The notes under the pieces were generated by a model. It ran no database searches. It saw only the letters and a list, made by a program, of their open reading frames with translations, and had not been told where the DNA came from. Shown here in pieces: positions 1 to 64,000 of a stretch of 64,000 nt of DNA. Origin of the DNA: Bacillus sp. ISL-55 (GTDB taxonomy: Bacteria; Bacillota; Bacilli; Bacillales; Cytobacillaceae); NCBI RefSeq assembly GCF_018613155.1, contig NZ_JAGGQU010000013.1, forward strand, positions 129,372 to 193,371. Direction: 5' to 3'. How positions within the stretch are numbered: position 1 is the stretch's first letter; every line of letters starts with the position of its first letter. The translations under genes and the position numbers were made by a program.

Positions 1-68
1 GAGTTTCTAGGAGGCGACACTAGACAAGCGACTCGAGGGGCTAGGCGCTGGAGCTGGAGCTGGACACT
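1..68. repeat. Intergenic repeat R1, partial copy cut by the window edge
   Basis: Matches the right-hand part of the repeats at 39171-39279 and 52566-52748, sharing the blocks GAGTTTCTAGGAGGCGA and AAGCGACTCGAGGGGCTAGG. Three copies in one window, all intergenic, indicate a dispersed noncoding repeat family. No coding potential is seen. Confidence 0.8.
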
Positions 69-96
69 TATCAAATTAATAAATCGTAAAAAAAAA

Positions 97-121
97 ATCG
101 CCAAAGCAATTTGGCGATTTT
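97..121 (-). terminator. Rho-independent terminator of ytzG
   Basis: Inverted repeat AAATCGCCAAA / TTTGGCGATTT with T-runs on both sides, directly after the ytzG stop when read on the minus strand. Confidence 0.85.
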
Positions 122-122
122 T

Positions 123-839
123 TTATACTTCATAAGTTTGCAGCATTTCCACTTCTTCGTCGGTAAGCTCCCTGTATTCTCCGAGCTCAAGCGTTTCATC
201 CAGCTTCAGCGGCCCCATCGATAATCGCTTTAGATAAATGACTCTTTTTCCAACAGCTTCGAACATCCGCTTCACCTGATGGAATTTTCCTTCTGTGATT
301 GTCAGTTCTATATCAGACGTCAAGCCCGATTTTAAAATAACGAGGTCCCCTGGTTTTGTTTCATAACCATCATCAAGAGTGACACCTTGTTTGAATGCTT
401 CAATATCATCTTCCGTCACTTCCCCCTCAATTACCGCGAAATACGTTTTTGGCACATGTTTTTTCGGCGATAAAAGCTTGTGGGAAAGCTGGCCATCATT
501 CGTGATCAGCAGCAGGCCTTCCGTATCCTTATCAAGCCTGCCTACCGGGAATGGCTCGAATACCTGGTCTTCGATTTCAAGCAGGTCGATGACCGTCTCA
601 TCACGGTTGTCCTCCGTCGCTGATATGACACCTGGCGGCTTGTTCATCATTAAATAGATAAATTCTCTATAATGAATTTCTTCACCGTTTAAAGTGATTG
701 AATCATTTTCAGGATTCACATGGTGCTTTGCATCCTTGACGATTTCATTATTAACTTTTACAGCACCATCTTTTAAAAGTTTCTTCACGTCTTTCCTGCT
801 TCCATATCCAAGGTTGGAAAGCACTTTATCGATTCTCAT
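123..839 (-). CDS. ytzG: RsuA/RluB-family pseudouridine synthase
   Basis: Isomerises a specific uridine in ribosomal RNA to pseudouridine in the cytoplasm. An N-terminal S4 RNA-binding domain (about residues 1-60, MRIDKVLSNLGYGSRKDV) is followed by the catalytic domain with the family signature GRLDKDTEGLLLITNDG (about 100-116), which holds the catalytic Asp. The 238-aa length fits the RsuA branch. It precedes the MurJ-type gene as ytzG does near ytgP in B. subtilis. The exact target (16S position 516 or a 23S site) cannot be read from sequence alone. Confidence 0.9.
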   Translation of the reverse strand: MRIDKVLSNLGYGSRKDVKKLLKDGAVKVNNEIVKDAKHHVNPENDSITLNGEEIHYREFIYLMMNKPPGVISATEDNRDETVIDLLEIEDQVFEPFPVGRLDKDTEGLLLITNDGQLSHKLLSPKKHVPKTYFAVIEGEVTEDDIEAFKQGVTLDDGYETKPGDLVILKSGLTSDIELTITEGKFHQVKRMFEAVGKRVIYLKRLSMGPLKLDETLELGEYRELTDEEVEMLQTYEV

Positions 840-944
840 CGCTTAACCTCCTTTATTCTATTGGGCGGATGCCCATTCCATTTTCCGGTTCCTTACATAG
901 ACTAATATCATACTTTATACAAGACTATGAGGAGATGACCTGAA

Positions 945-1184
945 ATGAATTATCGTCAACAAGGACAAGGCTTGTACATCCCGCTTCCCGGCCTTCCAGG
1001 CGGAGGCGGCGGATTCCCCGGTGGAGGATATCCTGGCGGCGGTTATCCAGGAGGCGGCCAGATAGATCGCCTTGAACGGCAGATTCAAAGATTGAACAAC
1101 CAGTTGGACCGGCTGGAGCGCAGGGTCGACAGGATCGAACGCCGTCTCGGCTTAAGGCAAGAAGACCAGAATTTTTACTACTAG
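945..1184 (+). CDS. Small Gly/Pro-rich coiled-coil protein
   Basis: 79 residues. The N-terminal half is low-complexity glycine/proline (repeated GGGYPGGG, about residues 15-38). The rest is a charged heptad-like helix (about 39-70, IQRLNNQLDRLERRVDRIER), then a short tail ending FYY. A good ribosome binding site (GAGGAGATG) lies before the ATG and a terminator follows. Such small Gly-rich proteins occur among Bacillaceae spore-coat and surface proteins, but I recognise no named family, so a spore role is only a guess. It is transcribed alone between two minus-strand genes. Confidence 0.7.
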   Translation: MNYRQQGQGLYIPLPGLPGGGGGFPGGGYPGGGYPGGGQIDRLERQIQRLNNQLDRLERRVDRIERRLGLRQEDQNFYY

Positions 1185-1196
1185 AATGTTAGCAAA

Positions 1197-1225
1197 AATG
1201 GCCTTCATGAGAGAAGGCCATTTTC
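1197..1225. terminator. Bidirectional terminator
   Basis: Hairpin AATGGCCTT / AAGGCCATT followed by TTTCTTTTT on the plus strand and by T-rich sequence on the minus strand. It sits between the convergent ends of the 79-aa gene and murJ. Confidence 0.8.
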
Positions 1226-1228
1226 TTT

Positions 1229-2857
1229 TTATACCGGCAGCCTTAATTTGCGCTTGATCTTGGTGACCCGGTCTCCGAAGAGCCTGTCCACCAGCTTGGT
1301 CCGGAATCCGAGGTAAAAATAAACCACGGCTCCTACTAGCGCTGAGATTCCAATAAGCACAATCGATTGGAACTTGGCAGCCGGTGACAGGAACTGGACA
1401 AGCATTTCATAGAACGCCATTGTAACTCCAGCCATCAAGCCGGAGAAAATCAAAATCAGAGTAATTCTTCTTGCCATAAAACCCATTGGGTATTTGGCGA
1501 ACTTTTTGATTACAAACATATTTATGAGAATCGCTACCATGTAGCCTAAAGCTGTTGACATAACAGCTCCTTGGGTTTCAAATAGTTTGATCAAAGGGAT
1601 ATTGAAGGTTAGTTTCACCAATAATCCAGTAAGCAAACTCAAAATTGTAAAACGCTGCTCATTGATTCCCTGGAGGATAGCAGCTGTGACTGAGAAAAGT
1701 GCGAACAGGATGGCTACTGGGGCGTAGGTTGTCAAAACCTCTGTGCCCAGGTCATTATGCGCATAGAAAACGGTATACATCGGTTCAGCAAGTATCGCAA
1801 TCCCAATAGCCGCCGGTACAGTCAGATACATCAATACCTGAAATGTCTGGTCAAGCTGCCGTCTCATACCCTTGCGGTCGTTTTCTGTAAATGCCTTTGT
1901 AATGCTTGGTACCAGTGTCAATGAAAATGCCGTAGCAAGAGATACCGGAATGATGACGAGCTTATGTGATTGGAAATTGAGGACTGAAAAAGCCGAACTC
2001 GCTTCATTCTGGCTAAAACCAACTGACATCATCGTTCTGGTAAATGTCATCATATCAACAAACTGGAATAGGGGATTGGCAATCCCGACAAAAACAAAAG
2101 GAGCTGCATAAAGCAGGATTTCCTTATAGATGTCCTTCAAAGAAATGTCCATTGTCTTCTTGTCTTCTTCGAGCAGTTTATCTAAATGAGGTTTTCTTTT
2201 TATCCAGTACCAGCCAAGTACTCCAAGGCTGCCAAGAGCCCCGATGAACGCGGCAAACGTGGCTACACTAACAGCTGTAACCATATCTCCTTCTATCACG
2301 TTCAGAACAAAATAGGCTCCGGCCAGTACAAATATAATCCTGACAATTTGCTCTACAACCTGTGATACTGCCGATGGCCCCATCGACTGATGTCCCTGGA
2401 AGAAGCCGCGGATCAAGCTCATGAATGGAACGACAATCAAGGCAAAGCTGACCGCTCGGATAACCGTGGTCACATTAGCAGCGGTTATTTTGACATTTTC
2501 ATCACTGCTTTTATCCATAACAAGCTCGGCTAGACCGGGAGCAGTAACATACATAATCAAGAAGGAGAGAATACCGGTTGCCAGCATTACGGCCACACCG
2601 GATTTAAACAACTTCCTTCCGATTGCATATTCTTCAAGAGCATTGTATTTGGCTATGAATTTAGAAACAGCAAGCGGTACGCCAGCTGTAGCAATACTAA
2701 TGAAAATTGTATAAGGAATATAAGAGAATGAGTATAGAGCTGTCCCATAATCCCCTACTATCGCGAAAAAAGGAATAACATAAAACAACCCAAGTACTTT
2801 AGATAAAATCGTGCCAAGCGTCAGTATGAACGTCCCTCTTAAAAGCTTAGATGACAT
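1229..2857 (-). CDS. ytgP: MurJ-type lipid II flippase / polysaccharide exporter (YtgP)
   Basis: Multi-pass membrane protein of the MOP superfamily (MviN/MurJ-PST), thought to flip the lipid-linked peptidoglycan precursor across the cytoplasmic membrane; B. subtilis YtgP is the named relative. Many hydrophobic helices are spread over about 542 residues, beginning MSSKLLRGTFILTLGTILSK. I chose the ATG at 2857. The open frame continues upstream to 3040, but that extension is made of a 24-bp repeat read as repeated MQEITA-like octets and is not part of the protein. The gene ends in a terminator shared with the facing gene. Confidence 0.9.
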   Translation of the reverse strand: MSSKLLRGTFILTLGTILSKVLGLFYVIPFFAIVGDYGTALYSFSYIPYTIFISIATAGVPLAVSKFIAKYNALEEYAIGRKLFKSGVAVMLATGILSFLIMYVTAPGLAELVMDKSSDENVKITAANVTTVIRAVSFALIVVPFMSLIRGFFQGHQSMGPSAVSQVVEQIVRIIFVLAGAYFVLNVIEGDMVTAVSVATFAAFIGALGSLGVLGWYWIKRKPHLDKLLEEDKKTMDISLKDIYKEILLYAAPFVFVGIANPLFQFVDMMTFTRTMMSVGFSQNEASSAFSVLNFQSHKLVIIPVSLATAFSLTLVPSITKAFTENDRKGMRRQLDQTFQVLMYLTVPAAIGIAILAEPMYTVFYAHNDLGTEVLTTYAPVAILFALFSVTAAILQGINEQRFTILSLLTGLLVKLTFNIPLIKLFETQGAVMSTALGYMVAILINMFVIKKFAKYPMGFMARRITLILIFSGLMAGVTMAFYEMLVQFLSPAAKFQSIVLIGISALVGAVVYFYLGFRTKLVDRLFGDRVTKIKRKLRLPV

Positions 2858-2952
2858 AAGATCCCTACTTTTCAATCTATAAAATAAAAACAGATTACAA
2901 ACTTGTATTTTACCATAAACAAAACCAGTCACTATGATATTTATCAATAGAT

Positions 2953-3043
2953 GCAGAAATTTCCTGCATCCTAGCGGCAAGAATTCCTCGCATCTTATAG
3001 CAGTAATTTCCTGCATCCTTGTTGCCGTAATTTCCTGCATCCC
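2953..3043. repeat. 24-bp tandem repeat, about four copies
   Basis: Imperfect units of 23-24 bp around GCAGTAATTTCCTGCATCC, each able to fold as GCAG...CTGC. The array lies in the divergent space between ytgP and ytfP. Because 24 is a multiple of three it stays open in the ytgP frame and fakes an N-terminal extension. Confidence 0.85.
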
Positions 3044-3210
3044 CTAGTTTACTCTTTCTCCAGCATGACTGCCAGTTTTCCGGGCTGTAATTCTTTTACT
3101 GCCGTTTGAAGAACATCATTCAAGGAAATGTTTTTAATGAAGAGATGGATTATAATAATAAAAGTGCTCAAATGATTTTTAAAAAAGTAATACGAAAAGT
3201 TGGTGAAGCA

Positions 3211-4479
3211 ATGAAATACGATGTAATCGTCCTTGGCGGCGGTCCGTCTGGCTTGATGGCTGCGATAGCTGCTGGTGAGCAGGGAGCAAAGGTGCTGCTG
3301 ATCGACAAAGGAGACAAGCTTGGCCGAAAGCTGGCAATCTCCGGCGGGGGTCGCTGCAATGTGACGAATCGGCTGCCCGTGGATGAAATCATTAAACATA
3401 TACCCGGAAATGGGCGGTTCTTATACAGCGCACTGTCGATTTTTAGCAATGAAGATATCATTTCATTTTTTGAAGGGCTTGGAATACAGCTAAAAGAAGA
3501 GGATCATGGTCGGATGTTCCCGGTCAGTGACAAAGCCCAGTCGGTTGTAGACGCTCTTTTATCTAAGCTTAAAGATTTGAAAGTAGAAATCAAAACGAAC
3601 ACCCCTGTTGCCGATGTTCACTACAAAGATGGCAAGGCTGAATCTGTCGAATTGAAAAATGGCGAATTTTTTTATGCGGACAGTGTCATCATTGCTGTCG
3701 GAGGAAAATCAGTGCCACATACCGGTTCTACCGGAGATGGGTATGCCTGGGCTGAAAAAGCAGGCCACACGATCACAACACTTTTCCCGACTGAAGTGCC
3801 GTTGACGTCCTCTGAACCCTTTATAAAAGAAAAAGTTCTGCAGGGACTATCGCTGAGAGGAGTGGCTCTCAGCGTCCTGAATCCAAAAGGGAAAGCGCTG
3901 ATTACGCATAAGATGGATATGATTTTTACACACATCGGTGTCAGCGGGCCTGCTGTCCTGCGCTGCAGCCAGTTCGTCGTCAAAGCGATGCAAAAATGGA
4001 ACCTGAAAGAAGTTGTCATGTCCCTTGATGCCCTTCCTGACATGAAAGAAGAAGCATTGTTCCAGGAAATCAATAAACTGATTAAAGCCGAGCCTAAAAA
4101 AGCCGTAAAGAATTTATTGAAGGGTCTTCTGCCAGAACGGTACCTCTTGTTCCTGCTTGAGCTGAATGAGATTGACCCAGCGATGCAGGGCGGACAGCTA
4201 GGTCATGAAAAAATTAGAAGCTTCGCCAAATCAGTAAAGCAATTCGAGTTCAAAGTGAATGGCACCCTGCCGCTTGATAAAGCATTTGTTACCGGAGGCG
4301 GCGTATCAGTCAAAGAAGTCGAGCCACAGACAATGGCATCCAAGAAAGCCGAAGGACTATACTTTTGCGGTGAAATCCTCGACATCCATGGATATACAGG
4401 TGGCTACAATATCACCTCCGCACTTGTCACCGGCCGGCTTGCTGGGACTAATGCAGGGGAATATGCGCTCAAAAAATAG
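3211..4479 (+). CDS. ytfP: HI0933-family FAD-dependent oxidoreductase (YtfP)
   Basis: 422-aa flavoprotein of the HI0933/BaiN-like family, cytoplasmic, substrate unknown. The N-terminal Rossmann motif [12 protein letters not shown] (about 7-18) binds FAD. The family signature [16 protein letters not shown] follows near residue 45, and the C-terminal block [16 protein letters not shown] is the second FAD contact. The start at 3211 ([10 protein letters not shown]) is preceded by GGTGA; the upstream open frame adds 35 residues without homology and is discarded. It is convergent with cse60 across a hairpin array. Confidence 0.92.
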
Positions 4480-4492
4480 ATTAATGACTTAG

Positions 4493-4815
4493 TGTCCGTC
4501 ATGAGCTTGATGACGGACACTTTCTCGTGGTTTCCACCTGTTTTTGTCCGTCATGACCTTAATGACGGACACTTTTTCATGATTTCCACCTGTTTCTGTC
4601 CATCATGACCCTGATGACGGACACTTTTTCGTGGTTTCCACCAGTTTCTGTCCATCATGACCCTGATGATGGACACCTTTTCGTGATTTCCGCTGGTTTC
4701 TGTCCGTCATGCCCCTGATGATGGACACCTTTTCGTGATTTCCGCTGGTTTCTGTCCGTCATAACTTTGATGACGGACACTTTTAATCATTTTCCATCTG
4801 TTTCTGTCCGTAATC
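4493..4815. repeat. Tandem hairpin array A, 52-bp period, six copies plus a half
   Basis: Each 52-bp unit starts with a hairpin TGTCCGTCATGA (loop) TGATGACGGACA, then a T-rich stretch and a spacer like TTTCCACCTGTTTC. Copy 4 carries paired changes on both arms (TGTCCATC / GATGGACA) that keep the stem. The last copy stops after the left arm. It fills the gap between the convergent ytfP and cse60 genes, where no gene is seen. Confidence 0.95.
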
Positions 4816-4828
4816 CTATATCAAAAAA

Positions 4829-4858
4829 CAGAGCCTGAGTGAATCCACTCAGGCTCTG
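4829..4858 (-). terminator. Terminator overlapping the 3' end of cse60
   Basis: Near-perfect inverted repeat CAGAGCCTGAGTG / CACTCAGGCTCTG followed on the minus strand by TTTTTT. The upstream half encodes the last residues of the gene. Confidence 0.9.
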
Positions 4859-5034
4859 TACACGACCATGGCTGAAAAACAGTAGATCTGTTCTTCGTCC
4901 TCTTCTTCTGGCAGGACCGCGACATTGTATTTAATGTCTAAAAGCTTTTTTTCATCGAGCTTTTCCAGAAAGCGGTTCATATCCTGTTCTAGATCTTTTT
5001 CATGTTCATGATCAAAAACTCTGACCTGGATCAA
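4849..5034 (-). CDS. yteV: Cse60-like sporulation protein
   Basis: 61-aa acidic protein beginning MIQVRVFDHEHEKDLEQDMN and ending CFSAMVVYRA, the layout of Bacillus Cse60 (YteV), a small sporulation protein of unknown biochemical role. The start codon is TTG with AAGGATGA upstream. The C-terminal codons double as half of the terminator stem. Its position beside ytfP agrees with B. subtilis. Sporulation control is inferred from the family; no sporulation-sigma promoter was identified. Confidence 0.8.
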   Translation of the reverse strand: MIQVRVFDHEHEKDLEQDMNRFLEKLDEKKLLDIKYNVAVLPEEEDEEQIYCFSAMVVYRA

Positions 5035-5091
5035 GGGAAGTCATCCTTCCTTTTTTACATCCATTCTGGCCAGGTTTTCAGAATTTTATAA

Positions 5092-5403
5092 TTATGGGCG
5101 TTTTATTTCTCCGCCCCAGCTCATCATGCCGCCAACCATGTTGCGGACTTTGAAGCCTTGCTCGTTCATGTAATGGCAGACGTTGCCGCTGCGCGCGCTT
5201 GAACGGCAGATGAAGATGTATTCTTTGTCTTTGTCGAATTCGTTCATTCTTTCAGGAATTTCTCCCATTGGTACGTGCTTAGCTCCAGGAATCATTCCAG
5301 ATTCAACTTCGTCATGTTCACGAACGTCAACCATTTCTGGCTTTTCGCCCGCTTCCAGCTTCTTTTGAAGTTCTTCAGGTGTGATGGTTTCAACTTTATT
5401 CAT
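5092..5403 (-). CDS. ytwF: Single-domain rhodanese-like protein (YtwF)
   Basis: 103-aa cytoplasmic rhodanese domain. The active-site loop ICRSSARSG (about residues 70-78) has the sulfur-carrying Cys and the six-residue C-x4-R cradle, so it can hold a persulfide. VDVREHDEV (about 25-33) is the CH2A-type motif. Such proteins move sulfane sulfur in cysteine or tRNA-thiolation pathways; the acceptor is not evident here. It lies downstream of leuS but after leuS's own terminator, so it is probably separately transcribed. Confidence 0.88.
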   Translation of the reverse strand: MNKVETITPEELQKKLEAGEKPEMVDVREHDEVESGMIPGAKHVPMGEIPERMNEFDKDKEYIFICRSSARSGNVCHYMNEQGFKVRNMVGGMMSWGGEIKRP

Positions 5404-5541
5404 TAGTCATTTCCTCCAATATTTAGTAAAATTAATCCTATTTTAAGGATACAATACCTTAATGTATTTTCCCCTATTTATTATATAAAAACCAAATTTA
5501 AATTACAAAGAATAAACCTTATGGGGTATTTTATTAAAAAA

Positions 5542-5573
5542 CCAAAAGGGTCGCCATTACACGACCCTTTTGG
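5542..5573 (-). terminator. leuS terminator
   Basis: Inverted repeat CCAAAAGGGTCG / CGACCCTTTTGG followed on the minus strand by TTTTTTA, just after the leuS stop. Confidence 0.92.
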
Positions 5574-5582
5574 GAAAAAACC

Positions 5583-7997
5583 TTAATTTGCGACTATGTT
5601 AACTAACTTTCCTGGTACTGCGATTACCTTGCGGACTGTCTTTCCGTCAATTTGCTCTTTGACAGCATCATCGCCCATCGCAATCTGCTCAAGAGTTTCT
5701 CTGTTTGCATCTGCCGGCACCATCATTTTTGCTTTGATTTTACCGTTTACCTGGACAACGATTTCTACTTCATCATCGACAAGCTTGGCTTCATCATATG
5801 CTGGCCATGCTGCATAAGTGATTGACTCACCGTGGCCAAGCTTAGCCCATAGCTCTTCCGCGATATGCGGCGTTATTGGGGCAAGCATTTTTACAAAGCC
5901 TTCTACGTAAGCTTGCGGTAATACCTCAGCTTTATATGCTTCGTTAATGAAGACCATCATTTGCGAAATAGCTGTATTGAAACGAAGCCCCTCGTAATCT
6001 TCTGTCACCTTTTTAACAGTCTGGTGGTAGACCTTCTCAAGGTTCTGATTTTCAGTATCCTGGATTTTGTCGCTTATGCTGTCGTTTTCGTTGACGAACA
6101 AGCGCCAGATACGGTCAAGGAAGCGGCGTGATCCGTCCAAACCATTAGTAGACCATGCGATGGATGCTTCAAGAGGTCCCATGAACATTTCGTAAAGACG
6201 AAGCGTATCCGCACCATGGCTTTCGACAATTTCATCCGGGTTGACGACATTGCCTTTTGACTTGCTCATCTTTTCATTATTTTCACCAAGGATCATTCCC
6301 TGGTTGAAAAGCTTTTGGAAAGGTTCCTTCGTGTGGACAACTCCTACATCGTAAAGGACTTTGTGCCAGAAACGAGCGTAAAGTAAGTGAAGTACTGCGT
6401 GCTCTGCGCCTCCGATATAAATATCAACAGGCAGCCATTGCTTTAATTTTTCCTTATCTGCAAGTGCCTGATCATTCTTCGGATCAATATAGCGCAAATA
6501 GTACCAGCAGCTGCCACCCCATTGTGGCATTGTGTTCGTTTCCCTGCGGCCTTTTTTGCCTGTTTCAGGATCCACTACATTCACCCAGTCATGAATATTG
6601 GCAAGTGGAGACTCGCCTGTACCAGAAGGCTTGATATCCGTCGTTTTAGGAAGAACTAAAGGCAACTGGTCTTCAGGTACAGCAGACATCGTTCCATCTT
6701 CCCAGTGGATGATTGGAATCGGCTCACCCCAGTAGCGCTGGCGGCTGAACAGCCAGTCGCGAAGGCGGTAAGTGACCTTTTTCGTACCTATGCCTTTTTC
6801 TTCAAGCCAAGCAATCATCTTATTAATTGCCTCTTCTTTGCCCATGCCGTTAAGGAATTCAGAGTTGATGTGTTCGCCGTCGCCAGTATATGCTTCTTTC
6901 TCGATGTCTCCGCCGGCAACGACTTCCTTGATCTCTAAATCAAACTTTTTCGCAAATTCGTAGTCACGCTCGTCATGGCCAGGTACTGCCATGATCGCCC
7001 CTGTTCCGTAGGATGCAAGAACATAGTCAGCGATCCAGATTGGCATTTTTTCGCCATTCGCTGGGTTGATCGCGTAAGCGCCAGTGAAGACGCCAGTTTT
7101 GTCCTTCGCCAAGTCTGTACGCTCAAGATCACTCTTGCTCTTGATTTCATCGATATATTTTTCAACTGCTGCTTTTTGTTCTGAAGTAGTGATTTTATCA
7201 ACCAATTGATGCTCAGGTGCAAGCACTGCATATGTTGCGCCGAACAGTGTATCCGGACGGGTTGTGAAAACCGTGAATGTTCCTTCATGTCCTTCAATAT
7301 TAAAGGTGATTTCCGCACCTTCTGAACGGCCGATCCAGTTGCGCTGCATATCCTTCAAACTCTCCGGCCAATCAAGTAAATCAAGATCTTCAAGAAGACG
7401 GTCTGCATACGCAGTGATCTTCAGCATCCACTGTCTCATCGGACGGCGTTCCACCGGATGTCCTCCACGCTCACTTTTACCGTCGATAACTTCTTCATTC
7501 GCCAAAACTGTTCCAAGAGCCGGGCACCAGTTAACCGCAACTTCATCAATGTATGCAAGCCCTTTTTCATAGAGCTTAAGGAAAATCCATTGCGTCCACT
7601 TGTAGTATTCAGGGTCTGTTGTATTGACTTCGCGGTCCCAGTCGTATGAAAAACCTAATGCCTTGATCTGGCGGCGGAACGTGTTGATGTTCTGCTCCGT
7701 AAACTCTGCCGGGTCATTCCCTGTATCCAATGCGTACTGCTCAGCAGGAAGGCCGAAAGCATCCCAGCCCATTGGATGAAGGACGTTGAAGCCCTGCATC
7801 CTTTTCATGCGTGAAAGGATATCAGTCGCTGTATAACCTTCCGGGTGGCCAACGTGAAGGCCAGCACCAGATGGGTACGGGAACATATCAAGCGCGTAGA
7901 ACTTCTCTTTCCCTTTATCTTCAGTTGTTTTAAACGTTTTGTTCTGTTCCCAATGCGATTGCCATTTTTTCTCGATTTCCTGATGGTTAAAACTCAT
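5583..7997 (-). CDS. leuS: Leucyl-tRNA synthetase
   Basis: Charges tRNA-Leu with leucine in the cytoplasm. 804 aa, the standard Bacillus length. Class I motifs are present: HIGH-type [14 protein letters not shown] near residue 50 and [13 protein letters not shown] near residue 580. The inserted CP1 editing domain carries the TTRPDT motif. The start at 7997 is fixed by AGGAGG eight bases upstream; the upstream frame extension runs into the leader. Expression is controlled by the T-box leader at 8105-8345 that reads uncharged tRNA-Leu. Confidence 0.98.
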
Positions 7998-8104
7998 CGT
8001 CAATGTCCTCCTGTTTGGTTTCGATTTATTTTTTAGCGGTGTGGAGCTTGTTGATTGAAAAGACGGCGACATTGTTGGACTTGCGCCAAGCCTTTATCTC
8101 CAGA

Positions 8105-8345
8105 AAAATAAAAAACTCCCGCCCCTGTAAAAGGGACGAGAGGTTATGTATGATCTCCCGCGGTACCACCCAAATTAGTGTGTAACACTCGCTTCATTCA
8201 TCCTTAACGCGGAAAACGGCAAACGCTACTAAAAAATTCGCGCCTGCGACTCAAAGGCGAGTTCATGATGAATCCTGTCTGGCTTGCACCAACCGCCAGC
8301 TCTCTACATCAGGCTTTGCACCACTACTACTCCTTGTCGAAGTCT
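8105..8345 (-). promoter_or_regulatory. T-box leader of leuS, candidate CUC (Leu) specifier
   Basis: The minus strand holds the conserved T-box GGGTGGTACCGCGGG (8157-8171), upstream stem I sequences (GTAGAGAGCTGGCGG, then GAACTCGCC with a CUC codon in specifier position), and a GC-rich terminator (GTCCCTTTTACAGGGGC then TTTTTT). Uncharged tRNA-Leu would stabilise the antiterminator and allow leuS transcription. Confidence 0.95.
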
Positions 8346-8477
8346 TTCATTATGAATATAGAGATATTGTAATAAAATTCCCTCACATATGCAAGCGGGG
8401 ATAGAATTTTTGATGATAGTGAGTAGTATATGCCTGTATTGCCTTTTGGTGCACCCATTTACATACCGGGACGTGGA

Positions 8478-8515
8478 CAAAAAAGAACCCATCCGAAGAT
8501 TCAGATGGGTTCTAG
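8478..8515 (-). terminator. glcF terminator
   Basis: Hairpin AGAACCCATC / GATGGGTTCT with TTTTTT on the minus strand, immediately after the glcF stop. Confidence 0.9.
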
Positions 8516-8519
8516 GTGG

Positions 8520-9851
8520 TTATTTTTCCGATTGCGCTGCTTCCAAAAGCAGGTCAACAATATGCACGCCTCTCATTTTGCCAGAAAGACCTTCACGCTC
8601 TATCCCGAGCTTCATTTGAAGAAGACAGCCTGGATTTGCGGTAACAACCGTCGTTGCATGGGTGGCCTTTGCCTGAACCATTTTGGAATCAAGGAGCTGC
8701 ATCGACATTTCACTCTCAACAATATTATAAATTCCTGCTGAACCACAACAGCGGTCGGCATTCTCCATCTCTTGGTATTGAATTCCCTTGATGGACTGCA
8801 GCAATGTCCTCGGTGCTGATGCTGTCTTCATGACATTTCGAAGGTGGCAGGAGTCCTGATACGTAATGATTTGATGCGCCAATTGGAGGTCCACTTTTTC
8901 ATGAAAGCCTACTTCAACCAGGATTTGCGATATATCCATGATTTTATCAGCAAATGCCTGAGCCCTTTCCTTCCATTCCGGATCATCCTTAAGCAAATGG
9001 TCATAGTCAACAAGGAAGGCACCGCAGCCCCCTGCATTGGTGATGATGAAATCGACCCCGGTGTCCTCAAAGGCTTTAATATTGCGGCGGGCAAGTACCT
9101 TCGCATCTTCCTTTTCACCACTATGCCCATGAAGCGCGCCGCAGCAGGCCTGGTCCTTCGGGATGACAATTTCACAGCCTGCAAGCTGCAAGAGCTTCAT
9201 TGTTGCATTGTTTGTTTCCAGGAACATCGTATCCATCAGGCAGCCGCTGAAAAATGCGACCTTATGCGTCTTCGTGCCAATTGGTTCAAGGTGCTCAGGA
9301 CGATTTTTCATTTCCTTCATTGTCGGCACCTGGGGAAGAACCTTTTCCATCGTTGCGAGTGACTCAGGGAACAGCTTCATCACACCTGTTCCGCGCGCCA
9401 CTTTCTGCAGGCCGGAACGTTGATAGAAGCCAATCAGCCCAGTCAGTCCCCTCATCCGCTCCTGATGTGGGAATAGTCCTTTGAAGACTGCATTTCTGAC
9501 CATTTTTACCGGCATTGAAAACTTCTTGTTTTGATTGACAATGTCACGGGCTTCTTCGAGAAGATGGCCATAGTTCACTCCTGATGGACAGACAGGTTCA
9601 CATGCACGGCAGCCAAGGCACAGGTCAAGTGAACGTTCGAAGTCCTCATCCGGTTCAATAATTCCATCGACAACCGCCTTCATAAGCGCGATCCGGCCGC
9701 GTGGTGAATGTGATTCCTGATAGCCTGATTCGATATAAGTTGGGCATGTCGGAAGGCAGAACCCGCAGCGCATGCAGTTCAATAGTTCGTTCTGGTCCAT
9801 CTTTTCCTGGAATTCTGTCTGGATTCTCTGCTGTTCTTGAACCGTTGTCAT
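8520..9851 (-). CDS. glcF: Glycolate oxidase-type iron-sulfur subunit
   Basis: 443-aa electron-transfer subunit that takes electrons from the FAD subunit GlcD during 2-hydroxyacid (glycolate or lactate) oxidation. Two 4Fe-4S motifs sit near the N-terminus: CMRCGFCLPTCP (about 26-37) and CLGCRACEPVCP (about 78-89). Two cysteine-rich CCG domains follow (ACCGALHGHSG near 230, RCCGSAGIYN near 370). It overlaps glcD by four bases, so the two are translationally coupled. B. subtilis YsfD is the expected orthologue. Confidence 0.92.
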   Translation of the reverse strand: MTTVQEQQRIQTEFQEKMDQNELLNCMRCGFCLPTCPTYIESGYQESHSPRGRIALMKAVVDGIIEPDEDFERSLDLCLGCRACEPVCPSGVNYGHLLEEARDIVNQNKKFSMPVKMVRNAVFKGLFPHQERMRGLTGLIGFYQRSGLQKVARGTGVMKLFPESLATMEKVLPQVPTMKEMKNRPEHLEPIGTKTHKVAFFSGCLMDTMFLETNNATMKLLQLAGCEIVIPKDQACCGALHGHSGEKEDAKVLARRNIKAFEDTGVDFIITNAGGCGAFLVDYDHLLKDDPEWKERAQAFADKIMDISQILVEVGFHEKVDLQLAHQIITYQDSCHLRNVMKTASAPRTLLQSIKGIQYQEMENADRCCGSAGIYNIVESEMSMQLLDSKMVQAKATHATTVVTANPGCLLQMKLGIEREGLSGKMRGVHIVDLLLEAAQSEK

Positions 9852-11260
9852 TTTGAAACCACCACCCGTTTCCTGCTGTCCTTCGCGAAAACCTTACCAG
9901 GATTCATGATATTGTTAGGATCAAGGGCCATTTTCACAGCTTTCATAGCCGCAATTCCTGCTTCTCCTAATTTCAACTCGAGGTACGGTGCTTTCATGAC
10001 GCCGACGCCGTGCTCACCTGTAATCGTTCCGCCGAATTCAATCGCCTTTTCAAAAATTTCGGCAAATGCCTTCTCGACTCTTTCCATTTCGTCATGATTC
10101 CGGGAATCCGTCGGACATGTAGGATGAAGGTTTCCATCTCCCGCATGGCCAAAAGTACAAATATTCAGGTTATACTTAGCCGCAATTTCATTGATTGCAT
10201 TGACCATTCTCGCAATCTCTGACCTTGGAACAGTCGCATCCTCCAAAATGGTCGTCGGTGCTAACCGCGCTAGTGCGGACAATGCACTTCTGCGCGCAGT
10301 CCTCAGTGCTTCAGCTTCAGCTTCTGTTTGGGCCAGCTGCACAGACACAGCTCTTTCCTCTTTACAAACCTCGGCAATCCTCGCCATGTCACGCTCGACC
10401 ACTTCAACAGGACCGTCCTGTTCAATCAATAGCACTGCTTTGACATCTGTTGGCAGCCCAATCTTCGCAAAATCCTCCACTACCTTCAATGTCGGCTGAT
10501 CCAGGAATTCCAGCGTAGCCGGAATGATTTTGCTAGAGATAATCTTGGAAACTGATTTAGCTGCTGCTTCTATGTCTTGATATAAAGCCAGCATTGTTTG
10601 TTTTGTCTCTGGCATAGGAATCAGCTTTAAGGTTGCTTCGGTAATGATGGCCAATGTCCCCTCCGAGCCAACAAGCAGTCTCGTAAAATCATATCCAGCA
10701 ACATCTTTCGCCAATTTTCCTCCTGTTGTGATGATTTCCCCGTTTGGCAGCACAGCCTCAAGCCCGATTACGTAATCCCTTGTCACTCCATACTTCAAGC
10801 CGCGGAGACCGCCAGAGTTTTCATTGATATTGCCGCCGATGGTTGATATTTTCATAGAGCTTGGGTCCGGTGGATAAAACAGGCCTTTCGGCTCGACTGC
10901 GTTGATTAAATCAAGAGTTACCACACCGGACTGAACAGTAACAGTTAAATTCTCTTCATCGACTTCAAGGATTTTGTTCATATGTTTAAAAAGAAGCACA
11001 ATTCCGCCTTCTGTCGGGCAAGTACCTGCGCAAAGATTCGTTCCTGATCCGCGCGGGACAATCGGAATTTGATATTCATTGCAAATTTTCACAATCTGTG
11101 AAATTTCCTGTTTGTTTCGCGGACTTACAACTGCATCCGGCATTGATTGGAAATTAGGTGTTGCATCATATGAATAAACGAGTCTTCCCGTTTTGGAATC
11201 ATCAAAATTAACAGGACTTACAATTGAAATAATCTTTTCTTTGACTGTGTTTGTAACCAT
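9848..11260 (-). CDS. glcD: FAD-linked 2-hydroxyacid (glycolate/D-lactate) oxidase subunit
   Basis: 470-aa FAD enzyme of the vanillyl-alcohol-oxidase fold, oxidising glycolate or D-lactate to the 2-oxo acid. The PCMH FAD domain shows PRGSGTNLCAG (about 55-65) and STIGGNINENSGG (about 128-140). The C-terminal cap includes the TFGHAGDGNLH metal/substrate motif near 375 and ITGEHGVG near 420. A strong ribosome binding site (AGGGGG) precedes the ATG. The substrate is not decided by sequence; the neighbouring GntR/FCD regulator fits a hydroxyacid inducer. B. subtilis YsfC is the likely orthologue. Confidence 0.92.
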   Translation of the reverse strand: MVTNTVKEKIISIVSPVNFDDSKTGRLVYSYDATPNFQSMPDAVVSPRNKQEISQIVKICNEYQIPIVPRGSGTNLCAGTCPTEGGIVLLFKHMNKILEVDEENLTVTVQSGVVTLDLINAVEPKGLFYPPDPSSMKISTIGGNINENSGGLRGLKYGVTRDYVIGLEAVLPNGEIITTGGKLAKDVAGYDFTRLLVGSEGTLAIITEATLKLIPMPETKQTMLALYQDIEAAAKSVSKIISSKIIPATLEFLDQPTLKVVEDFAKIGLPTDVKAVLLIEQDGPVEVVERDMARIAEVCKEERAVSVQLAQTEAEAEALRTARRSALSALARLAPTTILEDATVPRSEIARMVNAINEIAAKYNLNICTFGHAGDGNLHPTCPTDSRNHDEMERVEKAFAEIFEKAIEFGGTITGEHGVGVMKAPYLELKLGEAGIAAMKAVKMALDPNNIMNPGKVFAKDSRKRVVVSK

Positions 11261-11322
11261 GATAGTTCCCCCTATGTCAGTTAAATAAAACGATGTTCCT
11301 TGTCAGATAAAAAGAAGCCTGA

Positions 11323-11378
11323 ACATACGTTTAAAGCACGATGCTTTAGGGTCCAAGCCAGGACGCTATTTCGCATGT
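11323..11378 (-). ncRNA. Candidate structured leader (three-way junction) upstream of glcD
   Basis: On the minus strand ACATGCG pairs with CGTATGT (including a G-U pair that would be an A-C mismatch on the other strand). The closed region holds two further stems, GTCC/GGAC and AAAGCA/TGCTTT. I match it to no known riboswitch. It lies about 65 bases before the glcD start in a gap of about 400 bases that otherwise holds only the operator. Confidence 0.4.
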
Positions 11379-11451
11379 ATGATTTATTTTTTAAAACTAT
11401 CAATAATTCCTATAATTCGCAGAAATCGCAACCGCTTACAAGTAATGGTAA

Positions 11452-11466
11452 GGTCATCTGATGACC
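11452..11466. promoter_or_regulatory. Candidate operator of the divergent GntR/FCD regulator
   Basis: Perfect 15-bp palindrome GGTCATCTGATGACC, followed by a related GGTCATT half-site, in the divergent space between glcD and the GntR/FCD gene. FadR/LldR-type regulators bind short palindromes of this kind. Assignment is by position and symmetry only. Confidence 0.55.
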
Positions 11467-11673
11467 GGGTCATTAGCACGACCTATCTAAATTATAGGAT
11501 GGTTCTAGCGTAAATATCAATATAATTTTAAAAGTTAGTGAAATATAACTTTGTGAAGTGTGTTTATATTGGGATTTCCTGCTTCCAACCCATAATGATG
11601 ATAAAGAATATTACATAGCTAAAGTGAAATTGTATAATGGGAGTCAAGAGATCGGAATATTGGGGGCTTTACT

Positions 11674-12396
11674 TTGCAATATAAAAAAATAAAACCTAAA
11701 AAGATTTATGAAGAAGTAGCCGAAGCAATCTACGGAATGATCAAGTCGCGACAATTGAAACCAGGCGATAAACTGGATTCGGTCCCGCAGCTCGCGGAGA
11801 ATTTCCAGGTGGGGCGCTCCGCTATCAGGGAAGCATTGACTGCATTAAGAGCAATGGGGCTTATTGAAATCAGACAGGGCGAAGGAACATATGTGAGGGA
11901 GTTCGAGTCAGAGCAGATTAGCTTTCCATTATCGACGGCCATCCTGATGAATGCTCAGGATACAGCACATCTGCTGGAAGTGAGGAAAATCCTTGAGGCT
12001 GGCACTGTCTTTTCCGCTGCAAAGAAACGGACTGAAGGGCAGCTGCAGACAATGAAAGAGGCGCTTGAGGATATGAAACATGCCAGTGGTAATGAGGAAC
12101 TTGGTGAAAAAGCCGATTTGCAATTTCATATGGCCATTGCTGAAAGCTCGCATAATCCTTTATTGATCAGCTTGATGAACCATGTTTCAGGCCTGATGGG
12201 AGAAACGATGAAGGATACCCGCCGGCTCTGGCTTTACTCGAAACAAACGACAACAGATCGGCTCCATGACGAACATTATGCTATTTACGAAGCAATAAAA
12301 GAACAGAAAGCAGAAGAAGCAAGAAATATGATGCTCAGTCATATCGAGAATGTAGAGAATATTCTCCATAAATATATTGACCAGGCTAAAATATAG
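11674..12396 (+). CDS. GntR-family regulator, FCD (FadR/LldR) subfamily
   Basis: 240-aa transcription factor. The N-terminal winged helix-turn-helix (about 8-75) has the GntR signature AENFQVGRSAIREALTALRA and GEGTYVREF. The C-terminal all-helical FCD ligand domain (about 85-230) carries the metal/acid-binding His and Asp positions (LQFHMAIAESSHNPL). The start is TTG behind a GGGGG sequence. It diverges from glcD-glcF, so it probably controls them in response to a hydroxyacid such as glycolate or lactate. The ligand is inferred. Confidence 0.85.
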   Translation: MQYKKIKPKKIYEEVAEAIYGMIKSRQLKPGDKLDSVPQLAENFQVGRSAIREALTALRAMGLIEIRQGEGTYVREFESEQISFPLSTAILMNAQDTAHLLEVRKILEAGTVFSAAKKRTEGQLQTMKEALEDMKHASGNEELGEKADLQFHMAIAESSHNPLLISLMNHVSGLMGETMKDTRRLWLYSKQTTTDRLHDEHYAIYEAIKEQKAEEARNMMLSHIENVENILHKYIDQAKI

Positions 12397-12406
12397 GAGT
12401 TCAAAG

Positions 12407-12447
12407 TCAAAATAAGCTGGCTGCCCAAAAGGGAGCCAGCTTATTTT
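12407..12447. terminator. Bidirectional terminator
   Basis: Inverted repeat AAAATAAGCTGGCT / AGCCAGCTTATTTT between the convergent regulator and the 3-hydroxybutyrate dehydrogenase gene. Confidence 0.88.
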
Positions 12448-12449
12448 GA

Positions 12450-13226
12450 TTATTGAATCGTATACCCTCCATCAATGACCGCCGCCTGGCCAGTGATTCC
12501 TTTGGCCGCATCACTGGCCAGGAACATAACATAACTGGCGATTTCATCGACAGCCAGCAGGCGTTTTTGCGGAACAAGCGGAAAAATGACTTCCTCGAGC
12601 ACTTTTTCGAGCGGCACGTTCCTTGTCTCCGCAAGGCTGGAAAGCTGGTTTCGCACAAGCGGTGTATCGACATACCCCGGGCAAACTGCGTTTACTGTAA
12701 TGCCGTGCTCAGCGGTTTCAAGAGCTGCAACCTTTGTTAGTCCAATGACCCCATGCTTGGCACTGTTGTAAGCTGCTTTACCAGCGAAACCGACAAGCCC
12801 ATTGATGGATGCCATGTTGATCACCCGCCCAAAACCTTGTTTTTTCATGACTGGCAGCACATGCTTCAATGCTATAAACGGTGCCGTGAGCATTACTTTT
12901 ATCAACAGTTCGAATTTTTCAGTCGGAAAGTCTTCGATCATGGAGACATATTGCAAACCAGCGTTGTTGATAAGAACATCGACTGTACCAAAGTGCTCAA
13001 TGCATTTTGCCACTGCCTCCTCAATGTCTTTTTCTCTGGTAACATCACATTTCAATCCAGCGGCTTCATGCCCTAATTCACGCAGGCTGGCAGCCGCTTT
13101 CCCTACAGCCTCTTCCTGTAAATCTGTTAAAAATACCTTCGCGCCCTGCTCAGCAAAACTTTTGCCAATCTCATACCCGATTCCCTGGGCGGCACCGGTA
13201 ATCATCACCACTTTATCTTTTACCAT
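12450..13226 (-). CDS. 3-hydroxybutyrate dehydrogenase (SDR family)
   Basis: 258-aa classical short-chain dehydrogenase, expected to oxidise D-3-hydroxybutyrate to acetoacetate with NAD. It has the cofactor motif TGAAQGIGYEIG (about 10-21), NNAG near 88, and the catalytic Ser/Tyr/Lys in SINGLVGFAGKAAYNSAKHG (about 138-157). The closing AAVIDGGYTIQ is typical of the HBDH branch. It lies 15 bp after the GntP permease in one operon, supporting uptake plus oxidation of hydroxybutyrate. Another 3-hydroxyacid SDR activity is possible. Confidence 0.85.
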   Translation of the reverse strand: MVKDKVVMITGAAQGIGYEIGKSFAEQGAKVFLTDLQEEAVGKAAASLRELGHEAAGLKCDVTREKDIEEAVAKCIEHFGTVDVLINNAGLQYVSMIEDFPTEKFELLIKVMLTAPFIALKHVLPVMKKQGFGRVINMASINGLVGFAGKAAYNSAKHGVIGLTKVAALETAEHGITVNAVCPGYVDTPLVRNQLSSLAETRNVPLEKVLEEVIFPLVPQKRLLAVDEIASYVMFLASDAAKGITGQAAVIDGGYTIQ

Positions 13227-13241
13227 CGGGAATCTCCTTTC

Positions 13242-14561
13242 TTAAATTCCTAATCCTAGAGAGAATAGAACAATCGCGATTGCTACGCCAATCAACGGAA
13301 CAATGACAGTCACAGCAGCCACTGGGTTGTAAGCATCCTGATGGGACTCACCACAAATCGCCCGGACGGTCGTGACTACGTAACCATTGTGCGGCAGTGA
13401 ATCTAGCGCACCCGAGGAAATTGCCGCTACCCTGTGAAGAGCTTCCGGATTGACACCCATATCCATGTAATGCGGAGCGAGTAATGGAAGCGCGATTGCC
13501 TGACCACCGGATGCCGATCCAGTCATACCGGCAATGACACTGACGGCGATTGCCGCACCAATCAACGGGCTGCCTGGAATATTCGTCATCGCATCTACCG
13601 CCGTCTGGAAAGCCGGCACTGCTTTGGCGACACCGCCGAATCCGACGACTGCAGCTGTGTTACCAATTGCAATCAACGCACCCATCGTTCCTTCAGAAAG
13701 AGCTTCCCAGAAATTCTTAAAGTATTTGCGATTTAATAGATAGGCAGATACAACCCCGCCAAGCAGGGCGATAATCAATGCTGATTGTTTCAATGAATCA
13801 TGGAAAACGAAAGAAATAACCAGTACCACAACTAACGGTATAAGACCCATAAGCGGATGCGGAAGCTCTCGCTTTTCCATCATTGGATCGGTCTTCCTCG
13901 CTTCGAATTTCTCCCCTCTTGCGACGGCCTTTGTAATCATTCGTTTCAGCCACCAGTATCCAAAAATCATCATGAAAACCGCAACGATGGCACTGACCTC
14001 CCAGCCTGCTATCGGTGAAGTATCCAGGAATTGAATGGGAATCCAGTTCTGGATTTCCGGAGACCCGGCGGAAGTCATTGTAAAGGTAACCGAACCGAAA
14101 GCCAGTGCCGCCGGAATGAAACGCCTTGGCAAATTCGCCTGCCTGAACAAGCTCAATGCCATTGGATAAACCGAAAATGCTACGACAAACAAACTTACGC
14201 CTCCATAAGTCAGCACGGCACAGGCTGCGACGATCGCAAGCACCGCAAACTTCATCCCCAATTTGTCCACGATGAACTCAGACACACTGTCAGCCGCGCC
14301 GCTATCCTCCATCACCTTTCCAAAAATCGCCCCGAGCAGGAACATCATGTACCATGCAGTAACGAAACCAGAAAAACCAGACATATAATTGCCGACAAAG
14401 TTGGCAGCTCCTTCTTCAACGAGCTGCGGAAACAGTGGCATCCCACTGAAAACGGCAACAAATAACGCAGAAATCGGTCCAACAATAAGCAGGTTCATAC
14501 CTCTCATCGTCAAATAAATCAATAAAGCCAGACCGCCAATTAATCCAATCATACTCAGCAT
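13242..14561 (-). CDS. GntP-family organic-acid permease
   Basis: 439-aa inner-membrane transporter with about 12 hydrophobic segments, GntP/ion-transporter type (MLSMIGLIGGLALLIYLTMR at the N-terminus, GMTGSASGGQAIALPLLAPH in the C-terminal half). Encoded with 3-hydroxybutyrate dehydrogenase, it most likely imports hydroxybutyrate or a related short-chain acid. The start at 14561 is set by AAGGGGGA; an upstream frame extension of 14 residues is rejected. A sigma-54 promoter lies about 110 bp upstream. Confidence 0.85.
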   Translation of the reverse strand: MLSMIGLIGGLALLIYLTMRGMNLLIVGPISALFVAVFSGMPLFPQLVEEGAANFVGNYMSGFSGFVTAWYMMFLLGAIFGKVMEDSGAADSVSEFIVDKLGMKFAVLAIVAACAVLTYGGVSLFVVAFSVYPMALSLFRQANLPRRFIPAALAFGSVTFTMTSAGSPEIQNWIPIQFLDTSPIAGWEVSAIVAVFMMIFGYWWLKRMITKAVARGEKFEARKTDPMMEKRELPHPLMGLIPLVVVLVISFVFHDSLKQSALIIALLGGVVSAYLLNRKYFKNFWEALSEGTMGALIAIGNTAAVVGFGGVAKAVPAFQTAVDAMTNIPGSPLIGAAIAVSVIAGMTGSASGGQAIALPLLAPHYMDMGVNPEALHRVAAISSGALDSLPHNGYVVTTVRAICGESHQDAYNPVAAVTVIVPLIGVAIAIVLFSLGLGI

Positions 14562-14670
14562 TCTTTTTCCCCCTTGATTTTTAAAATAAAGATAAACGCA
14601 CACTGCCCTCCTTGTTTGACGAGATGATAACGCTTACAAATATATTGAATAAAATTGCTGTATTATCTTA

Positions 14671-14689
14671 TTGCAACTATCGTGCCAAC
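14671..14689 (-). promoter_or_regulatory. Sigma-54 (-24/-12) promoter of the permease-dehydrogenase operon
   Basis: The minus strand reads TTGGCACGATAGTTGCA, a near-perfect match to TTGGCAC-N5-TTGCA with GG and GC separated by ten bases. It lies about 110 bp upstream of the permease start and next to a sigma-54 activator gene. Confidence 0.92.
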
Positions 14690-14738
14690 TTTTCGAAGGA
14701 TGAGAATCAACATTTATTCTCAATTTTCAGTCATTTAA

Positions 14739-14754
14739 TTCCGGAATTCCGGAC
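14739..14754. promoter_or_regulatory. Candidate upstream activator sequence
   Basis: Perfect palindrome CCGGAATTCCGG at 14741-14752, about 55 bp upstream of the -24 element. A related TTCCGAATTTCCGGA occurs at 14886-14900 by the regulator stop codon. Two similar sites at this distance suit a sigma-54 activator. Confidence 0.65.
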
Positions 14755-14863
14755 GCTATCAATCTATCATTACCATTACCTAATAGAGTTAACCTGTCCT
14801 TTTCCCTCTGATTAATTACCATTCATACAGTGAAAACATATTAAAATATTGCTAGAAAAAAGA

Positions 14864-14881
14864 AAGTCCGAAAACTCGGAC
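14864..14881 (-). terminator. Terminator of the sigma-54 activator gene
   Basis: Stem GTCCGA / TCGGAC followed on the minus strand by TTTCTTTTTT, about 20 bases after the regulator stop codon. Confidence 0.75.
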
Positions 14882-14900
14882 AGCATTCCGAATTTCCGGA

Positions 14901-16265
14901 CTACAAGAGGCCGTATTTATTAAGCTTTTCATACAGGGTTGACCTGCTGATCCCCAGCTCTCTGCCTACCAGGACTTTGTCATCTTTATTTCTTTCAAGA
15001 CTTTGCATCAGTACCCACTTTTCTGTTTCTTCAACAATATCCTTAAGCTTCTTGTTATTGAATCGATACATGGCTGTCTGTGTTTGCAGATAATCCGGCA
15101 AGGAATCCAGTGTAATCTGTTCTCCTTTTGTCAAATGGACCGCAGCTTCAATGACATTTTCCAGTTCGCGGATATTACCCGGCCAACTGTAGGATTTCAG
15201 TATATCCATGACGTTCCTTTCAATCCCTGCGATCCGCTTGCCTAACCGATTCGTGACTTTATCGATAAAATGGCCGATCAGCAGTGTTAAGTCCTCAGCG
15301 CGTTCCCTTAATGGGGGAACGCTGAAAGGAACCACATTGATCCGGTAAAAAAGGTCCTCCCTGAATCGCTTCTCTTCAATCATGGTTTCAAGTGGCCTGT
15401 TTGTGGCAGCGATGATCCGGACATCAACTGAAATGGATTTCGTTGAACCAATCGGTTCTATTTCCCCATCCTGGAGCGCACGCAAAAGTTTAACCTGCAT
15501 GCTTAGCGGCAAGTCCCCGATTTCATCCAGAAAAAGGGTACCGCCATTAGCCAGCTGGAATTTCCCCTTCTTCCCTCCTTTTTTCGCGCCTGTGAAAGCT
15601 CCTTCTTCATAGCCAAACAGCTCGGATTCGAGCAGGTTCTCTGGGATTGCGCCGCAGTTCACCTTGATGAACGGCTTCTGGCTCCGGCTGCTTAGCTGAT
15701 GGATGCTGTGAGCGAACAATTCCTTCCCTGTTCCGCTCTCTCCTCTGATCAGAATCGAAATATTGCTGTTGGATACCATTTTTACTTTTTCTTTTAAACT
15801 GATAGTCTGCTGCGATTCGCCCAGGATGTCATCAAGCGTATATTTCACGCCTGAATCAATTTTTTGGATGTATGGCTGCATCCTGGTCAGCAGGCTTTTT
15901 ACATGGCTGTCCATCTTCATCCATTCCTGAGTATCCCTGAAAAATACCGTCCCAAAGGCGGCTATGACTTCCCCATTTTTTATGATGGGCACCCGGTTGG
16001 CAATCATGTAATTTCCCTTGATAAATTGCAAGTCTGCCAATTCTTCCTTTCCCGTCTGGGCCACAATATGCATCCTCGTATTCTCGATCACTTGTGTCAC
16101 ATGACGGCCAATCGTTTCTTCACGATTGACTTCAAGGAATTCACAATAATTATGATTGATATAAATGATCCTTCCTTCCCGATCTACTACAACAAGCCAT
16201 TCAAAGGCATTCTCAACAATGGTTTCAATAATATCTGCCGGTATATGTAAAAGCTTTGTATTCAT
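14901..16265 (-). CDS. Sigma-54-dependent transcriptional activator (PAS-AAA-Fis)
   Basis: 454-aa enhancer-binding protein. A PAS sensor fills about residues 10-110 (WLVVVDREGRIIYINHNY). The AAA+ domain has Walker A GESGTGKE (about 175), the sigma-54 contact motif GAFTGA (about 217) and Walker B GGTLFLDEIGDLP. A Fis-type helix-turn-helix closes the protein (VGRELGISRSTLYEKLNKYG). No receiver domain is present, so activation is probably by a ligand on the PAS domain. It lies beside the sigma-54 promoter of the hydroxybutyrate genes, its probable target. Confidence 0.93.
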   Translation of the reverse strand: MNTKLLHIPADIIETIVENAFEWLVVVDREGRIIYINHNYCEFLEVNREETIGRHVTQVIENTRMHIVAQTGKEELADLQFIKGNYMIANRVPIIKNGEVIAAFGTVFFRDTQEWMKMDSHVKSLLTRMQPYIQKIDSGVKYTLDDILGESQQTISLKEKVKMVSNSNISILIRGESGTGKELFAHSIHQLSSRSQKPFIKVNCGAIPENLLESELFGYEEGAFTGAKKGGKKGKFQLANGGTLFLDEIGDLPLSMQVKLLRALQDGEIEPIGSTKSISVDVRIIAATNRPLETMIEEKRFREDLFYRINVVPFSVPPLRERAEDLTLLIGHFIDKVTNRLGKRIAGIERNVMDILKSYSWPGNIRELENVIEAAVHLTKGEQITLDSLPDYLQTQTAMYRFNNKKLKDIVEETEKWVLMQSLERNKDDKVLVGRELGISRSTLYEKLNKYGLL

Positions 16266-16329
16266 AATCCGTCACCTGGTTTTTCTTTTGATTTTATCAC
16301 ACTTTTCTGAAAACATTATACAAGCATAA

Positions 16330-16356
16330 AAAAAACACCTAAAAACAGGTGTTTTA
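16330..16356 (-). terminator. Terminator of the cueP-like gene
   Basis: Hairpin AAAACACCT / AGGTGTTTT with TTTTTT on the minus strand, starting two bases after the TAG/TAA end of the full-length reading frame. Its presence here suggests that the whole frame past the internal UGA is the transcription unit. Confidence 0.9.
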
Positions 16357-16358
16357 GT

Positions 16359-16886
16359 CTACTTTAGCTGCATTGTTGTTATGCAGGTTGCGTCATTCTC
16401 AAAAGTGGATATCTCTGATTCAACAGTCTTGCCGTCATATCCAATCTTTGTTTTGAACTTTTGATCACGTGGAAGCCACAAATCGATGAAACCATTCTGA
16501 TGGGATGTCAATTTCTCATCAACGATCACCTTGCCATCTTCATCCTCAATATATACATCAAACTCTTTTTCGACCAGTTCACCTTGACAACCTGTCAAGC
16601 TATGATTCGTTCAAGGATGGGTTTGATTTTCGTAAGGCGCAATTGAGACGAAGAAGTCTTCTTCCGAAATATCGTAGACTTGCTTGTCCCCTTCACTATC
16701 AGCAATTGTCAGCTCTTGTGAGGTGATGGAAGCATTGTGTCCCTTAATTTTGCCCATGCTGTAATCACTCACCAATTCCTTGATGTCTTGTTGTTGTTTT
16801 TCAGGTTCAGCAGTTTCCTCCCCGCCATTACAGGCAGTTAATAAACCTGCAGCCAAAAACGCAATTCCGAGGATTTTAAATTTCAA
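16359..16886 (-). CDS. cueP: CueP-family copper-binding lipoprotein with one in-frame UGA (candidate Sec)
   Basis: CueP proteins bind copper outside the cytoplasmic membrane. The frame starts at a TTG (16886) behind AAGGGGGTG, encodes a lipoprotein signal ending LLTAC, then the family core (DIKELVSDYSMG, FFVSIAPYENQTHP). At 16611-16613 it meets a TGA and continues in the same frame as TNHSLTGCQGELVEKEFDVY to the normal C-terminus DATCITTMQLK. The TGA falls where relatives, as I recall them, have Cys (HPC...TGC, eight apart); the other two conserved Cys, 68 residues apart, are intact. No frameshift or other damage is seen. A hairpin follows the UGA. The product is either a 175-aa selenoprotein or a copy broken by a single nonsense change. 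Confidence 0.75.
16582..16600 (-). promoter_or_regulatory. Candidate bacterial SECIS hairpin after the in-frame UGA
   Basis: On the minus strand, 11 bases after the UGA, CTTGACA-GGT-TGTCAAG forms a perfect 7-bp stem with a loop beginning with G. The loop starts 18 bases after the UGA. This fits the relaxed bacterial SECIS description (a G at the loop start, loop about 16-37 bases from UGA). It lies inside the coding sequence, as bacterial SECIS elements do. Confidence 0.55.
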
Positions 16887-17056
16887 TCCATTCACCCCCT
16901 TGTCTTTCAAAGTATGATTATATCATAATCACACAGTCCTATCTTAGATGTAAAATATGCATTTTTTATCGAGAAAAAATGCATAAATTGTGACCGATAA
17001 CAAAAGGAGCCAGGCTTACCAGCCCAACTCCTCTTTGTTTTGCTCTGTTAACTCGG

Positions 17057-17254
17057 CTGTTGATTTTCGTTCCAGGCGCTTCGCTTTCCGCGGGAAGTCC
17101 GGGAGCCTCCTCAGCGCTTTTAGCGCCTCCGGGGTCTCCCGTGACTTTCTCATCCCGCAGGACATTGAGTTAGCTTCCTCGAACCTGCCCACGCACGATG
17201 AAAATGCGTTAGCATTTTCGGAGGAGTCTTCGCGCCTTCCACTACAATCAACAG
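17057..17254. repeat. MITE-like repeat R2, copy 1 (198 bp)
   Basis: Ends CTGTTGATT ... AATCAACAG are inverted, with GGCGC blocks inside each end. It matches the 134-bp element at 28520-28653 in both arms and in orientation; copy 1 has about 64 extra internal bases. No protein-coding frame is convincing, and it occupies most of the gap between cueP and the MFS gene. Confidence 0.85.
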
Positions 17255-17295
17255 GTGTTTAAAAATTTTTTCGCTATAACAGAGCCTATTGTTAT

Positions 17296-18504
17296 TTATA
17301 CTTGTGCAGCCACATTGTGGGATTCCTTTAGTTTCCGATCGTAAATGACAGTAGTAAAGATCCCGATAAACATGAGGGCAATAAGAATCGCGAATAGCAT
17401 TGGCATACCATAAAGGTCGACAAGGATTCCACCCATGAGCGGGCCGATCATCCTGCCGCCAGTTGCGGTGCTGTTGACGATTCCCTGGTAAAAGCCTTCC
17501 CGTCCTTTTGGCGCCAGGTCATTTGCGATTGTCGGAACGGCCGGCCAGATCAGCATTTCTCCAATCGTCAGGATCACCATACCAGCCACGAAGCCTGAGA
17601 ATGCATTAGCTCCTGCAGCAACTGCATAGGAAACCATGAAGATGACCATCCCGATGACGATTTGCAGCTTTAACTTATTCTGGAACGGCTTGATCAGCCT
17701 GTTTACAACCGGCTGGCCAAGAACGATCATAGCGCCGTTGATTGTCCAGAGGATGCTGTATTGATTCAGGGAGATTTTCAATTCCTGTGTATAAGCTGCG
17801 ATCGTGGTTTGCCACTGTACGTAACCAACCCAGCAAAGCAAGTAGCCAACAGCAAGGATAAGGAGCGCATACAGCTTGGTATGGCTTTTGATCACTCCGT
17901 TTTCCTGCAGAACGTTCGTCTGCTTCGCTGCCCGCGTGTCGATGCTGCGATAGCCAAAAATCGCGATCATCATAAAAATCAGGTACATCACTGCGTTCGC
18001 CATGAAGATCAGCTGGAATGAATAAGATGCGACAAGACCGCCAAGCGCCGCTCCAACCGCAACTCCGAGGTTCTGCGCTACATAGATGGCGTTGAACGCT
18101 TTACGTCCGCCTTCCTTCCAGACCGAACCTGCCATTGCGTACATTGCCGGAAAAACGATTCCAGATCCAAAGCCAACCAATGTCAAAAAGAAAATATACT
18201 GCGGCCAGCCAGGCCATAAGGTCAAGCCAAGCAGCGCCATGATGGTAATGCTGATTCCAAGAATAATAGACTTATAACCGCCAATTTTATCAAAAAGACT
18301 GCCGCCAAAAAGGTTGCCAATAACACTGGCAGCAGAGTTCAGCATCAGGACGATACCTGCAACAGACAGCGATTTGCCGAGATGCTCATGTATATAAATG
18401 GTGTTCAGAGGCCATAAAAAAGAGGAACCAGTAACATTTACTGCCATCCCAATAATCAAAAGCCACAAGGCTCTAGGCATCAAATAACGCCTTCTTTCAC
18501 TCAT
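17296..18504 (-). CDS. MFS transporter (YttB/MdtG-like)
   Basis: 402-aa major facilitator with 12 predicted membrane helices and the loop 2-3 motif GGSLFDKIGGYKSI (about 67-80) typical of drug/H+ antiporters. The substrate is unknown. It occupies the position where B. subtilis has the MFS gene yttB in the leuS neighbourhood, so it could be that orthologue. It lies between the R2 repeat and the nrf operon, about 300 bases after nrfA, and appears to be a separate unit. Confidence 0.85.
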   Translation of the reverse strand: MSERRRYLMPRALWLLIIGMAVNVTGSSFLWPLNTIYIHEHLGKSLSVAGIVLMLNSAASVIGNLFGGSLFDKIGGYKSIILGISITIMALLGLTLWPGWPQYIFFLTLVGFGSGIVFPAMYAMAGSVWKEGGRKAFNAIYVAQNLGVAVGAALGGLVASYSFQLIFMANAVMYLIFMMIAIFGYRSIDTRAAKQTNVLQENGVIKSHTKLYALLILAVGYLLCWVGYVQWQTTIAAYTQELKISLNQYSILWTINGAMIVLGQPVVNRLIKPFQNKLKLQIVIGMVIFMVSYAVAAGANAFSGFVAGMVILTIGEMLIWPAVPTIANDLAPKGREGFYQGIVNSTATGGRMIGPLMGGILVDLYGMPMLFAILIALMFIGIFTTVIYDRKLKESHNVAAQV

Positions 18505-18751
18505 AAATTTCGATTACCAAAGTAATTCTAGAGCTTTTCACAATTGGTTGCAATAGGAATTTATGCAGATATTTGAAGTTGAAATTTTCTATTTTTTTGA
18601 AGTGGAATTGGAAAAAATACTCGCTAATTTCCAGTTCGCGGAATTACGGGGATTTTCGCTAAGTTATGCATCTTGAACCACCAGGATTAGCAGGAAGTTT
18701 TAAAAATGATTCCGGGAATATTGACACTCAACCGGTTTTCTGCAAAACTAA

Positions 18752-18792
18752 AGAAAACACCGTACAAACTACCATTTGCACAGTGTTTTCAT
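18752..18792 (-). terminator. Terminator of the ccm-nrf operon
   Basis: The minus strand reads GAAAACACTGTGCAAA, loop, TTTGTACGGTGTTTTC then TTT, a long stem shortly after nrfA. The rest of the gap 18505-18821 is AT-rich with nothing recognised. Confidence 0.75.
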
Positions 18793-18821
18793 ATTTATCT
18801 TTTCTCTAAATTTACTATTCT

Positions 18822-20255
18822 TTATTTTTTTGGAGCTGGCTGTTGTGCCGGGAAGTAACTGTTCACTGCTTTCTCTTTCTTCTTGAAGTTATCTTTTTCG
18901 TCGAAAACAGCCTTCTTCACTTTTTCAATCTCTATTTTAACCTCTTCCAGATTTACACCTTTCTTGGTCAATTCCTCGATGGCAAGATTGATCGCCTCAT
19001 TCGACTCTTCAATCGATACCCTTAATGAATCCATTGCTCCCTGCGGATTATGGAATCCTGCTGCACTCTCAGCTGCAACGATATCCCAGAACCATTGTCC
19101 TTTTCTGATATGCTCCTGAGCTTGCTTGATTTTCTCGTCACTTACGCCAGAAGTAATCATCTTATTTACGTAATAGTGTGATGTAATCGAAATATCCTCA
19201 GCTTTATGAAGTGCTTCCATATGTTTATCCTGGATACCGATTACACGCTCTTTCAGTTCATCCATATCCCTGTTGGTATGGCAGGTTGCGCATGATTGAT
19301 CCATGGTCTTAAGCGGTGAAGTCCACCAGTGTGAGCTGATTTTCTTTTTGCCGTCTACCCTGTCATATGGCATGTGACAGTCTGAACATGTAACTCCTGC
19401 TTCACCATGAGGACCCTCGATATGAGTCTCAAAGTCAGGATGCTGTGCTTTTAGCATTGGCGTCCCTGAAACATTGTGGACCCAGTCCTTCTCAAACCCT
19501 TGCTCCTTAGCAGTAGTTTCATAGTATTCGTACATATTTTCAGGCTCAAAGCCATTAGCCCAAGGATAAGTTACTTCTCCGTTATCTGCAGCAAAATAGT
19601 ACTCTACGTGGCATTGTCCGCAAACATAGTTCCTCATATCATTCTTCGTTGGGTTGGACATGTCGATTCCCTGTGATTCCATTCCCTTGATAAAGCTTGG
19701 ACGGGTTACTCTCAAGTCCATTGTCTGTGGATCATGGCAGTCTGAGCAGCCGATTGGTGAATGGCCCATCGCTTCTGCTTTTGGCCAGATATCTTCATTA
19801 AAATTGCCTCCCCAGTAATCATCCCCCATTTCCTCGATCATGTGAGGAACAGCAGTCGATTTACAAGTTAAGCATGAACCAATTGATTTATCAGTGATAC
19901 GCGCAATCGCCCGGACATCCTCATTCGCATAGATATGGCCGCGATCCTCGTTGTACTCAGTCGCAAAGCCATAGCCGTTAAAAAGGACTGGCAGATAGGG
20001 TTCCTTATCATGGTCGAACTTGCTTCGTTTGACGGAACCGCTGTACTTCGTATCTTCCATTTTTTCATTTTGCTTGTAGCTGTCATATTGCAGCGGGAAA
20101 AGGTCCTTGAAGGCCTCATTGCTGATTTCATCTTTGCTCAGCCCCGTTTTCAGCTCGCTTGCCGAGGTTGCTTCTTCCTCTGAGCCGGAGCATCCAGTAA
20201 TGATGAGCATGACAGCCGCAAGGAGCAAGAGTGCCCAGCGGAAATTTCTAGCCAT
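18822..20255 (-). CDS. nrfA: Cytochrome c nitrite reductase catalytic subunit NrfA (lipoprotein)
   Basis: Pentahaem enzyme reducing nitrite to ammonium with six electrons on the outer face of the membrane. The five haem sites are the active-site CLTCK (128-132) and four CxxCH motifs (170-174, 212-216, 290-294, 322-326). The N-terminus is a lipoprotein signal with lipobox LIITGC (Cys22), so the protein is tethered, as expected without a periplasm. It starts inside the end of nrfH (8-bp overlap) and is the last gene of the ccm-nrf operon. Electrons should come from menaquinol through NrfH. Confidence 0.97.
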   Translation of the reverse strand: MARNFRWALLLLAAVMLIITGCSGSEEEATSASELKTGLSKDEISNEAFKDLFPLQYDSYKQNEKMEDTKYSGSVKRSKFDHDKEPYLPVLFNGYGFATEYNEDRGHIYANEDVRAIARITDKSIGSCLTCKSTAVPHMIEEMGDDYWGGNFNEDIWPKAEAMGHSPIGCSDCHDPQTMDLRVTRPSFIKGMESQGIDMSNPTKNDMRNYVCGQCHVEYYFAADNGEVTYPWANGFEPENMYEYYETTAKEQGFEKDWVHNVSGTPMLKAQHPDFETHIEGPHGEAGVTCSDCHMPYDRVDGKKKISSHWWTSPLKTMDQSCATCHTNRDMDELKERVIGIQDKHMEALHKAEDISITSHYYVNKMITSGVSDEKIKQAQEHIRKGQWFWDIVAAESAAGFHNPQGAMDSLRVSIEESNEAINLAIEELTKKGVNLEEVKIEIEKVKKAVFDEKDNFKKKEKAVNSYFPAQQPAPKK

Positions 20256-20772
20256 TGTTCATCGTACCTCCTTTATTTTCTAAAAGCTCGCCTGGTTTCG
20301 GCGGTTTAAAATAATCCTCTGTCTTGAAGCCCTTGCCGTGCGGCACTGCCTGGTGGCAGCTTGAACAGCTGTCCTTTGCATCATGCGATACATTTTCCAG
20401 TGTGTTTTCATGGCAGCTGATGCAGTTCTCATTGATGACTTCGTCAGAGCTTTCTGTTGCGTGGAGCACCTTCGGGATTTTTGCTTCTCCAAGCGTATTG
20501 TAGTACACGTGGGTCATGCCCGCCTTTGCCTTATACGTGTACTTCTTGACCATGTTTTCATGCGGCAAATGGCAGTCGCCGCAGGCAAGGCCGGCGTGGT
20601 TGGAATCAGAGAACGAGTCATGGACTTCTGTCATGATATGGCAGCTCGAGCAAAATTCAGGTGAATCCGTATAAGCAAGCGTTTTGACAGTGACGACAGA
20701 AACAATGATTCCAGCAAATACGCCAATGAATAACAGCATCTTTTTGTCTATTCCCAGTAGCTTTTTCAGCAT
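20248..20772 (-). CDS. nrfH: Tetrahaem quinol dehydrogenase NrfH (NapC/NirT family)
   Basis: 174-aa membrane-anchored cytochrome c that oxidises menaquinol and feeds NrfA. One N-terminal helix (about 12-32) is followed by four CxxCH motifs (41-45, 64-68, 117-121, 136-140). The start at 20772 is chosen from AGGGAGGTG upstream; a longer frame to 20805 has no binding site. It overlaps nrfA, the usual nrfHA pairing. Membrane anchoring with an outward-facing haem domain is expected. Confidence 0.95.
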   Translation of the reverse strand: MLKKLLGIDKKMLLFIGVFAGIIVSVVTVKTLAYTDSPEFCSSCHIMTEVHDSFSDSNHAGLACGDCHLPHENMVKKYTYKAKAGMTHVYYNTLGEAKIPKVLHATESSDEVINENCISCHENTLENVSHDAKDSCSSCHQAVPHGKGFKTEDYFKPPKPGELLENKGGTMNNG

Positions 20773-20872
20773 CTTTTTCACCTCCCTTAAAGCGGATTCT
20801 CGCAATCTACCAAAAGCTGTTTTGCATGGTCGAAAACAGCTTTATTAAAACACGGATGTGCTTTAACCAAGG

Positions 20873-21379
20873 TTAAGGTGAAACCATTTCCTGGATCAGT
20901 TTGATCAAATCGTCCTTCGTTGTCGGTCCTGAGAAACGTTCAACAATGACTCCGTTTCCGTCGATGATGATCGTCTCGGGCTGGCCGATGACATTGTAAT
21001 CTTTTGAAATGTCTTCTTTTGTATCTAAAAGATACGTAAGGTCAGAACCGCTTTCCGAGATGTATTTTTCCATCCGTTTTTTCGATTCGCCTTTGGCGAG
21101 GATCAGCAGCTTTGCATCCTTATACTCTTTGCCGAACGCTTCCAGTTCAGGAGCTTCATCAATGCATGGCGCACACCATGTCGCGAAAAAATTCAGGACG
21201 ACCGGCTGGCCTTTAAAATCAGAAAGTTTATAAGTATTGCCGTCAATATCCTGCAGTTCAAAATCAATCGACTGGTCACCAGGCTGGGCCGATGCTTTTC
21301 CTCCCAGTCCGCTGACCAAAAAGCCGAGAACTCCGATGACGGCAGCGATGACAATGATCGGAACAATCTTTTTGCCCAT
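20873..21379 (-). CDS. Membrane-anchored thioredoxin-like protein (TlpA/ResA/CcmG type)
   Basis: 168 aa with one N-terminal helix (about 5-25) and an extracytoplasmic thioredoxin fold with WCAPC (68-72) in FFATWCAPCIDEAPELEAF. Such proteins reduce the CxxCH cysteines of apocytochrome c before haem attachment. Lying between ccmD and nrfH, it is the likely CcmG/ResA equivalent of this operon. The start at 21379 has GGGTGA upstream; the upstream frame overlaps the previous gene. Confidence 0.88.
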   Translation of the reverse strand: MGKKIVPIIVIAAVIGVLGFLVSGLGGKASAQPGDQSIDFELQDIDGNTYKLSDFKGQPVVLNFFATWCAPCIDEAPELEAFGKEYKDAKLLILAKGESKKRMEKYISESGSDLTYLLDTKEDISKDYNVIGQPETIIIDGNGVIVERFSGPTTKDDLIKLIQEMVSP

Positions 21380-21396
21380 TCTATTCACCCGCTTTT

Positions 21397-21528
21397 TTAA
21401 AAATCTGAGTTCCATTCTTCAAGTAGTTCAAGCTCTTTTTTCAGCTGCTTCTGCCGGCGGCCAAGCACTACTACATAACCCGCGATCAACGTCCAAATAA
21501 CTGAGTAAGCCATGAATAAGTAAGTCAT
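21397..21528 (-). CDS. ccmD: CcmD-like small membrane protein
   Basis: 43-aa product with a strong ribosome binding site (AAGGAGG). One N-terminal membrane helix (about 2-22) is followed by GRRQKQLKKELELLEEW, the basic-then-acidic tail typical of CcmD. In System I CcmD stabilises CcmC and helps release haem-loaded CcmE. Its slot directly after ccmC matches proteobacterial ccm order. It is easily missed because of its size. Confidence 0.82.
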   Translation of the reverse strand: MTYLFMAYSVIWTLIAGYVVVLGRRQKQLKKELELLEEWNSDF

Positions 21529-21548
21529 TTTCCATTCCTCCTTAGTAA

Positions 21549-22259
21549 TTAGCCTGCAAGCTTTTCGATTGCTTTTGACTTTGCCTTTTTGACGATGTGC
21601 CTCATTTTTTCAATTTCAATCCCCTTGCGCATCAGGAACGCATACAGCACGGTAATCGTAAAAATCGAGAACAGCAATGCGACCAGCATATCTGGTTCGA
21701 CTCCGCCGCCTGACTGGTTTTTGCCTTCACCGAACACAACCGGATGCAGCTTCGTGTTCCACCAGCGGATGGCCATGAAAACAATCGGGACATTGATGAC
21801 GCCAATGATGCCAAAAACAGCTGATAGTCTCGCAATTTTTTCCATTGAGCCGTCCATCTTGCGGACAAACAGATAAGCAACATAGATGAACCATAGTATC
21901 AGGGTTGTCGCTAGACGCGGTTCCCAAGTCCACCATGTATTCCAGCTTGATTTTCCCCAGATCATACCGGTAATCAGTGTAATCGTTGTGAAAAGAACAC
22001 CAATTTCAGCGGAGATTCCGGCATTGATATGATGCTGAAGTCTAGGTTTGATCAGCACTCTCACGCTGTAATAGCCAACGACTCCAAAGGCCAGAAAGGC
22101 TACCCAGGCACTGCCCACATGAAAGTAGAAAATTTTCTGTGAAGCGCCCATTATCCTTTCAACAGGCGACCATATAAAAATCAGATAAAGCGCGATAAAA
22201 ACTGTCGGAATCAACGTAAACAGCAACAGCCGGTCGATAATGCCAGTATTCTTTTTCAT
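21549..22259 (-). CDS. ccmC: Haem-handling protein CcmC
   Basis: 236-aa integral membrane protein with six predicted helices and the tryptophan-rich WWD segment WGKSSWNTWWTWEPRLAT (about 101-118) that presents haem to CcmE. Conserved external histidines are present (YFHVGS, His47, and KLHPVVF). The start at 22259 overlaps the ccmB stop by one base and has GGAGGGATC upstream; a longer frame into ccmB is a shadow. Haem delivery to the CxxxY-type CcmE is its probable role. Confidence 0.93.
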   Translation of the reverse strand: MKKNTGIIDRLLLFTLIPTVFIALYLIFIWSPVERIMGASQKIFYFHVGSAWVAFLAFGVVGYYSVRVLIKPRLQHHINAGISAEIGVLFTTITLITGMIWGKSSWNTWWTWEPRLATTLILWFIYVAYLFVRKMDGSMEKIARLSAVFGIIGVINVPIVFMAIRWWNTKLHPVVFGEGKNQSGGGVEPDMLVALLFSIFTITVLYAFLMRKGIEIEKMRHIVKKAKSKAIEKLAG

Positions 22260-22942
22260 CAAGATCCCTCCATAATAAATTCGAATAAGAAAAAGCAAGC
22301 AGCCAGGAACAATAAATCGTAAGCAGCCATCAGCCTGATCCATGAAGCTGCATCTGCAATCATTTCATTTTCAAGAATGATCCTCGTTGCCTGGACCCCG
22401 GCGATCAGCAACGGACTTAGCAGCGGCAGCAGCAAAACCGGCAAAAGCATCTCGCTGTTCTTGGCATTTGCTGATAGCGCAGCCAGGAAGGTCCCGACGA
22501 TGATGAAACCGAGAGTGCCGATGATGACCACAACGATAAACCAGCTTACTTTTCCAAAAAAGCGGTAGTCGAACAGCAGGAACAAGACTGGAATGCTGAC
22601 CAGCTGTACTGCCGTAACGAGGATGAAGTTCGCCAAAACCTTTCCAAGATAGATGCTCGAAGGGTCGATTGGAGCCGAACGCAATCCTGTCAGAGCATCG
22701 TTTTCGTGCTCAGAAAGAAAGGAACGATTCAGTCCGAGAATTCCGGAAAACACGGTAATCAGCCAGACGAGCCCTGGAATGACGGCCTTTACCATATTGT
22801 TTGTCGGATCGAACGCAAAGCTGAAGATCAGGACGACGAGACTTGAGAAGATGACCATCATACCAATTGTCTGCTTTGTTTTGATCTCATTGCTCAGGTC
22901 TTTGCTTGCGATCGTCCACGCATCTTTAATGATTGAAATCAC
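22259..22942 (-). CDS. ccmB: Haem exporter/ABC permease CcmB
   Basis: 227-aa membrane protein with six hydrophobic helices and the N-terminal DAWTIASKDLSNEIKTKQ and RSFLSEHENDALTGLRSAP blocks typical of CcmB. With CcmA it forms the ABC module that powers release of holo-CcmE from CcmC. The GTG start overlaps the ccmA stop (GTGA), so translation is coupled. Confidence 0.92.
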   Translation of the reverse strand: MISIIKDAWTIASKDLSNEIKTKQTIGMMVIFSSLVVLIFSFAFDPTNNMVKAVIPGLVWLITVFSGILGLNRSFLSEHENDALTGLRSAPIDPSSIYLGKVLANFILVTAVQLVSIPVLFLLFDYRFFGKVSWFIVVVIIGTLGFIIVGTFLAALSANAKNSEMLLPVLLLPLLSPLLIAGVQATRIILENEMIADAASWIRLMAAYDLLFLAACFFLFEFIMEGS

Positions 22943-23643
22943 GAGCCCTTCACCTCTGCTTCATACCAGGTTTTCATCTCTGCGAGGCTTACTTCTTCTC
23001 CAAGGCGCATTGTTGAGACGATTTTCCCTTTTTTCAGCACAGCCGCCCTGTCAGCAAGCGCATGCACCTGCTCAAAATCATGAGAGATGATCAGGATTGA
23101 GGTCCCGCTGTCCCGTTTGTGTTTAATAATGTTATTAAGCAGGGTCACAGCCTCCTGATCAAGACCGGTGTGCGGCTCATCGAGCATCAGGATATCAGGG
23201 TCTGGAAGCAGCACCCTGGCGATGGCCAGTCTTTGCATCATCCCTCTTGAAAAGGAGCGAATGGGCATATCGCGAAAAAGATAGAGCCCCACTTCCTTCA
23301 AAAGCTCATTGGCTTTCCTGTCAAGATCCTTTACTTTGTATAGCTTCCCGTAAAATTTGAGATTCTCAAGCGGGGACAGATTGTTGTAAAGAAATGATTC
23401 ATGACCCAGAAATCCAATCCGCTGTTTTACCTGTGGTGAATTTTTCTTAACGAGTTCACCGTCCAGGTAAATTTCCCCGCTCGTTGGCTGCAGGAGTCCG
23501 ACCGTGCATTTAAAGAAGGTACTCTTCCCTGCTCCGTTCGGGCCAATCACTGCTAGAATCTCTCCTTTTTCCAATGAAAGGGTGATATTCCTTAAAACGA
23601 TTTTGTCTCCCAGCATTTTGGTCATTTTCTTCAGTTCCAGCAT
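22939..23643 (-). CDS. ccmA: ABC ATPase CcmA
   Basis: About 235 aa. Walker A GPNGAGKST (about 36-44), signature SFSRGMMQRLAIAR (about 132-145) and Walker B DILMLDEPHTGLD are all intact. The ATG at 23643 is preferred over an in-frame TTG three codons upstream. The neighbouring ccmB and ccmC identify it as the ATPase of cytochrome c maturation rather than a general exporter. Confidence 0.9.
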   Translation of the reverse strand: MLELKKMTKMLGDKIVLRNITLSLEKGEILAVIGPNGAGKSTFFKCTVGLLQPTSGEIYLDGELVKKNSPQVKQRIGFLGHESFLYNNLSPLENLKFYGKLYKVKDLDRKANELLKEVGLYLFRDMPIRSFSRGMMQRLAIARVLLPDPDILMLDEPHTGLDQEAVTLLNNIIKHKRDSGTSILIISHDFEQVHALADRAAVLKKGKIVSTMRLGEEVSLAEMKTWYEAEVKGS

Positions 23644-23660
23644 GGTCCCCAACTCTTTCG

Positions 23661-24002
23661 TTAAGTGTATTGTTTCAGTTCTTTTTCTACCTCGGCGAGA
23701 TGGCTCTGGTAATCAAGCTTCATCTTGTTAAAATTCTCCTCGGTGATTTCTGCTGCCGATAGCCTTGCTTCAAGTCCCACGAGCTCCCCTTCAATCACTT
23801 TTTTCCTATGGAGAAGGTGTCTGAATAACTGGTCTTCCTCACTGATACTGTCCTCTGCGGGCTTCCTCCGTTTTCGTAAAAACCAGACAACAATAAGGAC
23901 AGCAGTTAAAAATATCAGCAAATAGTGTGGATTCACCATGTTCAACCCCGGAGTACTGAGCCAGAATTTCACAAGCCATTCAGGATGGTAGGCTGGCGCC
24001 AT
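23661..24002 (-). CDS. Membrane-anchored helical protein, CcmI-like motif (first of two)
   Basis: 113 aa. One membrane helix (about 27-45) is followed by a basic patch (LRKRRK) and a charged helical hairpin (LEARLSAAEITEENFNKMKLDYQ). That hairpin resembles the start of CcmI proteins and the same element in the next gene upstream. No catalytic motif is seen. It is tightly packed between ccmA and the 123-aa gene, so a role in haem ligation or apocytochrome handling is likely by context only. The ATG at 24002 has AAGGGGTG; an in-frame GTG lies three codons upstream. Confidence 0.75.
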   Translation of the reverse strand: MAPAYHPEWLVKFWLSTPGLNMVNPHYLLIFLTAVLIVVWFLRKRRKPAEDSISEEDQLFRHLLHRKKVIEGELVGLEARLSAAEITEENFNKMKLDYQSHLAEVEKELKQYT

Positions 24003-24007
24003 ACTGA

Positions 24008-24379
24008 TCACCCCTTCTGCTGGCGAAGCTTTTTCAGTTCTCTAAGAATTTCCGCCTCTGCTTCGGCATCCTTTATCTTCTTTTTGCTCTCTGGAAGATG
24101 TTTTGCCTTGCGCCCTTGCAATTCTTCCTTTAACATCTCGGCCGCGAGCAATTGGTAATCCTCTTTCAATTTTTCAAAATCCTCACGAGTGATTTTCTTC
24201 ATTAAGAAGTCCATCTCCAGCTCATTCACAGCGCTGTAAACTTGCTCAAGCGTCAGCTTTTCCCCCTCTGTGTCCATTTCCTCAGCCGGCATCTCGCCAG
24301 CTTGAAAGAAAGGTGAAATAATGAAGTAAAAGCAAGTAATGATTACAAGTGAACCAATTATTAAAAATAGATAATCCAT
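24008..24379 (-). CDS. Membrane-anchored helical protein, CcmI-like motif (second of two)
   Basis: 123 aa with one N-terminal helix (about 3-25). A domain like the CcmI N-terminal region follows: LEQVYSAVNELEMDFLMKKI then TREDFEKLKEDYQLLAAEML (about 43-83). The tail is lysine/glutamate-rich coiled coil. CcmI proteins chaperone apocytochrome c for the CcmF/H ligase, but this one lacks the TPR region, so it is at most a minimal version. Ribosome binding site AGGAG. It lies 12 bp after the CcmH-like gene. Confidence 0.75.
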   Translation of the reverse strand: MDYLFLIIGSLVIITCFYFIISPFFQAGEMPAEEMDTEGEKLTLEQVYSAVNELEMDFLMKKITREDFEKLKEDYQLLAAEMLKEELQGRKAKHLPESKKKIKDAEAEAEILRELKKLRQQKG

Positions 24380-24391
24380 TTTGATCAGCTC

Positions 24392-24862
24392 CTAGAAAAG
24401 CTTCCGGCGCTCTTCGTCAAATGTTTTTGCCGCAATTTCTTTCTCCACTTCCGAATTCCAAGCTTTAGTCGCCTCAAGCTTTGTTTCTGCCTTCTTGACT
24501 GTCAATTTCCTGAGCCAGACACCGACAATTACGCTGCCGATGCCAACTCCAGCAGCTGGCATCCCCCAGGCAATCCAGCCACTTGTGCCGCCGCCCGGAG
24601 TTCTTAATGCTGCCTGCCCGTATTCATCAACATAGGACTGGATGATTTCCGGCTCTGTTTTGCCGCCGTTCAGCATCTCGACCACTTCATCGTAGTAGAT
24701 TTTTTTTACTGAGCAAGTGGATAGTTCATGGTCAGCATGGCCCTGCATATCAAGCTGTCCGATGATGTGCTTGAACTCCTTAGAGTTATAGGTGAAGGCT
24801 GTTGTCATGCCAGGAATCACAATCAGCAAAAGGAGTGTTGTTATGAGAATTTTCTTATTCAT
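24392..24862 (-). CDS. ccmH: CcmH/CycL-like protein with only one active-site cysteine
   Basis: 156 aa: signal peptide, short extracytoplasmic helical domain, one C-terminal helix (about 95-117) and a charged tail. The pattern around LSTCSVKKIYYDEVVEML, GKTEPEIIQSYVDEYGQAAL and a Gly-rich stretch matches CcmH. However, the family LRCxxC redox pair is reduced to a single Cys (Cys50; Lys at the second position). Disulfide exchange with apocytochrome would therefore differ from the classical ligase. The ATG start has GGAGGG eight bases upstream. It follows ccmF by five bases. Confidence 0.8.
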   Translation of the reverse strand: MNKKILITTLLLLIVIPGMTTAFTYNSKEFKHIIGQLDMQGHADHELSTCSVKKIYYDEVVEMLNGGKTEPEIIQSYVDEYGQAALRTPGGGTSGWIAWGMPAAGVGIGSVIVGVWLRKLTVKKAETKLEATKAWNSEVEKEIAAKTFDEERRKLF

Positions 24863-24867
24863 CTTCT

Positions 24868-26850
24868 TCACCCTCCCACTCTCGAAATGCCTTTATTGAT
24901 TTGGTAGCGGGATGTTGTCGGCCTGCCGCCTATGAGGGCGAACGCTGTTCCGATCACCATAATAATCCCGCCCATCCAAATCCAGCTTACGAATGGATTC
25001 ACTTTAACCATGAATGTCACTTTGTCTTTGTTCTCCCAGGAACTGAGCACGACGTATAAGTCCTGGCTCCAATTCGTCTTGATTGCTACCTCTGTTGATG
25101 GTTCAGGCCATGTTTCGTAGAAAATCTTTACGGGCTTTATTTTGCCAATGTCCTTGCCCTTATACGTCACATCGATATCGGCCACCACTATTCCATTTCC
25201 GTTTTTCGTATGTTCGGTCAGTTCATTGAATTTCAAGCTATAATCCCCAGTCTTGATGCTGTTTCCTGCATCTACCGTTTTCAGCACTTCTGTTGAGTAA
25301 GTGTGCGAAGATATGACACCTACCGCGATCACAGCAATCCCGATATGGACGATATAACCGCCGTAGCGGCGCTGATTTTTCACCGTCAGCTTGAACGCAG
25401 CCTTCAAGACATTTTCCTTTGTAGCTTTTCGTCTTGCACTGATTCCTCTGGCGAATTCAAGCAAGTGCGTTCCGAACATGAAGCTTGTTGCTGATAGACC
25501 GATAATCGCGTAAATACCCTTGACGCCAAAAGCGAATAGGATGATTGCTGTAACAACACCCATTGCCAGCGGCCAAAGCGCATTTTTCATAAACTTTTCG
25601 AACACCGCTTTTTGCCAGGCGATGAGCGGGCAGATGCCCATCAATACAATCAGCACCAGCAGGATCGGAGCCATCACTTGATTAAAATATGGCGCGCCGA
25701 CATTAACTTTTGTCCCTGTAAAAGTTTCTGAAATCAGCGGGTACATTGTTCCCCAGAAAACGGCGAAAGCGGCAGCCACAAGAATCAGGTTGTTCAGCAG
25801 GAAGCTGCTTTCTTTTGAAAAATAAGCTTCAATCGGGCTGCTGTCTTTTTTTAACAGTCCGTATCTTGTCATCACGATATAAAGAGAAAACAACATCATG
25901 AAGGCCATGAAAACAAGGAAGTAAGTACCCAAATTGCTGTCACCGAACGCGTGGACACTGGTCAAAATACCGCTTCTGACAAGGAAGGTCCCGAACAGTG
26001 TCAGGATGTAGGATAAAATGATTAAGCTTACGTTCCACGTCTTCAGCATGTTTTTCCGTTCCTGAATCATCACAGAGTGCAGGAAGGCCGATACAGTCAG
26101 CCATGGCAGGAACGAGGCATTTTCAACCGGGTCCCATGCCCAGTAGCCGCCCCAGCCTAACTCAAGGTATGCCCACCAGCCGCCAATCACATTGCCGAGC
26201 GTCAGGAACAGCCAAGCCAGCAAGGTCCATCTTCTCGTCAGCTTGATCCACTCTGAATCCATCCTCTTCAGGATCAATGCCGCAATTCCGAATGCGAATG
26301 GAACGGCCAATCCGACATAGCCCATATAGAGCGTTACAGGGTGCAGGATCATTCCCGGGTTTTGCAGCATCGGGTTGAGCCCTTTTCCATCTGCCGGAAT
26401 TTTATCGGTCATTTCAAATGGATTTACATTAAGTGCCATTACGGTGAAAAAGAACAGGATGTTCACCATCAGAATGCTCGATACATACGGCATCATCGGG
26501 TTCTTCTTTTCTTTTGAAAAAACGACCATTGCTGCGTATAGTGATAAAAGGAAAGCCCATAACAGCAGGGATCCAGCGTTACCCGCCCAAAATGCTGTTA
26601 ACTTATAAGCCATCGGCAAGCTCTCATTCGTATACGAAGCCACATATTTATATTGGAACTGGCTTGATCCAAGCAAGTAGAGCAGCAGGAAGGATGCGAT
26701 GCTTGCCACAAAAGCCAGCGAAAGTACTGCGCCTCTTGCGCTTTCAATCCACTTGCTGCTTTTCTTCTTAATTCCGACGATATTGGCAATGATTCCATAA
26801 AGCGATATCACAATGCCAAGGTAGATTGAGATGTTCCCAATTAGATACAT
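24868..26850 (-). CDS. ccmF: Cytochrome c haem lyase core CcmF
   Basis: 660-aa polytopic protein, about 15 helices, with the WWD motif GWWAYLELGWGGYWAWDPVE (about 225-244) and conserved histidines that hold haem. It joins haem from CcmE to the CxxCH/CxxCK cysteines of apocytochromes outside the membrane. The C-terminal extracytoplasmic domain (GDYSLKFNELTEHTKNGNG region) is present, so it is full length. Being operonic with nrfA, it may be tuned to the unusual CxxCK haem. Confidence 0.95.
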   Translation of the reverse strand: MYLIGNISIYLGIVISLYGIIANIVGIKKKSSKWIESARGAVLSLAFVASIASFLLLYLLGSSQFQYKYVASYTNESLPMAYKLTAFWAGNAGSLLLWAFLLSLYAAMVVFSKEKKNPMMPYVSSILMVNILFFFTVMALNVNPFEMTDKIPADGKGLNPMLQNPGMILHPVTLYMGYVGLAVPFAFGIAALILKRMDSEWIKLTRRWTLLAWLFLTLGNVIGGWWAYLELGWGGYWAWDPVENASFLPWLTVSAFLHSVMIQERKNMLKTWNVSLIILSYILTLFGTFLVRSGILTSVHAFGDSNLGTYFLVFMAFMMLFSLYIVMTRYGLLKKDSSPIEAYFSKESSFLLNNLILVAAAFAVFWGTMYPLISETFTGTKVNVGAPYFNQVMAPILLVLIVLMGICPLIAWQKAVFEKFMKNALWPLAMGVVTAIILFAFGVKGIYAIIGLSATSFMFGTHLLEFARGISARRKATKENVLKAAFKLTVKNQRRYGGYIVHIGIAVIAVGVISSHTYSTEVLKTVDAGNSIKTGDYSLKFNELTEHTKNGNGIVVADIDVTYKGKDIGKIKPVKIFYETWPEPSTEVAIKTNWSQDLYVVLSSWENKDKVTFMVKVNPFVSWIWMGGIIMVIGTAFALIGGRPTTSRYQINKGISRVGG

Positions 26851-26871
26851 ACAGATAACCACCCATCTGTT

Positions 26872-27321
26872 TTATTCCTGATTGTCATTTTTGTACATTT
26901 CCTTATGCATTTCGGTATCATAGTTCTCCATGTCTTCGCCTTCATATTTTGTCGGGCATTTCGTCTGGACTTTTTCTGCTTCGAACACTCCGTCTTTTTG
27001 GATAAAACCTTCTACGAGGACGATGACATCCTCTGAGAAGTTATCCGGCTTAATGCCTTTATGGAAAACCTGAAGCGTTCCCTGGCCTTCCTCGTAAATC
27101 TCGAAACGGAGCTCCAGTTTGTCAGCGTCCCATTCAACGGATTCCTTATTGAGCAATCCCTGCGTCATAATATAATCGCCTTCATATTTCGAACCATTTT
27201 TGCTAAGGTCGGCAATCGTGATTTCCTTGCTCCCTGCGCTCGGCATTGTCGAAAACATCATGATCACGAATGCCACAGCTGCCAGGCTGAGCCCCACCAC
27301 GATTTTTTTATTTTTGGACAT
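26872..27321 (-). CDS. ccmE: Haem chaperone CcmE, CxxxY variant
   Basis: 149-aa protein: N-terminal membrane anchor (about 6-26) and a beta-barrel (OB) domain. The haem-binding residue, His in the classical HxxxY motif, is Cys here: KCPTKYEGED with Cys122 and Tyr126. This CxxxY form is known from archaea and some sulfate reducers (System I*). The 21-bp gap to ccmF and one-base overlap with the upstream gene show an operon. Haem would be held covalently through a thioether or by Cys-based chemistry. Confidence 0.93.
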   Translation of the reverse strand: MSKNKKIVVGLSLAAVAFVIMMFSTMPSAGSKEITIADLSKNGSKYEGDYIMTQGLLNKESVEWDADKLELRFEIYEEGQGTLQVFHKGIKPDNFSEDVIVLVEGFIQKDGVFEAEKVQTKCPTKYEGEDMENYDTEMHKEMYKNDNQE

Positions 27322-28280
27322 TAGTTTCTACCTCCCAGCTTTTTGATTAATTCGTTGAATTCCGCTTCGGTAATGCTTCCTTCTACCAACATGGCACGGA
27401 GCTTTGACTTTTTGGCTTCATAGTCATTAAAAGCATCAGCTTTAACCGGCTTTACTTTCTTTTTCTTCATAATGAAAATCAACAGTACTGCCGCAAAAAT
27501 TGTCACACTGCCAACGACTGTAATGACAAGCCACAGAGGCATTTTTTCATCATTTTGTTTTACAGTGCCGGCCTTCTTTGCATCCCCGGCCATTGCCTCC
27601 ATAATTTCCGCTGTCGTCCTATCGTCAGCTCGTTTGTATTCAAGTGAGATATTCTTTTCATCACCAGGCTTCATTCCCTGGCTTTGATAAAGGAACATGT
27701 TCATGTTGTAGGAATTTTTTTGATGCTGCTCTGAGGCAGGCTCCAGCTTAAAGCTTTCCGAATTAAGCGGCTCAACGAAGATCAAGTTGAACAAACCAAT
27801 ATCAGCGAAGTTTTTAAAATCGTAAGTCAGTGTCTTAGTGCCGTCTTTTTCCTTGATGCTGTCGGTATAGTACTCAATCACAAATTTGTAGATTTCCTGC
27901 GGCTGTATTTCCTCGCTCGTTTCCCAGGAAATTGTTCCGTTATCCTGATCAAGTTCATATTGAATTTCATTCATTTCAGTCAGGTCCCGGGAGTAATCAG
28001 CAACAAAACCAATTCTGAAATTCTTTTCATCCATTGGCAGCGGGATGACTACCTGACCTTTTTGTGCTTCTTCTGCATTGTTCTTCAATGCCCCATGATA
28101 GCCGACCAAAAGTGGTGCATTCTTCTTCTTATCTTTTGGGTGATACGAATATTCTGGCATCACCTGGATCGTGAGCTCCTCCATATTCAGGACATTTGAT
28201 TTTGTCTCAGCACTCCCCTTACCAGGCAGCTGGAATATGAACAATAAAATGATGGCCGATAAGAACTTCACAACTTTCAT
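27321..28280 (-). CDS. First gene of the ccm-nrf operon: exported beta-rich protein with C-terminal anchor
   Basis: 319 aa, no family recognised. It has a signal peptide (about 1-25), an extracytoplasmic region of about 215 residues, one membrane helix (about 252-272), a basic patch KKKKVK, and a short cytoplasmic helical tail (FNDYEAKKSKLRAMLVEGSI then TEAEFNELIKKLGG) resembling SHOCT-type modules. The external part contains no Cys and no CxxCH. As promoter-proximal gene overlapping ccmE, it is probably a cytochrome-maturation accessory; that role is inferred from context only. Ribosome binding site AAAGGAG. Confidence 0.8.
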   Translation of the reverse strand: MKVVKFLSAIILLFIFQLPGKGSAETKSNVLNMEELTIQVMPEYSYHPKDKKKNAPLLVGYHGALKNNAEEAQKGQVVIPLPMDEKNFRIGFVADYSRDLTEMNEIQYELDQDNGTISWETSEEIQPQEIYKFVIEYYTDSIKEKDGTKTLTYDFKNFADIGLFNLIFVEPLNSESFKLEPASEQHQKNSYNMNMFLYQSQGMKPGDEKNISLEYKRADDRTTAEIMEAMAGDAKKAGTVKQNDEKMPLWLVITVVGSVTIFAAVLLIFIMKKKKVKPVKADAFNDYEAKKSKLRAMLVEGSITEAEFNELIKKLGGRN

Positions 28281-28310
28281 TTGATTGGCTCCTTTCTATA
28301 TGTGACAAAT

Positions 28311-28328
28311 TCGTGAATATTTTCACAA
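28311..28328. promoter_or_regulatory. Candidate Rex operator before the ccm-nrf operon
   Basis: TCGTGAATATTTTCACAA differs at one base from the Rex consensus TTGTGAA-N4-TTCACAA and also resembles an Fnr/Crp half-palindrome. It lies 30-48 bases upstream of the first start codon, a position suited to repression. Rex senses NADH/NAD and would derepress anaerobic nitrite respiration. Confidence 0.65.
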
Positions 28329-28519
28329 GACAACTTACATTGAAAATGACAATTTATTTTGGCTAAGGATTTTTCCAAAATGAAATTTCTTCCCTCAAGA
28401 CCTTTTGGGTCTACCTTATTTAAACCATTTCTAAAAGCTCCCATTCTGTGATATAAATCACGGAATTTTCGTGAGTTTTATCCGATTTGTGAACGGGGGT
28501 ATTTGTTGAATAAACAAGG

Positions 28520-28653
28520 CTGTTGATTTTCGTTCCATGCGCTTCGCTTTCCACGGGTGGTCCGGGGAGCCTCCTCGTCGTTTCACTCCTGCGGGGTCTC
28601 CCCCTGCCCCATGATCCCGTAGGAGTCTTCGCGCCTTCCACTACAATCAACAG
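28520..28653. repeat. MITE-like repeat R2, copy 2 (134 bp)
   Basis: Same ends (CTGTTGATTTTCGTTCCA ... CTACAATCAACAG) and same orientation as copy 1 at 17057-17254, without the extra internal block. The two copies bracket the MFS-nrf-ccm block. Confidence 0.85.
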
Positions 28654-28693
28654 GTGCAAAAATACTATTGGCTTTTTCAAAATCAATAAAAAA

Positions 28694-28718
28694 CCTCACT
28701 TCCAAAATGGAAGTGAGG
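28694..28718 (-). terminator. Terminator of the ytzC operon
   Basis: Perfect stem CCTCACTTCC / GGAAGTGAGG with TTTTTT on the minus strand, 11 bases after the 59-aa gene. Confidence 0.9.
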
Positions 28719-28729
28719 GTGTTACAAAT

Positions 28730-28909
28730 TTATGAAGATTGCTCTGGTTCAGGATGGAATTTTGATTTTACAGGCTGCCCGCCGCTTTGTTCATATTTTT
28801 TCTTTGCTTTTTTTACCGGATCATGGTCCATTCCGAGCTCGAGATCCTGGTTATTGATGCCGTTCCTTGTTTTTTGTTCAGGATTATTCTGCTTTGAGCG
28901 CTTTTTCAA
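28730..28909 (-). CDS. Small basic hydrophilic protein
   Basis: 59 aa, highly charged, no hydrophobic segment, starting MKKRSKQNNPEQKTRNGINN after a TTG with AGGAGGGG upstream. An upstream in-frame ATG lacks spacing to a binding site. It has the composition of small acid-soluble or minor spore-associated proteins of Bacillus, but no family is recognised. It lies 16 bp after ytzC and ends in a terminator, so the two likely share a transcript. Confidence 0.65.
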   Translation of the reverse strand: MKKRSKQNNPEQKTRNGINNQDLELGMDHDPVKKAKKKYEQSGGQPVKSKFHPEPEQSS

Positions 28910-28925
28910 GATTTTCCCCTCCTGT

Positions 28926-29189
28926 TTAGTGATCAAGCAAAATCATATTGTTTTGGACTTGCTGCAGCTGAAGCCTCATTCTGTGCAGTTGTTCGCGCTG
29001 CTGGGAGTTTGCGCTGAAGGAGAGCTTGGCCAGATCATTATAAGCGTCCTCGAGCGCATGCAGTGCATTGGTGTAATTACCGTCATTATAATGCTGCTGA
29101 GTAGCGGCATCCTTGTATTGTTCCTGGGCCAGATTGATTGCATCCTCACATTGCTGAAGTAACTGGTCAACCGATTGACGTGTTGCCAA
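28926..29189 (-). CDS. ytzC: YtzC-like protein (DUF2524)
   Basis: 87-aa all-helical, glutamine-rich protein (ATRQSVDQLLQQCEDAINLA at the N-terminus). The start is a TTG with AAAGGAGGGG upstream, which excludes an open extension to 29294. It resembles B. subtilis YtzC, function unknown, and lies beside ytqA as in B. subtilis. Confidence 0.8.
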   Translation of the reverse strand: MATRQSVDQLLQQCEDAINLAQEQYKDAATQQHYNDGNYTNALHALEDAYNDLAKLSFSANSQQREQLHRMRLQLQQVQNNMILLDH

Positions 29190-29403
29190 TAGTAGCCCCT
29201 CCTTTACTTGATGCTGAAGCAAAGTCTGCTTCTTCTTTATTTTGTTCACAATACATTTTCCTATCACGATTTTGCCAATGTTTAATGATGCCAATTATTT
29301 AGGGTGCATATTGTAATCTTTTTGCAATTGGATTCATGTTGTCTAAGTGGTACAATTTTTATTATTCATTTTTTTGACAGACAGGCTTTAGGAGGTTTCT
29401 GGC

Positions 29404-30378
29404 ATGAAACAGACCAACCCTTTTCACTATGCTACTGACGATAAACGTTACCATACTTGGAATTACCATTTGCGCAGCCATTTTGGCCACAAGGTTTTCA
29501 AGGTGGCACTTGATGGCGGATTCGATTGCCCGAACCGCGATGGCACGGTAGCCCATGGCGGCTGTACGTTTTGCAGTGCAGCTGGTTCAGGTGATTTCGC
29601 CGGTGACAGAGTAGAAGATCTCGGCACACAGTTCGCAAAGATAAAAGAAAAAATGCATTCTAAATGGAAAGATGGCAAGTACATGGCCTATTTCCAGGCT
29701 TTCACCAATACACACGCCCCAGTCGATGTGCTGCGGGAGAAGTACGAAACTGTATTGAACGAAGAAGGAGTTGTCGGGATTTCAATCGCAACCAGACCCG
29801 ACTGCCTTCCTGATGATGTCGTGGAATATTTGGCTGAGCTGAATGAGCGGACGTATTTATGGGTTGAACTCGGTCTTCAGACAGTCCATGAAAAAACCGC
29901 CAATTTAATCAACCGCGCCCATGATTATAGAACGTACAAAGAAGGTGTGGACAAGCTCCGCAAGCATGGAATCAGGGTTTGCTCGCATATTATCAACGGT
30001 CTGCCACAGGAAACTCCGGAAATGATGATGGAGACCGCACAAGAAGTCGCGAAGCTCGATGTGCAGGGGATCAAAATCCATCTTCTTCATTTGTTGAAGG
30101 GCACCCCGATGGTCAAGCAATACGAAAAAGGATTGCTTGAATTCCTTAGCTTTGAGGACTATGTCAAGTTAGTCTGTGACCAGCTGGAAATCCTGCCTCC
30201 TGAAATGATCATCCACCGAATTACCGGGGATGGGCCGATCGAGCTTATGGTCGGGCCGATGTGGAGCGTCAATAAATGGGAAGTACTAAATTCGATTGAC
30301 AAAGAATTGAAGCGCCGCGACAGCTGGCAGGGGAAATTTTATACTGGGAACAAAGTGGTGATTGAAAATGAAGCTTGA
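29404..30378 (+). CDS. ytqA: Radical SAM protein YtqA (YhcC family)
   Basis: 324-aa radical SAM enzyme. The 4Fe-4S cluster cysteines are in the spaced motif FDCPNRDGTVAHGGCTFC (about 41-58), the layout of the TIGR01212/YhcC family. The conserved ELGLQTVHEKTANLINR and IHLLHLLKGTPM blocks follow. The reaction is not established, to my knowledge. It overlaps the tRNA methyltransferase ytqB by 11 bases, hinting at a shared tRNA-related role. Ribosome binding site AGGAGG. Confidence 0.92.
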   Translation: MKQTNPFHYATDDKRYHTWNYHLRSHFGHKVFKVALDGGFDCPNRDGTVAHGGCTFCSAAGSGDFAGDRVEDLGTQFAKIKEKMHSKWKDGKYMAYFQAFTNTHAPVDVLREKYETVLNEEGVVGISIATRPDCLPDDVVEYLAELNERTYLWVELGLQTVHEKTANLINRAHDYRTYKEGVDKLRKHGIRVCSHIINGLPQETPEMMMETAQEVAKLDVQGIKIHLLHLLKGTPMVKQYEKGLLEFLSFEDYVKLVCDQLEILPPEMIIHRITGDGPIELMVGPMWSVNKWEVLNSIDKELKRRDSWQGKFYTGNKVVIENEA

Positions 30379-30940
30379 ACGGATCCTTCCATTTGCCAGG
30401 AACCTTCTTGAACTGGCCGTGAAACCAGGGGACATCGCAGTGGATGCGACCGTCGGCAACGGGCATGACACATTATTTTTAGCCAACCTGGTCGGGCCTT
30501 CCGGCAGGATTTACGGATTCGATATCCAGAATGAAGCACTAATGTCTTGCAAAACAAAGCTTCGGGAACATGAGCTGCAGGATCAGGTCACCCTGTTCCA
30601 TACAGGACATGAAAACATCACAGAATGCATCCCTCCTTTGCATTTCGGAAAAATTACCGGTGCCGTGTTCAACTTAGGCTATCTACCCGGTGGTGATAAG
30701 GACATCGTCACTGTCCCCGAGACAACCATCGCGGCCATCGACCAACTGCTGGAAATCATGGCACCTGAAGGCATTATCGTCATCGTGATTTACCACGGGC
30801 ATCCTGAAGGCAAGGTAGAACGGGAGTATTTATTGCGTTATGTAAAATCACTGGATCAAAATATTGCACATGTATTGGAATATAAATTTCTTAACCAGAA
30901 AAACAATCCTCCATTTATTATTGCGATTGAGAAGAGATAG
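30368..30940 (+). CDS. mnmM: tRNA wobble-uridine methyltransferase MnmM (YtqB)
   Basis: 190-aa class I SAM methyltransferase; the glycine-rich SAM motif is VDATVGNGHDTLFLA (about 24-38), followed by GFDIQNEAL and FNLGYLPGGDK. B. subtilis YtqB was identified as MnmM, which methylates nm5s2U to mnm5s2U at tRNA wobble positions. The ATG at 30368 is chosen over a TTG two codons earlier. Translation is coupled to ytqA by overlap. Confidence 0.88.
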   Translation: MKLERILPFARNLLELAVKPGDIAVDATVGNGHDTLFLANLVGPSGRIYGFDIQNEALMSCKTKLREHELQDQVTLFHTGHENITECIPPLHFGKITGAVFNLGYLPGGDKDIVTVPETTIAAIDQLLEIMAPEGIIVIVIYHGHPEGKVEREYLLRYVKSLDQNIAHVLEYKFLNQKNNPPFIIAIEKR

Positions 30941-30963
30941 GATCTTTCATTATGAAGGATCCT
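30939..30963 (+). terminator. ytqAB terminator
   Basis: Stem AGGATCTTTC / GAAGGATCCT with TTTTA on the plus strand right after the mnmM stop. Confidence 0.8.
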
Positions 30964-31025
30964 TTTATCTACTTATAAACGATTTATGAACACCTCACCT
31001 TTATCCAAACTACACTATTAGTTCA

Positions 31026-31492
31026 CTCTATCGGACAAACTGACTGCTCTTTTCTCCAGTTTTGTCCGTTAGAAGGGCTCTATCGGACAAACTGACCGCT
31101 CTTTTCTCCTTTTGTGTCCGTTAGAAGGGCTCTATCGGACAAACTGACCGCCCTTTTCTCCATTTGTGTCCGTTAGAAGGGCTCTATCGGACAGATTGAC
31201 CGCTCTTTTCTCCATTTGTGTCCGTTAGAAGGGCTCTATCGGACAAAACGACAGCTCTTTTCTCCTTTTGTGTCCGTTAGAGGGGCTCTATCGGACAAAC
31301 TGACCGCTCTTTTCTCCAGTTGTGTCCGTTAGAAAGGCTCTATCGGACAAACTGACCGCTCTTTTCTCCATTTGTGTCCGTTAGAAGAGCTCTATCGGAC
31401 AAATCGACCGCTCTTTTCTCCATTTGTGTCCGTTAGAAGGGTTCTATCGGACAAACTGACTGCTCTTTTCTCCAGTTGTGTCCGATACGATA
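31026..31492. repeat. Tandem hairpin array B, 52-bp period, nine copies
   Basis: Units TCTATCGGACAAACTGACCG + CTCTTTTCTCC + TTTGTGTCCGTTAGAAGGGC. Across each junction TGTCCGTTAGA pairs with TCTATCGGACA around the loop AGGGC. Nine units of 52 bp, more than 90 percent alike. The array fills the gap between convergent mnmM and ytpB; no gene is seen. Confidence 0.95.
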
Positions 31493-31541
31493 AAGCCATC
31501 ACACCTTAAATATATCCGCTTCCACCAATTACACAGAAAAA

Positions 31542-31558
31542 CCAGGGGGCTCCCCTGG
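31542..31558 (-). terminator. ytpB terminator
   Basis: CCAGGGG-GCT-CCCCTGG followed by TTTTTC on the minus strand, nine bases after the ytpB stop. Confidence 0.88.
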
Positions 31559-31567
31559 CTTGCAATC

Positions 31568-32662
31568 CTACTTTATAAACGCCTTAACCACTCCTGAAGG
31601 AACCCACCTCTGCAATGACCGATAAGCTCGTCCATTTATATAAAAGAAGTAGCTGACGGGGCCGGCTGTCTTGATCATTTCTCTGGCCAGCTTCCTTATT
31701 CTTTCCTGGCGCCTTACTTTTTCATCAGAGAGGTAGACGCCGAGGAGGCCGCGGTTGATCAGTTTATGGAATCTTTGGTGCGGAAGCTTGGCTGTATGAT
31801 GATCAGCGTTTTCCACGAAATGTCGAAGCCGCTCAAACAAAGCTTCTTCATTTTCATAATAAAAACAAAAGTTCAAATCGCCGCCTTCACGGTCTTCTTC
31901 CTGGTCGATGAAATAATCGAGCAGGATATGAAGGCCTTGTATGTAAGGGAAATATCCGTTGCGGATGCTGTCAGCATACTCAGGTTTAAAATCATCGCGA
32001 AGCGCGTAGGATACAAGGCAAAAGATTCCGAGCGTCGAGCCGGTGCACGCTGAGAATTCATACCACTCCATGTCGGGAATGTTGTCACGGTGGCCGTCAA
32101 ACCATGTTTGCAGCCTTGGGACGCGGTCTTTTACCTCGACATGTTTGTGGATTTGCAAGTCGCAATAATAGTCACAAAGCTCGCTCAAATGCTGTTGGAT
32201 ATCCTGGTAGTAATCTAGCTCCGACAGGACTTCCCGGCAGACAGTCACCAGCTCAATGAGATATCCTCCGTCATTCTGGTCTTCCCGCTCGCGATAATAA
32301 TTTTTCAATTGGCGGTCCAGATTCAAAGCGTCTGCCATTGATTCATGCAGCGCAGCAAAATCGGCCGGATCCAATGATGTACTGCGGTCACAAAGATTAT
32401 CCAGGTAATCGCTGATCGTCTGGTAAGCAACTATGAAACGGATCGCTTTTTTGTAATTCTTTTTCGCGGTCAGGCTCAAAATCGCGCCTCCTTCGCAATG
32501 GAAGGTTTTATGCTCGATGCTGGCCAGTGCCTGTTTCCTTAATTCCGGGTTCGGGATTTCCTCTGCCCTGCTCTTCCAGTACGCCAGCTCCCTGTGTACT
32601 TGAGGGAGGACTTGTTTGTATACACGGTACATTAAACTGATTGGCATTGATGGGATCAACAT
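31568..32662 (-). CDS. ytpB: Tetraprenyl-beta-curcumene synthase (YtpB)
   Basis: 364-aa terpene synthase of the DUF2600 class that cyclises heptaprenyl diphosphate to tetraprenyl-beta-curcumene, a precursor of C35 sesquarterpenes in Bacillus spores. The Asp-rich region SDYLDNLCDRSTSLD (about 86-100) is the likely metal-binding site; the family lacks ordinary class I prenyl-synthase sequence similarity. It lies next to ytpA as in B. subtilis. The ATG at 32662 has GGATG upstream. Confidence 0.9.
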   Translation of the reverse strand: MLIPSMPISLMYRVYKQVLPQVHRELAYWKSRAEEIPNPELRKQALASIEHKTFHCEGGAILSLTAKKNYKKAIRFIVAYQTISDYLDNLCDRSTSLDPADFAALHESMADALNLDRQLKNYYREREDQNDGGYLIELVTVCREVLSELDYYQDIQQHLSELCDYYCDLQIHKHVEVKDRVPRLQTWFDGHRDNIPDMEWYEFSACTGSTLGIFCLVSYALRDDFKPEYADSIRNGYFPYIQGLHILLDYFIDQEEDREGGDLNFCFYYENEEALFERLRHFVENADHHTAKLPHQRFHKLINRGLLGVYLSDEKVRRQERIRKLAREMIKTAGPVSYFFYINGRAYRSLQRWVPSGVVKAFIK

Positions 32663-32698
32663 GTATACACTTTCATCCTTTCCATGTAAAACAAATAT

Positions 32699-33502
32699 CT
32701 AATAAACATAACCAATTGCCTTGAGTTGGCTGATGACAAAATCGTGTGCGTAGTCAAAAACCTCTTCGCGTTCAGGTTCGTTGAACACCTCATGAAAGCA
32801 ATTTGGCCACTCTTTATATCTTTTTTCAGAGAGCGGAGCATTATTGAACCATTCCTTCACAGAGCGTTTATCCACAATCCGATCATCACCGCCCTGCACC
32901 AATAGTGTTGGAACGTCCTGGACTTTACTCATGCTTTCAAAGGCTTGATCCATTGCCGCGATAAGTTCACGGTACCAGCGGATTGATACCTTGGTAAGGT
33001 AGAGTGAGTCATTTGCATCCACAGCTCTCACATCCTCATTTCTTGTGGCCATTTCAACCGTCAGGCCTGGCGACATCCTCATGGCAGGAACTAGTACATT
33101 CAGTCCATGCGAAAGCATATCCAGCATTTTAGAAGGATATTTGACCAAACCAAGACATGGAGATGACAAAATGAGTCCGGCAATTTCGACTCGTTCCTCC
33201 TGCAGCATACGGATCGCTATAAGTCCTCCCATGCTATGGCCGAGCAAAAAAACTGGCAAATCAAATTCATAGGCTGCCTCAACCCATTCTTTCACTGCCA
33301 AAATGTATTCATCAAATGAATCAATATGGCCACGGTTCGCTCTTGTTGTCATGCCCTGTCCAGGCAAATCACCCATTATGACATGAAATCCGGATGAGCG
33401 CCAAGCTTCAATCAGCCACCCGTATCGCCTGTGATGCTCGAGGGCACCGTGAATCATAACGATTACTGCCTTCGCATCCCCGTCAGCTTCCCATTTCCAC
33501 AT
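32699..33502 (-). CDS. ytpA: Alpha/beta-hydrolase, lysophospholipase-like (YtpA)
   Basis: 267-aa serine hydrolase. The nucleophile elbow is GHSMGG (about 87-92), the acid GGDDRIVD and the base FHEVFNE near the C-terminus complete the triad. B. subtilis YtpA is a phospholipase that makes the lysophospholipid antibiotic bacilysocin. Start at 33502 (MWKWEAD) follows GGGGGAA; the earlier ATG is too close to it. It lies in tandem with ytpB, 36 bp apart. Confidence 0.88.
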   Translation of the reverse strand: MWKWEADGDAKAVIVMIHGALEHHRRYGWLIEAWRSSGFHVIMGDLPGQGMTTRANRGHIDSFDEYILAVKEWVEAAYEFDLPVFLLGHSMGGLIAIRMLQEERVEIAGLILSSPCLGLVKYPSKMLDMLSHGLNVLVPAMRMSPGLTVEMATRNEDVRAVDANDSLYLTKVSIRWYRELIAAMDQAFESMSKVQDVPTLLVQGGDDRIVDKRSVKEWFNNAPLSEKRYKEWPNCFHEVFNEPEREEVFDYAHDFVISQLKAIGYVY

Positions 33503-33616
33503 GACCATTCCCCCACTCAAATACTTTTTCTTTCTTTAAAAGAACTATAATATATAATTAATAAAAAATAAAAATGAAAGCACTGATAAAAACAATTTTA
33601 TTTAGGAGTGTATTAA

Positions 33617-34135
33617 ATGATTTATCCTTACAAAGGCAAGACACCTAAAATAGCGGATTCCGCGTTTATTGCAGATTATGTAACGATTAGCGGGGATGTC
33701 GAAATCGGCGAGGAATCGAGCGTCTGGTTCAACACCTCAATCCGCGGCGACGTCGCTCCCACCATGATCGGCAATAAAGTGAATATACAGGATAACTCTG
33801 TCCTCCATCAGAGCCCTAATAATCCTTTGATTCTTGAGGATGAAGTGACTGTTGGCCACCAGGTCATCCTCCACAGCTGCATCATCCGGAAAAAAGCATT
33901 GATTGGGATGGGGTCCATTATCCTCGACCAGGCTGAAATCGGAGAAGGTGCTTTCATAGGCGCTGGCAGTCTCGTACCCCAAGGCAAAAAAATCCCGCCG
34001 AACACACTTGCATTCGGGAGGCCGGCCAAGGTCATCCGCGAGCTGAATGAAGACGACATCCGTGACATGGAGCGAATCTCAAGAGAGTATGCCGAGAAAG
34101 GACAATATTATAAAAATCTCCAAAACAAAGAATAA
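33617..34135 (+). CDS. ytoA: Gamma-carbonic anhydrase-like hexapeptide protein (YtoA)
   Basis: 172-aa left-handed beta-helix protein with hexapeptide repeats (IADYVTISGDVEIGEESSVW). The zinc-type histidines are in VLHQSP and VGHQVILHSC (about 65-95), matching gamma-class carbonic anhydrases, normally trimeric. Activity in Bacillus YtoA is not certain. It is divergent from ytpA. Ribosome binding site GGAGTG. Confidence 0.9.
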   Translation: MIYPYKGKTPKIADSAFIADYVTISGDVEIGEESSVWFNTSIRGDVAPTMIGNKVNIQDNSVLHQSPNNPLILEDEVTVGHQVILHSCIIRKKALIGMGSIILDQAEIGEGAFIGAGSLVPQGKKIPPNTLAFGRPAKVIRELNEDDIRDMERISREYAEKGQYYKNLQNKE

Positions 34136-34228
34136 TGATTGATTAAACAAATCCCGCATCAGTCCGATATTAATTTATATATTATACCCTGCAATTTTTA
34201 AAATATGCGGACGGGCCAGGTGATCGAT

Positions 34229-35110
34229 GTGGATATGTTATATATATCAATTGCTGCTGTTGTACCTCTGCTAGTCTTGTTTTTTCTGTTAATCCGAAAT
34301 CAAAATAGCATGATAAAATCCATCTTGATGTTCATGTTTGTTTTTACATTGGTGGCTGGTGCTTTCCTGCTCGAGAATCTTCAGGCTTCACATGTAGCCA
34401 AGGCTGTCCAGTCGGTCAAGGAATGGCTTGATGAACCTGAACCAAGTCCGCCACGACAGGCAGCTGCTATCATGGAAGAATATAAACCTGAAATCATTCC
34501 TATAAAAAACCAGATTCTCCTGGATGCTCCGGTCATCTGGCAGATGCCTGAGCTTCCTAGAGGATGTGAAGTCACAAGCCTCGCCATGCTCCTGCAGCAC
34601 CGGGGTATTCAAGTGGACAAGCTGACACTAGCCAGGGAAGTAAAGAAAAATCCGGCCGAATATCGGCTTCATAATGGCAAAATCTATTTTGGCGATCCAA
34701 ACGAAGGCTTTGTCGGGAATATGTACACCTACACTCAACCAGGTCTTGGTGTCTATCACAAACCGATTGCTGAACTGGCGCAACAATATCTTCCTGGGAA
34801 AATAAAGGACCTTACAGGCGCAGAATTCCAGGAACTTAAAATCCACTTATCAGATAACCGGCCAGTATGGATTATTACGAACACTGAATATAAAAGCTTG
34901 GACGATAGCTTTTTCCAAACATGGTATACACCTAATGGAGAAGTAAAGGTTACAACAAAAGAGCATTCGGTATTGGTTACCGGCTATGATGAAAATTCCG
35001 TTTATTTCAACGACCCGTTAACTGGTGAAAAAAATAAAAAAGCACCCATGAAAGACTTCATGGAAGCCTGGGTGCAGATGGGAAGGCAAGCAATTACCTA
35101 CCTTCCCTGA
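34229..35110 (+). CDS. C39-like cysteine peptidase, membrane anchored
   Basis: About 293 aa. One or two N-terminal helices (about 3-48) anchor a papain-like domain. The catalytic Cys is in PRGCEVTSLAMLLQHRG (about 110), His in TKEHSVLVTGYD (about 250) and Asn/Asp in YFNDPLTG. This is the peptidase_C39_2 (YvpB-like) type; the substrate is unknown. The GTG at 34229, five bases after AGGTGA, is preferred; an ATG lies two codons later and another ATG eight codons earlier. The gene ends 3 bp from the convergent asnB stop. Confidence 0.8.
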   Translation: MDMLYISIAAVVPLLVLFFLLIRNQNSMIKSILMFMFVFTLVAGAFLLENLQASHVAKAVQSVKEWLDEPEPSPPRQAAAIMEEYKPEIIPIKNQILLDAPVIWQMPELPRGCEVTSLAMLLQHRGIQVDKLTLAREVKKNPAEYRLHNGKIYFGDPNEGFVGNMYTYTQPGLGVYHKPIAELAQQYLPGKIKDLTGAEFQELKIHLSDNRPVWIITNTEYKSLDDSFFQTWYTPNGEVKVTTKEHSVLVTGYDENSVYFNDPLTGEKNKKAPMKDFMEAWVQMGRQAITYLP

Positions 35111-35113
35111 TTT

Positions 35114-37009
35114 TTAAGATTGTAAAACTTTCTGAGCCTCATACTCCTTCTGGAAGGAGTATTTTTTTTCGACATAAACATCATGCCACATCATGAACAT
35201 CAGCACTGTCCAGATTTTGCGGCTGTTGTCAGCCTTGTTCTGGCAGTGGTCATCCAATAGCTTCAATAAATAAGACTTATTGATCAGATGCTCTGTGTTG
35301 CTTTCCTTGATGATGTTCTTCGCCCACTCGTTCATTTCATTCTTCAGCCAGTGGCGAATCGGCACCGGGAAGCCAAGCTTTTTGCGTGTAAGAACGTGAT
35401 CAGGTACAACGCCTTCAGCCGCTTTACGCAAAATGTACTTGGTTGTGTTGTTAGCTGTTTTCAAGCTTGTAGGGATCTTTGAAGCTGTTTCGAAAACAAT
35501 CTTATCAAGGAATGGTACGCGAAGCTCCAAAGAATGAGCCATCGTCATTTTATCAGCCTTCAGTAGAATGTCGCCGCGCATCCAAGTGTGGATATCAATA
35601 TATTGCATGGTATCAACCGGATCATAGCCTCTGCTCTCGCGATAAAGAGGCTTCGTGATATCCCTGTAATCGTACTGTCCATTATAAACGTGGAGCAGTT
35701 CGCTCTTCTCTTTTTCAGTGAACATCTTCGCGTTGCCAATGTAACGCTCTTCCATAGGCGTTACGCCGCGTTCGATGAAGCTCTTTCCTCTCATGCCCTC
35801 TGGCATCATTTTCGAAATGCCCTTCAGCATCGTTTTCCCGACCTGGGGAATCTTGTTGAACATTTCAAGGTCCTGCGGTTCGCGGTAGATATTGTATCCG
35901 CCGAATAATTCATCCGCCCCTTCACCAGAGAGAACAACCGTTACATGTTTCCTTGCTTCCCGGGCAACGAAGTACAAAGGTATGGCAGCCGGATCCGCAA
36001 GCGGGTCATCCATATGCCACATGATTTTTGGAAGTTCATCCATATATTCCTGCGGACTGATCACATAGCTGATATTTTCAACACCGAGTTTATCAGCCGT
36101 TTCCTTCGCGACATCAATTTCGCTGAAGCCATTCTGTTCAAATCCAACAGAAAAAGTCTTGATTCCAGGATGGTATTGCTTCGCAATCGACGCGATGATC
36201 GAAGAATCAATTCCGCCGGAAAGGAATGAACCTACCGGCACATCGCTGCGCATGTGGATTTTCACCGATTCGAACAGGACATCCCTGATTTCCTTCGTGA
36301 ATTCATCCTCAGATTTGTGGATTGGCGAGAAGCTCGCTTTCCAATAACGCTTGATTTCCATCGGTGAGCCGATTTTTTTTGTAAAATAATGCCCTGGCTC
36401 AAGCTTGTAAATGCCTTCGGACATTGTATTAGGTTCTGGTACGAATTGATAAGTCAAATAATGCTGCAGTGCCTTATAATCGAGGACATCATTCTCAAGC
36501 GCAAGCAAAATGCTCTTCTTTTCAGACCCGAAGAATGTACGATTTTCATCTTCAAAGTAGAAAAATGGCTTGATGCCGAAATGGTCACGCGCACCGTAAA
36601 GGGTCTGCTCCTCTTTATCCCAAATGACAAACGCGAACATTCCGCGCAGCTTGTCGACAGCCTGCTCTTTATAATAGCTGTATAGAGCAATGATCACTTC
36701 AGTGTCAGAATGAGTTTCGAAGGTAAGCCCTTCCTCAATCAACTCTTCACGAAGCTCAAGATAGTTGTAGATTTCTCCGTTGAAAATGATCCAGTAGCGC
36801 TCATTTTCATACGTCAATGGCTGATGGCCAGCCTCAAGGTCAATGATGCTCAGACGGCGGAAACCGAATTGGATATGCTCATCATAGAAATATCCATCAT
36901 CATCAGGCCCGCGGTGGGTGATGATGTCATTCATATTTTTGAACAGCTGCTTGTCATCGCTGCTGAATTTCTGTGCATTTTCATGTACACAACCGATAAA
37001 GCCACACAT
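35114..37009 (-). CDS. asnB: Asparagine synthetase (glutamine-hydrolysing)
   Basis: 631 aa, makes asparagine from aspartate, glutamine and ATP. The catalytic Cys2 of the glutaminase domain begins the protein MCGFIGCV; the start is therefore 37009, with AAGGTGA upstream, not the in-frame ATG 17 codons earlier. The ATP-pyrophosphatase loop is LSGGIDSS (about 262-269). It matches the length of B. subtilis AsnB and precedes metK as there. Its C-terminal codons contain the plus-strand terminator of its neighbour. Confidence 0.97.
   Translation of the reverse strand: MCGFIGCVHENAQKFSSDDKQLFKNMNDIITHRGPDDDGYFYDEHIQFGFRRLSIIDLEAGHQPLTYENERYWIIFNGEIYNYLELREELIEEGLTFETHSDTEVIIALYSYYKEQAVDKLRGMFAFVIWDKEEQTLYGARDHFGIKPFFYFEDENRTFFGSEKKSILLALENDVLDYKALQHYLTYQFVPEPNTMSEGIYKLEPGHYFTKKIGSPMEIKRYWKASFSPIHKSEDEFTKEIRDVLFESVKIHMRSDVPVGSFLSGGIDSSIIASIAKQYHPGIKTFSVGFEQNGFSEIDVAKETADKLGVENISYVISPQEYMDELPKIMWHMDDPLADPAAIPLYFVAREARKHVTVVLSGEGADELFGGYNIYREPQDLEMFNKIPQVGKTMLKGISKMMPEGMRGKSFIERGVTPMEERYIGNAKMFTEKEKSELLHVYNGQYDYRDITKPLYRESRGYDPVDTMQYIDIHTWMRGDILLKADKMTMAHSLELRVPFLDKIVFETASKIPTSLKTANNTTKYILRKAAEGVVPDHVLTRKKLGFPVPIRHWLKNEMNEWAKNIIKESNTEHLINKSYLLKLLDDHCQNKADNSRKIWTVLMFMMWHDVYVEKKYSFQKEYEAQKVLQS
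35141..35170 (+). terminator. Terminator of the C39 peptidase gene, embedded in asnB
   Basis: ATACTCCTT-CTGG-AAGGAGTAT followed by TTTTTTTT on the plus strand. It lies within the last codons of the oppositely transcribed asnB. Confidence 0.88.
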
Positions 37010-37224
37010 TATGTACTTCACCTTCTCCATTTCAGATAAAAATTTATTGTTATTTTCCAATGAATTTACTGCCTAAAAACATACCATCTAATACTATCAT
37101 TAAACACAAAGTTTTTGCAGTAAAATCTGTGGGAAATTTAAGGTAATACTCTATTTTACACCTTTTGGACCACTCGCAAACCAGAGGGCCTTTTTTGTCT
37201 TCCCTGATTAGACGGCAAATAATA

Positions 37225-37256
37225 AAGGGAGTTACATATTTCTATGCAACTCCCTT
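37225..37256 (-). terminator. metK terminator
   Basis: Stem AAGGGAGTT / AACTCCCTT with TTATTATTT on the minus strand, six bases after the metK stop. Confidence 0.82.
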
Positions 37257-37262
37257 GTGATT

Positions 37263-38465
37263 TTATTTTCCTTGAGCTTGAGTGCGAAGTGCCTCAGCCT
37301 TGTCTGTACGCTCCCATGGAAGGTCAACGTCAGAACGGCCGAAGTGTCCATAAGCAGCTGTCTGCTTGTAGATTGGCTTGCGCAGGTCAAGCATATTGAT
37401 GATACCAGCCGGGCGAAGGTCGAAGTTGTTTTCAACAACGTCGATCAATACATCTTCGCTCACTTTGCCTGTTCCGAATGTATCGATTGAGATCGATACC
37501 GGACGAGCCACACCGATTGCATAAGCAAGCTGAACTTCAACTTTTTCAGCAAGGCCGGCAGCTACGATGTTCTTCGCAACATAACGTGCAGCGTATGCAG
37601 CTGAGCGGTCAACTTTTGTAGGATCCTTACCAGAGAATGCACCGCCGCCGTGGCGAGCATATCCGCCGTAAGTATCAACAATGATTTTGCGGCCAGTAAG
37701 ACCTGCATCACCCTGAGGTCCGCCGATTACGAAACGGCCAGTTGGGTTGATGAAGTATTTTGTGTTCTCGTCGATCAATTCTGCTGGTACAACAGGATTG
37801 ATAACATGTTCTTTAAGGTTTCGCTGGATTTGCTCCAGGGAAACTTCCGGGTGGTGCTGAGTTGAAATAACGATTGTGTCGATACGGACAGGCTTGTCGT
37901 TCTCATCGTATTCAACTGTTACTTGAGTTTTTCCGTCTGGACGAAGGTATGGAAGAATCTCTTCCTTGCGCACTTCAGTCAGGCGGCGTGAAATCTTGTG
38001 TGCCAATGAGATTGGAAGAGGCATAAGCTCTTTTGTCTCATTACATGCAAAACCGAACATTAATCCTTGGTCCCCTGCACCAATTGCTTCGATTTCATCA
38101 TCTGACATTTGGCCTTCGCGTGCTTCAAGAGCCTGGTCAACACCCATTGCGATGTCAGCAGACTGCTCGTCGATGGAAGTCAAAACTGCGCAAGTTTCAG
38201 AATCAAAACCGTACTTAGCGCGAGTGTAGCCAATTTCCTTGACTGTTTCACGAACGATTTTCGGAATATCTACGTATGTAGATGTAGTGATTTCGCCTGC
38301 AACTAGTACAAGGCCTGTCGTAACTGATGTTTCAGCAGCAACACGTGCGTTAGCATCTTTTGCAAGGATCGCATCCAAAATTGCGTCAGAAATCTGGTCG
38401 CAAATTTTATCCGGATGGCCTTCTGTTACTGATTCAGAAGTGAACAAACGGCGTTTGTTTGACAT
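37263..38465 (-). CDS. metK: S-adenosylmethionine synthetase
   Basis: 400-aa enzyme forming SAM from methionine and ATP. Signatures are [12 protein letters not shown] (about 8-19), [12 protein letters not shown] (about 118-129) and [19 protein letters not shown] (about 265-283). The start at 38465 follows AAGGGAGG; the upstream extension lies in the leader. It is under a SAM-I riboswitch, so its own product switches it off. Confidence 0.98.
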
Positions 38466-38699
38466 CTGAGTTCCTCCCTTATTTATAAAAATTGATCGAG
38501 GCTGTCCCAATACAGACCTCGGGTTGATACGGTACTCATTCCCTATGTAGTATGAAATAAACGCTGAGTTTTTATTAGAAAAATTTGTTTAGGATTCATG
38601 ATGAATTTCTTTTTTTTCCTAATTTTCACCCACGGGAGCAATGACACCAAAGAAGGCAGTCCGGTTGCATTCTCATGCATTTGGACAGAAAAAAGCAAT

Positions 38700-38900
38700 A
38701 TAAAAAACCTCTCCAATTTCGAGGAAAGGTTTATGCTTAAATCCGCGCCTTTCGCTCTTATCGTTCAAGGGCAGTTCCCTTGCGTCAGGTTAGCACCTTT
38801 GCCCGGAAATAGCAGCATTCCATAAGCTGTTTTTTCACATCTGCAGGTTGCTGGGTTTCATTGGGCCTGTCCCTCCACCAGCTCGGGATAAGAGAGTATC
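38700..38900 (-). promoter_or_regulatory. SAM-I riboswitch (S-box) of metK with terminator
   Basis: The minus strand begins CTCTTATCCCGAGCTGGTGG then AGGGACAGGCCCAATGAAACC, CAGCAACC and GCTAACCTGACGC, the S-box core. It ends with the terminator AACCTTTCCTCG / CGAAATTGGAGAGGTT and TTTTTT (about 38700-38733). SAM binding should favour termination before metK. Confidence 0.96.
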
Positions 38901-39021
38901 CGTTCAAGACCAAATCATAACGAAACTACAATTGCATGTCAATGATTTTCTCGGTAAAATTGTCGATTGTTGTTGAAAGTTTTTTTATATAATAAAATGC
39001 CTTTAAAACGCTTCTTTTCGC

Positions 39022-39050
39022 TTGACTATATAAAGAAAGAATTATATAAC
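39022..39050 (+). promoter_or_regulatory. Possible sigma-A promoter upstream of pckA
   Basis: TTGACT, a 17-bp spacer and TATAAC. It lies about 280 bp from the pckA start, so it may be an upstream or secondary promoter. Confidence 0.45.
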
Positions 39051-39105
39051 GCAAGTTAGGTACAAGGTAATTTTTCGAGTCATTAGTATAGATTAATTAA
39101 ACCAA

Positions 39106-39116
39106 TGTGTTATACT
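39106..39116 (+). promoter_or_regulatory. CcpN-like operator overlapping an extended -10 of pckA
   Basis: TGTGTTATACT fits the CcpN box TRTGHYATAYW exactly and contains the extended -10 TGTTATACT. CcpN represses pckA and gapB under glycolytic conditions in B. subtilis, so repression here by the same factor is likely. Confidence 0.65.
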
Positions 39117-39170
39117 AATACCGAGATGTAAACACTTACAAAAATATTAATCTTTCAAGAAATGCAAAAG

Positions 39171-39279
39171 CGCCTTGTTCAGCCCCGACAAGCGCTGGAG
39201 GGCCGACCGGTGAAGTCGTTCTTTGACTTCATTGGGCGGACCGAAGCGACTCGAGGGGCTAGGCGCTGGCGCTGGACAT
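39171..39279. repeat. Intergenic repeat R1, short copy
   Basis: CGCCTTGTTCAGCCCCGACA ... TAGGCGCTGG with the internal palindrome TGAAGTCG/CGGTGAAG-TTGACTTCA. Compared with the 52566 copy it lacks a 75-bp internal block. It sits between the pckA promoter region and gene, so it would form part of a roughly 210-base leader. Confidence 0.88.
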
Positions 39280-39332
39280 TTCTCGAGGTTAATATTTAAT
39301 TTTGAATCTATAAAAAAGGAAGGTATTCTCCG

Positions 39333-40922
39333 ATGAATGTTGTAGGAATATCAAATGAACTTTCAGCATTATTAAAAGGAAGCAATGTAAAGGTGCAGTT
39401 ATCTGTTCCCCAGCTTGTTGAAAAAGTCTTGAACCGAAACGAAGGCCTCCTGACTTCAACTGGTGCCGTAAGAGCTACTACTGGTAAGTATACTGGCCGT
39501 TCACCTAAAGATAAATTCATTGTCGAGGAAGAATCCGTCAAGGATAAAATTGACTGGGGCTCCGTCAACCAGCCGATTTCCGAGGAATCTTTCACAAAAC
39601 TTTATAATAAGGTATTGAATTTCCTTAAAGAAAAAGAAGAAGTATTTGTATTCAAAGGATTTGCGGGTGCTGATAAGAAATACCAGCTTCCGATTCAGGT
39701 AATCAATGAATACGCCTGGCACAACCTTTTCGCACATCAATTGTTCATCCGCCCAACGGAGGAAGAGCTAGTTGATCATGAATCTGAATTCACGGTTATT
39801 TCTGCTCCAACTTTCAAGGCAGACCCTAAAGTGGATGGCACGAATTCCGAGACATTCATCATTGTTTCTTTTGAACAGCGCGTCGTATTGATCGGCGGAA
39901 CAGAATATGCGGGTGAAATGAAGAAGTCGATTTTCTCCGTGATGAACTTTTTGCTGCCTGAAAACGGCATCCTGTCCATGCACTGCTCGGCAAATGTGGG
40001 ACGTGAAGGCGATGTGGCATTGTTCTTCGGATTATCTGGCACAGGCAAAACAACTTTGTCTGCTGATAATAATCGCCGTCTGATCGGTGATGATGAACAT
40101 GGCTGGTCAGCTAACGGTGTGTTCAACGTCGAAGGCGGCTGCTATGCGAAATGCATCAACTTATCCAAGGAAAAAGAACCGCAAATCTTTGATGCAATCC
40201 GCTTTGGTTCCGTTCTTGAGAATGTCGTAGTCGATGACGTAACACGTGAGGCCGATTATGATGATGGCAGCCTGACAGAAAACACTCGTGCAGCCTATCC
40301 GATTCAGGCAATCGAAAACATCGTGGATCCAAGCATTGCCGGACATCCAAACGCGATTGTATTCCTTACGGCCGATGCCTTCGGAGTTCTGCCTCCAATC
40401 GCCAAGCTGACAAAGGAACAGGCAATGTACCATTTCTTGAGTGGATATACTTCAAAGCTCGCAGGTACGGAGCGCGGCATTACTTCACCGCAAGCAACGT
40501 TCTCGACTTGCTTCGGCTCACCTTTCCTTCCGCTGGCGGCAACAAGATACGCGGAAATGCTCGGTGAAAAAATTGATGAGCACAACGCGAAGGTATTCCT
40601 TGTGAACACAGGATGGACAGGCGGAGAGTATGGAACCGGAAGCCGCATGAAGCTTGCATACACTCGCGCAATGGTCCAGGCAGCACTTGAAGGCGAACTG
40701 AACAACGTTGAAACCGTCAAAGACGAAATTTTCGGCCTTGATATTCCGTCACACGTACCAGGTGTGCCTGACGACGTCCTTCAGCCAGTCAAGACATGGA
40801 GCGACAAAGAAGCCTACTACGCAAAAGCGAATGAACTTGCAGGCAAGTTCCGCGAAAACTTTAAGAAGTTCTCAAACGTACCGTCTGAGATCGAAGAAAA
40901 AGGCGGACCGACAGCGAAATAA
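39333..40922 (+). CDS. pckA: Phosphoenolpyruvate carboxykinase (ATP)
   Basis: 529-aa gluconeogenic enzyme converting oxaloacetate and ATP to phosphoenolpyruvate, ADP and CO2. The kinase loop [13 protein letters not shown] (about 233-245) and metal site GDDEHGW (about 251-257) are intact, with [10 protein letters not shown]-like [13 protein letters not shown] near 50. The ATG has AAGGAAGG upstream. It is monocistronic, with a terminator at 40940. Confidence 0.97.
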
Positions 40923-40939
40923 TAGAGCAGTTGATTGAG

Positions 40940-40963
40940 GCCATCTCCGGGGCAGGAGATGGC
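40940..40963 (+). terminator. pckA terminator
   Basis: GCCATCTCC-GGGGCA-GGAGATGGC followed by TTTTG. Confidence 0.85.
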
Positions 40964-41017
40964 TTTTGATTTGGACCTTTTATCAATCTTAAGATTAACA
41001 TATCCTGGAAGGTGTGC

Positions 41018-41310
41018 GGGTTTAGACAAAATTACGCTTTGAGCTCATGATTTTGTCCGAAGGTGACCCGGGTTCGGACAAAGTTCCCCTTTGAGCCCGT
41101 GATTTTGTCCGAAGGTGACCCGGGTTCGGACAAAGTTCCGCTTTTGAGCCCTTGATTTTGTCCGAAGGTGACACAGGTTCAGACAAAATTACGCTTTGAG
41201 CTTATGATGTTGTCCGAAGGTGACCCGGGTTAGAACAAAGTTACGCTTCGAACCCTTGATTTTGTCCGATAATGCCCCAGGTTCGATCAAAGTCCCCCTG
41301 TGAACCCGTG
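41018..41310. repeat. Tandem hairpin array C, 52-bp period, about six copies
   Basis: Units TTTTGTCCGAAGGTGACCCG + GGTTCGGACAAAGTTCC + GCTTTGAGCCCGTGA. TTTGTCCGAA pairs perfectly with TTCGGACAAA. Copies at both ends are degenerate. The array fills the gap between convergent pckA and ytmB, with no gene seen. Confidence 0.93.
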
Positions 41311-41343
41311 GTACGAAAAAACAGAGCACAATATGTGCCCTGC

Positions 41344-41586
41344 TTAGTTGGTTGAATTCAAGGAAATTAACTGATAAGTAAGTGTTGTAGTGTTTTCTGT
41401 CCATTCAACTTTCTTGATGACACCTGTTCCGGTAAGGTCACCTTCGATTGTCTTTTTGACTTCAAGTGGAATGTCAACTGGATAAAGCCTGTAGCCTTCC
41501 TTGGTCAGAGTGAAAAAATTGTCTTCGAGCCTTTTTTCCCGGCCCTTCGTCACGATCATTGTATTCAACTCTAATGGCATCCCCAT
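41344..41586 (-). CDS. ytmB: YtmB-like protein (DUF2584)
   Basis: 80-aa small protein (MGMPLELNTMIVTKGREKRL at the N-terminus), no membrane segment or known motif. The start at 41586 follows GAGGAG; an upstream extension is discarded. Located beside ytmA and pckA as B. subtilis YtmB, which is uncharacterised. Confidence 0.82.
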   Translation of the reverse strand: MGMPLELNTMIVTKGREKRLEDNFFTLTKEGYRLYPVDIPLEVKKTIEGDLTGTGVIKKVEWTENTTTLTYQLISLNSTN

Positions 41587-41641
41587 TGTACTCGCTCCTC
41601 TATTGTTCATCATTAATATCACTTTTATTTTATCATTGTTG

Positions 41642-42421
41642 CTATTGTGATTTCATCCAATTCGTTAAGTCGGACACAACTTTCCGGTTCATTACAGGCG
41701 GAAAGTAATGCGTGTAGTCATCAAAATACCAGCTAGCGACAGGCTTGTCCAACTCTTTTAACCGCTTCTCGATCCGATAGGAGTGCTCAACCGACACATT
41801 GTGGTCGTTCCGGCCGTGGATCAGCAGCACAGGTGCTTTTAGGGCCTCGATATCGTATAAAGGCGTGCGGAACTTATAGCGGTTTGGCACCTTTTTGGGC
41901 GACCCGCCGATCACCCTTTTCATCATCCTGCGCAGGTCCTTCCTTTCCACATACGTTAAAAACATATCCGTTACCCCTCCCCAGGTAACGACGGACGCCG
42001 TCTCAGGAAACTTAATGGCAGTCAGCAAAGCCATCAACCCGCCGCGGGAAAAACCAAAGACATGGACCCTTTCAACCCATGGCAATGTTTGCAGCAGCTG
42101 GAATCCTGCAAATGCATCGACTCGGTCATCGCCGCCAAAGTCCTCATATCCTTCCCCTCCCTGGTTCCCACGGTAAAAAGGAGCGAAAACCGTAAAGCCT
42201 TCAGAAGCGAATTGTGCAATTCTGGCAGGCCTTACCTTTCCTACATTTTTAATTCCTCCACGCAGATACAGGAAACCTTCTGTCCCGCTTCCATCAATCG
42301 GCTTGGCCAAAAGTCCTTTGACCCGCAGTCCGCCTGCGTAGTATGTCACCATTTGCAGCTCGACTGACGGATTGGGGGAAGGAAATTTATAGGCTGAGAT
42401 CATTAACCCGTCATTATCCAA
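41642..42421 (-). CDS. ytmA: Alpha/beta-hydrolase, prolyl-oligopeptidase-like (YtmA)
   Basis: About 259 aa. The nucleophile elbow is GFSRGG (about 118), the acid HGRNDHNV near 205 and the His in DDYTHYFPP near 240 make a serine-hydrolase triad of the S9/dienelactone type. The substrate is unknown. The likely start is a TTG at 42421, seven bases after AGGAG; a GTG three codons upstream is too close to it. Downstream ytmB shares the strand, 55 bp away. Confidence 0.82.
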   Translation of the reverse strand: MDNDGLMISAYKFPSPNPSVELQMVTYYAGGLRVKGLLAKPIDGSGTEGFLYLRGGIKNVGKVRPARIAQFASEGFTVFAPFYRGNQGGEGYEDFGGDDRVDAFAGFQLLQTLPWVERVHVFGFSRGGLMALLTAIKFPETASVVTWGGVTDMFLTYVERKDLRRMMKRVIGGSPKKVPNRYKFRTPLYDIEALKAPVLLIHGRNDHNVSVEHSYRIEKRLKELDKPVASWYFDDYTHYFPPVMNRKVVSDLTNWMKSQ

Positions 42422-42542
42422 AGTAAACACTCCTCTCTTATATGAAATTCTTTAAATTTGGTTCCTGGGCATTCACACATTTTTAGGGAATTCATACGAT
42501 ACTGTAAGCCCAATTTAATACAGTTATTTAGGAGGCATCAAT

Positions 42543-43538
42543 ATGAAAAAATGGTTCAAAGCCGGTTTTGCTTTATTTATGGTTGCTGTACTTATTATAC
42601 CTCTTGCAGCCTGCGGTCAAGACAAGGTACAGACTGTAAAAGTGGCAGAGGTAACGCGTTCAATCTTCTATGCTCCTCAATATGTTGCCCTTGAAAAGGG
42701 ATTTTTTGAGGATGAAGGGTTGAAAGTTGAATTAACTACAACATGGGGCGGCGACAAGACCATGACAGCCGTTCTCTCTAACGCAGCCGATATAGGACTC
42801 GTGGGTTCAGAGACATCCATCTACGTTTATGCCCAGGGATCAAATGATCCAGTCATCAACTTTGCCCAGCTGACACAAACAGATGGAACCTTTCTCGTAT
42901 CCAGAGAAAAGATCGATGATTTTTCATGGGATCAGTTAAAAGGAGCCACCTATCTCGGCCAGCGTACGGGCGGGATGCCGCAAATGGTCGGTGAATTCGT
43001 CCTCAAGAAACACGGCATCGATCCAAAGGCAGATTTAGAGATGATCCAAAATATTGATTACGCGAATATTCCCAACGCCTTTGCTTCCGGAACTGGTGAC
43101 TTCGTCCAGCTATTCGAACCGCAGGCCAGCATGTTTGAATTGGAAGGCATAGGCCATATCGTTGCTTCTTTCGGAACTGAGTCCGGTCATGTACCATATA
43201 CCACATTTATGGCAAAACAAAGCTACATGAAAAAAAACCCGGAGACAATCGAAAAATTCACCCGCGCCGTCCATAAGGCACAGAAGTGGGTGGAATCACA
43301 CAGTGCCAAAGAAACAGCGGAAGTTATCGCACCATTCTTTAAAGATACAGATCTATCGTTAATTGAAACGGTTGTTGATCGATACAAGAGCCAGGGATCA
43401 TACGCAACTGATCCTATTCTGGATGAAGAGGAATGGCAGAACTTGCAGGATATCATGGATGAAGCAGGGGAACTTCCTGAGGAAGTCAGCCATGACACTT
43501 TAGTAAACACAGAGGTGGCAGAAGAAATCATGAAATAA
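42543..43538 (+). CDS. ytlA: ABC substrate-binding lipoprotein (YtlA, NMT1/SsuA-like)
   Basis: 331-aa exported binding protein: signal peptide with lipobox LAAC (Cys about 21), then a periplasmic-binding fold with the NMT1/THI5-like pattern (TRSIFYAPQYVALEKGFFED). It begins the ytlA-ytlC-ytlD operon, 16 bp before the ATPase. Relatives bind sulfonates, nitrate or thiamine-pyrimidine precursors; the ligand here is unassigned and no riboswitch is seen upstream. Ribosome binding site AGGAGG. Confidence 0.88.
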   Translation: MKKWFKAGFALFMVAVLIIPLAACGQDKVQTVKVAEVTRSIFYAPQYVALEKGFFEDEGLKVELTTTWGGDKTMTAVLSNAADIGLVGSETSIYVYAQGSNDPVINFAQLTQTDGTFLVSREKIDDFSWDQLKGATYLGQRTGGMPQMVGEFVLKKHGIDPKADLEMIQNIDYANIPNAFASGTGDFVQLFEPQASMFELEGIGHIVASFGTESGHVPYTTFMAKQSYMKKNPETIEKFTRAVHKAQKWVESHSAKETAEVIAPFFKDTDLSLIETVVDRYKSQGSYATDPILDEEEWQNLQDIMDEAGELPEEVSHDTLVNTEVAEEIMK

Positions 43539-43554
43539 CAGGAGGTTGCAGCCA

Positions 43555-44331
43555 ATGGACTTTTTGACATTAACAGGGATCCAGCACACTTATTTCACCC
43601 AAACAACTGCTGTCAATGCATTAAATAATATTTCACTACATGTCCAGGAAGGTGAGTTTGTTTCCTTCCTGGGTCCGAGCGGCTGCGGCAAAACAACGCT
43701 GCTTTCGATCATCGCCGGGCTGATTGAGCCTACCGATGGGCAGGTAAAACTGGAGGGGAAATCAGTCAAGGAAGCTGCGAATCAAACTGGATATATGCTG
43801 CAGCAGGATTATTTATTTCCTTGGAAAACAATTGAGGAAAATATTTTTCTTGGGTTGAAGATTGGCGGAACCTTGGAAGATTCGAAAAAAGCTGAGGTTT
43901 TATCGCTGCTAAGGCAAATGGGTTTGGAGAATGTAGAAAAGCATTATCCAAAACAGCTATCCGGCGGGATGCGCCAGCGTGTGGCACTGGTAAGGACACT
44001 GGCAACAGAACCTAAGCTGCTCATGCTCGACGAACCTTTTTCCGCATTGGACTATCAAACGAAATTGAAGCTTGAGGACTTGGTTTCACGTACCTTTAAG
44101 GCTTTTGGTAAAACGGCGATTCTTGTCACACATGATATCGGAGAGGCGATAGCAATGAGCGACCGCATTTTCCTGTTTTCGCCAAGACCTGGCCGCCTGC
44201 ATAAAACTTTCTCGATACCAGAGGAGCTAAGGAACTTGAGTCCTTTCGAGGCCAGGAACCACCCTTTATACAATGAACTGTTCCAGACAGTATGGAAGGA
44301 GTTGGAGTCAATTGAGCCAGAAGAAAACTGA
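43555..44331 (+). CDS. ytlC: ABC transporter ATPase (YtlC)
   Basis: 258-aa ATPase of the nitrate/sulfonate/taurine class. Walker [10 protein letters not shown] (about 39-47), signature [13 protein letters not shown] (about 138-150), Walker [13 protein letters not shown] and switch His in LVTHDIGEA are intact. The ATG at 43555 lies eight bases after AGGAGG; an upstream in-frame TTG is inside the binding site. It overlaps ytlD by 20 bp. Confidence 0.92.
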
Positions 44332-45118
44332 ACTCCTCCATCAAGAATATCTTAAAAAGTTAAGACGCGAGAAAAAAATTGTCCGTATCTATCAATTGCT
44401 GATCTTCATTGCCTTTTTTTCCATATGGGAAATCTCGAGCCAGCAAAAATGGATCGACCCGCTCCTATTCAGTTCACCGTCAAAAATCTGGAACATGTTA
44501 ATCGAAAAGACGATGGATGGTTCATTGGCCGTGAATCTTGGCGTGACATTGGCCGAAACCGTACTTGGATTTATCATCGGTACACTAGCAGGTACAATAC
44601 TCGCAGCAATATTATGGTGGTCTCCGCTGCTTTCCAGGATTTTGGATCCATACCTGGTAATATTAAATTCGATGCCAAAGGTTGCCCTGGGCCCGATATT
44701 GATTGTTGCGCTAGGCACCAATATGACTTCGATTATTGCGATGGGGGCAATCATCTCCATCATCATCACGACTATCGTGGTGTATACCGCTTTTAAAGAG
44801 GTGGACCCAAATTATCTGAAAGTGCTGCAGACATTCGGAGCAACTAGGACTCAGAGCTTTCGGGAGGCAATCTTGCCAGCATCTTTCCCTACGATCATTT
44901 CTACTTTGAAAGTGAATGTGGGCCTGAGCTGGGTAGGTGTGATTGTCGGGGAATTCCTCGTTTCGGCCCGTGGTCTCGGATATATGATCATCTACGGTTT
45001 CCAGGTTTTCAATTTCACACTCGTGTTCCTGTCATTGCTCGTCATCGCGGTGTTCGCGACCGTTATGTACCAGCTTGTCGAACTGCTTGAGAAGAAACTG
45101 ATCAAAAGCAATCAATAA
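44312..45118 (+). CDS. ytlD: ABC transporter permease (YtlD)
   Basis: 268-aa permease of the SsuC/TauC type with six helices and the EAA loop ([20 protein letters not shown], about 180-200) that docks on YtlC. The TTG start at 44312 follows AAGGAG inside ytlC, giving a 20-bp overlap; a longer open frame upstream is a shadow of ytlC. Last gene of the operon, followed by a terminator. Confidence 0.92.
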
Positions 45119-45119
45119 C

Positions 45120-45144
45120 GAAGCCGGGATTATATGCCGGCTTC
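45120..45144 (+). terminator. ytlACD terminator
   Basis: GAAGCCGG / CCGGCTTC followed by TTTTCTGT two bases after the ytlD stop. Confidence 0.88.
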
Positions 45145-45196
45145 TTTTCTGTCTAAAAAATTTCCGGTAAAAATGAACTTGGCCGAAAAAAAAGGA

Positions 45197-45330
45197 TTTT
45201 CGCCAATATAATTGTGAACACCGCCAATAAAATCAGATTTTCGCTAATAAAATTGTGAACTCCCCCAATAAAATCTGATTTACGCCAATAAAGTTGTGAA
45301 CTCCGCCAATAAGATGAGATTTTCGCCAAT
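45197..45330. repeat. Tandem array D, 41-bp period, about three and a half copies
   Basis: Units TTTTCGCCAATAAAATTGTG + AACTCCGCCAATAAAATCTGA. Each unit holds two CGCCAAT boxes; no TGTCCG stem is present. It lies between convergent ytlD and ytkD, with no gene seen. Confidence 0.9.
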
Positions 45331-45413
45331 ATATCAGAACCAGGCTTACAAACAACAGTTAATTTCGATGCAATTTATCCACATAACACAAAAAAAGCGG
45401 CAATCAGCCACTT

Positions 45414-45881
45414 TTACAACTTTTCTTGCAAAAACTTAAGACTATGCTTGATCACATCGTCCTTCATGATAAAACTGTACTCTTCCCTCATTCTTTCCAC
45501 CAGTAAATCGCCGCTTATAAGGACTGGGCCGCCAGTTTCCAGGTAATCATCCTGCAGCAGTATCTTTTCTGCTTCACCGAAAAAGATTCTTTTTACAAAT
45601 GAATCTTGATTATCACTAACCTGATACTCCCCGATGCTCTCAAGCCTGGATAAGACGGCGCCAGTCTCCTCCATAACCTCACGGCGGGCTGCATCTTCCA
45701 AGGTTTCACCTTTTTCCACTTTGCCGCCAGGGAACTCAAGTCCTCTGACTTTATGTTGAGTCAAAAGCCATTTGTCTTGATATTTACAGATGACCAGCAC
45801 ATGTTGCGCCCTTTTTTCAAAGGCATTTTCCTGAAAGGATAAGGTCACCTCTCCGCCGTTTATATCTTTAAACTTTTCCAT
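45414..45881 (-). CDS. ytkD: Nudix hydrolase (YtkD, 8-oxo-dGTPase type)
   Basis: 155-aa Nudix enzyme. The Nudix box GGKVEKGETLEDAARREVME + ETG (about 60-82) has all the catalytic Glu residues. B. subtilis YtkD hydrolyses oxidised (deoxy)nucleoside triphosphates such as 8-oxo-dGTP and has RNA pyrophosphohydrolase activity. The start at 45881 has GGGGGAG upstream; the longer frame lacks a site. Confidence 0.88.
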   Translation of the reverse strand: MEKFKDINGGEVTLSFQENAFEKRAQHVLVICKYQDKWLLTQHKVRGLEFPGGKVEKGETLEDAARREVMEETGAVLSRLESIGEYQVSDNQDSFVKRIFFGEAEKILLQDDYLETGGPVLISGDLLVERMREEYSFIMKDDVIKHSLKFLQEKL

Positions 45882-45943
45882 AAAAAGTTCTCCCCCGCCA
45901 TTAAACATGTTCTAATTATATAGAAAATTAGACAATGAATAAA

Positions 45944-45963
45944 CCGCAGACATCTGTCTGCGG
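45944..45963 (-). terminator. Terminator between ytkD and the following gene
   Basis: CCGCAGACA / TGTCTGCGG followed by TTTATT on the minus strand, just after the stop of the gene at 45969. Confidence 0.75.
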
Positions 45964-45968
45964 CTGTT

Positions 45969-46289
45969 CTATTTTTCAGGGAGGATCCCCATGCTTTCAA
46001 TATGGTTCTTGGCTTCGTCATCGCCTAGTTTATAAATCATTTCATAGGTCTGGATCAGTTGTCTGTCGAGCGCATCATTTTCACGATCATAATGGTATTG
46101 CACATATGGAACGTGCGCCCGCATGAAATTCTGCCAGCCTGTTGAATGGCCCTGATCGAATATTTCCCTTAACGCGGTGATTTCTTCGTCATCTGCCTCA
46201 ATTTTAAAGTTCCATGGAGATGCAGTTGAAACGCTTTGAATCTCGCCATCACTGATGTTGATATAATATGTTTTTTTGCCTTCTGGCAT
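45969..46289 (-). CDS. Conserved small soluble protein of unknown function
   Basis: 106 aa, acidic, no signal or membrane segment. A beta-rich start (KKTYYINISDGEIQSVSTAS) leads into a helical region rich in His/Tyr (AHVPYVQYHYDRENDALDRQ). The ATG at 46289 has GAGGTGAGG upstream. No named family is recognised. It lies in the ytkD-dps interval in its own unit. Confidence 0.7.
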   Translation of the reverse strand: MPEGKKTYYINISDGEIQSVSTASPWNFKIEADDEEITALREIFDQGHSTGWQNFMRAHVPYVQYHYDRENDALDRQLIQTYEMIYKLGDDEAKNHIESMGILPEK

Positions 46290-46542
46290 ATGCCTCACCT
46301 CATGGATATCGTTCCCTGCGTCTATATTCGTTTATACTGAATATCTTTAAAATAAATAATTTTTTCTGCCCTCCAAATTACTCTTCAAGTTATCTGTATG
46401 TTAAAATTAAACCAAATAAAGATACAGGTAACTCAGCAACCCAACAGGAAAATACTTCAATTTCAAGGCATATTTTTTCCGCTGGAGGGTATTAAATAAT
46501 TATAAGGAATTATGGACGATTAAGAAGGAGAGGTGAAATCTA

Positions 46543-46800
46543 ATGAAACTGATTGATGAGCTATACGAACTGTACCGCAATAAATTGACCGGTGATGAAG
46601 AGGATATCGATATGCTCGCTTTTGCCTTCCTTGAAGAAATGAACCGCGAGGACTTGTTGAAAATTATCCAGGACCTTGATAAGCAGGAGCTTTATGATTT
46701 GATGGGCCTTTACTTAATCGAGAGCTTGAAAGGAAAGTTTGCTCAGGATGATTTCGGCGCGCGATCTGTCAATCCATATCCTTCCCGGAATGTGCACTAA
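46543..46800 (+). CDS. Small acidic protein, Bacillaceae-conserved
   Basis: 85 aa, strongly acidic and helical (ELYRNKLTGDEEDIDMLAFA). It resembles the uncharacterised DUF6154-type family, from memory and not certain. Ribosome binding site GAAGGAGAGG; own terminator at 46824. No functional motif is visible. Confidence 0.7.
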   Translation: MKLIDELYELYRNKLTGDEEDIDMLAFAFLEEMNREDLLKIIQDLDKQELYDLMGLYLIESLKGKFAQDDFGARSVNPYPSRNVH

Positions 46801-46823
46801 TCCTTGTAACTAACCATACATAC

Positions 46824-46844
46824 AAACCGGCTGCGTGCCGGTTT
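46824..46844 (+). terminator. Terminator of the 85-aa gene
   Basis: AAACCGGC-TGCGT-GCCGGTTT followed by TTCTTTTT. Confidence 0.85.
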
Positions 46845-46879
46845 TTCTTTTTGCCTTATTTTCCTAGATCACTGAAAAA

Positions 46880-46903
46880 AACTGGCCGATTTACCGGCCA
46901 GTT
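46880..46903 (-). terminator. dps terminator
   Basis: AACTGGCCG / CGGCCAGTT with TTTTTT on the minus strand, six bases after the dps stop. Confidence 0.88.
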
Positions 46904-46908
46904 TCCTT

Positions 46909-47349
46909 TTATCCAAGATAAGCTTTGAACATCCACATATGCTTGCGAAGGCTCATTTTCACTTCTGTCATCATATCTGCTGTAGCTGTATCTTCTGCTT
47001 TTTCTGCTAGTTCAATTGCTGCCTGAAGCTCGTCCACGATTGTGGCAAAGTCATCATGCAGTTGTTTGACCATGTCCTCTTCTTTTTCTGAACCAGATGC
47101 TTCTTTGATCGAGGATAATTCAAGGTACTCTTTGAGCGTTGCAACAGGCTTTCCTTCCAATGCAAGAATTCTTTCGGCGAATTCATCAATGATTGTCGCT
47201 GCTTCGTTATAAAGCTCTTCGAATTTTACATGCAGCGTGAAAAAGTGCCGCCCTTTTACATACCAATGATAGTTGTGAAGCTTCGTGTAAAGAACCGTCC
47301 AGTTTGCAACTTGCTTGTTAACCGCTTGAATTAAATCTTTTTGTGCCAT
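46909..47349 (-). CDS. dps: Dps-family DNA-protection ferritin
   Basis: 146-aa ferritin-like protein forming dodecamers that oxidise and store iron and shield DNA. Ferroxidase residues lie in NYHWYVKGRHFFTLHVKFEE (about 27-46) and the IIDEFAERILALEG helix (about 53-66). A GTTTTT-N14-GGGAAT sequence 35-60 bases upstream suggests general-stress sigma-B control, as for B. subtilis dps. Ribosome binding site AGGGAGG. Confidence 0.95.
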   Translation of the reverse strand: MAQKDLIQAVNKQVANWTVLYTKLHNYHWYVKGRHFFTLHVKFEELYNEAATIIDEFAERILALEGKPVATLKEYLELSSIKEASGSEKEEDMVKQLHDDFATIVDELQAAIELAEKAEDTATADMMTEVKMSLRKHMWMFKAYLG

Positions 47350-47383
47350 AGGTTATTCATCCTCCCTTTTAGTCATAGTTTAT

Positions 47384-47409
47384 ATTCCCCTTTCTGTCTT
47401 ATAAAAAAC
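47384..47409 (-). promoter_or_regulatory. Candidate sigma-B promoter of dps
   Basis: Minus strand GTTTTT-N14-GGGAAT against sigma-B GTTTAA-N12-15-GGGWAW, about 35 bases from the dps start. Confidence 0.5.
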
Positions 47410-47483
47410 ATGCTGCCAGCAACTTTTTACCTATATCGGAAGAGAACATGCTACAATAATTTTGAAGCAAAGGAGGCCCTTGT

Positions 47484-47651
47484 ATGTATACCGTTTTGAT
47501 TATTTCAGTCATAATCGTTATCATTGTTTTAATATTAAGTGTAGTCACCACTTCAAAGGCATATCAGTATAAACATACCGTCGATCCGGTTGACAACAAT
47601 AACAGCCATGCAGACTCTAATGAACCAAAATCTCAGGATGAAAATAAATAA
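47484..47651 (+). CDS. ytzI: YtzI-like small membrane protein
   Basis: 55 aa: N-terminal membrane helix (IISVIIVIIVLILSVV, about 6-21) and a short hydrophilic Asn/Asp-rich tail (DPVDNNNSHADSNEPKSQDE). Strong ribosome binding site AAGGAGG. Its place between dps and the YidD gene fits B. subtilis ytzI. Function unknown. Confidence 0.75.
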   Translation: MYTVLIISVIIVIIVLILSVVTTSKAYQYKHTVDPVDNNNSHADSNEPKSQDENK

Positions 47652-47675
47652 AAGGAGCTGGAAATCAGCTCCTTT
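47651..47675 (+). terminator. ytzI terminator
   Basis: AAAGGAGCTG / CAGCTCCTTT followed by TT, starting at the ytzI stop codon. Confidence 0.82.
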
Positions 47676-47702
47676 TTAGAGTTTAAAGAAGGGATGAACA
47701 CC

Positions 47703-47957
47703 ATGTTAAAAAAAGCATTCATCGGGATTATCCGTTTTTACCAGGTTGTCATTTCGCCATTAAAGCCGCCTACATGCCGCTTCTATCCTACATGCTCACA
47801 TTACGGGCTTGAAGCGATTAAAAGATTCGGTCCCTTCAAAGGCGGCTGGCTGACGATTGTACGCATCCTTAAGTGCCAGCCCTTCCATCCAGGAGGCATG
47901 GACCCGGTACCGGAAGAGTGGCCATCAAAGAAAAACGCTAAAGCTCATAACCATTAA
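47703..47957 (+). CDS. yidD: Membrane protein insertion efficiency factor YidD (YtjA)
   Basis: 84 aa with the full YidD signature: [20 protein letters not shown] and [17 protein letters not shown], three conserved Cys and a PFHPGG block. It sits at the inner membrane and aids Sec/YidC insertion. The second ATG (47703) is chosen because AAGGG abuts the first. It faces the carbonic anhydrase gene, 3 bp apart. Confidence 0.93.
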
Positions 47958-47960
47958 AAA

Positions 47961-48524
47961 TTACTTTTCATAGCCATCGATTACTTGATCAAGCCTTCCC
48001 GTTGAAGGATCGATCACAAGGCCATGAACCGGAACATCCTTAGGCATCAAGGGATGGTTTCTAACGATTTCGACACTGTGGGCAACGCTGTCCTTGACGT
48101 TATCGAAACCGTGCAGCCATTCCTTCACGTCTATTCCGGAGTAATTCAATGTATTCAGCATGTCATCGCTGACTCCACGCCTTTTCATTTCCTCAATCAT
48201 GCCATCCGGCTTCATTCCACTCATGCCGCAGTCGTAATGGCCAATGATCGCCACTTCCTCCGCCTGCAGCTGGTAAACTGCGACAAGCAGGCTTCTCATG
48301 ATACTTCCAAACGGGTGCATGATTAGCGCACCGGCATTTTTGACAATTTTCACATCACCATTGCGGATATTCAAAGCTCTTGGCAAAAGTTCAACAAGCC
48401 TCGTATCCATGCAAGTTAAAATAACCATCTTTTTATTCGGAAACTTAGTCGTAGTGAATTCTTCATATTTCTTTTCAGTTACAAATTTCTCATTAAAATC
48501 AAGGATTTCATCAAGCATTCGCAT
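47961..48524 (-). CDS. ytiB: Beta-class carbonic anhydrase (YtiB)
   Basis: 187-aa zinc enzyme hydrating CO2. Zinc ligands and dyad are in LTCMDTRLVELLP (about 37-49) and IGHYDCGMSGM (about 95-105). The short length without N-terminal helices fits the YtiB group. The ATG at 48524 has GGAGAAGG upstream. Confidence 0.92.
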   Translation of the reverse strand: MRMLDEILDFNEKFVTEKKYEEFTTTKFPNKKMVILTCMDTRLVELLPRALNIRNGDVKIVKNAGALIMHPFGSIMRSLLVAVYQLQAEEVAIIGHYDCGMSGMKPDGMIEEMKRRGVSDDMLNTLNYSGIDVKEWLHGFDNVKDSVAHSVEIVRNHPLMPKDVPVHGLVIDPSTGRLDQVIDGYEK

Positions 48525-48638
48525 ATATTCCTTCTCCTTTTAAAAGTTTTCTTTCTAATAGAATACCGTAAACTGAACGTGAACAAAAATATTTTACTTG
48601 ATTTTGCTGTCATCCTTTTGTATGATACATAAGGTAAA

Positions 48639-48653
48639 TCGTAACCATTACGA
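48639..48653 (+). promoter_or_regulatory. Zur-type operator before the zinc-binding lipoprotein
   Basis: TCGTAACCATTACGA matches the Bacillus Zur box TCGTAATNATTACGA at all but one position. A half-site TCGTAATGA recurs at 48711, nearer the gene. Zur would repress when zinc is sufficient. Confidence 0.82.
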
Positions 48654-48746
48654 ATTAATATTTTTGTATATGAATAGAAAACTAATAACAAATAAACTCC
48701 AATTCCTAAATCGTAATGAGTCCGTTTTGACTATCAGGAGGCACAT

Positions 48747-49766
48747 ATGAAAAAAACTGCATTTATTTTATCTATATTTATGGTCTTTGCTGCTTTTCTA
48801 AGCGGCTGTGGGCAGAATGCTACTGATCAAAAGAAGAACGATGACCTGTTTCAAGTCTATACCACTGTATACCCACTCCAGTTTTTCGCACAGCAAATTG
48901 GCGGTGATTATGTAAATGTTGAAACCGTTTATCCACCGGGAGCAGATGAGCATACATTCGAGCCCTCCCAAAAAGATATGATGGCACTGGCAGACGCAGA
49001 CTTATTTTTCTATATCGGCCTGGGCCTGGAAGGTTTTGTTGATAAAGCCAGTAAGACTCTTAAAAATGAGGATGTAAAAATGGTACCGGTTGGTGAATCT
49101 TTGCATCTGGATGAGGCTGCCCATGAAGATGAGGTTCACACTGAGGATAGCTCGACTGAGGAAGGTCATGATGAAAAAACTCATGACGAAGAAGAACATG
49201 CTGATGAAGAGCATTCAGAAGAGGATGGGCACAATCACGGAGATTTTGACCCTCACGTCTGGCTTGATCCGATTTACGCAAACGAGCTGGCACTCGCAAT
49301 CAAAGAACAATTATCAGAACAGATGCCTGAACATAAAGATACTTTCGAACAGAATTACACAGAGCTGACTGCGCAATTAAAGGATCTTGACAAGGTATTC
49401 TCAAAGGTTATTGGTTCAGCCAAACGCAAGGAAATCCTTGTATCACACTCTGCCTTTAGTTATTGGGAGGAGCGTTACGGAATCCAGCAAATCAGTATTT
49501 CTGGCCAATCAACTACTAATGAGCCATCTCAAAAAGAGCTTCAAAAGTTGATTACCTACGCCAAAGATGAAAAAATCAAATATGTTTTGAACGAACAAAA
49601 TTTCAACTCCAAGCTGGCAAAAATGGTCCAGGAAGAAATCGGTGCAAAATCGCTAACTCTTCACAACCTTTCCGTATTGACCGATGAAGATCTTAAAAAT
49701 AATGAAACCTACTTCACGTTAATGGAAAAAAATATCGCTACCCTTGGAAAAGCGTTGAATGAATAA
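48747..49766 (+). CDS. znuA: Zinc-binding lipoprotein (ZnuA/AdcA-type)
   Basis: 339-aa cluster A-1 binding protein for high-affinity Zn2+ import. Lipobox LSGCG (Cys about 21), metal-binding His in GADEHTFEPS (about 71), a His/Asp/Glu-rich loop (about 120-170) containing HDEKTHDEEEHADEEHSEED, DPHVWLDP, and VSHSAFSYW are visible. A Zur-type box lies about 100 bp upstream. No permease or ATPase gene is adjacent; it must use a transporter encoded elsewhere. A terminator follows. Confidence 0.93.
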   Translation: MKKTAFILSIFMVFAAFLSGCGQNATDQKKNDDLFQVYTTVYPLQFFAQQIGGDYVNVETVYPPGADEHTFEPSQKDMMALADADLFFYIGLGLEGFVDKASKTLKNEDVKMVPVGESLHLDEAAHEDEVHTEDSSTEEGHDEKTHDEEEHADEEHSEEDGHNHGDFDPHVWLDPIYANELALAIKEQLSEQMPEHKDTFEQNYTELTAQLKDLDKVFSKVIGSAKRKEILVSHSAFSYWEERYGIQQISISGQSTTNEPSQKELQKLITYAKDEKIKYVLNEQNFNSKLAKMVQEEIGAKSLTLHNLSVLTDEDLKNNETYFTLMEKNIATLGKALNE

Positions 49767-49775
49767 TAATTGGTT

Positions 49776-49803
49776 GCCTCCTTATTTGCGGGAGGCTTTT
49801 TTT
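49776..49803 (+). terminator. znuA terminator
   Basis: GCCTCC / GGAGGC followed by a run of seven T, shortly after the stop. Confidence 0.82.
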
Positions 49804-49885
49804 ATTGCCTTTGAAATTTGAGCACATATTATCTATTAAATTGAAAATAATATTGGGAGTTATATTACGGAAAGGAAGTTAAATA

Positions 49886-51247
49886 ATGGATGATGTTTTA
49901 ATTGCCCGCTCTCTATTCGGCACAACAATGGGTTTCCATATTATCAATGCCACCATCGGGGTTGGATTGCCATTGATGATTCTGGCGGCAGAACTTCTCT
50001 ACCAGAAAACCAACGATAGTGATTATGCCGTCATGGCTAAAAGATGGACAAAAGCATTTGCGGTGACATTAGGTGTCGGCATCCCAACCGGAACGATTGC
50101 AGGAGTCCAGCTCTCTCTTCTATGGCCAGGATTCATGGAAGTTGTCGGCAGAGTAATGGCTCTGCCATTTCAGATTGAGATTTATGCTTTTTTTATCGAG
50201 GCTTTATTCATGTCTATCTATGTTTACGCAGCTGACAGGATCTCACCTTGGATGAGGATCGCCAGTCTAACCCTTGTAGCTCTCGGCGCTCTTGCTTCAG
50301 CTGTGCTGATTACGAATGTTCACGCATTCCAGGGTACACCAAGAGGGTTCCGTGTGGAAAACGGTGAATTAGTGGACATTGACCCATGGGCTGCCTTTTG
50401 GAATCCAAGCTTTGTCGTAACAGGCGGGCACGTTGTCGTCACGGCCTATATGACCGGCGCATTCATCATCGCCACTGTAGCTGCCTATAAAATGTTGAGA
50501 AGTGATTTTGGTTCAAGAGTGTATAAATTCCACCAGAAGGCCCTTATGGCCAGCTTGATCATAGGCGGGATATTCTCCATCCTGACAGCCGTCAATGGTC
50601 ATTCTGCCGCCCAATACCTTCATGAATACCAGCCTGAAAAATTGGCAGGTGCTGAAGGGCTTTTTGAGACACAGAAATATGCGCCTCTTGCTATTGGCGG
50701 ATTCACCGACCGGGAGACTGAATCGGTCAAATGGGGAATCGAGATACCATGGGCATTAAGCTTCCTTGCGGGCAATTCATTTGACACCGAGGTAAAAGGA
50801 CTGAATGATTTTCCCGAGGAACATTGGCCGCCACTGTTTATCCATACACTATTTAATGCAATGGTCGGTGTCGGGATGCTGTTGATCACTCTCTCTATGA
50901 TTGCCTTTGTCTGGAACAAAATTTTAAAGAAAGAAAAGTTCCCGAAATTCCTGATGTGGCTTTTTGTCGCTACAGGTCCTCTAGCCATGCTGGGAATCGA
51001 ATTCGGCTGGGTTTTTGCTTGTACCGGCAGGCAGCCTTGGGTGATCTATCATGTCCTTTCAACGGAGGATGCTGCAACCACCGCTTCAAACCTGGGTATT
51101 TTATTTATTCTGTTTGCCGGGGTTTACGTTTTACTCGGGGTAATGGAAATCATTGTGCTTCGTTACTTCTTCCGGAAAAATACAGTTTTAGATGATTTAA
51201 ACAGGGCACAGCAAAAAGAAATCCCTTTGTATGGTTCCAACTCATGA
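49886..51247 (+). CDS. ythA: Cytochrome bd-type quinol oxidase subunit I (YthA)
   Basis: 453-aa membrane subunit carrying the haems of a bd-type oxidase that reduces O2 with menaquinol. The N-terminal haem ligand is in GTTMGFHIINATIGVGLPL (His19), and the GWVFACTGRQPWVIYHVLST block (about 372-391) is typical of CydA. The short Q-loop fits the Bacillus YthA group (cyanide-insensitive type). The ythB gene follows at 14 bp. No cydC/D assembly genes are in the window. Confidence 0.92.
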   Translation: MDDVLIARSLFGTTMGFHIINATIGVGLPLMILAAELLYQKTNDSDYAVMAKRWTKAFAVTLGVGIPTGTIAGVQLSLLWPGFMEVVGRVMALPFQIEIYAFFIEALFMSIYVYAADRISPWMRIASLTLVALGALASAVLITNVHAFQGTPRGFRVENGELVDIDPWAAFWNPSFVVTGGHVVVTAYMTGAFIIATVAAYKMLRSDFGSRVYKFHQKALMASLIIGGIFSILTAVNGHSAAQYLHEYQPEKLAGAEGLFETQKYAPLAIGGFTDRETESVKWGIEIPWALSFLAGNSFDTEVKGLNDFPEEHWPPLFIHTLFNAMVGVGMLLITLSMIAFVWNKILKKEKFPKFLMWLFVATGPLAMLGIEFGWVFACTGRQPWVIYHVLSTEDAATTASNLGILFILFAGVYVLLGVMEIIVLRYFFRKNTVLDDLNRAQQKEIPLYGSNS

Positions 51248-51261
51248 AAGGATGATCCATT

Positions 51262-52311
51262 TTGACTGACGCGCTAACTGCCATCACCGTACTGTGGGGC
51301 TTCGTCTTTATCTATGCTGTCATGGCGACAATGGACTTCGGAGCAGGGTTCTGGTCGATGGTTTATATCAATAAAACAAAAACAAAGGCAACGAATATTG
51401 CCAACCGCTATCTGTCGCCGACCTGGGAGGTCACGAATACCTTTATCGTTGCGCTTGTTGTCGCGGTTTACAGCATGTTTCCTAGAGCTGCTTACACTTT
51501 GGGAACCGTATTGCTGATTCCCGGCAGTATGATTTTACTGCTATTGTCATTGCGAAGTGCTTTCCTTGTTTTTTCGAATATTGCGGAGGATTATCGGAAG
51601 GTGCTCACTTATATTTCTGGAATTAGCGGAATTCTGATTCCTGGCTTGCTGATCAGCGTCCTGCCGATCACCCATGGCGGTTTCGTAGAGTTTACGGCTA
51701 GCGCACAGAATTTGGATTTGGGCAAATTGTTCACAAGTCCAAATGTCTACGCTTTTATTGGTTTCGCTGTCGCCAGTACACTTTTCCTGTCATCCCTGCT
51801 GCTAGCTGATTATTCCAAAGCCTCCGATGAGCTTCAGGCTTATCACGTATATAGGCGTGATGCATTGATTATGGGGCCGATTTCGCTATTCATGGCTTTT
51901 GCGATCATGCTGACATTAAGAAATGAAGCAGCTTGGATTTACGATAAAATGATGGATGACCTCTCCATTCTGATTCTTTCGGTTATATTATTTCTGATCG
52001 GAGGTCTGGCACTTATCCTTCCATCGATAAATAATAAATCACTCAGAGGAATTCCAAGGCTTGCAGTCATCTTGATCACATTTCAATACCTGGCAGCAAG
52101 CTATGTTTACGGAAAGGCTCATCTGCCTTACATCGTATATCCAGAAGTAACAATACAATCCGCTTTTACAGACCCAAACTCATTCCGGGCTGTTTTCACG
52201 ACATACATCGTCGGATTTTTAATCCTTTTTCCCGGCTTTATTTATTTTTGGAGTCTGTTCATGCAGGATAAACGGTACTTGCGGCAGAAAAAAACGAAAG
52301 AACAAACTTAA
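51262..52311 (+). CDS. ythB: Cytochrome bd-type quinol oxidase subunit II (YthB)
   Basis: 349-aa polytopic partner of YthA with about nine helices (ITVLWGFVFIYAVMATMDFG at the N-terminus, the GFD-like MDFGAGFW motif) and a basic C-terminus. The start is TTG behind AAAGGATG. It lies in one operon with ythA. Diverged relative to canonical CydB, in line with the YthB subgroup. Confidence 0.9.
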   Translation: MTDALTAITVLWGFVFIYAVMATMDFGAGFWSMVYINKTKTKATNIANRYLSPTWEVTNTFIVALVVAVYSMFPRAAYTLGTVLLIPGSMILLLLSLRSAFLVFSNIAEDYRKVLTYISGISGILIPGLLISVLPITHGGFVEFTASAQNLDLGKLFTSPNVYAFIGFAVASTLFLSSLLLADYSKASDELQAYHVYRRDALIMGPISLFMAFAIMLTLRNEAAWIYDKMMDDLSILILSVILFLIGGLALILPSINNKSLRGIPRLAVILITFQYLAASYVYGKAHLPYIVYPEVTIQSAFTDPNSFRAVFTTYIVGFLILFPGFIYFWSLFMQDKRYLRQKKTKEQT

Positions 52312-52394
52312 AGCTTCCTGAATTTAGCGGGAATTACCTGCTTCAGTTCGCTGCATGCTAAGGTTGTATCAAACCAAAAAGGAGTGGTACACCG

Positions 52395-52550
52395 ATGGCA
52401 AAAGATGTATTATGTGAAGTCAATAACTGCCAGTATTGGAAGGATGGAAATCTTTGCAGTGCCGATCAAATATATGTTGTCAGCCATGTCGGCGAGACAG
52501 CCGATAACAGCCGGGAAACAGACTGCAAAACCTTTGAAGCGTTGAGTTAA
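52395..52550 (+). CDS. DUF1540 cysteine-rich small protein
   Basis: 51 aa with the DUF1540 pattern: LCEVNNCQYWKDGNLCSAD, then ETDCKTFEALS, giving four spaced cysteines that probably bind a metal. Strong ribosome binding site AAAGGAG. Function unknown; such genes are common and often multiple in Bacillaceae and Clostridia. Confidence 0.85.
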   Translation: MAKDVLCEVNNCQYWKDGNLCSADQIYVVSHVGETADNSRETDCKTFEALS

Positions 52551-52565
52551 TTAGAAAAGCGCATG

Positions 52566-52748
52566 CGCCTTGTTCAGCCCCGACAAGCGCTGGAGGGCCG
52601 ACCAATGAAGTCGTTCTTTGACTTCATTGGGCGGACCGAAATCGAAAAGTGTAGCCGACTGCCCAGAAACGCAGAAACTGGAGACTCGGAGTTTCTAGGA
52701 GGCGAATCTAGACAAGCGACTCGAGGGGCTAGGCGCTGGAGCTAGACA
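52566..52748. repeat. Intergenic repeat R1, long copy
   Basis: Full-length reference copy of R1, starting CGCCTTGTTCAGCCCCGACA, with a 75-bp internal block absent from the 39171 copy and an internal palindrome around TGAAGTCGTTCTTTGACTTCA-like sequence. It follows the DUF1540 gene; no coding frame is convincing. Confidence 0.88.
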
Positions 52749-52784
52749 ATTCTCAAAGTGAAAATTATACTTTATCTCATGAAT

Positions 52785-52807
52785 AAGACCGGGTCAGCCC
52801 CGGTCTT
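52785..52807 (+). terminator. Terminator between the DUF1540 and CPBP genes
   Basis: AAGACCGG / CCGGTCTT with TTTTTAT on the plus strand; the minus-strand side is weaker. Confidence 0.7.
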
Positions 52808-52814
52808 TTTATAT

Positions 52815-53447
52815 TTACCGTATGATAAACCAATACACACAGATGATTCCCAAGTCACTCAGAACATGGCCGAAGATCGCGGCTGTTATCGTCCCTGTTT
52901 TCTCTCTTATATAACCCCAAAATATGCCCGCAATGAAGACAGGCACAGCTGCAATAATGCCATAAAAACCGTCGAAAATCGGAATCACCGAGAGCAAATG
53001 GTACAAAGTATAAAAAGCTGCCGTCATTAACACCGCATACTTCGCTGACCCTTCCATTCTCAGCTTTTCATAGATATGCCCTCTCCAATAAACTTCCTCC
53101 AGAATCGGATTAGCCACCAGCAGGACCAGCACGAGCCATATCTCACCGGGTCCAGAAAAACCCCATTCCCAAAGCAGAACCCTTAATTGATCGATATCCA
53201 TAAGATAAATATGCAGCCATTTTATCCCCCAAAAAATGAATAGGAAAAAGAGCAGACCGCTCCCAAATCCCAACATAACAGCCTTGCTTGTCACTTTGAA
53301 TCTTTCCCTTTGAATTCCACGTCCAAGCAACGGGACTGCAAGAAGCCAGCTATAAAAGAGTATAAAGGCAGCTATGACGCTCTCCAGCACTTGCAGCCCG
53401 ATGAAAATCATGAAAGCAGGTCCAAGCAAAAGTAAAAGTCTTTTCAT
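52815..53447 (-). CDS. CPBP-family intramembrane metalloprotease
   Basis: About 210 aa, seven or so helices. The CAAX-protease (Abi) motifs are EEVYWRGHIYEKL (about 118-130), carrying the EExxxR pair, and IFGHVLSDLG near the C-terminus with the metal His. Relatives process prenyl proteins or bacteriocins, or cleave membrane regulators. It is 7 bp after the alpha/beta-hydrolase gene, so probably cotranscribed. The ATG at 53447 is chosen; a GTG two codons upstream is possible. Confidence 0.85.
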   Translation of the reverse strand: MKRLLLLLGPAFMIFIGLQVLESVIAAFILFYSWLLAVPLLGRGIQRERFKVTSKAVMLGFGSGLLFFLFIFWGIKWLHIYLMDIDQLRVLLWEWGFSGPGEIWLVLVLLVANPILEEVYWRGHIYEKLRMEGSAKYAVLMTAAFYTLYHLLSVIPIFDGFYGIIAAVPVFIAGIFWGYIREKTGTITAAIFGHVLSDLGIICVYWFIIR

Positions 53448-53453
53448 ATCCAC

Positions 53454-54254
53454 CTACCCCAGTCCTGCTTGCTTCTCTTTATTATCATTGAGCGGCTTTA
53501 AAAAAGCGTCGACAATCGCATTAAATTCATAATGTGACCTGGGTGGCAGCTGATGGGTGCCACTCTTTATATACACCACTTGGGTTTGGGGAGCCTTTTT
53601 TTGAAAAGGAATGCGGTAGCGGTGCATCGGCTTTTCCAGTGAACCGTATATCAGAAGGATAGGCATATCCAGCTTATGAAGCTGGCTGGTGGAATCATAA
53701 TGCAGCCCAGATTGGATATACTCATACGAACGCTGAGCATCTGATCGCCTGGCTAACTCAAAGATTTCTTTTTCATCTTCATAATCCAATTTATGAAACT
53801 TTGCCTGCCATTTTGCAGCAAGAGACACTTGACCGAATTTAACCATCAGCTGCACTAACTTAATTACAAGCTTTGGGATAAAAGTATCAATCTTTGAAAA
53901 ACCGCCAGACAAGATTAACGCAGCTGAGCGTTCAGGATACCTCAGTGCAAATTCCTGGGCAACCAATCCGCCATGGGAATATCCGCATAGCACAGCTTTG
54001 TGAATACCTATTCCATCCAGCAACATTTTTAGATCATCCGCAAGTCCCTCTATGCTTAAATATTTGTTTCCCTTCGAACTTCGCCCATGCCCGGCAATGT
54101 CGTAAAAGATGGTCTTACAGCGATCGGATAGTGCCTCTTGATACTTAAAAACATTGTGCCCCATCACAAAAGGATGAATGAACACAACAGGCAGCCCATC
54201 ACCTTTTATTTGATAGTAAAGTGAGAGAGAGTCATCGATTTTGGCATATGGCAT
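53454..54254 (-). CDS. Alpha/beta-fold hydrolase
   Basis: 266 aa. The nucleophile elbow GYSHGG (about 92-97), acid region LIYGSLEKPMHR and catalytic His in SGTHQLPPRSHYE define a serine hydrolase, close to the BioH/haloperoxidase group. Substrate unknown. It precedes the CPBP protease gene and follows metG by about 90 bp without a clear terminator, so read-through from metG cannot be excluded. Confidence 0.85.
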   Translation of the reverse strand: MPYAKIDDSLSLYYQIKGDGLPVVFIHPFVMGHNVFKYQEALSDRCKTIFYDIAGHGRSSKGNKYLSIEGLADDLKMLLDGIGIHKAVLCGYSHGGLVAQEFALRYPERSAALILSGGFSKIDTFIPKLVIKLVQLMVKFGQVSLAAKWQAKFHKLDYEDEKEIFELARRSDAQRSYEYIQSGLHYDSTSQLHKLDMPILLIYGSLEKPMHRYRIPFQKKAPQTQVVYIKSGTHQLPPRSHYEFNAIVDAFLKPLNDNKEKQAGLG

Positions 54255-54343
54255 AAATAGTTCAACCCCTTTATGCTTGCCTTTACCCGAATTTAAGGCA
54301 CGGTAAATAACTTTTATTTTTGACCTTTTTAAAAATAAGAGTT

Positions 54344-55981
54344 TTAAACATTCTCTCGTCTCTTCAACTCTTCCAGCTCGTGGGTGATTAGGTCTGGATC
54401 AAGTCGTTCAAATAATGGTTCTACATGATTTAGGCCAATTGATTTCACTTCTATAGGGACCCAGCTGTGTTCCGTTATTAGCAGCATGCCTTTAACCTTT
54501 TCGCTTGAAAAAGGAAGGAATGGCGACAGGATATTGGCAAGGTTCGCAATGATATATATGCTATCCGCCAGCGTCTGCTTGCATGCTTCAGGGTTTTCGT
54601 CCACCTGCTTCCATGGTTGTTGTTCATCGAAGTATTTGTTTGCATATCTCACTAATTCAAACACTTTTTCCAGTGCTTTTTTAAAGCTGGCGTTTTCAAT
54701 ATTCCTTCCCGTTTCTACGTAAAGCAAATCTACTCTGTTCACTATTTCTTTGTTAATCTCTTTTTCAGGAAGAACGCCTCCAAATGACTTTTGAATGAAT
54801 TTCAAGGTGCGATTCACCAAGTTCCCATAAGCGCCCAACAGTTCACTATTGTGACTATAGATTAACTCCTTCCATGAAAAATCTGCATCCCGGCTTTCCG
54901 GTGCATTAATGGCCAGAAAATAGCGGATTGAATCCGGGTCGTATTTTTCTATGATATTCGGTACCCAAACTGCCCAATTTCTGCTTGTGGACAATTTTTT
55001 CTTTTCCAATGTGAGATATTCATTAGAAACGATGTGGGCAGGCAATGCATCGATATCAAGTCCTTTAAGAATCCCTGGCCAAATGATGGTATGGAACGGG
55101 ATATTATCTTTCCCATGTACATAATAGGATTGAGCGCCAGAATTCCAGAACGCTGCGTCTTCCTGTCCCGTTTCTTCAGCCCAAAGCTTGCTTGCTGTGT
55201 AATAACCTGAAACCGCCTCAATCCAAACATAAATTTTCTTCTCTTCATAGCCTTTAACAGGCACACTTACCCCATTAGGCAAATCCCTGGAAACTGCCCG
55301 ATCCTGAAGGCCTTCATGCAAGTATCTCTTCGTCAAAGATATGGCGTTCTCTCTCCAGAGCTGATTTTGTTCAGCATTCTGTGTATACTTATCCAATTCA
55401 TTTTGGAGTGAACTTAACGCAAAGTAAAAATGCTGAGTTGCTCTCGTTGTTGGCGGAGCGCCGCATATTTTGCACTTTCTCTCCAGCAAATCGAGCGGTT
55501 CAAGTACGCTTGAGCAATAATCACATTGATCACCACGAGCGTTCGCTCCGCACTTTGGACAAGTTCCCTCTACATAACGGTCAGGCAAAAACTGCTGGTC
55601 CTGCTCACAATACGTCTGTTCAATTTCCTTCTTGTAGATCAACCCTTTATCAAGCAGCTTCAGAAAGATTTCCTGAACGATTTTATGGTGGTGGGCGGTA
55701 TCGGTTCTTGTGTAGATATCATACGAGAAACCAAGTTTAGCAAAGCTTTCCTTGAACTCATGGTGGTATCTGTCAGCAATTTCTTTTGGTGACACACCTT
55801 CTTGTTTCGCTCTAATTGTAATCGGCGTCCCATTGCAGTCACTGCCAGAGACATATAGAACCTGTTCTCCTTTTAAACGGTAATACCTCGCTAAAATATC
55901 CCCGGGCAGCAGGCTCGAAATATGCCCCAGATGCATCGAACCATTAGCATAAGCCCATGCTCCTCCGATAAAAACACTCAT
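54344..55981 (-). CDS. metG: Methionyl-tRNA synthetase, second (archaeal-like) type
   Basis: 545 aa, charges tRNA-Met. The HIGH-type motif is [10 protein letters not shown] (about 14-23). A double zinc knuckle is seen: CPKCG ... CDYCSS ... CKICGAPP (about 135-175). The second class I signature is the unusual KKLSTSRNW (about 330). There is no C-terminal tRNA-binding domain. This resembles MetRS2, an extra enzyme of some Gram-positives that resists MetRS inhibitors, rather than the housekeeping MetS. It has its own T-box leader. Origin by transfer is likely. Confidence 0.9.
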
Positions 55982-55994
55982 TTTGAAGACCTCC

Positions 55995-56335
55995 TTATAA
56001 AATTGAAAAAAAATAAAAAAACCCCGCCCTTAACTGCAATAGTTAAGGACGAGGTTTGGGATCCCACGTGTTACCACCTTATTTCGCAAACGGTTCACAC
56101 CATTTGCCTCAGCAAGTACGGAGCATATGATTGCCTGCTCTTATACTGTGACATTGATAACGAGTGCCAAATCTCGCCGTAACCTACTTATGCCAAAAAG
56201 CATGTTCAGAACGGAGCTCAGAGACCATTTTTCAAGTGACTGTCTTTGCTTCTTTTCAGCTTCCGAAGCTCTCTGTAAAAAACAGGGGCACTCTACTTTT
56301 TCTCTTCATTGCTTTTAAAAAGTTATTAATCCGAT
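55995..56335 (-). promoter_or_regulatory. T-box leader of metG, candidate AUG specifier
   Basis: The minus strand shows stem I elements (CAGAGAGCTTCGGAAGCTG), a GAAAAATGGTC stretch with AUG in specifier position (56226-56228), the T-box AAGGTGGTAACACGTGGG (about 56064-56081) and a terminator CCTCGTCCTTAACT / AGTTAAGGGCGGGG with TTTTTT. Uncharged tRNA-Met is the expected signal. Confidence 0.9.
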
Positions 56336-56563
56336 TTTATTCAGATTGAACCAAGAAGTCAATGATCTTTTGACAATAAAACAAAAAACTTCCTCCGCAA
56401 CCAAGATAAACCACTTTGTGCCTGCGTGTATATAAGACAGTGCAAATGGCGGGTAAACTGACATCAGTTTTGGACACGCCATTTTTCTAATATATTTTAT
56501 ATCGGCTCGAAAATATATTGATTCTTATTCAGCATTAGCACCTGTTTGATGAAGATGGACTAA

Positions 56564-56760
56564 TTAATCAGAAATAATGAGTCCATCTTCTGCAATTTGC
56601 CCCTGGACAGTAGAATTTGGGTTTTCAACCAATTCAAAGGATACTTTTTGTCCATGTTTTAGAAATCTGAATCCATCAGGAAACCTTTCCGAATCAAGTA
56701 AAATAGAACTGAAATTATGAAAAAAATCGCTGATTGGCGAGTCTATTATAAACCAGTGAA
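56564..56760 (-). pseudogene. Startless open frame, possible gene remnant
   Basis: About 64 codons, in frame to a TAA at 56564, with no ATG, GTG or TTG start suited to translation. It encodes HWFIIDSPISDFFHNF then GFRFLKHGQKVSFELVEN and ends GQIAEDGLIISD. The KHGQKVSFELVENP part recalls the C-terminal half of a cold-shock/OB domain. It overlaps nothing known. The remaining gap (56341-56563) holds a loose hairpin at 56441-56488 and nothing else recognised. Confidence 0.35.
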
Positions 56761-56771
56761 AGCAACAACTA

Positions 56772-57677
56772 TTATAAAGTGTTTTTCGGCTTCTTGATTG
56801 ATATTTTTTTTAATATGTTCCTTCCAGCTAACAACGCAAAATATAAAGGAATTGTGACAAGTAATATTACATAAAGGTCTCGTCCAGCAAGGTAAGTGGC
56901 AGAGTGAAGACCTTTTATAAGTAAGTGAGCAAACAGGTACGAGATAGGCAATAGAATCATTTTTTCTAGTCCATTTCTTATTTTTTCCTTCTTAATGAAT
57001 ATGACCAATCCAATTCCACAAATAAGTAAAAATCCTATAGCAAACAACACATAGTAGCTTAAAACAAGCCGAGGTAACGTCATGACAGAACCATCCGTTA
57101 TTGGATCTCCATAAATTAAAGTATTTTCAATTCCATCGGTATTGTAATAGTAGATCGAAGCGACCGTTTCCCCATTCGGGTTTAAGACCGTATTTTCCAG
57201 GTTGTTTTTGTTTATTTTCTGTTGCCAAATCGTTTCCCATGTAGTTATATCATAGACATAACCTGAATTGTCTGCTGCTGGATATTGATTTACATTATAT
57301 CCAGAGACTTCTTCACTAAAATTCAAAAGTACAGTTCCATCATCCCTTTCAATAATTGAAACCGCATTTTCATTATAAGAGATGTATGCTGGGGTTGTCA
57401 GATAAGCGATTGTAACCACTGCAAAAACCAATGTTACCATGACTGAAAGAATAATCGTTTGCAGCTTTTTCTTTCGCAATGTATTTTGTATGTTTCTTAA
57501 GGGAGCTATATCGGTATCTACTGGCGGTTCTTCAAAAGTCCTCATTTCTTCAAGTCGTTTTTTACAGTCCTCACAAGAAGCTATATGTTCTTCAACTAGA
57601 TCTCTAGTATCTTGACTTGCCATATCCTCGACATATAACGGCAGTATATCCCTAATCATATTACAGCTAATTTTCAT
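56772..57677 (-). CDS. Zinc-finger anti-sigma factor
   Basis: 301 aa. The N-terminal anti-sigma zinc domain shows CNMIRDILPLYVEDMASQDT then VEEHIASCEDCKKRLEEM, i.e. the H-x3-C-x2-C pattern. One helix near 75-95 is followed by an extracytoplasmic segment, and further helices (about 205-290) make it polytopic. It would sequester the ECF factor encoded just upstream (4-bp overlap) until an unknown surface signal arrives. Such modules are usually specific; its trigger cannot be told. Confidence 0.88.
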   Translation of the reverse strand: MKISCNMIRDILPLYVEDMASQDTRDLVEEHIASCEDCKKRLEEMRTFEEPPVDTDIAPLRNIQNTLRKKKLQTIILSVMVTLVFAVVTIAYLTTPAYISYNENAVSIIERDDGTVLLNFSEEVSGYNVNQYPAADNSGYVYDITTWETIWQQKINKNNLENTVLNPNGETVASIYYYNTDGIENTLIYGDPITDGSVMTLPRLVLSYYVLFAIGFLLICGIGLVIFIKKEKIRNGLEKMILLPISYLFAHLLIKGLHSATYLAGRDLYVILLVTIPLYFALLAGRNILKKISIKKPKNTL

Positions 57678-58162
57678 CGATAATCCTCCGATCGCGCTTT
57701 AATTTTTTCTCTAGCACGGTGATAAGTAACACAAGCCCAGTTTTCACTTTTACCAAACAATTTGCCAATTTGCTTAAATGACAGTTCTCCAAATGCACGG
57801 AGAGTAAAGACCTTTTTGTATGGCTCTTTCAAATTCCGGATAACTTCATGTACCTTCATAGACGCTTCTGAAATGGCTATTTCTTGTTCTACATTGTCTC
57901 CACTAGCTGATTCTGGAACCGACTCAAGATCCACCAAGCTTTTATTCTTACGCAAATAAGAGTAATAACTGTTTTTGGCAATTTGGCATAACCAAACACG
58001 AATATCACTATTCCCTCTGAAACTGTCTAGCGATGTTAATGCCTTCATAAAAGTTTCCGAAGTGATATCTTCAGCGATATGCTTATCGCCACACAAACTA
58101 TACACATATAAAAATACATCTTTAAAGTATGTATTATAAATATCCTCAAGCTGTGTCACCAT
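57674..58162 (-). CDS. ECF-type RNA polymerase sigma factor
   Basis: 162-aa sigma-70 group IV factor with region 2 (DVFLYVYSLCGDKHIAEDIT) and region 4 (LPEPYKKVF-like LKEPYKKVFTLRAFGELSFK). It directs RNA polymerase to promoters of the type found just upstream (TGTAAG-N16-CGTCTT). The overlap with the anti-sigma gene is four bases. Ribosome binding site AAGGAGGTGAG. Confidence 0.92.
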   Translation of the reverse strand: MVTQLEDIYNTYFKDVFLYVYSLCGDKHIAEDITSETFMKALTSLDSFRGNSDIRVWLCQIAKNSYYSYLRKNKSLVDLESVPESASGDNVEQEIAISEASMKVHEVIRNLKEPYKKVFTLRAFGELSFKQIGKLFGKSENWACVTYHRAREKIKARSEDYR

Positions 58163-58179
58163 CTCACCTCCTTACATAT

Positions 58180-58207
58180 AAGACGCGATAAACTCAAATA
58201 TCTTACA
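58180..58207 (-). promoter_or_regulatory. Candidate ECF autoregulated promoter
   Basis: Minus strand TGTAAG-N16-CGTCTT, the TGTAAC/CGTC form used by several Bacillus ECF sigmas, about 18 bases before the sigma gene start. Confidence 0.6.
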
Positions 58208-58312
58208 ATAATATAAGAAAAACCGTACAAAATACTAACGGGTTTACTTGTGAGGTGCAAACGTTAAATCACAGTGCTAATCGCACCTCAAATAGCAGTA
58301 TATTTCACGGGC

Positions 58313-58350
58313 AAAAAGGCTCAGAGTTATTTTCTACTCTAAGCCTTTTT
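58313..58350 (-). terminator. Terminator after the 143-aa membrane-protein gene region
   Basis: AAAAAGGCTCAGAGT / ACTCTAAGCCTTTTT, usable in both directions, between the 58398 gene end and the ECF promoter. Confidence 0.75.
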
Positions 58351-58397
58351 GTGTTATGTTATTTAACTAAAGCACCCGTTAGTGGAAAACTCTCCCT

Positions 58398-58829
58398 TTA
58401 TTCTTCGATATTTTCATCTTGTCGTTTTTTTCGTAGATTATAGATATAGACTATTGGAATAAGACCGCAAATAAATAATATTCCACCCACAATTACCCCA
58501 TTGGTAAAAGTAAAGCCATCAGTGAGCGATACAAAAAAACCTACAACAGTTGAAATTAAAACAAGTACAACCAGCGAAATATTTAGACTTTTTTGTGGGT
58601 TAACTTTATTATTTTCGTGGTCTGCACTAATACTCATTGATAAATATGTAGAAATAACCGTAGTTATTATAAACACAAGCCATAAGGGATTTTCTCTCAT
58701 TCCATCTAACCCTTTTGTAACTAAGTCATATCCTAAAATTCCAAGAATACCAACAGTTTGAACGATATATGCAATGCGGATGTTTTTTAAATTCTGTAAT
58801 ACTAATCGTTCATCTGTAATTTTTTTCAT
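58398..58829 (-). CDS. Small polytopic membrane protein of an XRE-regulated pair
   Basis: 143 aa with four hydrophobic helices (about 18-36, 48-66, 82-101, 106-130) and a basic tail. No enzyme motif. It lies 6 bp after the XRE-type regulator, in the arrangement common in Bacillaceae of a small helix-turn-helix repressor with a membrane partner of unknown function. Ribosome binding site AAAGGAG. Confidence 0.78.
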   Translation of the reverse strand: MKKITDERLVLQNLKNIRIAYIVQTVGILGILGYDLVTKGLDGMRENPLWLVFIITTVISTYLSMSISADHENNKVNPQKSLNISLVVLVLISTVVGFFVSLTDGFTFTNGVIVGGILFICGLIPIVYIYNLRKKRQDENIEE

Positions 58830-58835
58830 TTTTAA

Positions 58836-59036
58836 TCATTCTCCTTTCTCTATCCAAAATACTTCATCTAATGTTTTATTAACTGTATAACAAATATCCA
58901 GACACAACTTTAGGGTTGGATTATATTTTCCCTTCTCAATCAAACTAATAGTTTGGCGAGTGACACCTATCTTTTCTGCCAGTTGTTGTTGCGTCAGACT
59001 TATTTGAGTACGAGCAATCTTAACTTTATTCTCCAA
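58836..59036 (-). CDS. XRE-family transcriptional regulator
   Basis: 66-aa single-domain helix-turn-helix protein. The recognition helix is in LAEKIGVTRQTISLIEKGKY (about 19-38). The start codon is TTG with AGGAGG. It probably binds the inverted repeat at 59063-59099 and represses its own operon with the membrane-protein gene. Confidence 0.9.
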   Translation of the reverse strand: MENKVKIARTQISLTQQQLAEKIGVTRQTISLIEKGKYNPTLKLCLDICYTVNKTLDEVFWIEKGE

Positions 59037-59062
59037 ACGTTATATCCCTCCTCAAATTAATT

Positions 59063-59099
59063 GTAACATATATATTACATTATTCAATATATATGTTAC
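59063..59099. promoter_or_regulatory. Candidate XRE operator
   Basis: 12-bp arms GTAACATATATA / TATATATGTTAC, 13 bp apart, about 30 bp before the XRE start. Confidence 0.55.
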
Positions 59100-59129
59100 G
59101 TTTAAAGGGGAGTTACTCTGTAAGTAAAC

Positions 59130-59156
59130 TGCTGCTTTAGCTTAATAAGGAATTCA
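59130..59156. repeat. Short intergenic repeat R3, copy 1
   Basis: Shares 26 of 27 bases (TTTAGCTTAATAAGGAATTC core) with 61805-61831. Both sit between minus-strand genes in the accessory end of the window. Confidence 0.75.
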
Positions 59157-59248
59157 ACAAAAAGGCCGTTGAACCTTTATAGCATTAGTTATTAACCCTG
59201 ATAAAAAGTCTCCGTAGTTCTCAGCTAACGCACAAATTTTCAACTAAC

Positions 59249-60283
59249 TCATTCATATTTTTTTAAGTCAATGACAATAGGCTGAAGCTCAATTTTTTTA
59301 TGACCTTTTCCAGAAGTAAGACTTGCAATTTGAATAGGCTGAATGAAGAGCTTGCTAGCTCCTTCTTTAATCGTACCAAAGTTACTTGTCCCTTTAAATG
59401 TTTTGTAGTCATCAGTTGTTTCCCCAGGTCCACTAGTTCCATCCATATACACATTACCAAGATTATCTGTTACCTGGAAAACAGGTGTCACACTTACCCA
59501 TTCTTCAAGCAGTACATCTGGTACCTCTTGTTCATATCTAATCACAGTTGATATATCAGTGAACTCCACAGAGTGAAGTGTAAAACTCACATCTTCTTTC
59601 TGTACGGTTTGATTTACAATTTGGATATCACCTTTTACACGATTCAGTGAAAAGGCAAATGACCAATCCCCTTTTACTTCTAAATCATTTGATTGACTGT
59701 AAAAGGAGCCTGGTTCCCAAGTGACTTCGATTCTTTCTGGGGGTTGATCATCTTTGAAAGCTGGAGTGAAAGTTGTTATTCCCACATAGCGGTTATCACT
59801 AATTTTCGTAAACTTAAATCCACCACCACTACCACCTGTTGCTTCACGAACATAAAACCAATTCGGTGCACGTACATCCAAGTGTCCATCAAAATTATAA
59901 TCACTTTCGATTGCAAATGACACAGTAACGTTTGTTCCGTCATATACCGCATTATCGATCATAACCGTAATACCATTGCTCGTCTGTGCAAGACCAATAT
60001 CACTCGAGAAGGTTTCAAAATCCTTGTAATCTCTCTCAGCACCATTTAAGAAACTAATGACATTATCCATAAATGGAATTTGTGATGCAAAAGAAGGGAA
60101 TGCAAAACTCGTTGCCGTACTTGCTCCAACAATGATAACAGCAGCGACCGCAATATTTCGCCAAATTGGTGCTTTTCTTCGCTTTTTGAGAACATTGTGT
60201 TTTACACGTGCCTTTTCGATATCTGTTACTTCTAATAACTCAAGTTGATCGATATCCATTTCCATCCATTCCTTCATACTCAT
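59249..60283 (-). CDS. DUF4179-type membrane-anchored anti-sigma/ sensor protein
   Basis: 344 aa: a cytoplasmic N-terminus of about 35 residues, one helix (IAVAAVIIVGASTATSFAF, about 45-63), then an extracytoplasmic beta-rich domain with the DUF4179 layout (residues about 70-190) and a second beta domain. No zinc motif is seen. Genes of this type partner with ECF sigma factors, here overlapping by four bases, so it probably restrains the sigma factor. The signal is unknown. Confidence 0.85.
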   Translation of the reverse strand: MSMKEWMEMDIDQLELLEVTDIEKARVKHNVLKKRRKAPIWRNIAVAAVIIVGASTATSFAFPSFASQIPFMDNVISFLNGAERDYKDFETFSSDIGLAQTSNGITVMIDNAVYDGTNVTVSFAIESDYNFDGHLDVRAPNWFYVREATGGSGGGFKFTKISDNRYVGITTFTPAFKDDQPPERIEVTWEPGSFYSQSNDLEVKGDWSFAFSLNRVKGDIQIVNQTVQKEDVSFTLHSVEFTDISTVIRYEQEVPDVLLEEWVSVTPVFQVTDNLGNVYMDGTSGPGETTDDYKTFKGTSNFGTIKEGASKLFIQPIQIASLTSGKGHKKIELQPIVIDLKKYE

Positions 60284-60843
60284 ATAAAGAACTCCTTTAA
60301 CTTGGCATTTTGGGCTAATACTTTCTTGCCTCGATACAGCCGATTGTCGATTGCAGCTTTCGATAGTCCCAGATTGTCAGCAATTTCAATATTTGTAAGT
60401 TCCAAATAATATTTCATTATGAAAATATCGCGGTCGATTTCCTTCAATTGACTAATCGCAAGTAACAATGCGTTTTTTTCTTGTCGTTTGAAGACAGATA
60501 CATCTGTTTCTAAAACGCTTGGTTTCTGTTCTAGTGGTGCGTCTGGCTGTTCAAATTGGCTTTGTCTTTTAGCTTTACGGTATCGATCAATTGCCCGGTA
60601 CTTCGTAATTATGCCGATCCATTTTTTAAAATCTTGTGGATTCCCTTCAAACTGATGACCATTTTGCCAAACAGCCAGAAAAACATCATTGATACATTCA
60701 TCAATTTCTGATTTCTTTATATTATGTAAAATTTTTGTGGCAATTGTTTTCACAAGCGGCATATATGCATCAATGATATATTCGAGTGCATCTTCTTTTT
60801 GTTTTTTTAATCTACTGATAAAGTTTGTTGATGAACTTTTCAT
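60280..60843 (-). CDS. ECF-type RNA polymerase sigma factor (second module)
   Basis: 187 aa. Region 2 shows DECINDVFLAVWQNGHQFEG with FKKWIGIITKYRAIDRYRKA; region 4 shows KEIDRDIFIMKYYLELTNIE then IADNLGLSKAAIDNRLYRGK. It is distinct from the sigma factor at 57674 in length and sequence. Overlap with the DUF4179 gene marks a sigma/anti-sigma pair. No clear ECF promoter was identified upstream. Confidence 0.9.
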   Translation of the reverse strand: MKSSSTNFISRLKKQKEDALEYIIDAYMPLVKTIATKILHNIKKSEIDECINDVFLAVWQNGHQFEGNPQDFKKWIGIITKYRAIDRYRKAKRQSQFEQPDAPLEQKPSVLETDVSVFKRQEKNALLLAISQLKEIDRDIFIMKYYLELTNIEIADNLGLSKAAIDNRLYRGKKVLAQNAKLKEFFI

Positions 60844-61325
60844 TTATTTTGCTCCTTAGTTGATTGGGAAAAAGCTTTTTCATTAAGTACAACGGGCTGT
60901 CCAAGAGTTCATTCTCAAAAAAGTTTTTATTTTTTATCAGGCGTATTTTCATTCGTCAAATTTAATGTGACTTGCTGGAAAACCAATGGTTTATTGTTTA
61001 GGCTTGTGATATTCAAAATGTGGGGAAAGAATAAATTAATTGATAATATAACATATTATCTAATTCCTACAATTTAGTAGTTTTTGATATTGGGACGGGG
61101 CATCTACTGAGGGAGATTGTATGAACGGCGTTTATCTTCTTAGTGGTGGGAATATTTCAAATCTTCATTCACCACCACTTGGTAGACATAAAGGACTTAT
61201 TCAGAAAAGGGAACCGTTCGCCTTTAGGAAGGGAGCTACCTTAATTGCTTCAGAGTATTCTAATTTGTGGGTCTTACTTTCACTCTGCTCAATTCTGGTG
61301 TTATATAAGATTAACGCAACAATGT

Positions 61326-61367
61326 AATTTGTTTTTGATTTATATGGGTATAAATCAAAAACAAATT
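61326..61367. repeat. Perfect 17-bp inverted repeat
   Basis: AATTTGTTTTTGATTTA, eight-base loop, TAAATCAAAAACAAATT. It is AT-rich, has no T-run and differs from the terminator that follows. Confidence 0.85.
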
Positions 61368-61379
61368 GCCAGTTGTAAG

Positions 61380-61397
61380 CCGCAAATTTTTTTGCGG
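61380..61397 (+). terminator. Terminator hairpin
   Basis: CCGCAAA / TTTGCGG followed by TTTTTT on the plus strand; no confident plus-strand gene precedes it. Confidence 0.7.
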
Positions 61398-61505
61398 TTT
61401 TTTGTCTGTCTTTTGTTCAACTAAACTGCATCGTTTGTTTAACAAGCATTCTACAAAAAAAGCATTAATCCTTACTAGATCAATGCACTTACTTCTAAGG
61501 GCTTA

Positions 61506-61733
61506 TTAATCACTTTTCTTCTTTACTACTAAGAATATCCCTAATCCAGCAACAACTATTAGTGACCATAAAACAAATGTAGGCAAATCCGAACCCCATC
61601 CTAAGGATCCATTTGGATTCGCAATCCAAGCAGCTGATTCTTTAATTGAATCTGATAATTGTTGAATGGAATAAACAATAACACCTGTAATAATCGCTTG
61701 TGCAATAAGAAAATATCCTAATAAATCTCTCAT
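61506..61733 (-). CDS. Small two-helix membrane protein
   Basis: 75 aa with helices at about 5-25 and 50-68 and a lysine tail (VVKKKSD). The loop NPNGSLGWGSDLP is probably external. No family recognised; possibly an orphan membrane or toxin-like peptide, but evidence is thin. A ribosome binding site (AAGGAG) precedes the start. Confidence 0.55.
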   Translation of the reverse strand: MRDLLGYFLIAQAIITGVIVYSIQQLSDSIKESAAWIANPNGSLGWGSDLPTFVLWSLIVVAGLGIFLVVKKKSD

Positions 61734-61804
61734 AACTTACTCCTTTTCTTTTCTCTTTTTTTATAAATTCTATAATTTAAACGTTATTCCTTCTTTAACT
61801 ATCC

Positions 61805-61831
61805 TGCTCCTTTAGCTTAATAAGGAATTCA
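61805..61831. repeat. Short intergenic repeat R3, copy 2
   Basis: One mismatch from 59130-59156. Confidence 0.75.
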
Positions 61832-61883
61832 TAAAGTACAATAATCCTTCCTGATCAACTCTCCCTTTACTCTTCACTTAGTT

Positions 61884-62630
61884 TTAGTTTTCCCTTTTGA
61901 AAACCTTATTTCGTTCTATAACTGTACATCCGTTATTTCGGAATGTTGTAAGCATTGGAAGGTTGTTGTGACCAGTGCAGCCAATATAATGGGTGGCCTT
62001 AAAGTCATTTTTTAATATTTCTAATGCTTGTTGATGAAGAAGTTTGCTTTTTCCCTTCCCTCTTTCGCTTGGAATGATGCCAAAATAAAATAACCTTCCT
62101 TCTTCTGAAGTCCCAGGTTCTATATGGGGCATAATTACTCCGATTGGGTTTCCATTATCGTAAGCAGTAATACAAGATTTCTTATAGTTGGGGCCTAATT
62201 CCAACTCTACACTTCGCATTTGTTCGTCAACATTTAGCGAAGAAGGTGCATTTAATGATTCTTTCATAGATTCCTCCCAAACCCTTTTAAACTCTGCTAA
62301 CGAAAGTTCGTGTAAATCCTTTAGTAAGAACTCGTTTTCAACCTTAGATGAATCATCTAACACCTTGTGAACAGTAACATTTTCATCATGTAACTTAAAC
62401 CCATTTTCTATTAAAAGAAAGTCTACTTCTTTGTTAAATTTACTATTAACCAGTATATTTACATTTTTAAAGTTCTTTATAAATGACTGTCCCATCAGAT
62501 ATGTTATAAGTTCAATTAGCTCTTGATTCGCCAGACTTTTTGTATCTTCAATAGTTACAAAGTTTTCTCCTTTTACAATTTTTATTCTTGCCAATAAATT
62601 AGAATTGCCTTGTGATTTCTTTATCTCCAT
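61884..62630 (-). CDS. GNAT-family N-acetyltransferase
   Basis: 248 aa. The C-terminal GNAT domain has the acetyl-CoA motif LFYFGIIPSERGKGKSKLLH (about 183-202) and THYIGCTGHNNLPMLTTFRN. The N-terminal half is a divergent GNAT-like or substrate domain. Acceptor unknown. The start at 62630 follows AAGGGGG; the upstream extension is rejected. Confidence 0.85.
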   Translation of the reverse strand: MEIKKSQGNSNLLARIKIVKGENFVTIEDTKSLANQELIELITYLMGQSFIKNFKNVNILVNSKFNKEVDFLLIENGFKLHDENVTVHKVLDDSSKVENEFLLKDLHELSLAEFKRVWEESMKESLNAPSSLNVDEQMRSVELELGPNYKKSCITAYDNGNPIGVIMPHIEPGTSEEGRLFYFGIIPSERGKGKSKLLHQQALEILKNDFKATHYIGCTGHNNLPMLTTFRNNGCTVIERNKVFKREN

Positions 62631-62700
62631 AATTTCAACCCCCTTAAAGCACAAATTATAAAAGCATGGGACCACAGATGATCCGCAGTCCCACTCTACA

Positions 62701-63915
62701 TTAATTATTCAATTCGATTATATTCCTAACAAACAAGTGCTTACTTTTATAAACAATTAAACTGACCACTGCAAGCAGTATTCCTGAGATCATAAACACG
62801 ATTCTTATTCCCAGTAAATCTGCTAACAGTCCCATAATAAGAGAGCCAACGCCAAAGATTCCAGTACCGATAGCTCCTAACGAAGTATAAACTGTTGATA
62901 ACTGTTCTTTTGCAACGCTGGTTTGTATCACTGTTTGTTGAGGTATGCCTTTAATTTGCCCAAAAATCCCTGCACAGAGCGACAATAGGAGTGCAGCTAT
63001 TGGTATGCTGTTTAGGCTAAATAGTAATGTAACTAAGGAGCTTAGGATTGAACCTATAAATATAAAGGTCCCTAATTTCTTTTCAATGATTGAAGAGTAG
63101 TTAATACAATAAACACTTCCTAAGATCAATCCCAAAAAGAAGGCACCATTGATAAATCCCCACCACTGTCCACCAACGTCTAAAGCATCGTTAACGAACA
63201 CAAGGAGTATGGCTGCTATCCAAACCGTTCCTGCGATTGTCTCAAAGAAGTCTAGCCAAGCAATCTTTCTTAATACTGGAGTGTTAGATAAAGTTACCCA
63301 TCCCTCTGTAATCTGTTCAAATTTCCCTTTTGCCTCAGTTCTATTATCAGCTACATTTTCTAAAAGACTGAGCAAGATGCTTGCTACTATAAACAAACCT
63401 CCTGCTAACCAGACCAGTTGATGTGAGTTCACAATAATTAAGAATAAACTCCCTATGAACCACATTACTGCTTGTATGATCTGTGTAACAGTTTCTGCAA
63501 TTCCATTGGCTTTAATTAATTGACTTGGATTAACATAGTATGGAATTAATGTCTGTCTTATTGGATTTGCACATCCATCTAGTAAAGCAATCAAACCTAT
63601 GATTAAGAAAATCAAATAATAATTTGATGCTGTAACTCCAACTAACATAAATCCCAGAATAAAAAGCAGAATAGTCTTTCCGATTTGCGATCCAGCCATT
63701 AACCATTTAAGATTTACTTTTCCCACCAAAAGTGGTGTTAACAGACTAGATATAAACATGGAAGAAGTAATTGTAAATGGTACAAATGAGGAAGCTGTTG
63801 CCGAGCCTGTTAATACAAAAATCGTACTGATGATACTGACCATATACAATACATCGCCAATATTAGCGAGCGATTGACCCAACAGTAATAAAGAAAAGTT
63901 TTTATTCAAGTTCAT
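62701..63915 (-). CDS. MFS transporter
   Basis: 404-aa, 12 predicted helices, of the macrolide-efflux-like MFS group (MNLNKNFSLLLLGQSLANIG at the N-terminus, the central WVTLSNTPVLRKIAWLDFFE loop, and LLADLLGIRIVFMISGILLA late). The substrate is not evident. Ribosome binding site GGGGGAC. It is upstream of the acetyltransferase on the same strand, 70 bp apart, and the two may be a transport/modification pair. Confidence 0.85.
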   Translation of the reverse strand: MNLNKNFSLLLLGQSLANIGDVLYMVSIISTIFVLTGSATASSFVPFTITSSMFISSLLTPLLVGKVNLKWLMAGSQIGKTILLFILGFMLVGVTASNYYLIFLIIGLIALLDGCANPIRQTLIPYYVNPSQLIKANGIAETVTQIIQAVMWFIGSLFLIIVNSHQLVWLAGGLFIVASILLSLLENVADNRTEAKGKFEQITEGWVTLSNTPVLRKIAWLDFFETIAGTVWIAAILLVFVNDALDVGGQWWGFINGAFFLGLILGSVYCINYSSIIEKKLGTFIFIGSILSSLVTLLFSLNSIPIAALLLSLCAGIFGQIKGIPQQTVIQTSVAKEQLSTVYTSLGAIGTGIFGVGSLIMGLLADLLGIRIVFMISGILLAVVSLIVYKSKHLFVRNIIELNN

Positions 63916-64000
63916 TTTATGTCCCCCAATTACTGAAATGAATGTTTTCTTAAATAGGGGAATTTTTAAATTGGATTGTTCATAAAATATTTACCCTTTC

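Follow-up and report, generated by a model that had tools for sequence, protein, structure and literature searches.

A strongly predicted selenocysteine form of the copper protein CueP in Bacillus sp. ISL-55 and related bacilli

We analysed a stretch of 64,000 nt from Bacillus sp. ISL-55 (contig NZ_JAGGQU010000013.1), hereafter called the window, and give a probability of roughly 93% to the reading that one of its genes encodes Sec-CueP, a form of the copper protein CueP with a predicted selenocysteine (Sec) at the first position of its cysteine set. Comparative evidence for Sec-CueP is very strong and makes it a strongly predicted selenoprotein. Incorporation of Sec at the UGA of codon 92 is very probable, and binding of copper by the product, argued from homology, is likely but clearly less secure.

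The gene, the CueP family and a possible copper site

The gene is located on the minus strand and its parts are listed in Table 1. Among its 175 codons there is a single in-frame TGA, where the ORF stops if no read-through occurs; a gene caller halting at this UGA would report a cueP product of 91 residues. The TTG start was picked by eye with the spacing of the ribosome binding site as a guide. A first-pass annotation, made from the letters of the window, had described a frame reading through this TGA with family-typical sequence on both sides, an intact signal peptide and ribosome binding site, and a terminator after the distal end. Each of these parts was recovered: CueP profiles match the read-through product, to which we add the strand, and a lipoprotein-like signal, a ribosome-binding-site-like sequence (both by eye) and a terminator-like hairpin (consensus match) were all found. 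The ribosome-binding-site-like sequence is kept in most of the genus-rank cueP loci inspected, and the protein is probably an exported lipoprotein.

Table 1. Positions of cueP and its parts in the window
Feature	Position (nt)	Strand	Remarks
Sec-CueP coding sequence (predicted)	16359..16886	-	TTG start 16886-16884, 175 codons, TAG stop 16361-16359
In-frame TGA, codon 92	16611..16613	-	predicted selenocysteine, first CueP Cys position
bSECIS-like hairpin CUUGACA-GGU-UGUCAAG	16583..16599	-	loop GGU 16592-16590, 18 nt past UGA
Cys100 codon (TGT)	16587..16589	-	second Cys of the set, within the 3' arm of the hairpin
Cys168 codon	16383..16385	-	third Cys of the set
Lipoprotein-like signal MKFKILGIAFLAAGLLTAC	16830..16886	-	lipid-attachment Cys19; by eye
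Ribosome-binding-site-like AGGGGGTG	16893..16900	-	by eye
Terminator-like stem-loop 3' of the gene	16332..16355	-	consensus match

Profile searches, in which the TGA residue was entered as Cys, placed the read-through protein in the CueP family with PF21172 (E 7.7e-45, 152.4 bits against a cut-off of 27, residues 54-181 of a 183-codon stretch) and NF038094 (E 2.2e-55, 186.4 bits against a cut-off of 60). The narrow model for Salmonella-type CueP metallochaperones, NF038095, stayed below threshold (152.5 bits vs a cut-off of 195). Among solved proteins Salmonella CueP is the best relative (4gqz, E 4.2e-33); the alignment sets the TGA residue opposite its Cys in THPC-FNHSLSGC, with the second Cys 8 residues further on and the third 68 residues after the second. 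The earlier proposals that the TGA replaces the first Cys of a Cys-x7-Cys pair, and that the last Cys follows the second by 68 residues as in Salmonella (numbered C96/C104/C172 by the annotation; C104 is also named in PMC13201067), both hold in this alignment. In an alignment of 15 rows, with Sec counted as Cys, the spacing of U92, C100 and C168 is identical to 4gqz and H90 and H95 are conserved; the invariant columns include T89, H90, P91, the Sec/Cys column 92, H95, G99, C100 and C168. The closest named loci belong to Mesobacillus selenatarsenatis SF-1 (91% protein identity), M. subterraneus and M. boroniphilus, and by this measure Mesobacillus is the most likely genus for the DNA of the window. 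Two further loci with a CueP 88% identical to that of the window carry titles that look wrong, Cytobacillus oceanisediminis 2691 DE0166 (L096) and Chryseobacterium sp. ISL-80 (L097).

Regarding the surroundings of the gene, an MFS-like transporter and a sigma-54-type regulator (named by eye) flank cueP in the genus, and none of the flanking genes is recognisably copper-related. About 2 kb from cueP, at 18822-20805 of the window, there are multihaem cytochrome genes resembling the nitrite reductase genes nrfA/nrfH (by eye, from CxxCH motifs). The palindrome ATGCATTTTTTCTCGATAAAAAATGCAT is located upstream of cueP at 16957-16984 and is also present upstream of most Mesobacillus cueP genes. In this genome the site upstream of cueP is its sole match without mismatch, one other place showing three mismatches, and the palindrome is a possible operator or attenuator.

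CueP of Salmonella is a copper-binding protein whose C-terminal domain carries a cluster of Cys and His, and it can supply copper to Cu/Zn superoxide dismutase, according to the cited parts of PMC7558416; going by that description, Sec92 may lie spatially close to C100 and C168. A metal thiolate has been reported for C104 of the Salmonella protein, and the copper-resistance effect is lost in C104S (relevant passage of PMC13201067). A Cu(II) reductase activity of CueP is mentioned as proposed in PMC8966772. Homology with this protein suggests that the CueP of the window would handle copper outside the cytoplasm, where its selenolate could serve as a copper ligand, a redox partner or both; Sec as a copper ligand is suggested by homology. 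A more specific proposal, to which we give odds somewhat short of even, is a natural and widespread selenolate-copper site, in which Sec92, Cys100, Cys168 and His90/His95 would hold copper on the outside of bacilli, beyond the cytoplasm, selenium would speed or protect a Cu(II)/Cu(I) step, and copper handling would help to keep Sec decoding in their genomes. An alternative would leave the selenoprotein in place and assign its Sec mainly to thiol or peroxide redox chemistry (such as reducing oxidants or Cu(II)) instead of stable copper binding. Uncharacterised selenoproteins are mostly redox proteins, probably, as a passage of PMC13188914 has it, but this protein keeps the three Cys/Sec positions and the two His of Salmonella CueP, the C104 results point to metal binding, and a Cys-containing relative from Lentibacillus (L105) has a copper P-type ATPase-like neighbor (by eye), so that we consider a mainly redox role rather unlikely.

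The hairpin behind the UGA and the selenocysteine machinery

Behind the UGA, starting 11 nt past it, we noticed a hairpin of seven base pairs with the loop GGU that the first-pass annotation does not mention. The comparison covered 165 of the 166 distinct sites, all except the Cys row L072. Every one of the 106 distinct TGA genes has all seven pairs and the loop GGU, whereas only 5 of 59 distinct Cys genes have the seven full pairs and 20 of 59 the GGU. The second stem pair of the TGA copies is U-A in 94 cases and C-G in 12, and is never mixed; among the Cys copies, many rows have a broken or mixed pair at this place. Because of this clean exchange, the codon of Leu+5 (TTG/CTG) is tied to that of Gln+9 (CAA/CAG). 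When the arms were randomly re-paired among the TGA copies, full stems were obtained in a mean of 94.5 and a maximum of 98 of 106. Codon choice follows the same division: Gly+7 is GGT in 106/106 and Cys+8 is TGT in 105/106 TGA copies, compared with 20/59 and 24/59 in Cys copies. The choice of codon is nearly frozen in the TGA copies and free in the Cys copies. The fold energy of the window's hairpin is only modestly better than that of shuffled sequences (z -1.78, with 7 of 200 as good), and the case therefore rests on the comparison and not on energy. In bacterial selenoprotein genes a hairpin is located just past the UGA, carries a G in its apical loop and is conserved by covariation; position, loop G and covariation were all found in Sec-CueP. 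Among the sequence evidence, this comparison is the strongest support for the predicted Sec.

The first-pass annotation had proposed a search of the genome for the Sec machinery, and all of the parts looked for are there. We found a tRNA-Sec (58.3 bits against a cut-off of 47, also reported by ARAGORN as tRNA-SeC(tca)), SelA (E 3e-143), SelB (364.5 bits against a cut-off of 242) and a selD (L034:1249-2340) that adjoins selA in divergent orientation. This selD has an in-frame TGA of its own, within KAGUGCKISPED, and is a probable Sec-SelD, and L212 and L216, both of formate dehydrogenase type, each contain a U-H motif written with an in-frame TGA. SelA, SelB, SelD and tRNA-Sec together with these TGA codons indicate a Sec system in this genome with further likely clients. 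Each of the two formate dehydrogenase-type genes also forms a hairpin whose loop carries a GGU 18 nt past the UGA; the selD hairpin has GAG instead of GGU in the 18-nt register. Directly past tRNA-Sec there is a match to Rfam STnc490 (RF01405; L001:1653-1764, 60.6 bits, gathering cut-off 56), and an ORF near tRNA-Sec (L009:12482-12964) resembles an IS200-type transposase (by eye).

According to the mechanism we propose, the in-frame hairpin with its GGU loop would recruit SelB carrying Sec-tRNA(Sec), and the UGA of codon 92 would be decoded as Sec. Its product would be a CueP of full length that combines a Sec-x7-Cys...Cys set with the conserved H90 and H95.

Co-occurrence of the TGA form with SelA was examined in 193 family-rank genomes and 76 further order-rank genomes with CueP, counting as SelA only matches with E <1e-90, a limit set after a gap had been seen between 7e-99 and 3e-24. 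A TGA copy is found in 117 of the 182 CueP genomes, and 115 of these 117 have a full-length SelA; the two without are drafts, G179 at 81% and G183 at 80% completeness. Among the 65 CueP genomes with no TGA copy, 27 have SelA and 38 have none, so CueP need not use Sec where a Sec system is present. The association has a Fisher p of 3.3e-19 (uncorrected for ancestry), with classes drawn from the counts of internal stops in CueP matches and not from the site DNA of each genome; the TGA class includes G537 (2 TGA, 1 TAA) and the partial G396, and the other class G350 (with a TAG besides the TGA at its second Cys) and the fragments G138, G140 and G141. Within one genus (g134), G459 and G555 have TGA and SelA and G518 has Cys and no SelA; in the CueP tree the G518 gene is not placed beside the other two.

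These results bear on the reading in which the UGA acts as a regulated stop, or a near-cognate tRNA reads through it with no selenium involved, the short product being dominant and the hairpin serving for pausing or regulation. UGA is the leakiest of the stop codons, which would suit such a reading, but TGA CueP co-occurs with SelA, the sister genes read carry Cys and no other residue at the site, and the two formate dehydrogenase-type genes of this genome have the same hairpin register. TGA moreover ends 9 of the 38 window ORFs of at least 200 aa as an ordinary stop, which argues against this reading and also rules out that TGA is recoded as an amino acid genome-wide. A regulated or leaky stop is therefore very improbable.

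Conservation of the TGA codon and exchange of Sec and Cys

CueP was found in 21 of 21 genus-rank genomes and has TGA at the same codon in every one of them; one draft (G001, 87% complete) shows an additional frame break downstream in cueP. At family rank CueP is present in 106 of 193 genomes, 87 of them with an internal TGA, and at order rank in 88 of 397 sampled genomes, where 30 of the 76 not counted before have TGA at the site. A phylum-wide sample yielded CueP in 9 of 398 genomes, with TGA in two, both of the window's genus, and no internal stop in the other seven. Within the order, TGA CueP recurs in numerous genera and in many families. Reading the site codon from DNA in 179 CueP copies, duplicates included, gave 118 TGA, 60 TGC/TGT and 1 further Cys copy, with seven segments lacking the site motif left out (the G350 copy as well as fragments and pieces with a broken frame); the motif demands a His three residues past the site, and these counts are hence no test of that His. 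After removal of duplicates, TGA is present at 106 of 166 sites. The comparison of homologues that the first-pass annotation had called for thus turned out in favor of Sec, with TGA conserved across the genus and in other genera and TGC/TGT in sister genes; the case that it had named as refuting, a TGA private to this strain, did not occur.

Selection was estimated from ungapped stretches of 19 of the 21 genus loci (L018 and L031 were left out; 171 pairs) and gave a dN/dS of 0.159 before the TGA and 0.095 after it; codons past the TGA are under purifying selection. An ordinary CueP gene in decay, whose TGA stems from a nonsense mutation or a sequencing error and whose protein ends at residue 91, would agree with an ORF that stops at the TGA unless read through and with true decay known in the family (the second copy of G350), but TGA at the same codon in 21/21 genus-rank genomes and 118/179 sites, the purifying selection past it and the frozen hairpin leave this reading practically without probability. 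Sequencing error and pseudogene are ruled out by the genus-rank TGA together with dN/dS, and a strain-private substitution by the genus-rank TGA. In the decayed copy of G350 (L175) the Sec/Cys site is Tyr, a TGA takes the place of the second Cys and there is also a TAG; the genome has no SelA match. Regarding copy number, G182 carries three CueP copies (L052, L116, L121), each with one in-frame TGA, and G065 and G224 each carry one copy with TGA and one without. CueP matches were also found in 23 plasmid records, all below 60% identity; 21 of the 23 are labelled CueP family metal-binding protein.

With the site masked, a tree built from 104 Sec and 60 Cys rows of CueP (164 in all) requires 22 label changes, compared with 48.7 for shuffled labels and 0 of 500 shuffles as low; the tree rests on 149 columns and leaves many forks open, and the figure of 22 is rough. 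The starred branches force 7 Sec/Cys changes. This pattern fits repeated exchange of Sec and Cys among the predicted proteins. There are very closely related genes with different site codons, L130 (G183) with Sec and L045 (G184) with Cys, and the Cys copies L045 and L187 (G520) both keep a perfect hairpin; in G520 the SelA match is weak and partial only. Recent changes from Sec to Cys have probably taken place among these genes, and close sister pairs, with G183 and G184 as an example, offer natural experiments on the exchange of Sec and Cys.

Comparison with known proteins

A selenoprotein inventory of May 2026 counts 119 families and subfamilies, and CueP, NF038094 and PF21172 are not among the entries of its Table 1, which cites Haft and Tolstoy 2025 for several families (PMC13188914). 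The word CueP was not found in PMC9312934 or PMC12013277, and a full-text literature search for CueP with selenoprotein or selenocysteine gave a sole match, on hydroxyapatites, with none on Sec-CueP among the matches listed. Within the reach of the literature searched and of that Table 1, this points to Sec-CueP as a selenoprotein family missing from the published inventory. It would add a family found in many bacilli, with a copper-site protein as its Cys-containing relative. Aerobic bacteria rarely keep selenoproteins, as stated in a passage of the inventory (PMC13188914). If these bacilli live as aerobes, as the group does, a common exported selenoprotein would be unexpected there; it would allow a direct test of the role of selenium at a copper site.

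Among known selenoproteins, the CopZ-like (2Fe-2S)-binding proteins (cd10141) and the SO_0444 family Cu/Zn efflux transporters (NF033936) of the same Table 1 (PMC13188914) share with Sec-CueP the combination of Sec and a copper annotation; judged by the listed identifiers, their domains differ. Within this genome, the two formate dehydrogenase-type genes resemble cueP in having an in-frame TGA followed by a hairpin with GGU 18 nt on, and selD in having a TGA followed by a hairpin, though with GAG in the register; the proteins themselves are unrelated to CueP. Salmonella CueP shares with the protein of the window the family profiles PF21172 and NF038094, the Cys spacing of 8 and 68, the His near the first Cys and export. 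Unlike it, the CueP of the window has a predicted Sec codon for the first Cys with a SECIS-like hairpin behind it, has a lipoprotein-like signal (by eye) and does not reach the cut-off of NF038095.
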